Made by a program: the position numbers and the translations under genes. Under the pieces are notes generated by a model that was not told the DNA's origin, did not search any database, and saw only the letters and a program-made list of their open reading frames with translations. Shown piece by piece: positions 1-53,478 of a stretch of 53,478 bases of DNA (within the stretch, counting starts at the first letter, position 1; every line of letters starts with the position of its first letter). The DNA comes from Paracoccaceae bacterium (GTDB lineage: Bacteria > Pseudomonadota > Alphaproteobacteria > Rhodobacterales > Rhodobacteraceae), in contig CANNIA010000024.1 in the NCBI GenBank assembly GCA_947504705.1, positions 1 through 53,478 on the forward strand, in the 5' to 3' direction.

Positions 1-2247
1 CTGGCCCGGGTCGAGGCGTTGAAGCCGAAGCTGATCCCCGATGGCGTCACGATCACCGTGACCCGCGACTATGGTGAGACGGCGAATGAGAAGGCCAATG
101 AACTGCTGTTCCACCTGGGCCTTGCGACCGTTTCGATCATCATTTTGGTCTTCTTTGCCATCGGCTGGCGCGAGGCTTCGGTAGTGGCAATCGTCATCCC
201 GGTCACAATCCTGCTGACGCTCTTTGCCGCCTGGGTAATGGGCTACACGCTGAACCGGGTGTCGCTGTTCGCGCTGATCTTCAGCATCGGCATTCTGGTC
301 GATGACGCCATTGTCGTGATCGAGAATATCGACCGCCACTGGGGTCTGGACCGCAAGAAATCGCGGATGCAGGCGGCGATTGATGCGGTGGCCGAGGTCG
401 GGAACCCCACCATCGTTGCGACTTTGACGGTGGTGGCAGCGCTGTTGCCGATGCTGTTCGTCAGCGGCTTGATGGGGCCTTATATGTCGCCCATTCCGGC
501 CAATGCCTCGGCGGCGATGATCTTTTCCTTCTTCGTGGCGGTGATCATCACGCCTTGGCTGATGGTCAAGATAGCGGGCCGTGCTGATATGCATGACCAC
601 GCGGGCGACGATGTGCATGGTGGACACCACGGCGGATGGTTGGAGAAGGCCTATTCAGCGGTTGCGCGGCCCTTGCTGGCCACCAAACGGCGCAGCCTGA
701 CCTTTCTGCTGGTCACGGCGGCCCTGTCGTTCGGCTCACTGGCGGCGCTTTACACGCGGGATGTGACGGTCAAGCTGCTACCTTTTGACAACAAGTCGGA
801 ACTGTCGGTCGTCATCGACCTGCCCGAAGGGTCGTCGGTCGAGGCCACGGATCGGGTGGCGCGGGATGTGGCCGATGTGGTGATGGGCTTGCCTGAAGTG
901 ACCAGCGCCCAGACCTATGCCGGAACGCCTGCACCGTTCAACTTCAACGGCTTGGTGCGGCATTACTATCTGCGCAGCGAACCGCAGTTGGGCGAGGTGG
1001 CGATCAACCTGACCGGCAAGGGCGACCGCGACCGGGCGAGCCATGACATCGCGCTGGATTTGCGGGAGCGGTTGGCTGCATTGCCGGTTCCGGCAGGCAC
1101 CAGCCTGAAGGTCGTGGAACCGCCGCCCGGGCCCCCGGTGATCGCGACCCTGTTGGCCGAGGTTTACGGGCCGGACGCCGCCACACGTCGGGCGGCGGCG
1201 GCGAAGATCCGCGAGGCGTTTGAGGCGGTGCCCTTCCTTGTCGATGTGGATGACAGCTTTGGGATGCAAGCAAGGCGGCTACGCGCGACGATCTCCACCG
1301 ATGATTTGGAATTCTTCGGCGTGCAGGAACAGGACGTGTTCGACACGCTTGCTTTGCTGAACGGCGGGCAGACGGTTGGCTATTCGCACCGGGGCGAGGG
1401 CCGTTTGCCGATCCCCTTGGTCGTGGAACGCGACAAGGCCGACCGGGTCATGGACGAACGTTTCTTGACCACACCGATCCCCGCTAACGCCCTGCCCGGC
1501 GCGCGGGGGGTGGTGGAGTTGGGCGATGTGATCAAGGTCAGCGAAGAGGCCGCCAGTTTCCCGATCTTTCGCCACAATGGCCGCGACGCCGAGATGGTCA
1601 CCGCCGAACTGGCCGGGGACTTCGAGGCACCGCTTTACGGCATGCTCGCCGTATCCGACCAGATCGAGGCGATGGACTGGCCTGCGGGGATGAAGCCCAA
1701 GATTTCACTACATGGCCAGCCTGCGGATGAAAGCAAGGTCACCCTGCTGTGGGACGGCGAGTGGGAAGTGACTTATGTCACCTTCCGCGACATGGGGGCG
1801 GCGTTCGGTATCGCCCTGCTGGGCATCTACATCCTTGTCGTGGCGCAGTTCGGCTCGTTCAAGCTGCCATTGGTCATCCTGACGCCGATCCCGCTGACCT
1901 TCCTTGGCATCATGCTGGGACATTGGCTGTTCAACGCGCCGTTTTCGGCCACCAGCATGATCGGGTTCATTGCACTGGCCGGGATCATTGTGCGGAACTC
2001 GATCCTGCTGGTGGACTTCATCCGCCATGGGCAGGGGCCGATCACCGTGGACCTTTTGATCGAGGCCGGGGCGATCCGGTTCAAGCCGATCCTTCTGACC
2101 GCCATCGCCGCCATGATCGGCGCGGTGGTGATCCTGGCGGACCCGATCTTCCAGGGTCTCGCGATCTCGCTGCTCTTTGGTCTGCTGAGTTCGACCCTGC
2201 TGACCGTTCTTGTCATCCCGGCCATCTACCGCGTGTTGCGGACCTGA
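1..2247 (+). CDS. RND efflux transporter permease, 5' end outside window
   Basis: C-terminal 748 codons of an inner-membrane proton-driven efflux pump of the AcrB/hydrophobe-amphiphile family. Frame 1 is open from base 1, so the gene starts upstream. The TM4 motif GILVDDAIVVIENIDRH carries the paired aspartates of the AcrB proton relay (D407/D408) at in-window codons 101-102, which implies that about 300 N-terminal residues are missing. A second porter half and a second helix bundle (GIALLGIYILVVAQFGSF, then ILTPIPLTFLGIMLG) follow, and the stop is at 2245. An unusual His/Asp-rich loop lies around 586-630. Only 33 nt separate it from the sulfide:quinone oxidoreductase gene, so it probably shares that operon. 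Substrate is unknown; a role in exporting sulfur species is a guess from context. Confidence 0.88.
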   Translation: MARVEALKPKLIPDGVTITVTRDYGETANEKANELLFHLGLATVSIIILVFFAIGWREASVVAIVIPVTILLTLFAAWVMGYTLNRVSLFALIFSIGILVDDAIVVIENIDRHWGLDRKKSRMQAAIDAVAEVGNPTIVATLTVVAALLPMLFVSGLMGPYMSPIPANASAAMIFSFFVAVIITPWLMVKIAGRADMHDHAGDDVHGGHHGGWLEKAYSAVARPLLATKRRSLTFLLVTAALSFGSLAALYTRDVTVKLLPFDNKSELSVVIDLPEGSSVEATDRVARDVADVVMGLPEVTSAQTYAGTPAPFNFNGLVRHYYLRSEPQLGEVAINLTGKGDRDRASHDIALDLRERLAALPVPAGTSLKVVEPPPGPPVIATLLAEVYGPDAATRRAAAAKIREAFEAVPFLVDVDDSFGMQARRLRATISTDDLEFFGVQEQDVFDTLALLNGGQTVGYSHRGEGRLPIPLVVERDKADRVMDERFLTTPIPANALPGARGVVELGDVIKVSEEAASFPIFRHNGRDAEMVTAELAGDFEAPLYGMLAVSDQIEAMDWPAGMKPKISLHGQPADESKVTLLWDGEWEVTYVTFRDMGAAFGIALLGIYILVVAQFGSFKLPLVILTPIPLTFLGIMLGHWLFNAPFSATSMIGFIALAGIIVRNSILLVDFIRHGQGPITVDLLIEAGAIRFKPILLTAIAAMIGAVVILADPIFQGLAISLLFGLLSSTLLTVLVIPAIYRVLRT

Positions 2248-2280
2248 CCGGCACTTCGCGTCCACCATAAGGAGACTGAA

Positions 2281-3564
2281 ATGGCACATGTCGTAGTTCT
2301 CGGCGCCGGACTTGGGGGGGCCATCATGGCCTATGAGCTGAAGGATCAGCTGCGGCCGGAAGACAAGGTGACAGTGGTCACCAAGGACCCGAAATATCAC
2401 TTCGTGCCGTCGAACCCGTGGATTGCGGTAGGTTGGCGCGGACGGGAGGATATCACGGTCGACCTTGCGCCCACGATGGCGAAGAAGGGGATCGGGTTCA
2501 TTCCCGTTGCGGCCGAACGTCTGCACCCCGAGGAAAACCGGATCGCCTTGGTTGATGGGCAGTCGGTGGCCTATGACTATCTGGTGATCGCGACCGGGCC
2601 GGAATTGGCCTTTGACGAGATCCCCGGTTTGGGGCCGAACGGCTATACCCAATCGATTTGCCACATCGACCATGCCGAGACGGCGAAGACGGTGTTTGAC
2701 AAGCTGCTGGCAAACCCCGGCCCGGTGGTCATCGGGGCGGCGCAGGGGGCAAGTTGCTTTGGCCCGGCCTACGAGTTCCTGTTCATTCTGGAAACCGCGC
2801 TGCGCAAGGCCAAGATCCGCGACAAGGTGCCGATGACCTTTGTGACGCCCGAACCCTATATCGGCCATCTGGGCCTTGATGGAGTGGGCGACACAAAGGG
2901 GCTGCTGGAAAGCCAGATGCGCGAAAAGCACATCAAGTGGATGACCAATACCCGGGTGAGACGGGTCGAAGACGGCCATATGTTCGTGGAAGAAGTGGGC
3001 GAGGACGGGGTTGCGAAGCCCGAAAAGGACCTACCATTTGCGTTTTCGATGATGCTGCCGGCCTTCCGGGGCATCAAGCCCGTCGCCGGGATCGAGGGCC
3101 TGTCGAACCCGCGCGGGTTCACCATCGTCGACAAGCACCAGCAGAACCCGAAGTTCAAGAATATCTTCGCGGTAGGTGTCTGTGTCGCGATCCCGCCAAT
3201 GGGGCCGACCCCGGTGCCTTGCGGTGTGCCGAAGACCGGCTTCATGATCGAATCGATGGTCACAGCCACCGCCCACAACATTGGCGCCTTGGTGCGCGGC
3301 AAAAAACCGGACAGCGTCGGCACCTGGAACGCGGTCTGTCTGGCCGATTTTGGCGACGGGGGCATTGCCTTTGTGGCCCAGCCGCAGATCCCGCCGCGCA
3401 ATGTCAACTGGTCGTCCAGCGGCAAATGGGTGCATCTGGCCAAGGTCGGGTTCGAGAAGTACTTCCTGCGCAAGCTGCGCAAAGGGCAGTCCGAGCCGTT
3501 CTACGAAAGCCTCGCGCTGAAAGCGCTGGGGATCGACAAACTGAAGCAAACCACCAAAGGATGA
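2281..3564 (+). CDS. sqr: Sulfide:quinone oxidoreductase
   Basis: FAD enzyme of 427 aa that oxidises sulfide to sulfane sulfur and passes electrons to membrane quinone. It opens with a Rossmann dinucleotide fold (VVVLGAGLGGAIMAYEL). Cysteines fall at residues 127, 159 and 353, with E165, H131 and H196; these numbers coincide with the residues I recall as important in the Rhodobacter capsulatus enzyme (C127, C159, C353, H131, H196). There is no signal peptide, as expected for a membrane-associated SQR. The start is preceded by AAGGAGA. It sits between the RND pump and a DUF2892 gene, with an SqrR-like repressor two genes on. The match of all catalytic positions makes SQR preferred over a flavocytochrome c subunit or a type II NADH dehydrogenase. 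Confidence 0.93.
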   Translation: MAHVVVLGAGLGGAIMAYELKDQLRPEDKVTVVTKDPKYHFVPSNPWIAVGWRGREDITVDLAPTMAKKGIGFIPVAAERLHPEENRIALVDGQSVAYDYLVIATGPELAFDEIPGLGPNGYTQSICHIDHAETAKTVFDKLLANPGPVVIGAAQGASCFGPAYEFLFILETALRKAKIRDKVPMTFVTPEPYIGHLGLDGVGDTKGLLESQMREKHIKWMTNTRVRRVEDGHMFVEEVGEDGVAKPEKDLPFAFSMMLPAFRGIKPVAGIEGLSNPRGFTIVDKHQQNPKFKNIFAVGVCVAIPPMGPTPVPCGVPKTGFMIESMVTATAHNIGALVRGKKPDSVGTWNAVCLADFGDGGIAFVAQPQIPPRNVNWSSSGKWVHLAKVGFEKYFLRKLRKGQSEPFYESLALKALGIDKLKQTTKG

Positions 3565-3573
3565 GGTCCTGAA

Positions 3574-3777
3574 ATGTCAATTGATCGTGCTGTTCTGCGT
3601 TTTGCCGGGGTGATGGTGCTTCTCAGCGTCGTGCTGACGGCCTATGTTTCGCCCCTGTTCATCTGGTTTTCCGTCTTTATTGGCGCGAACCTGATCCAGT
3701 CCTCGTTCACCGGCTTCTGCCCGGCTGCGACGGTGTTCAAGAAGCTTGGGGCGACGAAGGGGTGCGCCTTCGAATAG
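3574..3777 (+). CDS. DUF2892 (YgaP-like) inner-membrane protein
   Basis: Small protein of 67 aa with two predicted membrane helices (about residues 11-27 and 29-42), then the C-terminal pattern SSFTGFCPAATVFKKLG and a final GCAFE. This resembles the DUF2892 module that forms the membrane part of rhodanese YgaP and occurs alone in sulfur-stress operons. Function is unproven; a role in handling or exporting sulfur species is inferred. It starts 10 nt after the SQR stop and ends 7 nt before the ArsR-family gene, so the three are surely cotranscribed. Confidence 0.85.
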   Translation: MSIDRAVLRFAGVMVLLSVVLTAYVSPLFIWFSVFIGANLIQSSFTGFCPAATVFKKLGATKGCAFE

Positions 3778-3783
3778 GAGCGG

Positions 3784-4101
3784 ATGATGGCAGCGGTTCT
3801 TGAAGGGTTTGGCGGCACCGCCGAACAGGCGGCCCGGGCGGTAGCGCTGCTGAAGTCGCTGTCGCATGAGGGGCGACTGCAGATCCTTTGCCTTCTGGTC
3901 GATGGGGATATGAACGTCACCCAACTGGCCGAGGCGCTGGGGGTCATTCCAGTCAGCGTCTCGCAACAGCTGATGCGGCTGCGGGCTGAAGGCATCGTCC
4001 AGACCCGGCGCGAGGGGAAGAGCGTGATTTATCACCTGGCGCGTGAGGAAGTGACCGCCATCGTCACCGCGCTGCGCGACACGTTTTGCAAGAAGGCCTG
4101 A
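3784..4101 (+). CDS. sqrR: ArsR-family dithiol repressor, SqrR/BigR type
   Basis: Winged-helix repressor of 105 aa. The helix-turn-helix covers about residues 45-70 (VTQLAEALGVIPVSVSQQLM). Cysteines lie at residues 36 (LQILCLLV) and 102 (DTFCKKA). The spacing of 66 residues equals that of the two regulatory cysteines of SqrR (41/107) and BigR, which form a persulfide/tetrasulfide bridge when sulfane sulfur accumulates and then release DNA. No ArsR-type metal site (CVC) is present. It follows sqr and the DUF2892 gene with an AGGAG just before the start, so it probably autoregulates the operon. The operon promoter is outside the window. Confidence 0.85.
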   Translation: MMAAVLEGFGGTAEQAARAVALLKSLSHEGRLQILCLLVDGDMNVTQLAEALGVIPVSVSQQLMRLRAEGIVQTRREGKSVIYHLAREEVTAIVTALRDTFCKKA

Positions 4102-4107
4102 CCGGCC

Positions 4108-4821
4108 TTATGGCCCCGCATCGCCCAGATCATCCGAAAGCGCGCGAAGCTTCGGGAGATGGCAGATCACGGCATTTCCGTCCCGACGGATCGCGCCGTC
4201 AGCGGATAGGTCCTGCAGTGCGTTGTTGACGCGTGAGCGGGTTGCCCCAAGGACAGCGGCAAGGTCGGACTGGTTCAGGCCCAGATCAAGGCGCACTTCG
4301 GTTCCACCGTCCTGCGCGCCTTTCTGGCGGGCTGCCATCAGCAGATAGCGCACCAACCGACCTTGCAGGTCATAAAGCGCGATGGATTCCATCTGGAAGG
4401 TCGCACGGCGCAGATGGCCGCAGATGTGCCGGGCAATGGCCAGCGGCAGATCGGCGCGCTTTTCGGCCACCTGCAGGAACTTGTCACGCGACAGGATGAC
4501 GGCCGTGGTCGCCTCGGTCGCCATTGCGTCGGTGGAACGCGGCTCGCCATCCAGCAGCGCCAATTCCCCCAGAACCTCACCCTTGCCAAGCGAGGTCAGA
4601 ACCAACTCGCGCCCTTGCGGAGTGGTGACCGAAAGCTTGATTCGACCCGAGACAATGGCAAGCATCCGGTCTTCGCGGTCGCCACGCTGAAAGATCACTT
4701 GGCCCCCCGTCCAGCGCTTAAGGAACCCGATGCGGGCCAGCTCGGCGCGGGTTTCCAGCGCAAGTCCCGCAAAAACGGGGAACCGCGAAAACGTCTCTGC
4801 AGTAACTGGTTCAGCGATCAT
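4108..4821 (-). CDS. Crp/Fnr-family transcriptional regulator
   Basis: Regulator of 237 aa with an N-terminal cyclic-nucleotide-binding-like domain (about 10-130) and a C-terminal winged helix (about 155-225; NQSDLAAVLGATRSRVNNAL). The pocket segment GEVLGELALLDGEPRSTDAM keeps the Glu and Arg-Ser of a CRP phosphate-binding cassette, so cAMP or cGMP binding is plausible. It lacks the N-terminal cysteine cluster of FNR. It converges on the ArsR gene with 6 nt between stops. The nearest gene on the same strand, 403 nt upstream, encodes a class III nucleotidyl cyclase, a suggestive partnership although the gap argues for separate promoters. Confidence 0.9.
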   Translation of the reverse strand: MIAEPVTAETFSRFPVFAGLALETRAELARIGFLKRWTGGQVIFQRGDREDRMLAIVSGRIKLSVTTPQGRELVLTSLGKGEVLGELALLDGEPRSTDAMATEATTAVILSRDKFLQVAEKRADLPLAIARHICGHLRRATFQMESIALYDLQGRLVRYLLMAARQKGAQDGGTEVRLDLGLNQSDLAAVLGATRSRVNNALQDLSADGAIRRDGNAVICHLPKLRALSDDLGDAGP

Positions 4822-5224
4822 GTGGGACTGTCACTGCCGCAAATGGAAATCGGGCTCATCCGCAAGGTCTAGCGACTGGGCCGCGATCAAACAAGCTTAG
4901 GCTGTGCCGCGGAGCACAGCTGGAACCCGACACCTACGCTAATGTGGTTAAGACAATCTGAAGGGAAAAGCAGCAACAGCCGCGGCCCTTCAGGCCAGAG
5001 GGAAGGCCAGACCCCTTTGCACGACGAGGCAGGACTTGGACTGCGCATGCAATTTCTTCGCATGCGATTGTAAATTTCAGGGGGTGTATTGGTGGTGGCA
5101 TTCTCCGGCACAGCTTTTGCCGGAAAGTTGGCTTCATGACTTAGTCGGGCTCCGCGCGGTTATGCTCCCCATTATCCGCGCGGGGCCCGCCCTTTCATGA
5201 TCGGGCTTTTCCAGCCAGACGGCC
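4822..5224. other. 403-nt gap between Crp-like and cyclase genes
   Basis: No convincing gene is seen. The short reverse-strand frames here have no family signature. The part next to 4821 should hold the promoter of the Crp-like gene; I found no complete TTGAT-N4-ATCAA site, only a half-site-like GATCAA near 4879. An inverted repeat lies at 5147-5188 and a smaller hairpin (CCGGCA/TGCCGG) near 5105-5123. Confidence 0.5.
5147..5188. repeat. Inverted repeat downstream of the cyclase gene
   Basis: Arms of 13 nt at 5147-5159 (gggctccgcgcgg) and 5176-5188 (ccgcgcggggccc) pair with one mismatch around a 16-nt loop. It lies about 35-80 nt past the stop of the minus-strand cyclase gene. There is no T-run after it on the minus strand, so it is at most a weak terminator or a 3'-end stabiliser. 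Confidence 0.45.
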
Positions 5225-8020
5225 TTATGCGCCTGACATCAATTCGTCGCGCGTGCGCCGGACCCAATCCGCCCAGATCCCCTCGCCCTCCGCTTCGGCC
5301 CGGGCCACCGCGTCTTGTGCAAGCTTTCGTGCCGCGTCGGTCTCTCCACGGGCGGCAAGCGCCTTGGCTTGGGCCGAGGCATAGATCGGCCAGCCAAGCT
5401 GAATACCAATTGCCTCTGCCACTGGCATAAGCTGCGCCAGACCTGCTTCGCCAATGGCGGCATGGCCCTGCCAGATGGCATCCATGCTTTTCCAAAGCTG
5501 GCCGATCACGGTCCAGAACACATGGCCCTGCGCCTCGGCATAGCCAAGCCCGGCGGCAAGATGCGTCTCGAACGCAGCGCGGTCGCCCATCAGGCAGAAG
5601 GCTTGGGCGGCAAAGACATGCACCCACGGGAGTTGCAGACGCGCGCCGATCCGGTCGATCTGCGCCAGTGCTGCAGCCAAAGCCGCCTCGCCCTTGTCCT
5701 TGCGGCCCAGAAGGATGTTGATGTGGCATTCGGCCGACAGGACCGAGACCAAGGGGTCGGCACCCAGAAGATAAAAGAGCTGGCCATGTTGGGCCGGATC
5801 ATAAACCGATTCCAGCTCTGCCGCCGCAAGAAGGGCGTCTTCGAGTTTCCCCGAATACATCAGATGTGCGGTCTTGTTGGTCAGGTACAGGATCTGCTCT
5901 TCGGACGATGCCGGGTCCGCCACGCGCTGCATTGTCGCCAGAAGATCGGCGCTTTCGCGCATCCTGCCGCCGATCACCGTCTTGGCGAAGATGCCATAAA
6001 GCGCATACATCCGCGCCCGGCTGCCTGCGTTCAGCCGCGTCACGCTGGCATCCAGTTCGTCATAGGCTTTGGCGACCTCGGGGTGGGCAAAACCAAAGCG
6101 CTGGACCTTGGTCGCACCCAAAAGCGTCTGCGCCTGGATCAGGGCGTCGCTGGCTGCCTTGTCAGGGTCAGGGATAGCCGAAAGGACGGCAAGCGCCTGT
6201 TCCAGATAGGTCGAGGCGGAGTCGAAACTGGCACTGCCGAGGAATTTTACGCCAGCCGCCATGCAGGGACCGATCGCTTCGGCCATGGCATCGGCCTGCA
6301 GGTAGTGGTCGGCGACAAGTTCGGGGAAGGCTGCCGCGTCAGCGGGGTGATGATCCTGCAGAACGCGGGCAAACTGGCCGTGCAGCTGCCGGCGGCGGCG
6401 TGCGGGCAGCATGTTGTAGGCGCAATCGCGCATCAGGATATGGTGGAAGCCGAAGCCGTCCGGTTCGGGTTCAAGGATGCCAAGCCGGATCAGTTCGGCC
6501 CCATGCTGTTCCAGATCAGTGCTGTCCTCAGTGAGGTGTTTGAGGTGATCCAGCCGGAAGTTCCGCCCGATGACGGCAGCGGTCTGCACGGTTTCCTTCA
6601 GCGGCCCAAGCTCTTCCAGAAGGTGCTGGATCGTCGCTTCGATGGTTGGCGGAGGTAGTGCTGCCCCATCTTTTGAGGGGCTGATCCGTTCTGCCCGCGC
6701 AAGGGCGCGCAGGAACAGGGGATTGCCGCCCGCAACTTCAACCAGCCGCGCCTCGACCGCAGCGGCAAAGCCGTCCTGCACCTCGGCCCGCAGGACCTGA
6801 CGCGAGGCATCCGGTGACAGGGCGGGCACCTGGATCGGCTCGATCCCTTCGGCTTTGGCATAATCCATGGCTTCCGGCGTCGGGCGCGACAGGATGATGA
6901 CGCGACCGGCAACCTCTGGCCCCGCTTTCATCAGCCGCCCGATCACTTCCCGCGTGTCGGCATCGCACCAGTGGAAGTCATCGAAGAACATAAGCGACAG
7001 TGGGTCGGCCAGACGGTTCGACAGAAGGGCAACCGCCGCCTCGATCCGGTTCTGGCGGCGAAGTTGCAGCGAAAGTTCCGGATGGGGGATCGACATCCGC
7101 GCCGGGTCCAGGATCTCGGCCAGGGCGTCATGCAGGTTCGGGGTCAGGGTGACCCCACGCTCAGTAAGCTGATCCGCGATGCTTGACTGACCGGACAAAA
7201 ACCCGCGCAGCCATTCACTGATCGGCAAGAGGGGCGAGCGGGTAAGGTTGCTTCGCGCGCTGAGCGGCACGGTCGCGCGGCCTTGCCCGGCCTGCGAGGT
7301 CAACGCCTGCGCTAGCGCCGATTTCCCGATCCCGGCTGGCCCCACCAGCATCATCCGCCGCTGATCGCCGTTCAACACGTCCCAGATCAGCGTGTCGCGT
7401 TCCCAAAGCCGCGCGGCACCATGGTCGGGGCGGGTGACGTTGAAGCCGCCGATTTCATGCACAATGGTTTCGGACGAGGTGCCCTTGAACTGGACGTTTC
7501 GCGTTTCCGTTACGTCTAGCTGGGCCAGACGGCTGATGAAACTGGCGAAGCGGTCGGACACCATGACTTTGCCCGGCACCGCCTCGGCCTCGACCCTTGC
7601 GGCGATGTTGAGGTCAAGGCCGGAAAGCTGCGGGCGTCCGTCTTCGGCAGCCCCTACCCGGCACAGGAAAGTTCCGGCGTGCAAGCCAGCGCGCGCAACA
7701 CAGCCGGGAAGGTCTTTCTGCACCGTCTCAACAAGTGCAAGCGCGCAGCCGAGGCCGGTCAGGGCTGCATCCTCCGGTCCCTCGTCAATGCCGAACGCGG
7801 CCAAGACCCCGTCGCCGTAATGCTGGACAACCCGCCCCCGGAAGGCGGCAAAGACCTTTGAGGTCAGCGCATGAAAGGTTTGCAGCGTGGCATCGTAATC
7901 CTCAAGCCCCAGCCGTTCGGCCATTTCGGTCGATGCGACGAGATCGACGAAGCAGATCGTCAGAATCCGGCGTTCGGCCTTGTCGCCAAACCCTGCCACT
8001 GCCGGAGCTGTCACCTTCAC
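5225..8020 (-). CDS. Class III nucleotidyl cyclase fused to an AAA/STAND-type ATPase with TPR-like C-terminus
   Basis: Protein of 931 aa. Residues 15-190 form a class III cyclase domain with the metal-binding aspartates D26 (CFVDLVAS) and D70 (HYGDGVLAAFG) and the GLDLNIAARVE segment holding D136, N138 and R142, so the active site looks complete. Residues about 205-480 are a P-loop ATPase (Walker A GPAGIGKS at 227-234; Walker B LSLMFFDDFHW). The rest is alpha-helical and TPR-like. The architecture matches ATPase-coupled adenylate cyclases. No membrane segment is visible, so it is cytoplasmic. It starts with GTG, overlapping the stop of the upstream FAD fusion gene by 4 nt (GTGA), implying translational coupling. 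The ligand sensed is unknown. Confidence 0.9.
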   Translation of the reverse strand: MKVTAPAVAGFGDKAERRILTICFVDLVASTEMAERLGLEDYDATLQTFHALTSKVFAAFRGRVVQHYGDGVLAAFGIDEGPEDAALTGLGCALALVETVQKDLPGCVARAGLHAGTFLCRVGAAEDGRPQLSGLDLNIAARVEAEAVPGKVMVSDRFASFISRLAQLDVTETRNVQFKGTSSETIVHEIGGFNVTRPDHGAARLWERDTLIWDVLNGDQRRMMLVGPAGIGKSALAQALTSQAGQGRATVPLSARSNLTRSPLLPISEWLRGFLSGQSSIADQLTERGVTLTPNLHDALAEILDPARMSIPHPELSLQLRRQNRIEAAVALLSNRLADPLSLMFFDDFHWCDADTREVIGRLMKAGPEVAGRVIILSRPTPEAMDYAKAEGIEPIQVPALSPDASRQVLRAEVQDGFAAAVEARLVEVAGGNPLFLRALARAERISPSKDGAALPPPTIEATIQHLLEELGPLKETVQTAAVIGRNFRLDHLKHLTEDSTDLEQHGAELIRLGILEPEPDGFGFHHILMRDCAYNMLPARRRRQLHGQFARVLQDHHPADAAAFPELVADHYLQADAMAEAIGPCMAAGVKFLGSASFDSASTYLEQALAVLSAIPDPDKAASDALIQAQTLLGATKVQRFGFAHPEVAKAYDELDASVTRLNAGSRARMYALYGIFAKTVIGGRMRESADLLATMQRVADPASSEEQILYLTNKTAHLMYSGKLEDALLAAAELESVYDPAQHGQLFYLLGADPLVSVLSAECHINILLGRKDKGEAALAAALAQIDRIGARLQLPWVHVFAAQAFCLMGDRAAFETHLAAGLGYAEAQGHVFWTVIGQLWKSMDAIWQGHAAIGEAGLAQLMPVAEAIGIQLGWPIYASAQAKALAARGETDAARKLAQDAVARAEAEGEGIWADWVRRTRDELMSGA

Positions 8021-10896
8021 TTCCCCCCAAGGAATTCCCGCGCTTTGGCGGCTTGTCTTATCCGCATGCTATCAAGCGGATTTGTCAGGGACCATGAACA
8101 CCATATCCGGAAGGCACCTGGCAATACCTGAGTTGACATGGGCAAAAGCGGACCAAAGTCGCGGTCAGCCGCCGCAAAGCCGCCGGGGCTTGGATCCGTG
8201 ACCTTGACGCGGCCGTGGACCGGGGCGATCCAGGCCTTGTCAAGCTGCAGATCGAAGGCGTTGTAGAGAAGGCCAAAGCTTCGGCTTTCCGTGACAAAGG
8301 CGGTGCCCAGCATCTTGGCAACCGCCCCCATGGCCGGATGTCCGGCAAGGCTGACCATTTCGTCGGTCTGCTGAAACTGGGCGTCGATGGACAGGCCTTC
8401 GGGAGTGGATCCGGTAAAGGACGCCTCTTCCCAGTCCATCGAGGCCCGGGATTTGTTCATTGCATAGAAGATCTTGCCCGCCATGATCGCTGCGGCATTG
8501 TCGACATAAAGCTTGCGGGGATAAAGGAACGGCGCAGGTCCTCCTTCATCCGTGCGGCAGTCGGGGATGGCGAAGGTCGCCTCGTTATAGGGGGCCATCG
8601 ACAGGAAACCGGGGACGAAGGACCCCCGCACGTCGCGATAGCGGCAAAAGGACATGCCGACGGGGTGCATGCCCGGCGGGACCATCGGGGAATGGCCCAG
8701 CACCACGCCCTTTGGCAAAAGCTTTGCCACCTCGCGGCGCGGCATGGCGTAGAAGACAAACCAGCCCGTCATCTCTCCCCGCGCGAAGAAGCCTGTCAGG
8801 GGCCAGCTTGCGCCGGTGACCGAAGGCGTCTTGAAGGCTGCGGTGTCGGTCAGCGCGCCATCATCCTCCAGATCCGTGGCGCCCAGGTTCGGCAGTTCGA
8901 CGCCCGCAAGCGCGCTGGCCGCCGCAATGCCCGACATCGTGGCCCCTTCGACGCAGCCCGCGTTCATCCCCGAGCGCGTCCAGTCCCCGGCAAGAACAAG
9001 GTTGTAAAACCCGCTCTCGCCGGGGGCGAGGCGGTGGTAAAGGCTGCCGGTGACCGACAGGACATAGCGTTCCGAGCCGGTCATGTTGACCCTCAGATAT
9101 TGGTCCTCCAGCCCGCCCTGATGGAAGGGAACCGGGTCGGCTTTGGGCCAGATCGCAGGCAGGTCTTTTCGTATCCAGTCGCGCACTTCTTTGGCGAAGC
9201 GGTCCTGCGTCTGACCATCAGGCGCGGGCGAGCAGAAATAGGCGATGGATTTTGGCCCCTTGCCTTTCCAATCCTCGACCGGGATCAGATGGCTCATGTC
9301 GGCCACGGTATCCAAGGGCTCGGCAAAGCCGGTCAGGACGGTACGCAAGGGGCTGGTCGGAATGGCCTCGGGGCTGTTGTGTTTTGCGACCTCGGCATCC
9401 CAGCCCAGATCGGCAAAGCTTTTGTCCAGCCAGAACTGCGCGGCTTGGGTGCCGACGGTTCGGATCGACTTCAGCATCTGGTCCCAGCGTGGCGAGGCGG
9501 TGGCGAGGTCCTTGGTCATGTAACCAAGCGAGCCGTGCGAGGCGCCAAGCAGCACCTTGTCGAAATCCTCGCCCAGTTTCAGCACCACAGGCTCGCGCTT
9601 GAACGGGCCAGCTTCAGATTCGAAATTCACCCCCGATGCGCGCAGCTTTTCGCCATCAACCAGTTGGTCCCAGTCAGGCTCGGACGGCCAGCAGGGTAAG
9701 CCTTTCACCTCGCGCAGGGGGTGGTAATCGCCCTTGATCACCTCGGCCTGACGGGTCATCTCCACCGCGCCGATGTCGGTCCCGGCTTCGGTCAGGCGCA
9801 GCGCGCTGACGGCATGGAAAAAGCGGAACTTGACCCCGATCTTTTCCAGCACCTGATAATAGGGTGCAAAGATCGTGTCGCCCATTCCGGCCTGCATCTT
9901 TTGAAAGATCGCACCGGCATAGGTGAAGATCAGCCGCCCCATCGCGCGGGCGGCCGTTCCTGCGCCCATGTTCTGGCGGTGGATGTTTCCGGCAGAAAAC
10001 CCAAAGACAAAGTCATAGCAGCCCCGGACCAGCACCGAAGCCAGCGCGGCCTCGCTTGCCCCGTTTGCCCGCAGCCAGTCGGAGAATTCCCACTGGTCCA
10101 GCACGTCATAGCCATGGGTGAAGGCGTCCGAGGCCGCCATACCATGCGCATAGGCCAGCCCAAGGTCGGCCAGCATCAGGATCCGCCGCTGCGCATCATC
10201 CTGCACTGCGGCGGGTGTCATCCGGGCATGCACCGCCGCTTGCAGATCGGCAATCAGATCGGCTAGAAGCGAGCGTTGCGACGGCAGATGCAGCCGCGCG
10301 TTCTGGTTCAGCCCAGTGACGCCCGCGCGCAGCCGTTCACCTGCTCCACGTAGGCCTTGGGTTTCGGGCGAGGCATCGTCAAGCTCATGCCGGGCGATGA
10401 ATTCCAGCACAATCGCAACGCCGCGCAGGAACATCTGAAACGGGCCGGGCACTTCGGTAGCGGTCCCCGGCACCTGATCATTGCCGGGCAGGTTGATGAC
10501 CCAAGGCCGCCAATCCACCCCCGACCCGACCGGGCGAGGCACATCTTCAGAAAGGAAGAGGTGGTGAAGGGGCTGGAATGCCTGCTCGATCGTCGCCAAC
10601 GGCGCGTCGAGTTTGCGCAAACCTAGGCGCTGCAACTCGCCGTAACAGTGGCGCAGATTGCGGAAGGCGTTTTCATAGAACCCGCCCCAGACATGCAGCC
10701 CGTGCTCTTCAATCCGCTGGCCATGCGCCGCGTTGCGCCCGCTGGCCCCCTTGCCGCCCAGCCGCCAGCCCAGTTGGTAGACCGTTATGTCAAAGCGATC
10801 CTGCCAGTCAGGCAGGCGCGTCAGCGCATAAAGAGCAGTGATGGTACCGACGCCGCCACCAATCGCCAGAATCCGCGCCTTCTTAGTCGGTGCCAT
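8017..10896 (-). CDS. FAD-dependent amine-oxidase-like protein fused to an acetoacetate-decarboxylase-like domain
   Basis: Protein of 959 aa. Residues 1 to about 660 resemble the flavin amine oxidase/phytoene desaturase superfamily: GGGVG near residue 13, then GWRLGGKGASGRN and EEHGLHVWGGFYENAF, and a C-terminal FAD-closing segment NLVLAGDWTRSGMNAGCVEG. After a linker (about 670-700) the C-terminal 250 residues resemble the acetoacetate decarboxylase fold (PPGMHPVGMSFCRYRD, SMAPYNEATFAIPD, AGKIFYAMNKSR). The lysine in MNKS near residue 815 aligns with the Schiff-base lysine region (PKK) of the decarboxylase, though the flanking residues differ. ATG start with GAGGA 8 nt upstream. Translationally coupled to the cyclase-ATPase. 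The substrate is unknown; a polyene, steroid-like or keto-acyl compound is only a guess. Confidence 0.78.
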   Translation of the reverse strand: MAPTKKARILAIGGGVGTITALYALTRLPDWQDRFDITVYQLGWRLGGKGASGRNAAHGQRIEEHGLHVWGGFYENAFRNLRHCYGELQRLGLRKLDAPLATIEQAFQPLHHLFLSEDVPRPVGSGVDWRPWVINLPGNDQVPGTATEVPGPFQMFLRGVAIVLEFIARHELDDASPETQGLRGAGERLRAGVTGLNQNARLHLPSQRSLLADLIADLQAAVHARMTPAAVQDDAQRRILMLADLGLAYAHGMAASDAFTHGYDVLDQWEFSDWLRANGASEAALASVLVRGCYDFVFGFSAGNIHRQNMGAGTAARAMGRLIFTYAGAIFQKMQAGMGDTIFAPYYQVLEKIGVKFRFFHAVSALRLTEAGTDIGAVEMTRQAEVIKGDYHPLREVKGLPCWPSEPDWDQLVDGEKLRASGVNFESEAGPFKREPVVLKLGEDFDKVLLGASHGSLGYMTKDLATASPRWDQMLKSIRTVGTQAAQFWLDKSFADLGWDAEVAKHNSPEAIPTSPLRTVLTGFAEPLDTVADMSHLIPVEDWKGKGPKSIAYFCSPAPDGQTQDRFAKEVRDWIRKDLPAIWPKADPVPFHQGGLEDQYLRVNMTGSERYVLSVTGSLYHRLAPGESGFYNLVLAGDWTRSGMNAGCVEGATMSGIAAASALAGVELPNLGATDLEDDGALTDTAAFKTPSVTGASWPLTGFFARGEMTGWFVFYAMPRREVAKLLPKGVVLGHSPMVPPGMHPVGMSFCRYRDVRGSFVPGFLSMAPYNEATFAIPDCRTDEGGPAPFLYPRKLYVDNAAAIMAGKIFYAMNKSRASMDWEEASFTGSTPEGLSIDAQFQQTDEMVSLAGHPAMGAVAKMLGTAFVTESRSFGLLYNAFDLQLDKAWIAPVHGRVKVTDPSPGGFAAADRDFGPLLPMSTQVLPGAFRIWCSWSLTNPLDSMRIRQAAKAREFLGGK

Positions 10897-11061
10897 CCAA
10901 ATTCCTCGTTGAAAATGCTTGCAACCAATGCGCCCATTTCAGGGCGTAGTTCATTGATTGCCCAGTCAACCGGCAATTGAAATCTGGAATGCAGCATTTT
11001 TAAGGAGGGGTCGGGACAGGAATTCGCAGCCTGCAGACGAAGCAAGCCGCATGCGGCTTAC

Positions 11062-12024
11062 CTACCAGCGGATATGCGATGGCCAGACATAGACCTCGTC
11101 GGGATCGGCAAGCGTTGGCGTGGCAAGGGCCATAGCGCGACGGCGAAGCTCGACCGAGACCGCGTCACGATCCAGAAGCCGCAACTCCTCGGCCCGGATC
11201 GGGGCGCCGATGGAGATGTCAATCGGCCTGTTGATGCGGCGGCAGGTTTCGCGGAAGACCAGCGCGATTCGCAAGGGATAGGACAGGTGGCTGGCAATCT
11301 GGAACAGGCGCGAATTCTGGCCCGAGAAATTCAGCGGCAAAGTTGTCACGCCCGGAATGGTTGCCAGCCGACCGACAAAGGGATGCCAGGCCGAATCGAC
11401 AGCCCGCCCGCGCACCGGCTTGTTGGCCGTGGCCACGCTGCCCGCCGGAAAGATCGCCACGGTCTGACCCTGCGCCAACAGCTCGACCGCGCGGCGACGG
11501 GTTTCGCCCGTGATGCGCCGGGCCTCGGGCGTGCCCGAGAAATCGACCGGCAAAAGGTGGGGATCAACTTCGGGTACCCGGCACAACAGGCTGTTCGTCA
11601 TGATCCGAACATTGCCACGCAGGCGCATCGCGAGATGGCCAATGGTCAGCCCGTCAACCACGCCAAACGGGTGGTTTGCGACCAACAGGAGGCCACCGGT
11701 TTCAGGCACCTTGGCCAGATTCTCGGCCCCCGAGCGGATTCTTGGGCGGATTCCCAGCTTGCGAAGGGCTGCATCAAACACCGGCTCACCGGGGCGTTTG
11801 TCGCAGATCACCCAGTCGAGATAGAGCCGCTTCAGCTTGGGTTGCCCGCTTATCACCTCGACCGTGCGGATGATGCCGCGGCGAAGGCGCGACTGGCCGG
11901 GGTGCGAATAGGTGAACCTCACGTCCGGCGAGATCGGCGGCTGGTCGAAGTTGACAACCGACCCGGGCAGGCCAAGATCGATGGAAAAGTCGCCAAAGGT
12001 TTGCGGGCTGGGCTGATGGGTCAT
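11062..12024 (-). CDS. PlsC-like lysophospholipid acyltransferase family protein
   Basis: Protein of 320 aa with acyltransferase motifs: NHPFGVVDG near residue 118 (block I, NH-x5-D form) and AIFPAGSVAT near residue 190 (block III). This form of block I is seen in haemolysin-related/ornithine-lipid-type acyltransferases rather than classical PlsC. No obvious membrane helix apart from amphipathic stretches. It lies 165 nt upstream of the FAD fusion gene and 109 nt downstream of the dimethylformamidase-like gene on the same strand; whether they are one transcript is unclear. Likely acylates a lipid or amino-lipid; exact acceptor unknown. Confidence 0.8.
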   Translation of the reverse strand: MTHQPSPQTFGDFSIDLGLPGSVVNFDQPPISPDVRFTYSHPGQSRLRRGIIRTVEVISGQPKLKRLYLDWVICDKRPGEPVFDAALRKLGIRPRIRSGAENLAKVPETGGLLLVANHPFGVVDGLTIGHLAMRLRGNVRIMTNSLLCRVPEVDPHLLPVDFSGTPEARRITGETRRRAVELLAQGQTVAIFPAGSVATANKPVRGRAVDSAWHPFVGRLATIPGVTTLPLNFSGQNSRLFQIASHLSYPLRIALVFRETCRRINRPIDISIGAPIRAEELRLLDRDAVSVELRRRAMALATPTLADPDEVYVWPSHIRW

Positions 12025-12133
12025 GTGCGGGCGTCTCGGTCAGGGCAGGATTGCCGGGCAGTTTGCCAAATCCCGATGACAGCCCCGCGACGCCACGGTT
12101 ACGGATTTACGACAGCGGTTTTACAGGTTTTGC

Positions 12134-13711
12134 TCAGCCCCATTTGCCCAGCAGCAGGTTTAGTGTCACGACCTCGACCGGGCGTTCGCGCGCGATCAGA
12201 CCCGCGACCCATTCGCAGGAAGCGGCGTTGAAGACCGCGCCCCTGCCCCGCCGATATTCCGCCATGCAGCCGTTGCCGCGGCTGGCGAGGCTAAGGGTTT
12301 CGGGTGTGATCTCGCCATAGACGGTCTTGGCAACCTCTTCGGCATCCAGCGAGCCGATGAAGTGGTCCTCGTCATGCCGACCGGTGGAATGGGACAGCGT
12401 GGTTGCAAGGGACAGGCCGACAATCGTCAGATCGCCCACCAGCCCGGTGCCTTCAGCCGGATAGGGCAAGCCCTTGCGGGTTTCATAGTCGATCCCGTCG
12501 ACCTCATAGCCGAAAATCTTGGAAGCGGCCCCCAGCACATCGCCATAGCCAAGCCCGGTACCCTGCATCACCCAATGGTCCGGGCGATAGATGGTGAAGC
12601 CCCCTGCCCCATGCGCGGCACAACGGCTCCAGCCGGCATAAACGCCCATGGAACCGGTCAGCCCCATCGTGGCAACGCCGGGACGCGCAGCGCGCGGATG
12701 GTCCCAATAGCTGGTGATCCGGTCGGTCTGGGCCAGCGGGTCTTCCGCCTCGGCGCGGGCCTTGTGGCAGGTCTGGGTCAGAAGGTCGGGCGAGAGGCGC
12801 GTCTGCCAGAAGAAATTGCCGCCGAACCGCGCCAGTTCGCCGCCCCGGTCAAGCCAAGCGTCCAGATGGTCGCGCATCTCCCAGGTCCAGTATTCGTCAT
12901 GGCCGACAATCACCGCACGGGGGTAGCCGTCCAGACAGTTGGGGTCGGCGTGCAGGTCGTGCTGGGTGAAATATTCCAGCGCGATCCCTTGCCCCTCACA
13001 CCAAAGGGCAAAGGGCCGTTCAAACGCCGCCCAGCCGGAGGAGGCGTATTTTTTTGAAATCCTGTTGGCCCGCGCATAGTCCATATGCGGATAGGCGGGG
13101 CGGGATAAGAGGGGCGAGGCATGGGGAATGCGCGGGGCATCCTCGGGCCAACGCACGAAACCCGTGGCCCAGGGGCGCTGCAAGCTTACTTCGGCAGAAA
13201 AATCGCCCCCCGTCGGCCCGCAGAGCCCCTGATAGTGGTTCGACCCGCCCCAGTCGTTGTAGGCACACCAGGTTCCGGTCGCGAGGACGATAGCCAGCTT
13301 CGCCGCCGGGTGCGTCGGTTTGAGGACGAACATTCCATGCGAGCTGTGACCGTCGATCGTCAGCGTGACAGCATAGACGCCGCTAATCCATTCCGCCGGG
13401 ATCACGGTTTCAAAGGCCACGGGCCAGTCGCAACCTTTCACCGAGCAATCCGCAGGCGTCGGGGCAAAGCGGGTGGCGATCTCGTTCAGCAGCACGGTCT
13501 TGGGCGCGATGCCGTCCCTCTCGATCCGCACCTGCGCCTTTTGGGCTGATGACATCGCATGCAGCCGCAGGGTCTGGCCGGGCGCATAGCTCAAGCCGTC
13601 GGTATAGCCCCAGACCTGGGCGCGCGTGGGGTCGTTTGAGGCCATTTCATAGTAATGCCCGGTGACCGGATCGCCGTCGTCATAGGGACCCGCCACGAAG
13701 AAGCTCTGCAT
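12134..13711 (-). CDS. N,N-dimethylformamidase large-subunit-like protein
   Basis: Protein of 525 aa starting at MQSFFVAGPYD. The ATG at 13711 was chosen over longer open frame because GGGGAACAGGA lies directly upstream and the residues before it look non-coding. It resembles the beta (large) subunit of dimethylformamidase: a beta-sandwich N-terminus (to about 130), then a class I glutamine-amidotransferase-like fold with CAYNDWGGSNHY, VGHDEYWTWEMRDHLD and GGNFFWQTRL. Dimethylformamidase is an iron amide hydrolase; the small subunit is not seen here, so the true substrate may be another amide. It is divergent from a DAO-family amine oxidase gene, starting 121 nt away, hinting at shared amine/amide catabolism. 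Confidence 0.8.
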   Translation of the reverse strand: MQSFFVAGPYDDGDPVTGHYYEMASNDPTRAQVWGYTDGLSYAPGQTLRLHAMSSAQKAQVRIERDGIAPKTVLLNEIATRFAPTPADCSVKGCDWPVAFETVIPAEWISGVYAVTLTIDGHSSHGMFVLKPTHPAAKLAIVLATGTWCAYNDWGGSNHYQGLCGPTGGDFSAEVSLQRPWATGFVRWPEDAPRIPHASPLLSRPAYPHMDYARANRISKKYASSGWAAFERPFALWCEGQGIALEYFTQHDLHADPNCLDGYPRAVIVGHDEYWTWEMRDHLDAWLDRGGELARFGGNFFWQTRLSPDLLTQTCHKARAEAEDPLAQTDRITSYWDHPRAARPGVATMGLTGSMGVYAGWSRCAAHGAGGFTIYRPDHWVMQGTGLGYGDVLGAASKIFGYEVDGIDYETRKGLPYPAEGTGLVGDLTIVGLSLATTLSHSTGRHDEDHFIGSLDAEEVAKTVYGEITPETLSLASRGNGCMAEYRRGRGAVFNAASCEWVAGLIARERPVEVVTLNLLLGKWG

Positions 13712-13832
13712 TCCTGTTCCCCTTGCCCTGTCCAGTGAGTTTCCCGCCCCGCTGATCAGATTGCAACAGGCGTCCTCCTTGAAAAGCCGGGAAAGCTGTG
13801 CCTCTCTTACCCAAGGGCTTTGGGGGAAATCC

Positions 13833-15206
13833 ATGCAGATCGGGGATGTGTCGTTCTGGTATGCCGATATCGGCCTGCCCCAGCGCCGCGCGGCACTGGC
13901 CGGGGATACTGTGGCGGATGTGGCCATCATCGGCGCAGGCTATACCGGGCTTTGGACGGCCTATTACCTGAAGAAAGCCGATCCCGGGCTGAATGTGCTG
14001 GTGATCGAAAAGGAATTCGCAGGCTTTGGCGCTTCGGGCCGGAATGGCGGCTGGTTGACCGGTGGCTTTGCCTGGAACCACCAGCGCTATCTGGAAACCT
14101 CGACCGAGGCCGGGGTGCGCGGCATGGTCGCGGCGATGAATACCACGGTCGATGAAGTGATCCGTGTAGCCGAGGCGGAAGGCATCGACGCCGATTTCCG
14201 CCGCACGGATGAGCTGATGGTCGCCACCCTGCCCGCCCAGCTTGGCCGGTTGAAGGACGAAGTCGCCCATCGCCGCCACTGGGGCGAGGAAGACCGGGTC
14301 TTCGAGATCGGCACCGATGAACTTGCCAAGCGCATCCGCATTCCTGGCGCGCTGGGGGCGATGGTGGTGACCAATGTCGCCCGCGTCCAACCCGCAAAAT
14401 TGGTGGGCGGGCTGGCGGCTGCGGTCGAACGGCTTGGCGTGCGGATTGTCGAGGGGACCACGGTCACCGGCTTTGAAGAGGGCCTTGTGCGAACCGATAA
14501 AGGCAGTGTCCGCGCGCCCCGCATCTTGCGCTGTACCGAAGGCTTTACGGCGGGCCTGCCGGGGCTGAAACGCGAATGGCTGCCGCTGAATTCTGCCCAG
14601 ATCGCGACCGAACCCTTGTCGCCCGAGGTCTGGGACCAGATCGGCTGGAACGGCCACGAAATCCTTGGCGACTTCGCCAATGCCTATTGCTATTGCCAGC
14701 GCACCCGCGAAGGCCGCATCACTGTTGGCGCACGCGGGGTGCCTTATCTTTACGGCTCGAATCTTGACACCAACGGCGCGCCGGATGCCGAAACGATCCG
14801 CAGACTGACGGCGATCCTGCACAAGCATTTCCCGGCGGCGGCCTCGGCGAAGATCGACCACGCCTGGTGCGGCGTGCTTGGCGTGCCGCGCGACTGGTGC
14901 GCGACCGTGGGTCTTGACCCGGCGACCGGTATCGGCTGGGCAGGCGGCTATGTCGGCGTCGGCGTCTCGACCTCGAACCTTGCGGGGCGGACGCTGGCCG
15001 ATCTGGCGCTTGACCGGACGACCGAACTCACAGCCCTGCCTTGGGTCAACCGCCGTGTCCGGCAGTGGGAGCGTGAACCCTTCCGCTGGCTGGGGGTGAC
15101 AGGGATGTATGCGCTTTTGAACGCAGCTGACCGTCAAGAAGCCCGACCCGGTGCCGGGCCGTCGCGGCTGGCGGCCCTTGGCAACTGGCTGACCGGGCGC
15201 GGATAA
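13833..15206 (+). CDS. DAO-family FAD oxidoreductase, gamma-glutamylputrescine-oxidase-like
   Basis: Flavoprotein of 457 aa. The start MQIGDVSFWYADIG at 13833 is preceded by GGGGGA and was preferred over an upstream in-frame ATG at 13761, which would run into the divergent promoter region. FAD-binding GAGYTGLWTAYYL lies near residue 35, then EKEFAGFGASGRNGGW, and the C-terminal flavin-contacting GYVGVGVSTSNLAGRTLADL. This is the OrdL/PuuB pattern of enzymes that oxidise secondary or N-acyl amines. Substrate not deducible. It lies divergently from the dimethylformamidase-like gene and about 110 nt before a kinase gene. Confidence 0.85.
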   Translation: MQIGDVSFWYADIGLPQRRAALAGDTVADVAIIGAGYTGLWTAYYLKKADPGLNVLVIEKEFAGFGASGRNGGWLTGGFAWNHQRYLETSTEAGVRGMVAAMNTTVDEVIRVAEAEGIDADFRRTDELMVATLPAQLGRLKDEVAHRRHWGEEDRVFEIGTDELAKRIRIPGALGAMVVTNVARVQPAKLVGGLAAAVERLGVRIVEGTTVTGFEEGLVRTDKGSVRAPRILRCTEGFTAGLPGLKREWLPLNSAQIATEPLSPEVWDQIGWNGHEILGDFANAYCYCQRTREGRITVGARGVPYLYGSNLDTNGAPDAETIRRLTAILHKHFPAAASAKIDHAWCGVLGVPRDWCATVGLDPATGIGWAGGYVGVGVSTSNLAGRTLADLALDRTTELTALPWVNRRVRQWEREPFRWLGVTGMYALLNAADRQEARPGAGPSRLAALGNWLTGRG

Positions 15207-15316
15207 AGGACCAAACTTGGCCGCCATTCCCGGCGCAACGCCCACCACCCCTACTGTGGTGCATTTTCTTCACACTTTGGCAGGTTCGCCTGTTGAAGGG
15301 CGAAGGCCAAGCGGTC

Positions 15317-16366
15317 ATGCTGCTCCTGCCCGCTGCGCGTCCGGATGATCCGGGTCACGCCAGCCTTGCAGCGGCCACCGGAATGGAAACCGACGTGACA
15401 GAAACGAACAACCCGGCGGAAGATGGCGCGGCGCATCCGGACCACTCCGACGGGCGGACAGCGCCTGAACTGGCCAGCGAGGAGCTTAAACCCGGCACCC
15501 TGCTGCTGGATGGCCAGTACGAGATTCTGCGCTTCCTCAATTCGGGCGGCTTCGGCATCACTTATCTGGCGCGGGATTCGCTGGACCGGCTGGCTGTGAT
15601 CAAGGAATGCTTTCCAAATGCGATCTGCCACCGGGTCGAGACCATGGTGAAAACCCGGTCGCGCAAGCATGCCGCCGAGTTTGAGACCACCTTGCAAACC
15701 TTCGTCGACGAAGCCCGCAGCCTGTCCCGGCTGGCGCATCCCAGTGTGGTCGGCGTGCATCAGGTCTTCGAAGACAACGGCACAGCCTATACCGTGATGG
15801 ATTTCATCGACGGGCCAGACCTTCACCACATCATAGATGCGACCGAAGGCGCGTTTTCACCGGCCGAAACCGTGGTGATCCTGTTGCACCTCTTGCGCGC
15901 GGTCGAGTTCATTCACCAGGCCGGAATCCTGCACCGGGACATTTCGCCCGACAACATCCTGATCGATCCGGCGGGAAAACCCGTGCTGATCGACTTTGGT
16001 GCCGCAAGTGAGCCGATGATCCCCGGCAGCCGTATCCTTACCGAACGGCTGGTGATCAAGGACGGCTACTCCCCGCAGGAGCTTTACCTGATCGGGGCCG
16101 AGCAGACCCCGGCGAGCGACCTTTATGCGCTGGCGGCGACGTTTTACCACGTGATCTCGGGCGCGGCCCCGCCGCCAAGCCAACGGCGGTTGGCAGCGCT
16201 GGCAGTCGGTGCGCCCGACCCTTGCACGCCGCTTTCTCGGCGTTTCGGGGGCTATCCGCCCGGGTTCCTTGAGGCGATTGATGCCGCGATGCGGGTCTTG
16301 CAGCGGGACCGGCTGCAGAGCGCGACGGAATGGATCGCGCTGGTTCAGCGCGGCCTGACGCGGTGA
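15317..16366 (+). CDS. Serine/threonine protein kinase
   Basis: Hanks-type kinase of about 349 aa with no membrane anchor. The catalytic domain runs from about residue 66: glycine loop NSGGFGITYLA, ATP lysine K96 (LAVIKECFP), catalytic loop HRDISPDNIL, metal-binding IDFGAAS, and an activation-segment motif GYSPQELY in place of APE. The N-terminal 60 residues are acidic and disordered. Start is uncertain: ATG 15317 has GAAGG upstream; TTG 15293 and ATG 15383 are alternatives. No cognate phosphatase or FHA gene lies nearby, so its target is unknown. It converges on the nnr gene. Confidence 0.85.
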   Translation: MLLLPAARPDDPGHASLAAATGMETDVTETNNPAEDGAAHPDHSDGRTAPELASEELKPGTLLLDGQYEILRFLNSGGFGITYLARDSLDRLAVIKECFPNAICHRVETMVKTRSRKHAAEFETTLQTFVDEARSLSRLAHPSVVGVHQVFEDNGTAYTVMDFIDGPDLHHIIDATEGAFSPAETVVILLHLLRAVEFIHQAGILHRDISPDNILIDPAGKPVLIDFGAASEPMIPGSRILTERLVIKDGYSPQELYLIGAEQTPASDLYALAATFYHVISGAAPPPSQRRLAALAVGAPDPCTPLSRRFGGYPPGFLEAIDAAMRVLQRDRLQSATEWIALVQRGLTR

Positions 16367-16417
16367 AGCCCGGTACGATTGGCCGACACGTTCCGGCTTA
16401 GGGGCTATTTTACCGCC

Positions 16418-18052
16418 TTACAGGCCAAGCGTCTTGAACACCTTGGGCAATTCCTCGGGCAGGTCTTCGGCAATCAGCCCCGGCCCGAACGAAAGCGCGC
16501 ATTCGACATGCAGCCAGGCCCCGGTGCAGGCCGCGTCAAAGGGGCTGAAGCCACGGGCCAGAAGCCCGGTGATGAAGCCTGCAAGCACGTCGCCCGACCC
16601 TGCGGTGGCAAGCCAAGGGGCGGCCCGGTCGAAGTGGGCGGAGTTGATGGCACAGCGACCGCCGGGGTCGGCGATCACCGTGTCCGGGCCTTTGTAAAGG
16701 ACGGTGCAGCCTGCACGGGCGGCAGCCTCTCGTGTGGCGTCAACCTTGGAATAGGCGGGGCCTTTGGTGGCCGGTTCGGCCAGCTTTGCCGCGATGTCGG
16801 GGAAGAGGCGGGCGAACTCTCCGGCATGGGGGGTGAGGATGCATCGGTCATGGAGGGCGGCGAAGAGGTCGGGGTGTCGGGACAGGATGGTGAGGGCGTC
16901 GGCGTCGAGGACGATGTTGCGGGGGGAAAGCCGGTCTGAAGCCCGGCCTACATCGGCGCCCGTAGGCCGGGCTTCAGACCGGCATTTGAGCGCCACCGCC
17001 ACCAGCTCCCTGCCCCGTGCATCGAGGCCCAACCCCGGCCCGATGCAAACCGCATTGATCCGCGAGTCCGCCAGCGCCTCCTCCAGCATCAGCCCATCCG
17101 CCACCCCCCGCAGCATCACCGCATCCAGCCGCGCGGCGTTCTCGGGGATCGCATCCGGCGGACACCCCACCGTCACCACCCCCGCCCCGATCCGCAAAGC
17201 CCCCCGCGCCGAAAGCCGCGCCGCCCCGCCGCGACCGGATGGGCCGGAGAGGATCAGGGCATGGCCGTGGGAGTATTTGTGGCCCTCCCGCTTGCGAAGT
17301 CGTCCGGGTCCGTTCAACCCGGTTGTCAGAACGTCCTTCAACGTTCGTGGTATCTCGTTAGTGTATTCAAGGACAGAAACTCGACCGCGATTCAGTGTCG
17401 GAAGACCGATGTCGACAACTTTAAGCTTCTCAGATGAATCTAACCCTGCGGCAATCAGATGCCCTACCTTGGCGCGGTGGAATGTAACCGGAAGCTCGCA
17501 ACTCCGTTGCGCATCGCTTTCTCCAGGCTCTTTAATCCATCGGCCTGAATCAGCGTCTATGCCGGAAAGAATGTCTATTGCGACCACAGGCCACTTCTGG
17601 AACGTAGCGCCCAACAAGAGTTTGGCTTCAGCATCGAGTGGCCTTGCAAGGCCAATGCCAAACAGTGCGTCCACCCAAATGTCGACATCTTGATTGCGCA
17701 CTTCAGGGATCATGCTGGCTGGGGTGATCTCCCCCATCCCCCGCCACCGCTCATAATTCACCCGCGCGTCCGGCGGCAGCCTCGAAGGGTCGCCGTAGAG
17801 AAAGACCTCCACCTCCCAGCCCCACTCCTGCAAAAGCCGCGCGACCACGAACCCGTCGCCGCCGTTGTTGCCGGGGCCACACAGGACCACCGCCCGGTGC
17901 GAGGTGGCAGCCAACTCCGGCCATTCCTCGAAGATCGCCTCGACCACGCCCCGCCCGGCGCGTTCCATCAGTTCGAGGCCGGTCACCTCGCCACTGGCAA
18001 TCGCCGCCTGTTCGATGGCCCGCATCTGGGCGGCGGTCAGGAGTTCGGTCAT
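16418..18052 (-). CDS. nnr: Bifunctional NAD(P)H-hydrate epimerase/dehydratase
   Basis: Metabolite-repair enzyme of 544 aa. The N-terminal YjeF-type epimerase (about 1-215; CGPGNNGGDGFVVARLL) interconverts R- and S-NAD(P)HX; the C-terminal ribokinase-like dehydratase (about 240-540) converts S-NAD(P)HX back to NAD(P)H. Motifs are ALILSGPSGRGGAARLSARG, CIGPGLG, NIVLDADAL, LTPHAGEFARLFPD and TAGSGDVLAGFITGLLARG. Two oddities: residues about 357-374 are an extra segment encoded by a palindromic repeat (16931-16982) inserted between the CIGPGLG and DADAL strands, and the stretch about 17310-17715 is much lower in GC than its flanks. The frame stays open throughout, so the protein may still work. 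Confidence 0.92.
   Translation of the reverse strand: MTELLTAAQMRAIEQAAIASGEVTGLELMERAGRGVVEAIFEEWPELAATSHRAVVLCGPGNNGGDGFVVARLLQEWGWEVEVFLYGDPSRLPPDARVNYERWRGMGEITPASMIPEVRNQDVDIWVDALFGIGLARPLDAEAKLLLGATFQKWPVVAIDILSGIDADSGRWIKEPGESDAQRSCELPVTFHRAKVGHLIAAGLDSSEKLKVVDIGLPTLNRGRVSVLEYTNEIPRTLKDVLTTGLNGPGRLRKREGHKYSHGHALILSGPSGRGGAARLSARGALRIGAGVVTVGCPPDAIPENAARLDAVMLRGVADGLMLEEALADSRINAVCIGPGLGLDARGRELVAVALKCRSEARPTGADVGRASDRLSPRNIVLDADALTILSRHPDLFAALHDRCILTPHAGEFARLFPDIAAKLAEPATKGPAYSKVDATREAAARAGCTVLYKGPDTVIADPGGRCAINSAHFDRAAPWLATAGSGDVLAGFITGLLARGFSPFDAACTGAWLHVECALSFGPGLIAEDLPEELPKVFKTLGL
16931..16982. repeat. Palindromic element inserted in frame within nnr
   Basis: Perfect inverted repeat of 21 nt: left arm 16931-16951 (inner 19 nt ggtctgaagcccggcctac) and right arm 16962-16982, with a 10-nt loop atcggcgccc. 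On the nnr strand it encodes RSEARPTGADVGRASDR, residues with no place in the enzyme family. It behaves like a small coding-compatible palindromic repeat element, similar in principle to Rickettsia palindromic elements. Confidence 0.85.
17310..17715. other. Low-GC segment inside nnr
   Basis: Hand counts on 60-nt lines give about 45-48% GC at 17341-17400, 17401-17460 and 17521-17580, against about 65-75% at 17041-17160. The segment encodes the end of the epimerase domain and the interdomain part. Edges are approximate. A horizontally acquired recombinant segment is one explanation. Confidence 0.55.
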
Positions 18053-18108
18053 CTCGCACGGCCCCTCTTATGGCCCCAAGTTATCAAAATGCCCACCCAG
18101 CGGGCGCA

Positions 18109-18573
<465 letters not shown>

Positions 18574-18644
18574 GCACCGAAAAGCGAAACGCCATGGCCA
18601 AAGACAAACCCAAAACGAAACCCGATAAACCGAAAGGCAGCATG

Positions 18645-20054
18645 ATGAGCGCCGTTGCAAAGGCTCTGAAACTGATCAAGGACGAAGAGGTCGAGTACGT
18701 CGACATTCGTTTTACCGACCCCAAGGGCAAGCTTCAGCACGTGACGCTGGTCAGCGACCTTGTGGACGAGGATTTCTTCGAGGAAGGCTTCATGTTCGAT
18801 GGTTCATCCATCGCGGGCTGGAAGTCGATCGACCAGTCCGACATGAAGCTGATGCCCGACGCGGCCTCGGTCTATCTTGACCCGTTCTATGCGGAAAAGA
18901 CCCTGTGCGTGCATTGCAACGTGGTCGAACCCGATACGGGTGAGGCTTACAGCCGCTGCCCGCGCCAGATCGCGCTGAAGGCGGAAGCTTACCTCAAATC
19001 CTCGGGCGTGGGCGATGCGTTCTATTGCGGGCCGGAAGCCGAATTCTTCCTGTTCGACGACGTGCGCTACTCGGTCACCCCGCGCAAGGTAGCCTATGAG
19101 ATCGACGCCGAAGCGGCAGCCTGGAACACCGACACCGTGACTGAAGGCGGCAACTACGGCCACCGCGCGGGCCACAAGGGCGGCTATTTTCCGGTCAACC
19201 CGATTGACGAAGCCCAGGACATCCGGGGCGAGATGCTGTCCACGATGAAGCGGATGGGCATCAAGGTCGACAAGCACCACCACGAGGTCGCGACCTGCCA
19301 GCATGAACTTGGGATGATCTTCGGCGGTCTGGTCGAACAGGCCGACAACATCCAGAAGTACAAATACGTGATCCACAACGTGGCCCACGCCTACGGCAAG
19401 ACCGTCACCTTCATGCCAAAGCCGATGAAGGGCGACAACGGCTCGGGGATGCACGTCAACATGTCGATCTGGAAGGGCGGCAAGCCCTTGTTCGCAGGCG
19501 ACAAGTATGCTGACCTCAGCCAGGAGGCGCTGTACTTCATCGGCGGCATCCTGAAACATGCCAAGGCGCTGAACGCGATCACCAACCCGGCGACCAACAG
19601 CTACAAGCGCCTGATCCCCGGCTTTGAAGCCCCGGTCCTGCGCGCCTATTCGGCCCGCAACCGGTCAGGCTGCGTCCGCATTCCGTGGACGGAAAGCCCG
19701 AAAGCCAAGCGTGTCGAGGCCCGTTTCCCCGATCCGTCGGCGAACCCCTATCTTTGCTTTTCGGCCCTGCTCATGGCCGGCCTTGACGGCATCCGCAACA
19801 AGATCGACCCCGGCCCGGCTTCGGACAAGGATCTTTACGACCTGCCGCCCGAAGAGCTGGCCGAAATCCCGACCGTCTGCGGCTCGCTTCGCGAAGCGCT
19901 GGAAGAGCTGGAAAAGGACATGGACTTCCTGCTGGCCGGTGACGTCTTCACCCGCGACCAGCTGGAAAGCTACATGGGTCTGAAGTGGGAAGAGGTTTAC
20001 GCCTACGAGCATACGCCGCACCCGATCGAATATCAGATGTACTATTCCTGCTAA
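18645..20054 (+). CDS. glnA: Glutamine synthetase type I
   Basis: ATP-dependent ammonia assimilation enzyme of 469 aa from the ATG at 18645 ([20 protein letters not shown]). That length is normal for the type I-beta dodecamer. An in-frame ATG at 18594 would add a Lys/Pro-rich 17-residue leader ([16 protein letters not shown]); I judge it less likely but not excluded. Signatures: FDGSSIAGW, glutamate/ATP-site [34 protein letters not shown], and the adenylylation site region [17 protein letters not shown]. Lies 71 nt after glnB and ends in a strong terminator. Confidence 0.97.
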
Positions 20055-20060
20055 GGGGAA

Positions 20061-20079
20061 GGTGGGCAGACTGCCCACC
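20061..20079. repeat. GGTGGGC/GCCCACC dyad after glnA
   Basis: ggtgggcag at 20061-20069 pairs with ctgcccacc at 20071-20079 around a single base. It lies 6 nt after the glnA stop, just before the terminator. A related dyad follows the small gene at 37847-38011. Confidence 0.6.
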
Positions 20080-20090
20080 CTTTGAAACAC

Positions 20091-20121
20091 GAAAGGCCGC
20101 CTTCGGGCGGCCTTTCTTCTT
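20091..20121 (+). terminator. Rho-independent terminator of glnBA
   Basis: Perfect 11-bp stem gaaaggccgcc / ggcggcctttc (20091-20101 and 20106-20116) closed by a TTCG tetraloop and followed by TTCTT. It lies 36 nt past the glnA stop. Confidence 0.9.
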
Positions 20122-20218
20122 GGGCTACCACTCGGAAAGTCCTGATCCATTCGGGGGGTGCCGGATGTGGCAGAGCCGGATGACCCGCAGGATAAACTCA
20201 CGTCACATCAAGAGAAGA

Positions 20219-20639
20219 ATGACGATGAGCACCGAAACCAACAAGAAGCTGTCCCGCAGCATTCAGGAGTGCCACGACCGGGACGGGCTTTATGCAATGA
20301 TGGCGGTGATGTCGCCTGACCTTACCGCCACTGCAAACCGCGGCGGCGCGATGAACCGCGCGCAATTCGATAGCATGATGCGGATGATCTCGGCCTCGTT
20401 CTCGAATGGCCGTCACATCTTTGAAAGCCAGGTCGCCGACGGTGACTGGGTCGCCGCGCGCATGACCTGGACGGCGCTGCAGACAGGGATTTCAGCGGCC
20501 CCCTCCCAGCAATCGGCCCGTCAGCATCGCGACGTCGGTCTATGACCGCTTCAGTGATGGCAAGATCGTCGAACATCATGCGTTGTTCGGCGCCATGGCA
20601 ATGATGACGCAGAACGGCGCTATCCCGGTCGCGGGCTAG
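20219..20639 (+). pseudogene. SnoaL-like (ester cyclase/NTF2 fold) gene with a frameshift
   Basis: Begins MTMSTETNKKLSRSIQECHDRDGLYAMMAVMS and reads as a SnoaL-like small alpha/beta barrel protein to WTALQTG near 20488. There the frame breaks. The continuation FQRPPPSNRPVSIATSVYDR and FSDGKIVEHHALFGAMAMMT resumes in the next frame and ends at TAG 20637-20639. One net extra base (or two lost) near 20486-20492 explains it. As it stands the product would end at 20545 with an unrelated tail. It sits next to a truncated HD-GYP/LuxR remnant, so decay is more likely than a sequencing slip, but both remain possible. Confidence 0.7.
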
Positions 20640-20740
20640 AGCGGTTCAGGCTTTCACGGAAGCAAATGCATCGGGAAACGCGTTCGAGCGAATGCGAGAG
20701 GCAGCGTCTTCCGATCCCATGTAAACTTGAACCGCATTAA
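20638..20740. repeat. Intergenic repeat with gcggttca/tgaaccgc ends, copy 1
   Basis: About 100 nt that starts agcggttcaggctttcacgg and ends tgaaccgc. The opening 35 nt match the start of a second element at 31009-31097 at roughly three of four positions, and the outer ends are inverted copies of each other. It lies exactly between the SnoaL pseudogene and the LuxR remnant. Confidence 0.55.
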
Positions 20741-20764
20741 GCACCGGATCAACAGCGGCGTGCC

Positions 20765-21196
20765 ATGGCCTATCACCGGGGTCTTGTAGCACCGGCGCTG
20801 TCGGCTCAGGCGCGGCTTTTGGCGGCGGCAAATGCTTGGTGCGCCTTGACCGAGGCGCGTCCGCACCGCCCGAAAATGACCGATGCCGAAGCGGCGATCG
20901 AGCCTTCGGCGCAGGCCAAGCCGAGGCTCCTTGACCGCAGAGCTGTGGATGTCGTGCTGACCGTCGCCGGGCAAAAGGGCAGCCGTACCCGCCGCGCTGC
21001 GTCCGCGGCCCTGTCGGACCGCGAGATCGAAGTGCTGCGCCTTCTTGCGCGCCAGCAGACCAATGCAGCCATCGCCGGTCAGCTTGGCCTGTCCCACAAG
21101 ACGGTCGAACGCCACGCTACCCATATCTACGACAAGCTGGGTGTCACAACCCGGGCCGGAGCCGCAATCCATGCCTTGGAGACTGGCCTTTTGTGA
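20765..21196 (+). pseudogene. C-terminal remnant of an HD-GYP/LuxR regulator
   Basis: The frame encodes about 143 aa. It opens at YHRGL, which corresponds to the middle of an HD-GYP domain (the GYHRG step), continues LSAQARLLAAANAWCALTE and RPHRP, and ends in a LuxR-type helix-turn-helix (LSDREIEVLRLLARQQTNAA, LSHKTVERHATHIYDKLGV). Proteins of this architecture normally carry a complete metal-dependent HD domain of some 150 further residues upstream. Here the upstream DNA is a repeat element and the SnoaL pseudogene, so the gene is truncated. An autonomous short DNA-binding protein is possible, but no good ribosome site precedes the ATG at 20765. Confidence 0.65.
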
Positions 21197-21335
21197 CCAA
21201 CCAGCCTGCGGCACTGCGCCCAGACCCTAAAACCTAGTCAAGACCTGCCGTCCTACGGCGGCCTGCAGGGCATGAGATTGCCATCGCTAGTAAGCCAGAT
21301 TAAGGTCCGCCGAGCAACAAGTGCGAGTTTCCATC

Positions 21336-21890
21336 ATGACCAGTGACCGCAGACGCAACCAGGATTCCGACGGTCGCCCGAAGATCTGGGCTACTGGCAG
21401 CCAGCGCCCGCCGTTCGATATCCGCGCCCTTGGCCGGGCCAGCCTTTTCCATGCCCGCTGTGGAGCTGCAGTTCTGTTTGCCGCCTTTGCGCGTTGGGTT
21501 AAGCGGATCGCGCTGAACGTCCGCGACGGCGCGGGCCGCATCCCCGAAGCGAAGCTCGGCCGGGTGGCCCCCTATGTGCCCTCACACCTTCGCGTCGCGA
21601 TGTGGATCAAGAACTGCGCCGCGGTTCAGGCCCATGCCAGTGCCACCGCCGACCCCGATGCCCCGCGCGGCAATGCCCTTGTGGCCGAGGTCGAGGCGCA
21701 TCTATGGCCACTGACCGAAACCGCTGCCGAACCACCGCCTCCCGGCCAGGCCGCGTCGACGGCGATCCAGATCACTGGCTATCTTTGGGGCTTGGCAGGC
21801 TCTGTCACCCTGCTGCCCTATGGTCTGATCCGCGCGCTTATGAGTTTTGCCAAGGGCCAGGACCTGCGCAAGATTGGGCGCGAAGACTGA
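21336..21890 (+). CDS. Hypothetical protein with C-terminal membrane segment
   Basis: Unrecognised protein of 184 aa (ATG 21336; GTG 21321 is an alternative). The N-terminal part is basic (TSDRRRNQDSDGRPK), the middle has amphipathic helices, and residues about 145-175 (AIQITGYLWGLAGSVTLLPY then GLIRALMSF) look like one or two membrane helices. There is a Pro/Glu-rich linker before them. Stops facing the minus-strand hydrolase gene with no gap. Codon use resembles neighbours, so it is probably a real gene; no function is claimed. Confidence 0.55.
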   Translation: MTSDRRRNQDSDGRPKIWATGSQRPPFDIRALGRASLFHARCGAAVLFAAFARWVKRIALNVRDGAGRIPEAKLGRVAPYVPSHLRVAMWIKNCAAVQAHASATADPDAPRGNALVAEVEAHLWPLTETAAEPPPPGQAASTAIQITGYLWGLAGSVTLLPYGLIRALMSFAKGQDLRKIGRED

Positions 21891-22766
21891 TCAGGCCAGC
21901 GCCCGGGTCACGAAAGCCAGCACATCGGCGCGAACATCGCCTGTCTCGAACGCCTCGCCCCCATGGCCGGCACCGGGCACAAGTTCGTAGTCGATGGCAG
22001 ATTTCGGGCCGGCCGCCAGCCATGCCTCACGCAGGCGTTTGGCCTGCAGGTCTGGCACCATCACATCGGCATCACCATGCCGGATCAGGATCGGCGGCAA
22101 AGGCTCGCGCAGGTTGTCAAGCTTGGCCAAGGGGCTTGCCGCCCGCGCTTCCTCGGGCCGATCCCCGACAGCAAAACCCAGAAGCCGGCTTTCGGAACTT
22201 TCCGGCTCATTCGCCGGGCCGCGTCCGGGGTTGCGGCCCAGCGTGGCAAGATCGGCATCAAGGGTCGAAAAATCCATCGGGCCGTAAAGACTGACCACGC
22301 CCTTGGGCGAAAGTCCGACCTCGACAAGGCTTAACGCCACCGTGACCGCCAGATAGGCACCCGCGCCCTTCCCCATGATTGCCATGCGCGTCGGATCAAG
22401 GCCCAGTGCAGCCCCTTCGCGCTGCAGATGGATGATCGCGTCAAGTGCATCATCTGCCTGCGCGGGCCACTGCGCCTCGCCAGACAGCCTTGTGTTGACG
22501 CGGACCACCGCGATACCGGCAGCCAGAAGTTCAGGCCAAACCGCGATATCCGTCTTGTCGCCCGCCGCGAAATCACCGTCATGGAAGCAGACCAGGATCG
22601 ACTTTGCCGACAGACCGCGCGGATAGTGAATGTCCAGCGTCCGGGACGGGCCCTTGCCATAGGCAATCTCGGTTCCCTGCGGGCTGCGCCAACGCCACAG
22701 CGCAACCCCACCGGCTGCGGCAACCAGACCACCAAGCAACAGGGTTCTGCGGATCAGTCCTGACAT
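21891..22766 (-). CDS. Alpha/beta hydrolase-fold protein lacking the nucleophile serine
   Basis: Protein of 291 aa of the BD-FAE/esterase type with an N-terminal arginine-led hydrophobic segment (IRRTLLLGGLVAAAGGVALW) that could be a membrane anchor or Tat-like signal. The fold is clear: VCFHDGDFAAGDK, the elbow AIMGKGAGAYLAV, the acid-loop HGDADVMVPD and the histidine loop PGAGHGGEAF. The elbow should read G-x-S-x-G but is G132-K-G-A-G136, so the serine is glycine (codon GGC, one transition from AGC). The oxyanion HGGG is also altered to HDGD. It is probably inactive as a hydrolase or works differently. Confidence 0.8.
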   Translation of the reverse strand: MSGLIRRTLLLGGLVAAAGGVALWRWRSPQGTEIAYGKGPSRTLDIHYPRGLSAKSILVCFHDGDFAAGDKTDIAVWPELLAAGIAVVRVNTRLSGEAQWPAQADDALDAIIHLQREGAALGLDPTRMAIMGKGAGAYLAVTVALSLVEVGLSPKGVVSLYGPMDFSTLDADLATLGRNPGRGPANEPESSESRLLGFAVGDRPEEARAASPLAKLDNLREPLPPILIRHGDADVMVPDLQAKRLREAWLAAGPKSAIDYELVPGAGHGGEAFETGDVRADVLAFVTRALA

Positions 22767-23023
22767 GGGTTTTCCTTGTGCATTTCGCTGGCGACCCTAG
22801 CCCCCCGCACGGCGAAGGCAACTCCCCGACGGGGGAATGAGTGGACTAGCGCCGGAGCACGTGCGCATAGGTCCAGATTCCCCGCGACAGAGCCAAGAAA
22901 CCCGCTACTGTAGGGTCCAGAGGGTGCACGAACAGCGCCCCCGCACTGGCGGCCGGATGAGCGGGCCGTTCGGTTTCGCGTCCCGCCCCCGCCCTGGCCG
23001 CCCCGGCCCATGGGAGGGAAGAA

Positions 23024-25049
23024 ATGAGCCACGCACATCACGGCATCCGATGCGCAGCACTGGTTGGCGCATGGTAGCGGCAAGACCACGCTGTTCGAAG
23101 CCCTGCTTCATGCCGCCGGAACCACCGACCGGCGCGGCACGGTGAAGGACCGCAGCACTGTAGGCGACGCCGCCCCCGAAGCGCGGGCGCGCGGCATTTC
23201 GACCGAGCTTTCCGGCGCATTTTGCCGCTTCATGGACGAAGATTGGACCTTGATCGACTGCCCCGGCTCGGTCGAGCTTCTGTCGGATACCCGCGCGGCT
23301 CTGATGGTGGCCGATCTTGCCGTGGTCGTGGCCGAGCCCTTTCCGGAACGGGCGCTGGCGCTGTCGCCCCTGCTGCGGTTCCTTGACGACCGGCGGATCC
23401 CGCATCTGATCTTCATCAACCGGATGGACGCCCCCGAAGCCCATGTCCGGTCCACCCTGCAGGCCTTGCAGTCGGTGTCCGACCGCCCGCTCGCCTTGCG
23501 CAAAATCCCCCTGCGCGATGACAAGGGCCAGGTCACCGGCCTGATCGACCTGGTGTCGGAACGCGCCTGGAAATGGAACCCGGCGCAGCCTGCCGACCTG
23601 ATTCCGCTGCCCGAAGCCATGCGCGCCGACGAAGGCGCTGCCCGCGCCGCGATGGTTGAAGCGATGGCCGATTTCGACGATGCGATCCTGGAGCAGGTCT
23701 TGTCCGACATGACCCCGGCGCCGGATCAGGTCTATACCTCGTTGGCGCGCGAGCTGCAGGAAGACCTGCTGGTCCCGGTCCTGTTCGGCGCGGCGGAACA
23801 TGAAAACGGCGTCCGGCGGCTGTGGAAGGCTCTGCGCCACGATTGCCCCAGCCCCGAGACGACCCTTGCACGGCTGGCCCTGCCCCCAGGCACCCCCATG
23901 GCGCAGGTCGTGAAATGCTTTCAGGCCGGACAGGCCGGGCGATCAGCCCTGGCCCGCATCTGGCGGGGCGAGATCAAGGACGGCCTGACGCTGGGTCCTG
24001 ACCGGGTGGGGTCGGTCTCCTCTCCATTCGGGCGCAAGTTCACGCCCAAGGGCAGCGGCAAGGCAGGCGAAGTCTTGGTCCTTGGCCGGATGGCGCAAGT
24101 AAGGGCCGGGGATATAATGATCGGGGATGCCACTCACCGCCCCGCCGACTGGCCCGAGGTCCCCGCCCCCTTGGTCTCCCTCGCAATCCGGGCCGCGAAC
24201 CCGAGCGACGAGGCGAAGCTTTCTACCGCCATATCCCGCCTGATCGACGAAGACCCGACCCTGTCGATGACCTTCCAGGCCGAGACGGCGGAGACGCTCC
24301 TCCAAGGTCAGGGTGAAATCCACTTGGCCATCGCACTTTCGCGGCTGAAGTCGGACTCCGGCCTGACAGTCAAGACCGCCAGGCCGACCGTGACCTATTG
24401 CGAGACGATCAGCAAACCGGCTAACCACCATTCCCGCCACAAGAAGCAATCCGGCGGGCATGGGGAATTCGCCGACATCCACATCGAAATTGCTCCGCGC
24501 GCACGGGGTGAGGGTTTCCATTTCACTGACCGGATCACCGGCGGGGTGGTGCCGAAGCAATACATCCCGGCGGTGCAAAAAGGCGTTGAAACCGCGCTCG
24601 CGCGCGGCCCTCTGGGCTTTCCCGTTGTCGATGTGTCCGTCACCCTCTTCGACGGCAGCTATCACAACGTCGACAGTTCCGACTTCGCCTTCCAGAAGGC
24701 CGGAGCCAAGGCGATGCAGGAAGCCCTGCCCGGCTGCGCGCCTGTGCTGCTGGAGCCGGTGATGGAGGTCATCGTCTCGGTCCCCTCGGAATTCACGCCC
24801 CGCGCCCAGCGCATCGTCACCTCGCGCCGGGGCCAACTTCTGGGCTTTGATACCAAGGCGGGCTGGAAGGCCTGGGACGAAGTGCAGGCGCTGATCCCGG
24901 CAGGGGAGTTGGACGGGATGATCACCGAACTGCGCTCGCAGACCTTGGGCGTCGGCTTCTATACGGCCGGGTTCGACCATCTGGACCCGCTGGCCGGTCG
25001 CGACGCCGATCAAGTGATTGCGGCGCGGGCGGCGGCGCTTAGAATCTGA
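23024..25049 (+). CDS. Elongation-factor-G-like GTPase with a frameshift before the P-loop
   Basis: A strong ribosome site (GGGAGGGAAGAA) precedes ATG 23024, which encodes MSHAHHGIRCAALVGA. The expected continuation HGSGKTTLFEALLHAAG (P-loop) is in another frame, and the first frame meets TAG at 23075. One extra base or two missing bases around 23066-23071 would join them. From the P-loop on, about 660 aa are intact: FIDCPGSVEL-like G3 (TLIDCPGSVELL), G4 FINRMDAPEA, EF-G domains II-V (GQGEIHLAIALSRLKSDSGL, YNVDSSDFAFQKAG-like HNVDSSDFAFQKAG). This is the non-canonical EF-G-like paralogue of alphaproteobacteria, not FusA. A TTG at 23064 could start a protein at MAHGSGKTT. Confidence 0.85.
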
Positions 25050-25181
25050 TCCGCAAGGCGTCAATGGCCAGAGCGGCAGCGCCCTGGCACCTGCCATGAC
25101 CCAAGGGCGACATTTCCCGTCGCCTTCCGGCGCGCCTGTCCGGCCCGCCCCATGCAGCCTGACCCGATCAGGGAGGCCCAG

Positions 25182-26525
25182 ATGACCGACTTTCACCGCG
25201 ACCGCCGAAAGATCGACCCCAGCCGCGAAGACCGCTTGGGCGATGGAACCCCGAACGACAATGACCGGGTGGAAATCGGACCAACCCAGCTAGCGTTCCG
25301 TGAATGGGAAGCGTCGGGTCTGACCCCACCCAATCTGGACCGGATGCGCGAATACCGCTGGAAGCGGCTTACTGCGGCGCTGGTGGCGCGTGACATTGGC
25401 GGCCTGTTGATGTTCGATCCCCTGAACATCCGCTATGCCACCGACACCACCAACATGCAGCTTTGGAACAGCCACAACCCGTTTCGCGCCCTGCTTCTGT
25501 GTGCGGACGGCCATATGGTGATCTGGGAATACAAGCAGGCACCCTTCCTTGTCACCTTCAACCCGCTGGTCAAGGAGCTGCGCTCGGGCGCGTCGTTCTT
25601 TTATTCGATCACCGGCGACAAGGGGGATGAGGCTGCCACCTCGTTTGCCAATCAGGTTGATGAGGTGATGCGCGCCCATGCCGGGACCAACCGCCGCCTT
25701 GCTGTCGACAAGATCATGGTCGCGGGCCTGCGGGCACTGGAACGCAAGGGCTTTACCGTTCTGGAAGGCGAAGAGGTCACCGAACGCACCCGCGCGATCA
25801 AGGGCCCCGATGACATCCTGGCAATGCGCTGCGCCCATGACGCTTGCGAAAAGGCGATTGCGGAAATGGAGGTATTCACCCGCGCCGAAGTCCCGAAGGG
25901 CGGCGTTTCCGAAAACGACATCTGGGCCGAACTGCACAAAGGCAACATCCGGCGCGGCGGGGAATGGATCGAGACCCGGCTTCTTGCTTCGGGTCCGCGC
26001 ACCAATCCTTGGTTTCAGGAATGCGGCCCTCGCATCGTGCAGAACAACGAAATCGTCGCCTTCGACACCGACCTGATCGGCGCTTATGGCATCTGCATCG
26101 ACATAAGCCGCAGCTGGTGGGTCGGCGATGCCCGGCCCTCGAACGCGATGGTTTCGGCGATGAATCACGGGCTTGACCACATACGCGACCACAAGTCGCG
26201 CCTGAAGCCCGGCGTCACCATCCGAGAGCTGACGCATGGCGGCCACAAGCTGGAAGACCAGTATTGGAAGCAGAAATACTCCTGCAAGATGCACGGTGTC
26301 GGGCTTTGCGACGAATGGCCCTTCGTGCCCTATTCCGACGGCTGGGTCGATGGCGCGATGGAGCACGCGCTGGAACCGGGCATGACGCTGTGCGTCGAGG
26401 CCTTGATCAGCCCCGAGGGCGGCGACTTCTCGATCAAGCTGGAAGATCAGGTTCTGATTACCGAAACAGGCTGTGAGAACCTGACCAAGTATCCGTTCGA
26501 TCCCCGGCTGCTGGGACAAATGTGA
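25182..26525 (+). CDS. dddP: Dimethylsulfoniopropionate lyase DddP
   Basis: Metallopeptidase-fold (M24/creatinase-like) enzyme of 447 aa that cleaves DMSP to dimethyl sulfide and acrylate. The ATG at 25182 follows GGGAGGC; an in-frame ATG at 25152 is less likely. Stretches recalled from Roseovarius DddP are present: LGDGTPNDNDRVEIGPT, GLLMFDPLNIRYATDTTNMQ, RRGGEWIETRLLASGPRTNP and WFQECGPRI. Metal ligands are visible: AFDTDLIGAYGICIDISR (Asp), KMHGVGLCDEWPF (His), CVEALISPEGGDFSIKLEDQ (two Glu). These separate it from Xaa-Pro peptidases. No ddd regulator or acrylate gene lies beside it; it follows the EF-G-like gene by 132 nt. Confidence 0.9.
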   Translation: MTDFHRDRRKIDPSREDRLGDGTPNDNDRVEIGPTQLAFREWEASGLTPPNLDRMREYRWKRLTAALVARDIGGLLMFDPLNIRYATDTTNMQLWNSHNPFRALLLCADGHMVIWEYKQAPFLVTFNPLVKELRSGASFFYSITGDKGDEAATSFANQVDEVMRAHAGTNRRLAVDKIMVAGLRALERKGFTVLEGEEVTERTRAIKGPDDILAMRCAHDACEKAIAEMEVFTRAEVPKGGVSENDIWAELHKGNIRRGGEWIETRLLASGPRTNPWFQECGPRIVQNNEIVAFDTDLIGAYGICIDISRSWWVGDARPSNAMVSAMNHGLDHIRDHKSRLKPGVTIRELTHGGHKLEDQYWKQKYSCKMHGVGLCDEWPFVPYSDGWVDGAMEHALEPGMTLCVEALISPEGGDFSIKLEDQVLITETGCENLTKYPFDPRLLGQM

Positions 26526-26642
26526 AACCCCTGCTAGGCAAATGCTTCGCCTATGTTTGTGCTGGATTTCGCCTCAATTCAGCCTTCGCAACCGTCTTAC
26601 GTCTCAATCTTTGGGTCTGAGTCCGAAGGAAAGGAAAGACAG

Positions 26643-27212
26643 ATGAAATTCCGGAATGGTGCCATTCTCGCGGTCACAATTCTTGCTGCAACTGCGCAAA
26701 GCTCTGCCGCCCTCGACTGGTCTGCTGAGGTTTACGGCGGGATCAGCAACGAACGTGACGAAGACTATGACGGAAAATCCTATCCTGTGGACCAGGGCAA
26801 TACCTACGGCGTTGGCATCTATGCCGATGGTTTGATACCTGGTTTCACGGTTGGCGTTGACCTAATGAGCACCAGCGCTTTGTGGACCGGCTATACCGAC
26901 GAATCTGTCGAATCGATCAGCCTGATGGCAGTCGTTCGCAAGGACTTCGCCATCGGGCAATCGCTGGAAGCCTATGCCTCGGGTGGGCTCGGGGCCATTC
27001 GAGTCAATTATCTTTACCTGGGCGAAGACTTTGCAGGCGTCGTTGCTGGCGGACAGCTTGCCGTCGGCCTGCGCCACAGTGTCGGGGCAAACGCAAGCAT
27101 CTTCGGAGAAGTGAAATACCAAACAGCCTTCAAGGACGCCGATATTAGTGCGACGGAAACGCAAGGCTACCACAGCACCAACATTCTGGTGGGCTTTAAG
27201 CTCGGCTTCTGA
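26643..27212 (+). CDS. Outer-membrane beta-barrel protein
   Basis: Protein of 189 aa beginning with a cleavable signal peptide (MKFRNGAILAVTILAATAQS, AxA-like end SSAA). Alternating beta strands follow and the last residue is phenylalanine (GFKLGF), as needed for BAM insertion. It resembles opacity/Omp25-type eight-strand porins (SLEAYASGGLGAIRVNYLYL, ANASIFGEVKYQTAF). ATG at 26643 is preceded by AAGGAAAG; the longer open frame is not supported. Function unknown. The region is somewhat less GC-rich than dddP before it. Confidence 0.8.
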   Translation: MKFRNGAILAVTILAATAQSSAALDWSAEVYGGISNERDEDYDGKSYPVDQGNTYGVGIYADGLIPGFTVGVDLMSTSALWTGYTDESVESISLMAVVRKDFAIGQSLEAYASGGLGAIRVNYLYLGEDFAGVVAGGQLAVGLRHSVGANASIFGEVKYQTAFKDADISATETQGYHSTNILVGFKLGF

Positions 27213-27315
27213 CCGAGCCTTTGGAAAGGCTGCCGCTTTGCTAACGCGCCTGCGGATCGAGGTTTGAGCATTGGTCGGCAGGCGTAGCCGAAGTCGGCGC
27301 GACGGTTCTCGGGAT

Positions 27316-27645
27316 CTACCTTGCCCGTTCTGCGTCCGCTGCCGGGGCATCATCACCGACACCAATCGAGATTTCGTATTTCAGGAAGGCGCGGTCGCGG
27401 AACGGAATGGCTTCGCGGTATTCTCTGCTTTTGAACACGGAATCCACCGCCTCGCGGTCGGGGTACTCCACGATTACTGCCATCTGGGCCGGACGATTGC
27501 CTACAATCGGCTCAATCAGGGTGAACCGTTTGACGATCCGTGCCCGGGCACGTTCCAGAAGCGGGGTGGTGATGCGGAAGTATTCACCCAGAGCCTGAGG
27601 TTCGCTTTCATTGATCGAAAGCAGCGCAATCACTGTAACAGCCAC
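27316..27645 (-). CDS. DUF1330-family protein
   Basis: Protein of 109 aa with a ferredoxin-like alpha/beta barrel pattern typical of DUF1330: ALLSINESEPQALGEYFRIT, RFTLIEPIVGNRPAQMAVIV, SVFKSREYREAIPFRD. GTG start at 27645 chosen because CGGAGGT lies 5 nt upstream; the longer frame would add an unrelated leader. Cytoplasmic; members are often annotated as dimeric with unknown substrate. Stands alone, convergent with the barrel gene. Confidence 0.8.
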   Translation of the reverse strand: MAVTVIALLSINESEPQALGEYFRITTPLLERARARIVKRFTLIEPIVGNRPAQMAVIVEYPDREAVDSVFKSREYREAIPFRDRAFLKYEISIGVGDDAPAADAERAR

Positions 27646-27762
27646 GCGGACCTCCGAAGAAAACGTTTCACCCTCACGAAAAAGACATGATCCAAGGGAA
27701 AACAAAAGCCCAGATTGCAAGCGGTTTCATAATTCTCATCCGCTGTGACTTTTTGGCACCGC

Positions 27763-28647
27763 TCAAAGATCGACCAACGCCAGCACCCCTAGGTGATCCG
27801 ACCCGAATGCCCCGCGAAGTTCGGTCCGCCCGCCAGCCGGAGCAAAGACATGGTCGATCGCCAGCCGAGGCCAGGGCTCAAAGCCGGTATAGGTGCCCAA
27901 TGTCGGCCCGGCTGCCACGGTCCTTGTCACTGCGGCAAGCGACTTTACCCCACTGGCCCAGACCACCATGTTGAAATCGCCCCCCATGATCACCGGGCCT
28001 TCCAGCCTGGCAAGGACCGGAATCAACATGTCGACATGATCGGCCTGCTGATAGGGCCAAGGCCAGTGCAGATGGACCGAGACGACCCAGAACGTCTCTT
28101 TCCCATCCGTGACCTGCATCGCCGCAAGACCGGGCGCACAGAAACCCGTGCCCTCGACCATCGGCAGCCGGCTGGCCACTGCATCGCCCCCGATCTTGCT
28201 GCCAGGGCAGACTTGCTGCGAAGGATAGCTGTCCTTCAGGTTCGCCAGCATCACGAGATTGGGCTCGGACACCTCTTGCAGCGTGATCGCAACCGGGTTT
28301 GCCGCGCGGATATCGGCCTCCAGCGCAGCAAGCGCATCATTCCGAAACAGCATGTTCTTCTGATAGATCAATATCCGCCCCGGCGGCCCGGCAATCGAAT
28401 AGGCCAAAAACAGCTGCAACCCGCAGATCATCGCAAACAGCGTGGCTCCGAACGAGGCCATCTGCATCCCCGCCATGCTGGCCAGCACCGCCGTCAGCAG
28501 CACTGCCATCACCGCCAATGGTCGCGCGACAGCCAGGGAATCGCCCAAGGGGTGCAGCCAGCCAAGGTATCCCCCGGCCAAAGACAGGATCGCCAGCGTC
28601 ACCAGCGTTCCCGCCGAGTTTCGCCAAAAGTGGTTTTCCGTTCCCAA
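27763..28647 (-). CDS. Membrane-anchored endonuclease/exonuclease/phosphatase-family protein
   Basis: About 294 aa. Three N-terminal membrane helices (AGTLVTLAILSLAGGYLGWL; LAVMAVLLTAVLASMAGMQM; LFAMICGLQLFLAYSIA) precede a DNase I-like domain with QEVSEP, SVHLHWPWP, MGGDFNMVVWASG and GSDHLGVLALV, covering the Glu, His, Asp/Asn and terminal Asp-His of the family. The architecture matches YafD-like proteins; substrate could be nucleic acid or a phospholipid head group. Start is uncertain: TTG 28647 has GGAAGGGG upstream, and further frame to 29100 is antisense to purB and is rejected. Confidence 0.75.
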   Translation of the reverse strand: MGTENHFWRNSAGTLVTLAILSLAGGYLGWLHPLGDSLAVARPLAVMAVLLTAVLASMAGMQMASFGATLFAMICGLQLFLAYSIAGPPGRILIYQKNMLFRNDALAALEADIRAANPVAITLQEVSEPNLVMLANLKDSYPSQQVCPGSKIGGDAVASRLPMVEGTGFCAPGLAAMQVTDGKETFWVVSVHLHWPWPYQQADHVDMLIPVLARLEGPVIMGGDFNMVVWASGVKSLAAVTRTVAAGPTLGTYTGFEPWPRLAIDHVFAPAGGRTELRGAFGSDHLGVLALVDL

Positions 28648-28824
28648 CGCCGCCCCTTCCGATGCCAATGGCTCAATTCCCAAGCTGCTCAAGGCCCGAT
28701 GACTGCGGCATAAATGTGGAACGCTGCCGCCCATTTGTCGGCCCGCGCCAAGTCTTGCACCCTCGCCCCTTGCGGCGTAAGGGGTCGCAAGTTCCCCTTT
28801 CGCAGCTTTACCCCGAGGTCCAAG

Positions 28825-30129
28825 ATGATCCCGCGCTATTCCCGCCCCGACATGGTTGCGATCTGGTCCCCCGAGACCCGTTTCAAGATCTGGTTCGAAA
28901 TCGAGGCCCATGCCTGCGACGCTCAGGCCGCCTTGGGCGTGATCCCGAAAGCCAATGCCGAGGCCGTCTGGCGCGCCAAGGATGCCGAATTCAACGTCGC
29001 CCGGATTGATGAGATCGAGGCCGTCACCAAGCACGATGTCATCGCCTTTCTGACCCATCTGGCCGAAATCATCGGCAATGACGAAGCGCGCTTTGTCCAT
29101 CAGGGCATGACCTCATCCGACGTGCTGGACACCACGCTGAACATCCAGCTGGTCCGCGCCGCCGATCTCCTTCTCAAGGGCCTTGACCGGGTGCTGGCCG
29201 CGCTGAAGTCCCGCGCCCATGAACACAAGGATACGGTCCGCATCGGCCGCAGCCACGGCATCCATGCCGAACCCACGACGATGGGCCTGACCTTCGCCCG
29301 CTTCTATGCCGAAATGTCGCGCAACCGCGCCCGCCTTCTGAACGCCCGCGCCGAAGTGGCGACCGGAGCCATCTCAGGCGCAGTGGGCACCTTCGCCAAC
29401 ATCGACCCGGCGGTCGAAGAGCATGTCTGCAAGATGCTGGGCCTCACGCCCGAGCCGATCTCCACCCAAGTCATCCCCCGCGACCGCCATGCGATGTTCT
29501 TCGCGACCCTCGGCGTCATCGCCTCCAGCATCGAAAACGTCGCCATCGAAATCCGCCACATGCAGCGGACCGAGGTGCTTGAGGCCGAGGAGTTCTTTTC
29601 CCCCGGCCAAAAGGGCTCCAGCGCGATGCCGCACAAGCGCAACCCGGTGCTGACCGAGAACCTGACCGGCCTTGCCCGGCTGGTGCGCATGGCCGTGGTC
29701 CCCGCGCTGGAAAACGTGGCGCTTTGGCATGAACGCGACATCAGCCATTCCTCGGTTGAACGCGCCATCGGCCCCGATGCCACGATCACGCTCGATTTCG
29801 CGCTGCACCGTCTGGCGGGCGTGGTGGAAAAGCTGGTGATCTACCCCGACAACATGCTGAAGAACATGACCAAATTCAAAGGCTTGATCATGTCACAACG
29901 CGTGCTTCTGGCCCTCACGCAGGCCGGTGTCAGCCGTGAAGACAGCTATCGCCTTGTGCAAAGGAACGCGATGAAGGTCTGGGAAAAGGGCGCCGATTTC
30001 AAGACCGAGCTTCTCGCCGACCCCGAAGTGACCGCCGCCCTGTCGCCCGCGGAAATCGAGGAAAAGTTCGACCTTGGCTATCATACCAAACACGTCGACA
30101 CGATCTTCGCCCGGGTCTTTGGCGCTTAA
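28825..30129 (+). CDS. purB: Adenylosuccinate lyase
   Basis: Purine biosynthesis enzyme of 434 aa that releases fumarate from SAICAR and adenylosuccinate. The start MIPRYSRPDMVAIWSPETRF is standard for the short-type PurB. Signature GSSAMPHKRNPV lies near residue 264-275, with HQGMTSSDVLDTTLN and RSHGIHAEPTTMG holding catalytic histidines and SHSSVERAIGP near 310. ATG 28825 follows CGAGGTCC. It is divergent from the phosphatase-family gene and is followed by two secreted small proteins. Confidence 0.97.
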   Translation: MIPRYSRPDMVAIWSPETRFKIWFEIEAHACDAQAALGVIPKANAEAVWRAKDAEFNVARIDEIEAVTKHDVIAFLTHLAEIIGNDEARFVHQGMTSSDVLDTTLNIQLVRAADLLLKGLDRVLAALKSRAHEHKDTVRIGRSHGIHAEPTTMGLTFARFYAEMSRNRARLLNARAEVATGAISGAVGTFANIDPAVEEHVCKMLGLTPEPISTQVIPRDRHAMFFATLGVIASSIENVAIEIRHMQRTEVLEAEEFFSPGQKGSSAMPHKRNPVLTENLTGLARLVRMAVVPALENVALWHERDISHSSVERAIGPDATITLDFALHRLAGVVEKLVIYPDNMLKNMTKFKGLIMSQRVLLALTQAGVSREDSYRLVQRNAMKVWEKGADFKTELLADPEVTAALSPAEIEEKFDLGYHTKHVDTIFARVFGA

Positions 30130-30257
30130 GCCCACCCCTACCCCCGCGACGTAATGACGCAAGCGTGATCAGTCGTGTCCCGCTTGCCGACAATTTTCTG
30201 GTTTCGACGTGCCCGAGTCGTGTTAGTTTTTTGAAAACTCAACCTGTGAGGTATGTC

Positions 30258-30830
30258 ATGCGTCTTCTTCTTATCACCGCAATCGCCCTGTTCCCGCAAT
30301 TCAGCTACGCCAACGGCAGTGGCGGTGGCAGCAGTGGCGGTGGCAGCAGTGGCAGTGGCGGCGACGACGAACCGCCGAAGGTGACCCAGACCAGTGAAGA
30401 CTGCAAGGCAGGCGAAGTCTGGGATGAAAAGACCGAGGCCTGCCTGGAATCCTCCGGCAGCCTTCTGACCGATGACCAGCGCTATATGGCTGTGCGCGAA
30501 CTGGCCTATGCCGGTCGCCCTGCCGATGCCAAGCTGATCCTTGACACCATGACCGAAGGCAAGACCGCCCGCGTCATGACCTACGAAGGCTTCCTTCTGC
30601 GCAAGATGGGCTTCGTCGAGGAAGGCATTGCCGCCTATGAAGAGGCGCTGGCCATCGACCCGGCCAACATCCTTGCCCGCAACTACTACGGCCAGCTTCT
30701 GGTCGAGATGGACGAGATCGAACTTGCCCAGGCCCAGCTTGACGAAATCCGCGCCTATGGCGGGGCTGGCACATGGTCGGAACGCTCGCTTGCCAATGCG
30801 ATTGCCACGGGAGTTACCTACAACTTCTAA
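30258..30830 (+). CDS. Secreted TPR protein with Gly/Ser linker and C-x5-WD-x5-C motif
   Basis: Protein of 190 aa. Signal peptide MRLLLITAIALFPQFSYA, then a Gly/Ser linker (GSGGGSSGGGSSGSGG) encoded by short direct repeats at about 30316-30360, an acidic patch, a two-cysteine motif C-KAGEV-WD-EKTEA-C, and two or three TPR-like helical hairpins (AYEEALAIDPANILARNYYG). Likely periplasmic. ATG 30258 has TGAGGTA upstream. The cysteine motif is repeated with identical spacing in the next, 54-aa gene. Function unknown. Confidence 0.78.
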   Translation: MRLLLITAIALFPQFSYANGSGGGSSGGGSSGSGGDDEPPKVTQTSEDCKAGEVWDEKTEACLESSGSLLTDDQRYMAVRELAYAGRPADAKLILDTMTEGKTARVMTYEGFLLRKMGFVEEGIAAYEEALAIDPANILARNYYGQLLVEMDEIELAQAQLDEIRAYGGAGTWSERSLANAIATGVTYNF

Positions 30831-30844
30831 AAACGGGGGGATGA

Positions 30845-31009
30845 ATGAAAGTTCTCGTGACGTTTTCGGTGCTGGCCCTGTCTGTCTTGCCAAGCCTTGC
30901 TTTGGCCGACTGCCGGGGTCATCCCCTTGACCAGACAGCCGCCAGCTGCCTGCCAAGCATGATCTGGGACGATGCGCAGGGCCGCTGCGTCCCGCAGCCG
31001 ACCAGCTAA
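30845..31009 (+). CDS. 54-aa secreted cysteine-motif protein
   Basis: Short gene starting ATG 30845, 14 nt after the upstream stop and behind GGGGGG. Encodes a clear signal peptide (MKVLVTFSVLALSVLPSLAL, ending LALA before DCRGH) and a mature part of about 33 residues with cysteines in DCRGH, C-LPSMI-WD-DAQGR-C. The C-x5-WD-x5-C spacing is the same as in the preceding TPR protein. I recall short secreted proteins of this type downstream of purB in other Rhodobacterales, sometimes mislabelled as adenylosuccinate lyase; this is memory, not a search. Probably periplasmic and disulfide-bonded. Confidence 0.75.
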   Translation: MKVLVTFSVLALSVLPSLALADCRGHPLDQTAASCLPSMIWDDAQGRCVPQPTS

Positions 31010-31097
31010 AACGGTTCCGGTCTTCACGGAGGAATCGAGCATCGGAATTCGAATCCTCTTGGTTTGAATTCTGAGTGCATCGGGCCCTGAACCGCTC
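31009..31097. repeat. Intergenic repeat with cggttc/gaaccg ends, copy 2
   Basis: Starts aacggttccggtcttcacgg directly at the stop of the 54-aa gene and ends ctgaaccgctc. It contains an internal partial palindrome ggaattcgaatcc...ttgaattctg. Its first 35 nt match the start of the element at 20638-20740; the interior is diverged. Confidence 0.55.
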
Positions 31098-31162
31098 AAA
31101 GATCAAGCTGCCGTTAACCCGCGACTGCGAAGCTTCTCGAAACCCGAATCGATGAGGTTTCG

Positions 31163-32245
31163 ATGTCCCAGGAAATGGTCCCCCTCGCCCGGATATTCCC
31201 GGACCGCCGGGCCATGGCGATTTCCCCCACCACCACTGTCCGCCCCGGCCTGACCCCGCGCCAGAAGGCCGCCGTGATTGTGCGGCATCTTCTGTCCGAT
31301 GGCGCGACCCTGCCCATTGCCACGCTTCCCGAACACATGCAGGCCGCCCTTGCCGAACAGATGGGCAAGATGCGGCTGATCGACCGGGTCACGCTGGATG
31401 CCGTGGTCAACGAATTCCTGTCCGAGCTTGAAGCGGTCGGCCTCGCCTTTTCCGGCGGCATCGAAGGGGCCCTGTTGATGATGGATGGCCACATTTCGCA
31501 ATCGGCCGCCTCGCGCATTCGCCGCCTCGCCTCAACCTCCTCAAAGGTCGACCCGTGGGAGCGGATCACCGCCCTGCCCGTCGACCGGCTTTTGCCGATC
31601 CTGACGGATGAGGCGGTCGAGGTCGGCGCTGTGATGCTGTCGAAGCTGCCTGTCCAAAAGGCGGCGGAGTTGCTGGGCCGCCTGCCCGGCGAACGGGCGC
31701 GGCGCATTGCCTATGCCGTCTCGCTGACCGGCAACACCGAACCCGAAACCGTGCGCCGAATCGGGGCAGCCCTCTTGGCCGAACTTGACAACCAACCCAT
31801 CCGCGCGTTCGAGGCGGGCCCTGTGGAACGGGTCGGCGCGATCCTGAACGTCTCACCCTCACTGACCCGCGATGATGTGCTGGAGGGTCTGGAAAACGAA
31901 GATGCCGCCTTTGCCGCCGAAGTGCGCCGCGCGATCTTTACCTTTGTCCACATCCCCGCGCGCCTGTCGCCCCGCGACGCGCCCAAGATCACCCGCATCG
32001 TCGATCAGCCGATCCTGGTCACCGCACTTGCCGCTGCGCAAGGCAAGCCTGACCTTCAAGAAGCCGCCGAATTCATCCTGGACAACATCTCGCAACGCCT
32101 GGCCCAGAGCCTGCGTGAGGAAATCCCCGCCCGTGGCAAAGTCAAGGACAAGGACGGGGAAGAGGCGATGAACGCCATCATCCTGGCGATCCGCCAAATG
32201 GAGGGGGCCGGGGAAATCACGCTCGTCCAGCCCGAGGGCGACTGA
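31163..32245 (+). CDS. fliG: Flagellar motor switch protein FliG, stand-alone
   Basis: Protein of 360 aa with the FliG layout: N-terminal domain (about 28-110; LTPRQKAAVIVRHLLSDG), middle ARM-like domain (about 135-215; MLSKLPVQKAAELLGRLPGE) and C-terminal domain (about 230-350; EAAEFILDNISQRLAQSLRE, then EEAMNAIILAIRQMEGAGEI). FliG sits in the switch complex and couples MotA to rotor rotation. The middle-domain EHPQ motif is not kept (LTDEAVEV instead), so it is a diverged form. No other flagellar gene is in the window. Confidence 0.75.
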   Translation: MSQEMVPLARIFPDRRAMAISPTTTVRPGLTPRQKAAVIVRHLLSDGATLPIATLPEHMQAALAEQMGKMRLIDRVTLDAVVNEFLSELEAVGLAFSGGIEGALLMMDGHISQSAASRIRRLASTSSKVDPWERITALPVDRLLPILTDEAVEVGAVMLSKLPVQKAAELLGRLPGERARRIAYAVSLTGNTEPETVRRIGAALLAELDNQPIRAFEAGPVERVGAILNVSPSLTRDDVLEGLENEDAAFAAEVRRAIFTFVHIPARLSPRDAPKITRIVDQPILVTALAAAQGKPDLQEAAEFILDNISQRLAQSLREEIPARGKVKDKDGEEAMNAIILAIRQMEGAGEITLVQPEGD

Positions 32246-32297
32246 CCCCGCCCGGCAACCACTTGCGGGGGGCAGGTCAAGTGCCTAGAACCGCCCG

Positions 32298-33209
32298 ATG
32301 TCCACTGCAAAGCCCTCTCAGGTCACACGCGGCATCGCGCTGATGATCCTTGCGGTCCTGCTGTTCAGCACCATGGACGCGGTCGCCAAGGGGCTGATCC
32401 AGCGCTATCCGGCACCACAGGTGATCTGGACCCGGTTCTTCGGTCAGCTTCTTTTGGTCCTGCTGCTTCTTGGCCCCGGAATTGGCCGCGGTTTTGGTCG
32501 GGGGCGGCTGCCCAGCCTTGGCACCGTGCTGCGCACCCGCTTTCCCGTGCTGCATTTCTGGCGCTCGGCCTCGCAACTTGGCGCGACCTCGTTCTTCTTC
32601 TTGTCCTTGCCGCATGTGGGCCTTGCCGAAGCGACGGCGATTGCCGACACCAACCCGGTGCTGATCACCCTGGGGGCGGCGCTTTTCCTGGGCGAAAAAC
32701 TTGGCCCGCGCCGTGTAGCGGGGGTCATGGTCGCCCTGATCGGCGCGCTGATCGTGATCCGACCGGGGGCAGGCATCTTCACCTGGTGGGCGCTGATGCC
32801 AATCGGCTGCGCTGCATCCTATGCCACCAGCGCGCTGCTGACCCGAAAGATCGGTGCGCAGGAAAGCGTCTGGGCCTCTATGATCTACGCCGCCCTTTTC
32901 GGCACCATCGTTGCCGGGGCCACCCTTCCCTTCGTCTGGGAACCCGTTGCCGGGGCCGACATTTGGCTTTTTGTCCTAATCGGCTGCCTTGGTACCGGGG
33001 CGCAACTTTGCATCATCCGCAGCTTTTCCATCACCGAGGCTGGGATCGTCGCCCCCTTCTCTTATCTCGGGATCATCTTCGCCACCTTCTGGGGCGCTGT
33101 GCTTTACAACCAATGGCCCGACCACTGGACCGTGATCGGTGCCCTTGTGATCGTGGGGGCCGGGCTTTATGTCTGGCATCGCGAGAACCGGGCGACACCC
33201 GCCCCTTAG
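32298..33209 (+). CDS. DMT-superfamily (EamA) transporter
   Basis: Integral membrane protein of 303 aa with ten predicted helices in two EamA repeats (MILAVLLFSTMDAVAKGLIQ; later MPIGCAASYATSALLTRKIG). Family members export metabolites such as amino acids or take up small solutes; the substrate cannot be told. ATG 32298 chosen as first start. Follows fliG by 52 nt and precedes the LpxL-like gene by 13 nt. Confidence 0.88.
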   Translation: MSTAKPSQVTRGIALMILAVLLFSTMDAVAKGLIQRYPAPQVIWTRFFGQLLLVLLLLGPGIGRGFGRGRLPSLGTVLRTRFPVLHFWRSASQLGATSFFFLSLPHVGLAEATAIADTNPVLITLGAALFLGEKLGPRRVAGVMVALIGALIVIRPGAGIFTWWALMPIGCAASYATSALLTRKIGAQESVWASMIYAALFGTIVAGATLPFVWEPVAGADIWLFVLIGCLGTGAQLCIIRSFSITEAGIVAPFSYLGIIFATFWGAVLYNQWPDHWTVIGALVIVGAGLYVWHRENRATPAP

Positions 33210-33222
33210 GCAGCGTTCAAGG

Positions 33223-34167
33223 ATGTCGTCCCCAGGCGAAGACCGCCCCCCCTTCCGACTTGACCACTTCCTGGTGAACCTCGGCTTGCGCGGGCTGATC
33301 GGGCTTGCGCTCTGCCTGCCGTATCGGCTGCGGCTGGCCTTCATCGGATGGCTGATGCGCCGGGTGATCGGGCCAATGGCTGGCTATTCCGTTCGGGCGC
33401 GCGAAAACCTTGACTGGGTCTGGCCTGACCTGCCCATGGTCGAACGCGAGCGCATTGTCACCGAAGTGCTGGATAATTCGGGCCGCACCTTGATCGAGAA
33501 TTATTCCACGCGCGCCTTCCTGGCTCGGGCGGCCAGGATAGAACCGGAAGGACCGGGCTATGCGGTACTGCAGGCCGCGCGTGATGCCCGGCGCCCGGTG
33601 ATCCTGATCTCGGGCCATTTCGGCAATTACGAAGCAGCCCGGGCATCGCTTGTTGCCCGCGGCTTTTCGATTGGTGGGCTTTATCGCAACCTCTCGAACA
33701 GGTACTTCAACGCGCATTACGTCGGCACGATGCAGGCCTTCGGTGGGCCAGTCTTTCCGCAGGGCCGGGCCGGGACGGCTGGTTTTGTCCGACACTTGAA
33801 GGCCGGAGGGCAGTTGGTCCTTCTGTTCGATCAGGATGTGCCCGGGGCGCCGTCCCTGCCCTTTCTTGGCCATCCAGCCCGCACCGCGCCTTCGGCGGCC
33901 GAACTGGCCCTACGGCTCGATGCATTGCTGATCCCGTTCTACGCGACCCGCCAACCAGATGGTCTTGGGTTTCGGGTCGAACTTGAAGCCCCAGTGCCGC
34001 CCGGCACGGCTGAAGAGATGATGCTTGCCGTCACCCGCTCGCTGGAAGCGCGGGTCAAAGCGCATCCCGGTCAGTGGTTCTGGGTGCATCGCCGCTGGAA
34101 AGGCCAAGGCAACGGCCTCTGGTCACGCCGGGAAAAACGCCTGAAGCCGCCTTCGGATCAACCCTAA
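33223..34167 (+). CDS. LpxL/HtrB-like lipid A acyltransferase
   Basis: Membrane-associated acyltransferase of 314 aa. It has one N-terminal hydrophobic anchor (LRGLIGLALCLPYRLRLAFI), the catalytic SGHFGNYEAARA (H-x4-E) near residue 130 and the late signature FWVHRRWKGQG near 290. Such enzymes add a secondary acyl chain to lipid A at the inner-membrane inner face. The ATG at 33223 leaves 13 nt after the DMT stop. The 3' end overlaps the convergent DUF1223 gene by 4 nt. Confidence 0.87.
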   Translation: MSSPGEDRPPFRLDHFLVNLGLRGLIGLALCLPYRLRLAFIGWLMRRVIGPMAGYSVRARENLDWVWPDLPMVERERIVTEVLDNSGRTLIENYSTRAFLARAARIEPEGPGYAVLQAARDARRPVILISGHFGNYEAARASLVARGFSIGGLYRNLSNRYFNAHYVGTMQAFGGPVFPQGRAGTAGFVRHLKAGGQLVLLFDQDVPGAPSLPFLGHPARTAPSAAELALRLDALLIPFYATRQPDGLGFRVELEAPVPPGTAEEMMLAVTRSLEARVKAHPGQWFWVHRRWKGQGNGLWSRREKRLKPPSDQP

Positions 34168-34859
34168 TCGACCCGCGCCGCCGCCAGTATCAGGGCAGGC
34201 CCCTCGCTTTGGATGATCACTGCCCCCAGCAAATTGCCCTCATATGGGGCGGTCACTTCCAGCGGCATCGTGCCATCCCAATCGTCCAGCCGCTGCCAGG
34301 AGGTCACGATATTCGTATAGGTGATCGTTTTGCCCTCATTCTCGCCGCGCTCGATCGTCACCGTCTCTTCCGGCTCATAACGAACAAGCTGTACCCGCAC
34401 TGGCTCGGTAAGCGGAGGGTCGGCCACAGCCCGGATCACCAGCGTATTGCCCTCGCGCGTGACGACAAGCTGCACTGGCGTTACAGCATCAAGATGTTCG
34501 CGGAGCCGCTCGGCGGTTTCTTGCGGGGCAAAGCCCTCGATTCGGTCATGCCCGCTGACAATCAGCTGAGGCGTATAAATCGTCCGCGACCCCACCGCCT
34601 TGGCATAGGCGCGCTGGCGATCGGTAAACTTCGCTTGGGCGAAGCTGTCCGCCCAGCCGATGTAATCCCAATAATCCACATGCAAAGCCAAAGGCAGGAT
34701 CCTGGGATCCGAGGCCAACATAGCGATGAACTCATCCGCCGGGGGGCAGGACGAACAGCCCTGCGAAGTGTAAAGCTCGACCACCACGACCGGCTCGGCC
34801 TGCACGGCCCCCGGGGTTGCAAGCCAAAGCCCGCAAATGGCGCTGACGATATGTCGCAT
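34164..34859 (-). CDS. DUF1223 secreted thioredoxin-fold protein
   Basis: Protein of 231 aa. ATG 34859 begins a signal peptide (MRHIVSAICGLWLATPGAVQ, AEP). The mature N-terminus VVVVELYTSQGCSSCPPADE has a CxxC pair in a thioredoxin-like site. Further DUF1223 marks are LHVDYWDYIGWADSFA, YTPQLIVSG and a C-terminal beta domain. Likely periplasmic redox protein of unknown partner. No ccm or dsb gene is adjacent. Confidence 0.88.
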   Translation of the reverse strand: MRHIVSAICGLWLATPGAVQAEPVVVVELYTSQGCSSCPPADEFIAMLASDPRILPLALHVDYWDYIGWADSFAQAKFTDRQRAYAKAVGSRTIYTPQLIVSGHDRIEGFAPQETAERLREHLDAVTPVQLVVTREGNTLVIRAVADPPLTEPVRVQLVRYEPEETVTIERGENEGKTITYTNIVTSWQRLDDWDGTMPLEVTAPYEGNLLGAVIIQSEGPALILAAARVD

Positions 34860-34993
34860 CCTGGTATCCTGAACCCCTGTTCCCATTTCGTTATAGGGAT
34901 GGTGACACTCACATGCCAATCAAGGATTTGCGATGGGCCCGCGATCTGTCATGAAACGACCCAAACACGCCGCCCAAAGGGGCTGGATATTCG

Positions 34994-35012
34994 GCATACA
35001 ATTGCATACAAT
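34994..35012. promoter_or_regulatory. Tandem GCATACAAT repeat upstream of acnA
   Basis: gcatacaattgcatacaat: two copies of GCATACAAT at 10-bp period, about 35-50 nt before the acnA start. One-turn spacing suggests a protein site on one face of the helix; the inverse strand TTGTATGC resembles GntR-family half-sites. The binding factor is unknown. Confidence 0.4.
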
Positions 35013-35045
35013 GGCAACAACCGCCTGCCGTAAGGAGCCATAACA

Positions 35046-37733
<2,688 letters not shown>

Positions 37734-37761
37734 TATTCGAAACGGATTGTTTCCAAATGCA

Positions 37762-37784
37762 AAGGCCCGGCACGTCCGGGCCTT
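37762..37784 (+). terminator. Terminator of acnA
   Basis: Stem aaggcccgg / ccgggcctt (9 bp) with a 5-nt loop cacgt, starting 28 nt after the stop and followed by cagcatttct. No long T-run, but stem strength and position fit a terminator. Confidence 0.7.
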
Positions 37785-37846
37785 CAGCATTTCTCAAGGG
37801 TCCATGGCCAAGACTTGCTGCACACCCCAAGCCAGAAGGTCACCCC

Positions 37847-38011
37847 ATGGATCCCCGTTTCCCCAAGCTGCGCTCGCAGAGCGACATCGACGCTATGGTC
37901 GCATCCCAGACCAGAAACCCAATCCTGTCGCGCAACCCGATGCTGCGTGCCGCCTATTCCGCGCTGACTAACGTCCTGCCCGGCCGAAAACCACAGTCCC
38001 GTCACCCGTAG
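37847..38011 (+). CDS. Hypothetical 54-aa protein
   Basis: ATG 37847 with AGAAGG upstream. The product starts MDPRFPKLRSQSDIDAMVAS and ends in a basic proline-rich tail (PGRKPQSRHP). It has no signal peptide or membrane helix and no cysteine. It lies between the acnA terminator and a GGTGGGC dyad that abuts its stop codon. The start site and codon use support a gene; no function is recognised. Confidence 0.5.
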   Translation: MDPRFPKLRSQSDIDAMVASQTRNPILSRNPMLRAAYSALTNVLPGRKPQSRHP

Positions 38012-38055
38012 GGTGGGCCATCCTGCAGGCATTGGGCCTGCACGGTTGGCCCACC
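38012..38055. repeat. Nested palindrome, GGTGGGC family
   Basis: Outer arms ggtgggcca (38012-38020) and tggcccacc (38047-38055); inner arms tgcaggc (38024-38030) and gcctgca (38036-38042). The outer core equals that of the dyad after glnA (20061-20079). It may also serve as a bidirectional 3'-end structure between the 54-aa gene and ccmG. Confidence 0.6.
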
Positions 38056-38136
38056 TCCCTCATGTTAAAAAAGGGTAAACGACCACGCGCAAGCCGTTGA
38101 TATGGATTAAATTTCCAAAAACGCCCACCGTGGACA

Positions 38137-38679
38137 CTACTCCTGCCCAGCCAGCGCCTTCTCCAGCTCCGGCACGAACCGGGTCTCGTAATCGGTGCCC
38201 ACCAGCGGCCCCACGAACCTGAAAAGCACCGTCCCGTCGCCCGCGATGATGAAGGTCTCTGGTGGGGCCGTGACCCCCCAGTTGATCGCCCCCCGCATCG
38301 TCGGGTCCGACGCGACCCCGATGAACGGATTGCCCTCCTCAGTCAGGTAAGCCACCGCCTTTTCATCGTCATCGCGGATATTGACCCCCCCGACGCGCAC
38401 CCCCTTGGCCGCCATCTCTTTCAACACCGGATGCTCGGCCCGGCAAGGCGGGCACCAGGTCGCCCAGAAATTGACGACCGTCACCTTCCCGGTCCGAAGG
38501 TCGGCATCCGTCAGCGCCGGGATCCCGGCAATCGAGGTCGTCGGCAATGCCGGGGCAAGTTTCCCGACGAAGACCGACCGCAGCTCGCCCGGATTCTCTC
38601 GTTCCATGCCAAAGTAGAACAGCCCCGCCAACCCCAGAAACAGAACAGGAGGCAGCAGCATCACCCATCTAGCCATCAT
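38137..38679 (-). CDS. ccmG: Cytochrome c maturation thioredoxin CcmG/DsbE
   Basis: Membrane-anchored periplasmic thioredoxin of 180 aa. An N-terminal helix (MLLPPVLFLGLAGLFYFGME) is followed by the reducing site NFWATWCPPCRAEHP and the conserved GVTAPPETFIIAGDG loop. It reduces apocytochrome or CcmH disulfides before haem ligation. The ATG at 38679 follows GGGGAAG and overlaps the ccmD stop by 11 nt; a second ATG at 38676 is equivalent. Last gene of the ccmABCDG set here; ccmE, F and H are not in the window. Confidence 0.93.
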   Translation of the reverse strand: MMARWVMLLPPVLFLGLAGLFYFGMERENPGELRSVFVGKLAPALPTTSIAGIPALTDADLRTGKVTVVNFWATWCPPCRAEHPVLKEMAAKGVRVGGVNIRDDDEKAVAYLTEEGNPFIGVASDPTMRGAINWGVTAPPETFIIAGDGTVLFRFVGPLVGTDYETRFVPELEKALAGQE

Positions 38680-38827
38680 TCTTCCCCTGCCGAGCTTCAA
38701 CCTCGGCCAGCTCCCGCTTCATCCGTGCCGACTGCCACAGCGACAGCCCGACCAGCGCCGCCAGCAGTACTGCTGTCACCGCATAGGAACCCAGCACCGC
38801 GAAAGCGTATTTCCCCAGATCCGGCAT
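38669..38827 (-). CDS. ccmD: Haem exporter protein CcmD
   Basis: Single-pass membrane protein of 52 aa starting MPDLGKYAFAVLGSYAVTAV, with one helix (to about residue 31) and a charged cytoplasmic tail (RMKRELAEVEARQGK). This is the normal size and form of CcmD, which helps release holo-CcmE from CcmABC. Its ATG shares one base with the ccmC stop (TGATG). Confidence 0.92.
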   Translation of the reverse strand: MPDLGKYAFAVLGSYAVTAVLLAALVGLSLWQSARMKRELAEVEARQGKNDG

Positions 38828-39555
38828 CACGCCACCCTCTCCCGCGCCAGCAATGCCTTCAGCCGCCGGGCGCGAATCTCGGTCCGGGTGCGCAAGAGGA
38901 CCATGGTCAGAAACAACAGAACGAACCCCGCGATGCAGATTACCAAGGGGATCCAGAACACGTCCGACACGTTCTCTTTCTTGTCCAACGACAGCGACGC
39001 CCCCTGATGCAGCCCCTGATTCCAGAACAGCACCGCATAGCGCGACAAACCCGCGAAGACCGATCCGACCAGGCACAGGATCGAGGTCAGGTCCGCCGCC
39101 GTATCCGGGTCCTCGATCGCCGACCAAAGCGCCATGTAGCCAAAGTAAAACAGGGTCAGTATCAGGAACGAGGTTAGCCGGGGATCCCAGGCCCACCACG
39201 TCCCCCACATCGGCTGGCCCCACAGCGCCCCGGTCACCAAGGCGATCAGAGTGAAGGTCAGCCCAACCGGGGCCGCCGCCTTGGCCGCCAAAGCCGACAC
39301 ATGATGGCGGCGGACAATCCAGATCAGCGAGGTGACCAGCATCATCCCCCAAGCGTTGATCGCCATCATGGCAGCGGGCACGTGGATATAGATGATCTTG
39401 ACGGTCGAGCCCTGCTTGAAATCGTCAGGCGTGAAGAGGAAGCCCCAAGTCAAGCCCACGACAAGGCAGATCAAGGTCAGGCCCAGCACCCAGGGCAAGG
39501 CCCAGGCCGAGGTCTGCATGAATTTCTTCGGATTTGCATATTCCCAGATCGACAT
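38827..39555 (-). CDS. ccmC: Haem ABC transporter permease CcmC
   Basis: Membrane protein of 242 aa with six helices and the tryptophan-rich haem-handling motif WGTWWAWDPRLTS between conserved histidines (YIHVPAAMMAINAWG and RYAVLFWNQGLHQG). CcmC presents haem to CcmE in the periplasm. ATG 39555 (MSIWEYANPKKFMQTS) chosen; the TTG two codons earlier has no better site. It lies 54 nt after the ccmB stop. Confidence 0.95.
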   Translation of the reverse strand: MSIWEYANPKKFMQTSAWALPWVLGLTLICLVVGLTWGFLFTPDDFKQGSTVKIIYIHVPAAMMAINAWGMMLVTSLIWIVRRHHVSALAAKAAAPVGLTFTLIALVTGALWGQPMWGTWWAWDPRLTSFLILTLFYFGYMALWSAIEDPDTAADLTSILCLVGSVFAGLSRYAVLFWNQGLHQGASLSLDKKENVSDVFWIPLVICIAGFVLLFLTMVLLRTRTEIRARRLKALLARERVA

Positions 39556-39609
39556 GGGCAAGGCCTATCCTTTTCGCCGCCTGCGCTCAACACACCATCG
39601 CGCGAGAGA

Positions 39610-40266
39610 CTAGCGCAAATTGACGCGGATCGCCGCCGCCGCCGCGAACGGCAGGAGCGCGACCGCCCCCAAGCTGATCGCGGCCAATAGAGCAAGCGGT
39701 GTCGCCAGCGCCATTGCTTCAGAGCCCCGACGGATCACCTCGGCCCCGAAGATCAGCGTCGGCACGTAAAGCGGCAGGACCAGAAGGCTGAGCAGAAGCC
39801 CGCCCCGTCGCAGGCCCACTGTCAGCGCAGCACCAAAGGCTCCGATGACCGACAGCGCTGGGGTGCCCAGCAGCAGACTAACAACCAGCCACACATAGCC
39901 CGCCTGCGGCAGGTTCAGAAACAGGGCCAAAATCGGCGCAACCAAAGTCAGTGGCAGACCCGTCACCAGCCAATGCGCCAGCGCCTTTGCGACCACCACC
40001 GCCTCCAGCGGAATGGGGGCCGTGGCCAGAAGGTCCAGTGAGCCATCCTCATGATCCAGCGCAAACAGCCGGTCGAGCGAAAGAAGGCAGGACAAAAGCG
40101 CCCCAACCCAAAGGATCCCCGGCGCGATCCGCGCCAGAACCCCACCTTCCGGACCGACACCCAGTGGCACCAGCACCGCCAACAGGAAGAAGAAAGCGAG
40201 CCCCAGGCCAAACCCGCCCCCAGCCCGCATGGCCAGACGAAGGTCGCGGATCAATAGCGTCTTCAT
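39610..40266 (-). CDS. ccmB: Haem exporter protein CcmB
   Basis: Six-helix permease of 218 aa pairing with the CcmA ATPase. Starts MKTLLIRDLRLAMRAGGGFG behind GGGGGGCAAGGG. Family marks are DHEDGSLDLLATAPIPLEAV and the hydrophobic run SLLVLPLYVPTLIFGAEV. The longer open frame upstream covers the 91-nt ccmA-ccmB gap and is not used. Confidence 0.94.
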   Translation of the reverse strand: MKTLLIRDLRLAMRAGGGFGLGLAFFFLLAVLVPLGVGPEGGVLARIAPGILWVGALLSCLLSLDRLFALDHEDGSLDLLATAPIPLEAVVVAKALAHWLVTGLPLTLVAPILALFLNLPQAGYVWLVVSLLLGTPALSVIGAFGAALTVGLRRGGLLLSLLVLPLYVPTLIFGAEVIRRGSEAMALATPLALLAAISLGAVALLPFAAAAAIRVNLR

Positions 40267-40357
40267 CCCTTGCCCCCCAACTTCTTCCGGGCCCGCAGCT
40301 TCCTCTTGGCCAGATACTCCCGCCGGAGGCATCCGCCGGCACCGCCTGAGATCGGCG

Positions 40358-40975
40358 TCATGCGAAGGCCTCGTCGAAACCGTCACGCGCTATCAACCTT
40401 GCGCGGTGCGGCTCAAGGTCTAGAACTTCGGCTTCGGGCAGGCCAAGGTCAACATGGGTGGCAATCATGGCCAAGCCGCCATCCGCAAGGTGCTGCCGAA
40501 CCACACCGGCAAAAAGTGCGACTGAAGCCACATCCAGACTGACGGTCGGCTCATCCAAAAGCCAGACCGGCCGCCCGGTGACCAAAAGCCGGGCAAGGCC
40601 AAGGCGGCGCTTTTGACCGGCCGAAAGCTCGCCCGCGCGGCGGTGAGCCAGGGCCTCCAAATCCAGCGATTGCAAGGCCAAGTCCATCCCCGGACCACCA
40701 TAGATCTCGGCCCAGAAACGCAGGTTTTCGGCCACGGTCAAAGTGGATTTCAACCCGTCGACATGAGCGGCATAGGCGACGCTGTCGGCGGGCAGGTCAT
40801 ATGACCCGGCTGCCGGAGGCTGCAATCCGGCAAGGGTGCGCAGAAGCGTTGTCTTGCCCGAGCCGTTTGGCCCGCGCAATATCAGCGCCCGCCCCGGCGA
40901 CAGGGAAAGGGTCAGGCCCTGCAGGACCGTGACCCCCCCGCGTGCTACAGCCAGATTGTTCAGCACCAGTTGCAT
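40358..40975 (-). CDS. ccmA: Haem exporter ATP-binding protein CcmA
   Basis: ABC ATPase of 205 aa: Walker [17 protein letters not shown], signature [15 protein letters not shown], Walker [14 protein letters not shown] and switch His in ATHVDLGL. Provides energy for release of haem-CcmE from CcmC. ATG 40975 preferred over TTG 40981. First gene of the ccmABCDG operon in this window; its promoter should lie in the 108 nt before the aminotransferase stop or further up. Confidence 0.94.
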
Positions 40976-41083
40976 GACCAAGGCCTAACCGATCCGGGCG
41001 GGCAGGTCCACCGGACCCGCCCATGCCTTGACCGCACCGGGGGGTGCGGGGCCAAATTTCTTACTTAAGGATTATGACCCGTC

Positions 41084-42208
41084 CTATAGCACCGCGTCGA
41101 CCGACCGCTTCAGGCGCGCGACGGTTGCTTCGACATCCTTCAGTTTGTCCAGCCCGAACAGGCCCAGCCGGAAGGTGCGGAACTCTGGCCCCTCGCCAAC
41201 CTGCAGCGGCACACCGGCCGCGATCTGCACGCCCTCGGCCCGGAACTTGGACCCGTTCTGGACATCGGGATCGGTGGTGTAGCTGACCACAACGCCGGGA
41301 GCCTGAAAGCCTTCGGCTGCGACCGAGGGCACGCCTTTGGCCGCCAACATCGCGCGAACCGCCCGCCCCAGCGCCCATTGTGCGGCCTTGGCTGCCTCGA
41401 AGCCCATCGCCTTCGTCTCGGCCATGGCATCGCGGAAGCCGACCAGTGCGTCGGTCGGCATCGTGGCGTGATAGGCATGGCCACCCTTTTCATAGGCCTC
41501 CATAATCGCGCGCCATTTCTTCAGGTCCATCGCGAAGGAGTTCGAGGTGGTCTCGGCCAGCCGCGCCTCAGCCGCCGGCGACATCACCACGATCCCGGCT
41601 GAGGGAGAGGCGGACCAGCCCTTTTGCGGGGCAGAAATCAGCACATCAACCCCGGTCGCAGCCATGTCGACCCAGATGCAGCCAGAGGCGATGCAGTCCA
41701 GCACCATCAAAGCGCCGACCTCGTGCGCGACGGCGGCGAGCTTGGTCACATAGTCATCGGGCAGAATGATGCCGGACGAGGTTTCGACATGCGGCGCGAA
41801 GACTGCATCGGGGCGGAGTTCGCGGATCTTGGCGACCACCTCGTCAATCGGCGGCGGGGCATAGGGCGAGCGGGCGTCGTTGCCCGATTGCCGCGCCATC
41901 ACCACATGGGTTTCCGCCGCAAAGCCGCCCATGTCGAAAATCTGGGTCCAGCGGTAGCTGAACCAGCCGTTGCGCACGATCAGCGCGCGGCCACGCCCGA
42001 ACTGGCGGGCCACCGCCTCCATCGCATAGGTCCCGCCACCGGGGACCAAAGCGACGGCCGAGCCGTTGTAGACTTCGTTCAAAATTGACGAGATGTCGCG
42101 CATAACCCCCTGGAACCGGGCAGACATATGGTTCAGGCTACGGTCGGTGAAGACGACCGAGAATTCTTCCAGCCCCTCGGGGTCGATATGTCTGTGCAAT
42201 CCGGGCAT
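41084..42208 (-). CDS. Class V PLP aminotransferase
   Basis: PLP enzyme of 374 aa of the alanine/serine-glyoxylate aminotransferase group. Cofactor-binding marks: LVPGGGTYAMEAVARQFGRG, the Asp in ALMVLDCIASGCIWVDM, and the Schiff-base lysine in ISAPQKGWSASPSAGIV. The C-terminal part holds YHATMPTDALVGFRD and FRTFRLGLFGLDKLKDV. It does not look like BhcA of the beta-hydroxyaspartate pathway. Start ATG 42208 is 2 nt past the enolase-superfamily stop, with AAGGA upstream inside that gene, so the two are translated together. Confidence 0.87.
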   Translation of the reverse strand: MPGLHRHIDPEGLEEFSVVFTDRSLNHMSARFQGVMRDISSILNEVYNGSAVALVPGGGTYAMEAVARQFGRGRALIVRNGWFSYRWTQIFDMGGFAAETHVVMARQSGNDARSPYAPPPIDEVVAKIRELRPDAVFAPHVETSSGIILPDDYVTKLAAVAHEVGALMVLDCIASGCIWVDMAATGVDVLISAPQKGWSASPSAGIVVMSPAAEARLAETTSNSFAMDLKKWRAIMEAYEKGGHAYHATMPTDALVGFRDAMAETKAMGFEAAKAAQWALGRAVRAMLAAKGVPSVAAEGFQAPGVVVSYTTDPDVQNGSKFRAEGVQIAAGVPLQVGEGPEFRTFRLGLFGLDKLKDVEATVARLKRSVDAVL

Positions 42209-42210
42209 CT

Positions 42211-43314
42211 TCAGGTCCTTTCAGAGATTTTGTGGCGGGCACGGGCCAGCCAGTCGGGATTGATCTCGACACCCCAGCCGGGGGCATCGGTTACTGTGGC
42301 ATGGCCGCCGTCGATCCGGTAGGGATCATTCAGGAACAGGCCGTCCTGCCAGGGGTAGTAGTCCAGGCCTTCGATGTTGAACTCCAGATACTTGCCGGGG
42401 TTCGGGATCGCGCGCAGAAGGTGCATTGTGCACATTGTGACAAGGCCCTGGTTCGCGGCGTGGGGTGTGATTGGCAGGCCAGCTTTCTCGCCCATCCGGC
42501 AGACTTCCAGCGTGCGATAAATGCCGCCCAAGTACATGATATCGGGCTGCAAAATGTCGACGGCCTTGTGTTCGATGGCCAGCTGCCATGCGGTCAGCTC
42601 ACAATCCTGCTCACCGCCTGCGACGTCGATAGAAAGGGCCGCGCGGACCTGCGCCGTCTGGTCAACCTCCCAATAGGGGCACGGTTCTTCGAAATGTCCG
42701 ATGCCGCTGTCTTCCAGCATACGACCGACAGCGATGGCTTTAGCTGGGGAATAGCAGGAATTTCCATCAACCAGCTTGTCGATCCCGTCGCCAAGCGCTT
42801 TTGCGACAACGGGAATAACGGCTTCGGTCCGCCCCGGCCATTCATCCTGATCGCGGCCGACTTCCGCCCCCACACGCCACTTGAAGGCGTCAAAGCCGAA
42901 GTCATCCCGCAGCTTCACAAAGCGTGCGGCTTCGTCCTGGGGAGTGATGTCCCGCTTCATGCTGCTGGCATAGGCGCGGATCTTGCCGGGGCTGCCGCCC
43001 AGAAGCGATACCACCGGCTTGCCCGCGAACTTGCCTTTCAGGTCCCAGACTGCGGTATCCAAGCCCGCTTGCGCCCGACGCAGGTAGCTGCCGGGGAACT
43101 TGTGCTCGCGCTCGAAATTGCGGCGCAGGGTGTCTTCAAGGTCGGCGACCTGCGTTCCAAGCGCATGCGGGGCGACCTGACGGTGAAAGACATCGGCGGT
43201 GAAATCCGCGTAGTAGGTCGAGGTCTGGCCCCAGCCCACATCGCCGGTATCCGCCGTGACCTTTACAAAGCAGACAAAAGCGTTGTCGAAGGTTTCCAGT
43301 TTCGCGATCTTCAT
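42211..43314 (-). CDS. Enolase-superfamily (mandelate racemase-like) enzyme
   Basis: TIM-barrel enzyme of 367 aa. Metal ligands are visible as LVDGNSCYSP (Asp), HFEEPCPYWEV (Glu) and VAGGEQDCE (Glu). Catalytic candidates are the lysine of FDAFKWRVG on strand 2 and the His of ITPHAANQGL with Asp of DILQPDIMYLGG, the mandelate racemase type His-Asp pair. The reaction should start by proton abstraction next to a carboxylate (dehydration or epimerisation). Substrate is unknown; the coupled aminotransferase suggests a hydroxy- or amino-acid pathway yielding a keto acid. Confidence 0.87.
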   Translation of the reverse strand: MKIAKLETFDNAFVCFVKVTADTGDVGWGQTSTYYADFTADVFHRQVAPHALGTQVADLEDTLRRNFEREHKFPGSYLRRAQAGLDTAVWDLKGKFAGKPVVSLLGGSPGKIRAYASSMKRDITPQDEAARFVKLRDDFGFDAFKWRVGAEVGRDQDEWPGRTEAVIPVVAKALGDGIDKLVDGNSCYSPAKAIAVGRMLEDSGIGHFEEPCPYWEVDQTAQVRAALSIDVAGGEQDCELTAWQLAIEHKAVDILQPDIMYLGGIYRTLEVCRMGEKAGLPITPHAANQGLVTMCTMHLLRAIPNPGKYLEFNIEGLDYYPWQDGLFLNDPYRIDGGHATVTDAPGWGVEINPDWLARARHKISERT

Positions 43315-43413
43315 CGGCTTTCTCCCTGCAGCTCATCGGCCCTGACGGGCCTTTTCGCTGGACGCAGCGAAGATAGCCGTCAGGCTTGATGAGCGGACCC
43401 TATCTGCACCGAA

Positions 43414-43896
43414 TCAGTCTTTCATGACCGAAACCGGCACTCCGATGGGTCCGGGGCGACGCTCTTCGGTCAAAAGCACGTTCGCCTCGACGTTCCCCAC
43501 CCCCGGCAGCGTCATGATCCGGCGGCGCAGGACGCGTTCGAAATCGGCGATGTCGCGGGCCACGACCCGCAGGCGATAGTCGAAAAGGCCCAGCACATGC
43601 TGCACCACCTGCACCTCGGGGATCGCCTGAACTGCGCGCTCAAAATCCTCAAGGCTGACGCGGCCCTTGGTCGCCAGCTTCACGCCCAGAAAGACCGTGA
43701 CGCCAAAGCCAAGCTTTTCCCGGTCGACATCGACCCGGAGGCCGCCCAGCACCCCGGCCTCCTCCAGCCGCTTCACCCGGCGCCAGGCCGCAGGTTGCGA
43801 CAGACCCAGTCGGCGGCCCAGTTCACCCGCCGACAGAGTTCCCTCCGCAGACAGCGCCTGCAGGATCGCGCGGTCGGTATCGTCAAGATCAATCAC
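43414..43896 (-). CDS. Lrp/AsnC-family regulator (second of a pair)
   Basis: Regulator of 160 aa: N-terminal helix-turn-helix (about 15-50; LGRRLGLSQPAAWRRVKRLE) and C-terminal RAM ligand domain (about 70-150; VQHVLGLFDYRLRVVARDIA). Its ATG overlaps the stop of the upstream Lrp gene by 4 nt, so the pair is coupled and may form a heteromer. It lies 99 nt before the enolase-superfamily gene and may control it. Confidence 0.92.
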   Translation of the reverse strand: MIDLDDTDRAILQALSAEGTLSAGELGRRLGLSQPAAWRRVKRLEEAGVLGGLRVDVDREKLGFGVTVFLGVKLATKGRVSLEDFERAVQAIPEVQVVQHVLGLFDYRLRVVARDIADFERVLRRRIMTLPGVGNVEANVLLTEERRPGPIGVPVSVMKD

Positions 43897-44351
43897 AGCG
43901 GAAGCCCCCCAGCTTCCTTGATGGTGGCCACCAGCATCAGCGCCTCGACCTCGGCGATATGGGGCAGCGTCAGGATCTGGTCGCGGTAGATCCGGGTCCA
44001 GTGGCCCATGTCGCGGGCGATGGCATTCAAGCGCACGTCCACCCGACCAAGGAAGGTTTCGATGGAGGTCACCTCGGGCACCTCACGGGCCGCCCCAATG
44101 AATTCGTCAAAGGCGCGGGGGTTGGTCTTGTCGAGGGTAAAGCGAAGCGAGACCTCGACGGCATATCCCAAGGCCCGCCAGTCGATCACCGCCGTTTCGG
44201 CCCGGATCACCCCGCCCTCCCGCAACCGGTCGAGCCTGCGCCAGAGAGTGGCGGGCGTCACTCCGGCCCGGTCTGCCAGAACCACGCGATCCAACCCCGG
44301 CTCGGCCAGCCAGTGCCGCAGGATCCGGCGGTCGGTGTCGTCGATCTGCAT
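43893..44351 (-). CDS. Lrp/AsnC-family regulator (first of a pair)
   Basis: Regulator of 152 aa starting MQIDDTDRRILRHWLAEPGL, with helix-turn-helix VVLADRAGVTPATLWRRLDR and a RAM domain TSIETFLGRVDVRLNAIARD. Divergent from ilvC with a 128-nt AT-rich gap, so both its own gene and ilvC are plausible targets. Overlapping tandem Lrp genes are typical of heteromeric amino-acid sensors such as those beside metabolic operons. Confidence 0.92.
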   Translation of the reverse strand: MQIDDTDRRILRHWLAEPGLDRVVLADRAGVTPATLWRRLDRLREGGVIRAETAVIDWRALGYAVEVSLRFTLDKTNPRAFDEFIGAAREVPEVTSIETFLGRVDVRLNAIARDMGHWTRIYRDQILTLPHIAEVEALMLVATIKEAGGLPL

Positions 44352-45502
<1,151 letters not shown>

Positions 45503-45525
45503 CCTGCCGCTACAGGAACTGGAAT

Positions 45526-45552
45526 GGGCGCCTTCTGGCGCCCTTTTCTTTT
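45526..45552 (+). terminator. Rho-independent terminator of ilvC
   Basis: Stem gggcgcc / ggcgccc with loop ttct (45526-45543), followed by ttttctttt. It starts 24 nt after the stop and faces the end of the histidine kinase gene. Confidence 0.88.
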
Positions 45553-45591
45553 GATCGGGCGATGGGATCGGTAAGCGCTTCCTTGCGGCGG

Positions 45592-48237
45592 TTAGACTTC
45601 GGCCGGGCAGCTCTTGCAGCCCTCGATCTCTGCAAGGGTATGTGACCAGGATTCCTCCAGAAGAACCAAGTGGCGCGTTGCCGCGTCAATCTGGCCAGCC
45701 CGGTAGTCGCGCTCGAGCAACTGGAGATGTCGGCGGAACCGGGATGCCCCAAGCACGCTTGCCGATCCGGCCAGCTTATGCACAGCGTCGGCACGAACTG
45801 AATCGGTTTCGGCGGCCCAGTTTTGCGAAGACACGCGCTGAATAAGCTCCTCCGCCTCGTTTCTGAAGCTGTCAAAGAGGCCAAGCGCTGCTTCGCGACC
45901 AAGGCTGGCAACGAGGTTTGCGAAGGTTTCGGGTATGGCGGATTCCTCGGCCGAGGTCAAAACGTACTTGCCCGGCATTGTGGCCGACAGAGCAGCGCGA
46001 AGCGCCGCCGAGGACAAAGGCTTGATCAGGGTAGTGGTAATGCCAGCCTCACGGAACCGTTCCGCGTCTTCGGGAAATGCATGCGCCGTTAGTGCGAAGA
46101 TCGGCGTGTTCCGGTTCGGTCCAAGACTTTCCCGGATCAGGCTGGTTGCAGTAACGCCGTCCAGTTCCGGCATGCTGATATCCATCAAGATAACGTCGAA
46201 CGGTTGAATGCCTGCGAGGCGAACACCTTCGCGACCATCGTGTGCCTCAAGCACTGAATGCCCATCCCTGATCAGCATTTCCCGCGCAACAAGCCGGTTG
46301 ATATGATTGTCTTCTACTAGCAGCACGCGCATCGGCCTGACCTGGTGCTGGAGTCCTTTGGAATCGGGCTTATCGGATCTAAGCTCCAGGTCGATCGCTT
46401 CTTCTTCGACGACAGGACCTATGGGCAAGCGAACCCAGAAAAGGCTGCCCTCGCCCGGTTCGCTGTCGACGCCGATTTCGCCGCCCATCGCCTGTACCAG
46501 CCTGCGAGAGATCGCCAGCCCAAGTCCTGATCCCTCTGCCGTGCGGCTGTAGCTTGCGTCAAGCGTCCGGAATTCTTCGAAAATCCGCTCGAGGTTTTCA
46601 TGGGCAATTCCGATCCCAGTGTCGATAACGCGAAATTCGACTAGATCTGCACCCGGAATCGTATCGCATTCGACCAGGATCTCGCCGTTGCGGGTAAATT
46701 TGTTGGCATTGCCGATCAGGTTCAGGATCACCTGACGCAGACGAAGGGGATCGAGAAAGATGCGGCCTGGCGCGGCATCAGTGTGGCATTTGATCCGGTT
46801 GCCACTGGCCTTGAGCGCATGCCGCTGGCTTTCCACCAGTTCCCGCAGCAAATCCGAAGGATCGACGTTGAGCGGAAAGAGATCAATCCGCCCAGCTTCG
46901 GCCCGGGCCATGGTGAGAACCCCGTTTACATGGTGCAGCAAAAGTCTGGCCGAAGTCTTTATCGCCGCGACGAAGCGGGCCTGGTGAGCCCTAGACTTTT
47001 CAGCCTCAAGAAGCTCGATCGCGCCAAGGATGCCGTTCAACGGGGTCCGCATCTCATGGCTCATCGTCGTCAGAAATTCGGCCTTTGCCTGCTTGCCTTC
47101 AAGGGCCCGGTCACGGGCCTCGATAAGCTCTTGCTCGAATTTGACACGGTCGGAAATGTCGCGGATGAAACCCACAAAAAATTCGCTGCCATCAAGAATC
47201 GCTGAAGCCAGCGACATTTCGACCGGGAAAACAGTCCCGTCCTTGTGCAACGCTTCCAATTGAACCAGGCCCCTGCCCACTACGTTTTTCTCTCCGCTTT
47301 GGCGAACTCGCTCCATGCCGACCACATGGGCCGGGCGCAGATGGGCCGGAACGATCAGGTCGATGCCGTGACCGATCGCCGCGGATTTGTCATGGCCGAA
47401 AAGGTGTTCGGCGGCACCGTTATAATCGATGATCAGGCCGTCGCGATTTGCGGTTATGATCCCATCCAGTGAGGTCGCAATCACGGTCTGAAGTCGGCTT
47501 CGCGCGACTTCTGTCCCGCGTTCGGACTGGGTGATCCGGTGAAACAACGCGACCAGCATTGCGATAACGGCCAGCAGGACAAGAGCCAGAATCCAGGCCA
47601 GAAGGCCGATTCCGCCCAAGGCCAAAGCAATACTTTGACGCTCGACTTCCACCTCGGCAGCATGCAGCCGCACGCCCAAAAGAGCGACTTCACGCCCAAT
47701 CGGCATTAGCTTTTCAACATCCGCTTCGATTTCGGGCAAATGTGCGAACAAGGCGCTGTCCGGGCCGTCAAACATAGCGGTATACTTGTCCAGAAACGCA
47801 TTCAGCCTCAGCAGATCTTCAGCTGTCCGAACATCCTTCCGGATGGCTGCAAATTGCTGGCCCTCAGCGATCAGGCGAATGCGGCTGTAAAAGATATCAA
47901 AGCGCAGTCGAATTTTGGCTAAGCTCGCAGCGTTGTCGGCCAAGGCCTTTTGGGCGAGTACCGCGCGGAGGGTTTTCTGCAGCAGCAGAAGTTCAAGCTC
48001 GGTCTGCCCAATAGTCCATTGGAGGTTGTCAACACTGACCACCGCAAGATTTTCGAGTTCGCCACGGACATTTTTGGCCAGAAAAGCAATCGTGGCCATG
48101 CAAAGCATTGACCCGATCACTGCCGCCGAAAGCGCGCTGAAAGAAAAGCCGCCAATGAGACGAAAAATCCGCCCTGTCTTTCCGTGATCTTGGTCCATGC
48201 TTTTGATACCAGACGCACTCTGCCGATCAGTTGGCAT
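45592..48237 (-). CDS. Hybrid histidine kinase with REC and Hpt domains
   Basis: Up to 881 aa (ATG 48237; ATG 48198 is an alternative 13 codons in). Order: membrane helix about 32-55; periplasmic helical sensor about 56-200; membrane helix about 205-232; PAS about 245-355; HisKA with H394 (MSHEMRTPLNG); HATPase about 490-605 (NLIGNANKF, VIDTGIGI, GSGLGLAISR); receiver about 636-750 with D686 (ILMDISMPELDG); Hpt about 785-870 with H820 (VHKLAGSAS). This is the ArcB/TorS/BarA phosphorelay layout. The upstream gene for a secreted SUOX-like protein overlaps its start by 11 nt, and a REC-LuxR gene is divergent 750 nt away, the likely output. Somewhat less GC-rich than neighbours. Confidence 0.93.
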   Translation of the reverse strand: MPTDRQSASGIKSMDQDHGKTGRIFRLIGGFSFSALSAAVIGSMLCMATIAFLAKNVRGELENLAVVSVDNLQWTIGQTELELLLLQKTLRAVLAQKALADNAASLAKIRLRFDIFYSRIRLIAEGQQFAAIRKDVRTAEDLLRLNAFLDKYTAMFDGPDSALFAHLPEIEADVEKLMPIGREVALLGVRLHAAEVEVERQSIALALGGIGLLAWILALVLLAVIAMLVALFHRITQSERGTEVARSRLQTVIATSLDGIITANRDGLIIDYNGAAEHLFGHDKSAAIGHGIDLIVPAHLRPAHVVGMERVRQSGEKNVVGRGLVQLEALHKDGTVFPVEMSLASAILDGSEFFVGFIRDISDRVKFEQELIEARDRALEGKQAKAEFLTTMSHEMRTPLNGILGAIELLEAEKSRAHQARFVAAIKTSARLLLHHVNGVLTMARAEAGRIDLFPLNVDPSDLLRELVESQRHALKASGNRIKCHTDAAPGRIFLDPLRLRQVILNLIGNANKFTRNGEILVECDTIPGADLVEFRVIDTGIGIAHENLERIFEEFRTLDASYSRTAEGSGLGLAISRRLVQAMGGEIGVDSEPGEGSLFWVRLPIGPVVEEEAIDLELRSDKPDSKGLQHQVRPMRVLLVEDNHINRLVAREMLIRDGHSVLEAHDGREGVRLAGIQPFDVILMDISMPELDGVTATSLIRESLGPNRNTPIFALTAHAFPEDAERFREAGITTTLIKPLSSAALRAALSATMPGKYVLTSAEESAIPETFANLVASLGREAALGLFDSFRNEAEELIQRVSSQNWAAETDSVRADAVHKLAGSASVLGASRFRRHLQLLERDYRAGQIDAATRHLVLLEESWSHTLAEIEGCKSCPAEV

Positions 48238-48760
48238 TTACGTCAACCCGTATAAGTTGCCAGATGCTGCGGGAATAGCTGACCTCGGACTGGTAGTCCT
48301 TGTTCAGATCGTAGGGATAGACGATCCACAGCGGGCCCTTTTCCCGAACGGACATCGGGCTGCCGTTCTGAAGATAGGCAATGATCGGGCCGTCTTCGAC
48401 CGCGTCAGACACAGGGACCTCGACGGCGTAGTCGTTGACTGCCACAGCGTTGAGCGTTCCTTCAGTCACGCCAAGCGCTTCGGCAAGACGATAAAGCGGA
48501 ACGCCGGTGAAGGTCTGAACGCCATCGGTCCAAGGTGTTGTGGTCTCAAAGCTGACCTCGCCCAGCGATTTCAGCATCTCGACATCGAACTCTGCGTTGG
48601 CACTCTGGTTCGTCGAAAAGATATCCCCGGTTACAGTCAGGACGACCTGACCAGTCGGCATGGACAGCGTTTCAGCCTTGACGATAGGCGCAGCGAACGT
48701 AGCAAGCGCTGCGGATGCCAGAATAGCGGATGCCAGAATACTACTAGGAACTGCGAGCAC
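48227..48760 (-). CDS. Secreted molybdopterin-oxidoreductase-like domain protein without cysteines
   Basis: Protein of 177 aa, GTG start 48760 behind GAGGTAG. The signal peptide contains a five-residue repeat (SILASAILASAA). The mature part resembles the sulfite-oxidase-type molybdopterin-binding fold: LTVTGDI, FTGVPLYRLAEALGV, VNDYAVEVP, PIIAYLQNGSPMSVREKGPL, WIVYPYD. It has no cysteine at all, so it lacks the molybdenum-ligating residue, and it is far shorter than an enzyme. Overlaps the hybrid kinase gene, so it is probably its periplasmic sensing partner. Confidence 0.78.
   Translation of the reverse strand: MLAVPSSILASAILASAALATFAAPIVKAETLSMPTGQVVLTVTGDIFSTNQSANAEFDVEMLKSLGEVSFETTTPWTDGVQTFTGVPLYRLAEALGVTEGTLNAVAVNDYAVEVPVSDAVEDGPIIAYLQNGSPMSVREKGPLWIVYPYDLNKDYQSEVSYSRSIWQLIRVDVNAN
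48711..48740. repeat. 15-bp tandem repeat in a signal-peptide region
   Basis: Two perfect copies of gcggatgccagaata (48711-48725 and 48726-48740), encoding ILASA twice in the secreted SUOX-like protein. The unit keeps the frame, so copy-number change would alter signal-peptide length by five residues. Confidence 0.85.
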
Positions 48761-48988
48761 GTTTCTACCTCATTGCATCAATTTAGGAAGCAACCGTTGC
48801 ACGCCCAGGTCGCAAGGTCACCCACGCAAAGGAATATGTGACTATCCTTTAGCATAGCTTTTCGGTGCATTTGCCCGGGTATGCCCTTCGGTTGGCAACG
48901 CGACACCAGAGAGAATAGCACATAGGCAATACCATAGACGTTCCGTCGCGATAGGCGGACTGTTCCGAAGCCTAGTGGAGAAGATCCT
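48761..48988. promoter_or_regulatory. Divergent gap between SUOX-like and response-regulator genes
   Basis: 228 nt that must carry promoters for the kinase operon and the response regulator. AT-richer than flanks. No gene is supported; the short reverse-strand frames here lack features. No clear operator repeat was found. Confidence 0.5.
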
Positions 48989-49657
48989 ATGCAATCGCTT
49001 AGCCTGCCGCGAGTGCGCCCGTTGACAGCGGCTTCCGAAGTCCCCAAGATTCATGGCATGCGTGTGCTTATTGCCGATGACCATGATCTTGTGCGTGAGG
49101 CGCTTGCGTCATTCCTGCAAAATCAGGGCGTTGTTGAAGTGGTGACCGTGCCGACGCTTGATGATGCGGTAAAGGCAGCGGACGAAACGGGCAGTTTCGA
49201 CCTGGTGCTTCTGGACTACAACATGCCGGGCATGAACGGCCTTGAAGGCCTTGCGAAGATGATTGCGGCAAACGATCGCCGTCCGGTTGCGATCCTTTCT
49301 GGAAGCACCTCGCGCGGGCTGGGTGAACAGGTGGTCCGCGCCGGGGCCGCAGGTTTTGTTCCCAAGACCATGTCGTCCCGCTGGATGGTCAGCGCCGTGC
49401 ACTTCATGGCCGCCGGTGGGATCTATGCCCCGTTCAATTTCATGCAGAAAGCTGAAACCGGTCCCCACAACCTTAGCCAACGGGAAACCGAAGTTCTGCG
49501 CGGTTTGTGCGAGGGAAAGTCGAACAAGGAAATCGCCCGGGATCTGGACCTGCAGGAAGTGACGATCAAACTGCATGTCAAGACACTTAGCCGGAAGCTG
49601 AATGCCCGGAACAGAACCCACGCCGCGATGCTCGCGCGGGAACTGAACCTGATCTGA
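48989..49657 (+). CDS. REC-LuxR (NarL-type) response regulator
   Basis: Protein of 222 aa. Receiver about 24-140: acidic pair in RVLIADDHDLVREAL, phosphoacceptor D76 (VLLDYNMPGMNG), K126 (GFVPKTMSS). LuxR-type helix-turn-helix about 158-218 (LSQRETEVLRGLCEGKSNKE, LQEVTIKLHVKTLSRKL). ATG 48989 with GGAG 8 nt upstream; ATG 49058 (MRVLIADD) is a shorter alternative. Divergent from the SUOX-like/hybrid kinase pair, whose Hpt domain probably phosphorylates it. Confidence 0.93.
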   Translation: MQSLSLPRVRPLTAASEVPKIHGMRVLIADDHDLVREALASFLQNQGVVEVVTVPTLDDAVKAADETGSFDLVLLDYNMPGMNGLEGLAKMIAANDRRPVAILSGSTSRGLGEQVVRAGAAGFVPKTMSSRWMVSAVHFMAAGGIYAPFNFMQKAETGPHNLSQRETEVLRGLCEGKSNKEIARDLDLQEVTIKLHVKTLSRKLNARNRTHAAMLARELNLI

Positions 49658-49735
49658 TCCCCATAACACTTCGTGAAGATCGGCCCCATTCGTTCGGGTC
49701 CCTCCTTCATGCTGGACACCCGAAGCCCATAGCGC

Positions 49736-52700
49736 ATGCCAAAGCCAATTGCCTTACATCCTGATGTTGTCAGCACCGAAGAAAGTTCCGGGCTGCGGCT
49801 ATTGCTGGTCTCTTTGGCCGCCACCGTGATGTTCCACGGCGGTTTGTTACCCTTTACCCACGGCAACACCTACGACGCCTATATCCGCATGTTCTTTGCT
49901 GACCACTACCACCGCAACTGGTTCGACCCATGGGAACCGCGCTGGTATACTGGCTTTTCGGTAACGTCCTACCCGCCGGGCACGCATATGGCGATGGCCG
50001 CGCTTATGTCGATCATGCCGGTACGCGCCGCGTTCGTGCTGGTTCAGTTGGGCGGGCTGATGCTTCTGGTGACGGGCGTCTTCCGTTTCGCCCTGCTTTG
50101 GGTTCCGCCACGCGCAGCGGGATATGCGGCTCTGGCTGCGGTGCTTGCTTCGTCCATCTCGGAAACGGTCCACCTTTTTGGCCAGCTTCCGACAATCTGT
50201 TCATTGGGCATCTTTCTGAACGGCCTGCCCTATGTCTATCGCTGGATCGTCTTTGGCGGCTGGCGGAGTTGCGGCGCGGCAATTGTCTTTTCTGCAGCTA
50301 CGACGGCGGCACATCACGTCACGACCATTTTTGGGGGGGTGCTATTCATCCTGCCGCTTGGCCTTCATGCGCTGACGGCCGTCGCAAGCCGCGCACCGAA
50401 GGCTCCGACGCGACTGCGCCGCGCCTTGCGACTGGTGCCGCCCCTATTGCGGGGCGGGGTTCTGGCCGTGCTGATGGTCGGGGCCATCGTCCTTACCGTT
50501 TTTCCCTATTGGTACTGGTCGGTCACTGATCCGATAACTCAGGTCGCCATCCCACACGGCAGCCGTGAAAGCTTTATCCATCGGCTGGACCTCGGGCTCG
50601 TGTTCTTCGCAATCCCCTGGGGAGTGGCGATCCTGTTCCTGCCCTATGCAATCTACAAGACGGCCACCACGCGGTTGTGGCCATTGGGCCTGTCGCTTAT
50701 CCTTTGCACCCTGCTTGGCACCGGCGGTACCACCCCCCTGCCGCGCAAGATTCTGGGCGGTGCATTTGATATCCTGACACTCGACCGCTTCACCTTTTGG
50801 GCGACGATCCTGATCTTGCCCTTTCTGGGGCTGATGTTCGACGGGCTCTTGCATGGCCGGGCCCGGTTGATTGTGTCCGAGACCCTTGGAAAGGGCGTGC
50901 ACAGGGTTTTGGTCGGTGGCATCTTCGGGTCGATGACGCTGATGGCCGTCTTGCCCGCCGTCCTTCCTCAACTTCAGCCGACCCAGCCCGACTTCGTCGA
51001 TCCGGCCCCGATCGTGCAGTTCATGACCGAAGACAATCACTCGAACTGGCGTTACCTGACGCTGGGACTGGGCGACCAGTTTGCCTACATGTCCTCACAG
51101 ACCGAGGCGCTGTCGGTCGACGGGAATTATCACTCGGCGCGCAGGTTGCCCGATCTTATGCGGTTCTCGGTCGAACGGCTGGAGAATGCAAAATACCTTG
51201 GTGTTCCAGGCCTTGGCTCGTTGCGGCAGTTTCTGGTCAACGCCGAGAAGTACAATCTGAAGTACATCTTCTCCAACGACGCATTCTACGATCCACTGCT
51301 CTATTTCACAGGTTGGACGCGGCTGAACCGTCTGGGAAACGGAATTGTGGTGTGGGAAAAGCCGGATATCCCGCCCCTGCCCAAGGTTCTGCCCCGGCGC
51401 GACATTCCGGCACTGCATGCGCTGATGTGGGGGGTTCTTCCGCCCATGGCCCTGCTTTCGGCGGCTGCGATTTTCCTCATCGCGGCCCTGCGGCGCATGT
51501 TCGGAATGCGTCCCGGCGAATTCAGGCCGGTGATCCCGGCCCCGCTCCGGTTTGACAATCCCCGGCGGGTAAGGCGGACTCTGTTGGGTCTGGCGCTGGT
51601 TTCCATTCTGGCCAGCGTCGCGCTTGGCACCATGGTAAGCTATCGGTTGTCACGCCCGCTGACGGCGGAAGAGGTGATTACGGCCTATTTTTCGGACATA
51701 GATTTTCGTCGCCACGAATCCGCATTCCAGAAGCTTGATCCGGAAACCCGCGGCCGGTTCGAGGATGTCCAATTCGTCTGGCGCTGGACCGGGGGGCTTA
51801 TCGCCTCATACGGCAAACTGACGGATCTGCGCATCACTCCGCTGCGTACCGAAGGTAAGATCGCGGACTATGCCGTCGAGCTTGACTGGCTGACGCCGCT
51901 TGACTTGCGCGAGCAGCACCTGACAATCCGCACAGTAAGCCGTGATGGCCAATGGTATATCGCCCCGACCGCACTTCGTCCTGTACAGGCACCAGTGCTT
52001 TTGCAGCGACAAGAGACGCTGGAGTTCAACGTCGTCGGCAGGCGCCAGCCCCGGCCGGAAACCGACCTTTACCGCGACCGGCTTGACCGGCCTCGCATCG
52101 CCGTCGGCGGGGCTAGGCTGGTGCTGCACGACAATCGCTATGCCGTGATCGGAGAAGTAAGCGACCCCGATGCCGCCCCTGCACACGTAACGCTGAACGC
52201 CGAGCTTTTCGGGGCGGCGGCCTCGCTTGGGATGCAATCCGCAGGAACTGTCAGCCCCTATCGGCTGCTTCCAGCCGAGACGGCAGGTTTTCGTATCGAC
52301 TTTGAGGGCGTGCTGTCTCTGCAGGATGCGCGCCTTGATGGGGAATATGACCCCACGCTGTTCGTACCACCGGAATTCGACGAGGCTCCGAAACGGGCCG
52401 AGGTCGCAGCGAGGGCGCTGGTGACGGGCACGGACCTGTACCGCGGCGTCTCGTTGAACGACATTCGGACAGAAGTCGCGCATGGGGCAGTGGTCCTGAC
52501 CGGACTTGCCGTCAACACCGGCACGGACACCGCCAGTGTCGTCGCGTTGAATGTCCTTCTTTATGGGCCTGACGGTCGGCCCCTGTGGGTCGATACCGGG
52601 TTTGTAGAGACGAACATCTATCCCGGACAAAGCGCCCCCTTCCGGCTGATTTTGCCGCTTGGGTCCGAAATCACTGTCGTGTCCGAGGTGGGTTCAACGG

Positions 52701-52843
52701 AAATCACCACCAACCGGCGCGCGCAGGCGGAAGGGCTTTCCAGCCCCTTGGCGGATGTCGGAACGATCCCCCTAAACCCGGCTACAGGCTACCGAAGCCT
52801 TCGCCTTCTTGCGACGAGCATGACCCATGACCCGCTGTTCTGA
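49736..52843 (+). CDS. Large multi-spanning membrane protein, GT-C/PTPS-related-like
   Basis: Protein of 1035 aa. The first 470 residues hold many membrane helices; the loop after helix 1 carries GNTYDAYIRMFFADHYHRNW and GFSVTSYPPGTH, a layout like GT-C glycosyltransferases and the so-called 6-pyruvoyl-tetrahydropterin-synthase-related membrane proteins. A soluble part, two more helices (about 562-585 and 620-640) and a C-terminal soluble beta-rich region (about 640-1035) follow. Likely an inner-membrane protein with large periplasmic parts, perhaps acting on a lipid-linked sugar; this is inference. Its end overlaps the next gene by 17 nt. Confidence 0.7.
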   Translation: MPKPIALHPDVVSTEESSGLRLLLVSLAATVMFHGGLLPFTHGNTYDAYIRMFFADHYHRNWFDPWEPRWYTGFSVTSYPPGTHMAMAALMSIMPVRAAFVLVQLGGLMLLVTGVFRFALLWVPPRAAGYAALAAVLASSISETVHLFGQLPTICSLGIFLNGLPYVYRWIVFGGWRSCGAAIVFSAATTAAHHVTTIFGGVLFILPLGLHALTAVASRAPKAPTRLRRALRLVPPLLRGGVLAVLMVGAIVLTVFPYWYWSVTDPITQVAIPHGSRESFIHRLDLGLVFFAIPWGVAILFLPYAIYKTATTRLWPLGLSLILCTLLGTGGTTPLPRKILGGAFDILTLDRFTFWATILILPFLGLMFDGLLHGRARLIVSETLGKGVHRVLVGGIFGSMTLMAVLPAVLPQLQPTQPDFVDPAPIVQFMTEDNHSNWRYLTLGLGDQFAYMSSQTEALSVDGNYHSARRLPDLMRFSVERLENAKYLGVPGLGSLRQFLVNAEKYNLKYIFSNDAFYDPLLYFTGWTRLNRLGNGIVVWEKPDIPPLPKVLPRRDIPALHALMWGVLPPMALLSAAAIFLIAALRRMFGMRPGEFRPVIPAPLRFDNPRRVRRTLLGLALVSILASVALGTMVSYRLSRPLTAEEVITAYFSDIDFRRHESAFQKLDPETRGRFEDVQFVWRWTGGLIASYGKLTDLRITPLRTEGKIADYAVELDWLTPLDLREQHLTIRTVSRDGQWYIAPTALRPVQAPVLLQRQETLEFNVVGRRQPRPETDLYRDRLDRPRIAVGGARLVLHDNRYAVIGEVSDPDAAPAHVTLNAELFGAAASLGMQSAGTVSPYRLLPAETAGFRIDFEGVLSLQDARLDGEYDPTLFVPPEFDEAPKRAEVAARALVTGTDLYRGVSLNDIRTEVAHGAVVLTGLAVNTGTDTASVVALNVLLYGPDGRPLWVDTGFVETNIYPGQSAPFRLILPLGSEITVVSEVGSTEITTNRRAQAEGLSSPLADVGTIPLNPATGYRSLRLLATSMTHDPLF

Positions 52844-53372
52844 CCTTTGCCTTCTGACCGCACTTGTCCTTGCCCCCCCGGCCTTTGGCCAAGGGCTGGT
52901 TTCGGATGCTTTCGGGCTTTTCGATCCGGAGACCGATACAGTCGGGCGCGCGGAATGGTCGGGGCAACAGGGTGCCTCGACGTTGATCGCCCCGCAAGAC
53001 GCTGACCAGATCCTCATCTATGCCGGCCCGAAAAGCCTGGTCGCCGGGGTCGATTCCGGGCAGGTCTGTGCGATCCTGATCGACCGTCACGGCAACATGG
53101 TGGTCGATGGCACACCGGTCAGTTTGACCATCGATGGCAAAACTGTCGATGTCAAAAGCCATGCCGGGCTTGCGACACTGGTTTTCAAGCCCGCGCCAGT
53201 GGCCGCCGAAGTCCTGCTGGGGGCGGCTTCAGGTACGCTGCAAAGCGCTCGCGCTGTGCTTGGTGTCGTGGCAGATGTCAGGTCGGTCTCATCCAGTCTC
53301 GAAGGGCCCCTGCCCGTAGTACCGTCCGAGACGGCTCTGTTGCACAAATCCTGTGAGGGATTCATCTTGTGA
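52827..53372 (+). pseudogene. Secreted protein gene interrupted by an IS5-family element
   Basis: Starts ATG 52827 inside the end of the 1035-aa gene. Signal peptide MTRCSDLCLLTALVLAPPAF, then a beta-rich, immunoglobulin-like mature region (VCAILIDRHGNMVVDGTPVS, LTIDGKTVDVKSHAG). Native sequence ends near residue 169; the last residues (LLHKSCEGFIL) are encoded by the left end of the IS at 53333. The original protein was longer and its 3' part lies beyond the IS, outside the window. The overlap suggests joint function with the membrane protein, for example in envelope assembly. Confidence 0.75.
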
Positions 53373-53478
53373 ATCCAGTGTGGTAGCTGGACGGCATGAG
53401 CAAACCTACACCCCCTGCTTACAAGACCAGGAACTGGCCCGCCTACAATGAAGCGCTGAAGCGCCGTGGCTCGCTGAC
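53333..53478 (+). mobile_element. IS5-family (IS903-like) insertion sequence, left end
   Basis: Begins with ggctctgttgcacaaatcc, which fits the terminal inverted repeat of the IS903 subgroup. The transposase ATG lies 63 nt inside. The element runs off the window, so the right end and target duplication cannot be seen; for a 9-bp duplication the left copy would be gtccgagac at 53324-53332. Confidence 0.85.
53396..53478 (+). CDS. IS5-family transposase, 3' end outside window
   Basis: First 27 codons plus two bases. The reading MSKPTPPAYKTRNWPAYNEA followed by LKRRGSLT is the typical start of IS5-family DDE transposases of the IS903 type in alphaproteobacteria. The catalytic DDE residues lie beyond the window. 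Confidence 0.9.
   Translation, partial: MSKPTPPAYKTRNWPAYNEALKRRGSL

Follow-up and report, generated by a model that had tools for sequence, protein, structure and literature searches.

One coding site in nnr, the gene for the bifunctional NAD(P)HX epimerase/dehydratase, has been filled repeatedly by unrelated families of palindromic repeats, so that an element of a known kind appears here in a new and strong setting. The stretch of DNA analyzed (the window, 53,478 nucleotides) is contig C24 of the draft genome G000 (3.72 Mb in 87 contigs), and its nnr gene occupies positions 16418..18052 on the minus strand with an intact frame of 544 aa, carrying the Pfam domains YjeF_N and Carb_kinase and matching NCBIfam TIGR00196 and TIGR00197. 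The nearest named record for this gene is an uncultured Rhodobacterales bin (90% identical), and several of the best-matching records are Tabrizicola. Nearly all readable relatives have a palindrome of one family or another at this spot, which thus resembles a long-lived landing site. Intragenic REPs are known from the literature (PMC3733652), and a search whose reach excluded most subscription journals returned nothing about nnr, Tabrizicola repeats or a hotspot shared by several families.

The palindrome of the window consists of two perfectly pairing 22-nt arms (16930-16951 and 16962-16983) around a 10-nt loop, and a longer version with one mismatch has arms of 25 nt (16927-16951/16962-16986). 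A previous reading of the letters alone, hereafter the sequence-only reading, was right about the perfect pairing and the loop and gave the arms as 21 nt, one short of the measured length. When the arm was searched for at up to 3 mismatches, it occurred twice in the window, both times as the palindrome itself, and never in 100 dinucleotide shuffles. Folding of the 64-nt strand yields -31.9 kcal/mol, whereas shuffles average -11.0 (z -9.15; 0/200 as good), and Rfam gave no match at gathering score anywhere in the window. Pairing and folding define arm 1 (16930..16951, minus strand) as GTAG plus an imperfect hairpin, GTAGGCCGGGCTTCAGACCGGC on the minus strand; arm 2 (16962..16983, plus strand) is the same unit inverted, and between the two GTAG ends lies the 10-nt spacer (16952..16961), which reads GGGCGCCGAT in gene sense.

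The insert is visible as extra length between two conserved motifs: CIGPGLG and DADAL lie 141 nt apart in the window and 81-84 nt apart in empty orthologues, an excess of about 19 codons. The sequence-only reading had placed some 17 extra residues between these motifs with the frame preserved; the extra residues are there, between CIGPGLG and VLDADAL, in an unbroken gene, and their number was slightly underestimated. Alignments, spacer lengths and a structural model place the roughly 57 nt missing from empty orthologues within codons KCRSEARPTGADVGRASDRLSPRN (16916..16987, minus strand), the precise insert ends being uncertain. In the AlphaFold2 model of the window protein (mean pLDDT 80.4, pTM 0.62), residues 361-373 fall below a pLDDT of 50 and lie between a helix (345-356) and a strand (379-382), and this low-confidence loop at the insert would fit a tolerated loop. 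The closest solved structure is the Nnr of T. maritima, TM0922, with a low overall TM-score of 0.50-0.55 that may reflect domain placement. Most likely, the insert itself is neutral for the Nnr enzyme, as far as can be predicted.

The window palindrome is a tail-to-tail dimer of GTAG-type REPs, a previously known kind of mobile element. In both arms, a short stem-loop (GCCGG...CCGGC) carries the GTAG tetranucleotide on one side, and the GTAG ends of the dimer face inward. A degenerate REP pattern, GTAGGNCGGGSNNNNNNCCGNC, matched 15 times in G000, including both nnr arms, against 3 matches for the reversed control. Exact copies of the arm are confined to nnr in G000; one further place matches at 2 mismatches and five at 3, and by the dimer pattern nnr also has the sole tail-to-tail dimer of this genome. 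Across the 32 genomes of the genus set, tail-to-tail GTAG dimers occupy 41 places, 11 of them in nnr. The remaining 30 were judged by open frames and context, with only the frame in G046 put to Pfam, and several of them sit in long frames that we take to be spurious, the DNA being rich in G+C. Other REP copies seen in context, by eye and by open frames rather than annotation, look mostly intergenic or placed at gene ends. In G046, a GTAG REP dimer lies in frame within a 525-residue frame (L194 ~935-1007; G046:C40) that matches Pfam tRNA-synt_1, a class I tRNA synthetase that by our reading is valS.

These copies bear out part of the sequence-only reading, which had proposed a coding-compatible palindromic repeat: the element is in frame, the arm has related copies at other places in the genome as well as in relatives, the same kind of dimer is found inside an unrelated protein (the synthetase of G046), and orthologues without the insert exist. 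Neither do close orthologues all carry the same residues without inverted-repeat DNA, nor is the arm without relatives elsewhere. The proposal of a new small mobile family resembling those of Rickettsia is not supported, given that the arms form a GTAG-type REP dimer and that intragenic REPs had been described before (PMC3733652). As described there, GTAG REPs form homo- and heterodimers, mostly between genes with some intragenic, and those with the GTAG ends inside are termed tail-to-tail (Di Nocera et al. 2013, PMC3733652); the window element shares with them the GTAG tag, the short hairpin, the inverted dimers and the occurrence of some copies inside genes. The same account treats intragenic GTAG and CGTC REPs together, Rickettsia ones among them, and assigns RPE-4 and RPE-6 of Rickettsia to the CGTC REPs (PMC3733652); the words rhodobacter and roseobacter are absent from its main text. 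A dedicated coding-compatible family like the Rickettsia palindromic elements (RPE), new in Rhodobacterales, would also insert in frame and encode a peptide, and by their description in PMC3733652 the RPEs are likewise palindromic repeats in frame within genes. It is nonetheless a highly improbable account of the nnr insert: the structure agrees with GTAG REPs as described in that paper, RAYTs are present in the genus genomes, and other copies, judged by frame, look mostly intergenic or placed at gene ends.

Two further comparisons concern arrangement and class. The nnr dimer resembles REPINs (Bertels and Rainey 2011, PMC3116915) in being an inverted REP pair that forms a long hairpin, with RAYT genes in the same genomes, but differs from them as described in that source by having its GTAG ends inside (tail-to-tail); the most abundant 16-mers reported there are mainly extragenic, just 14 overlapping genes. 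In outline, the CCCGTCCCGGGCTTGACCCGGGACC inserts found in nnr of other Tabrizicola resemble the CGTC-type REPs of alphaproteobacteria described in PMC3733652, but their membership of that class is unsure because they lack the AT pairs at the stem base, described there as almost invariable.

Among the 32 genomes of the genus set, 26 had a readable nnr site; three were left out for runs of G/C at the site (G004, G011 and G016) and three for lack of coverage of the site (G017, G018 and G046). An inverted-repeat pair of score ≥10 was present at the site in 24 of the 26 readable genes (scores 11 to 30), and in all 26 the frame was open, with no stop between GPG and DADAL. As read from the sequences, the occupants comprise at least three unrelated repeat families in five sequence types. 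GTAG dimers occur with three loops: T1 (CTTCAGA) in six genomes (G000, G012, G023, G010, G014 and G044), T2 (GTTCACC) in three (G003, G008 and G045) and T3 (GCGTGCC/GCCTGCC) in four (G013, G022, G005 and G042). Pairs of CCCGGGCTTGACCCGGG are found in three genomes (G020, G001 and G006, with an additional repeat nested in that of G001) and CCCCTCCCC..GGGGAGGGG pairs in six (G019, G015, G009, G024, G047 and G043), and these two families stand side by side in two more (G007 and G002). A single GTAG hairpin remnant of 8 bp is left in G021, and G041 has about 12 extra codons and no palindrome. The CCCCTCCCC repeat is dispersed, being present in 31 of the 32 genomes. In the drafts G004, G011 and G016 (loci L034, L043 and L047), runs of G/C fill the site, with a broken frame in G004 and G011; sequencing or assembly trouble is the likely cause, real frameshifts being possible. 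Different REPs near one same site were reported previously for recB of X. campestris and X. oryzae (PMC3733652), whereas here, compared with the cases in that source, one nnr site is occupied in 24 of 26 readable genus members, and by several unrelated palindrome families.

Such consistent occupation could also reflect a selected hairpin function, in mRNA or DNA structure within nnr, for which any palindrome would suffice. The persistence of an inverted repeat in 24 of 26 genes despite sequence change is what this would predict, but mismatches between the arms, from one to 6 per pair, occur in 18 of the 24 best pairs, G021 retains a short hairpin only, G041 has none, and most genera sampled in the family do without a palindrome, all of which makes selection for the hairpin quite improbable. 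Outside the genus, the insert is missing from six outgroup genes of other families in the class (L045, L048-L052), whose spacer measures 84 nt. Within Rhodobacteraceae, single GTAG hairpins occupy the site in other genera (L074, L152, L154, L161 and L213), as do the other palindrome families (L076, L080, L088, L105 and L137). The survey of one genome per genus covered 133 genera with a match (G130 not included), that is 132 loci, of which 4 gave no site; in 7 of the 128 rows that remained, too early a start motif was taken (spans of 279-297 nt), and these were read by eye as empty. A recognized palindrome was found at the site in ~10 of the 128 readable genera, our own included, so that the hotspot is largely confined to Tabrizicola and its near kin; in most other genera sampled, the site is short and empty.

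The concentration of palindromes at this spot was quantified across 79 of 80 loci from named records (L110 dropped), the 80 having ranked highest among 571 matches. Inverted repeats of score ≥16 numbered 16 within the site (9,531 bases), none in the rest of nnr (120,132 bases) and 4 outside it (444,897 bases); at a score of ≥14, the same loci gave 18, 1 and 8, respectively. This count and the genus count are not independent, because the loci are rich in Tabrizicola and some appear to come from the same genomes as the genus set (L054 and G013; L055 and G012). A cruder count with called ORFs found 13 palindromes in nnr, of which the 12 with a measured distance lie 7-31 nt before DADAL, and zero wholly within 340,866 bases of other predicted coding sequence.

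Plain survivorship, in which repeats land everywhere and those in frame within permissive loops persist, would require no special attraction at nnr. The in-frame dimer in the tRNA synthetase gene of G046, the in-frame dimers in RAYT genes (below) and the position of the nnr insert in a modeled loop are all in keeping with it. Against it stand the mere 4 strong palindromes in the 445 kb around nnr, the lack of any wholly within the 341 kb of other predicted coding sequence (by the cruder ORF calls), the share of nnr among tail-to-tail GTAG dimer places in the 32 genomes (11/41) and the presence of several unrelated families at one site, which exceeds what chance survival suggests. We regard survivorship as a real but minority possibility.

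The close relative G013 carries a T3 insert and G000 a T1 insert, in different flanking alleles. At the DNA level the two genes are 97-100% identical in codon bins 81-320, but identity drops to 53-72% near the insert and is 75-92% beyond it, so that segments of nnr have different histories. A comparison of 18 orthologues also delimited a hypervariable, AT-richer middle of the gene away from the palindrome (17288..17740, minus strand; ~codons 101-260 or, more narrowly, 105-255), where amino acid identity is 13-52% per 20-codon bin versus 89-97% on either side (bins around the insert left out), third-position identity is mostly 0.32-0.43 versus 0.55-0.81, and G+C content in the window is 53% versus 67-68%. 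Between G000 and G013, in contrast, this middle is 97-100% identical in DNA although the flanks are not, which marks it as an exchanged internal segment and as evidence of recombination in a housekeeping gene. On a tree of 26 rows built from the C-terminal 486 nt of nnr only, insert type changes at least 16 times of a maximum possible 20, the tree being poorly resolved (13/23 inner branches open). Between like arms, the spacers of G010 and G044 are exact reverse complements of each other, as if the element flips or enters either way round. Among the genomes compared, no strain pair differed by the insert alone, and no single insertion event was caught. Just upstream of the insert (codons ~320-360, L024-L046), we also observed two allele classes, GLDARGREL and GTGAREAGL, each with several insert types.

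The different types could instead descend from one ancient insertion inherited genus-wide, with arms that drifted in sequence while quasipalindrome (templated) correction preserved their pairing. Some T1 and T3 inserts do share a similar spacer (GGGCGCCGAT in G000, GGGCGCGGAT.. in G005), and the GTAG inserts of nnr have a common reading frame, as such descent would predict. However, the CCCGGG and CCCCTCCCC inserts show no sequence relationship to the GTAG arms, CCCCTCCCC is a dispersed repeat (31 of 32 genomes), the flanks of T1 and T3 inserts differ, and drift is not expected to arrive at loop types present elsewhere in the genomes. A single ancient insertion is hence an unlikely origin for the variety at the site.

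The explanation that we favor, and consider probable, is that a tolerant loop in nnr became a turnover hotspot in which palindromes replace one another, with recombination in nnr helping. The GTAG REP dimer is a non-autonomous palindromic element thought to be mobilized by RAYT. The loop of the dehydratase domain leading from helix to strand toward DADAL would tolerate extra hydrophilic residues, and in-frame insertions at the site would survive because of this tolerance. A resident palindrome may then draw further hairpin elements to the site or be exchanged for them, whether through processing of single-stranded hairpins by RAYT or through replication slippage, and because of this attraction or exchange, one element could replace or shorten another, or be joined to it. 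Recombination of nnr alleles across species would presumably spread the inserts. Insertion and replacement of REPs are hard to observe and single events are seldom caught; a fixed in-frame site that holds different palindromes from one species to the next offers a natural record of turnover, in clear surroundings and with a reading frame that can be used experimentally.

Candidate mobilizing enzymes are widespread in the genus. A protein of G018 matches the NCBIfam model for REP-associated tyrosine transposases (NF047646, 190 bits), and relatives were found by protein search (E ≤1e-5) in 28 of the 32 genomes. A probe with Pfam PF01797 had yielded no RAYT above the cut-off in G000 or the 32 genus genomes. 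This was a false negative, since relatives occur in 28 of 32 genomes and the sub-threshold match L185 is a RAYT by NCBIfam; the idea that the genus has no RAYT was accordingly rejected, the other sub-threshold match being 98% identical. The RAYT of G000 itself (G000:C41:23511-23984, L327; 69% identity, no stop) is flanked on its 3' side by GTAGGGTGGG-type hairpins that differ from the nnr arm type, so that in this genome the two are linked by kind and not as a cognate pair. For the CCCGGG and CCCCTCCCC families, our data hold no link to a RAYT. The RAYT frames of G014 and G044 contain REPs with a loop identical to that of their own nnr inserts, and loop types in RAYT and nnr agree in 5 of 7 comparable genomes (G014, G044, G003, G008 and G005) and differ in G022 and G013, an agreement that is suggestive only. 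Mobilization of REPs by RAYTs is itself put forward as a hypothesis in PMC3733652.

The RAYT genes also carry inserts of their own. An in-frame head-to-head REP dimer precedes the WQKRFWE motif in 9 of 15 RAYT stretches (L340-L342, L346, L347 and L350-L353); among the others, L354 has a broken frame and L343, L344, L345 and L349 gave no RAYT frame. Both arms have the same loop in 9 of 9 dimers, four loop types occur across species, and the spacer peptide is similar throughout. Conversion of REPs, or exchange between them, finds its strongest support in these arms that differ together at a fixed place. Retention of the spacer peptide while both arms differ together, with arms matching in 9 of 9, would also suit inheritance of one ancient insertion with corrected arms. 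A stronger form of the turnover that we favor, which we advance tentatively and consider rather doubtful, would make the nnr site a true landing pad where the resident hairpin recruits REPs of the type that goes with the current RAYT, or is converted to that type; both arms would then change in concert, and the position and part of the spacer would persist. The same would hold within the subfamily of RAYT genes that have their own in-frame dimer and a similar spacer. RAYT genes with their likely substrate in frame would constitute a second such record, in which a single gene unites transposase and target. In sixteen RAYTs without a dimer, the corresponding place holds 19-20 residues, and a tenth occupied RAYT (G024; L348) has a GTAGGGTG-type pair in the same place.
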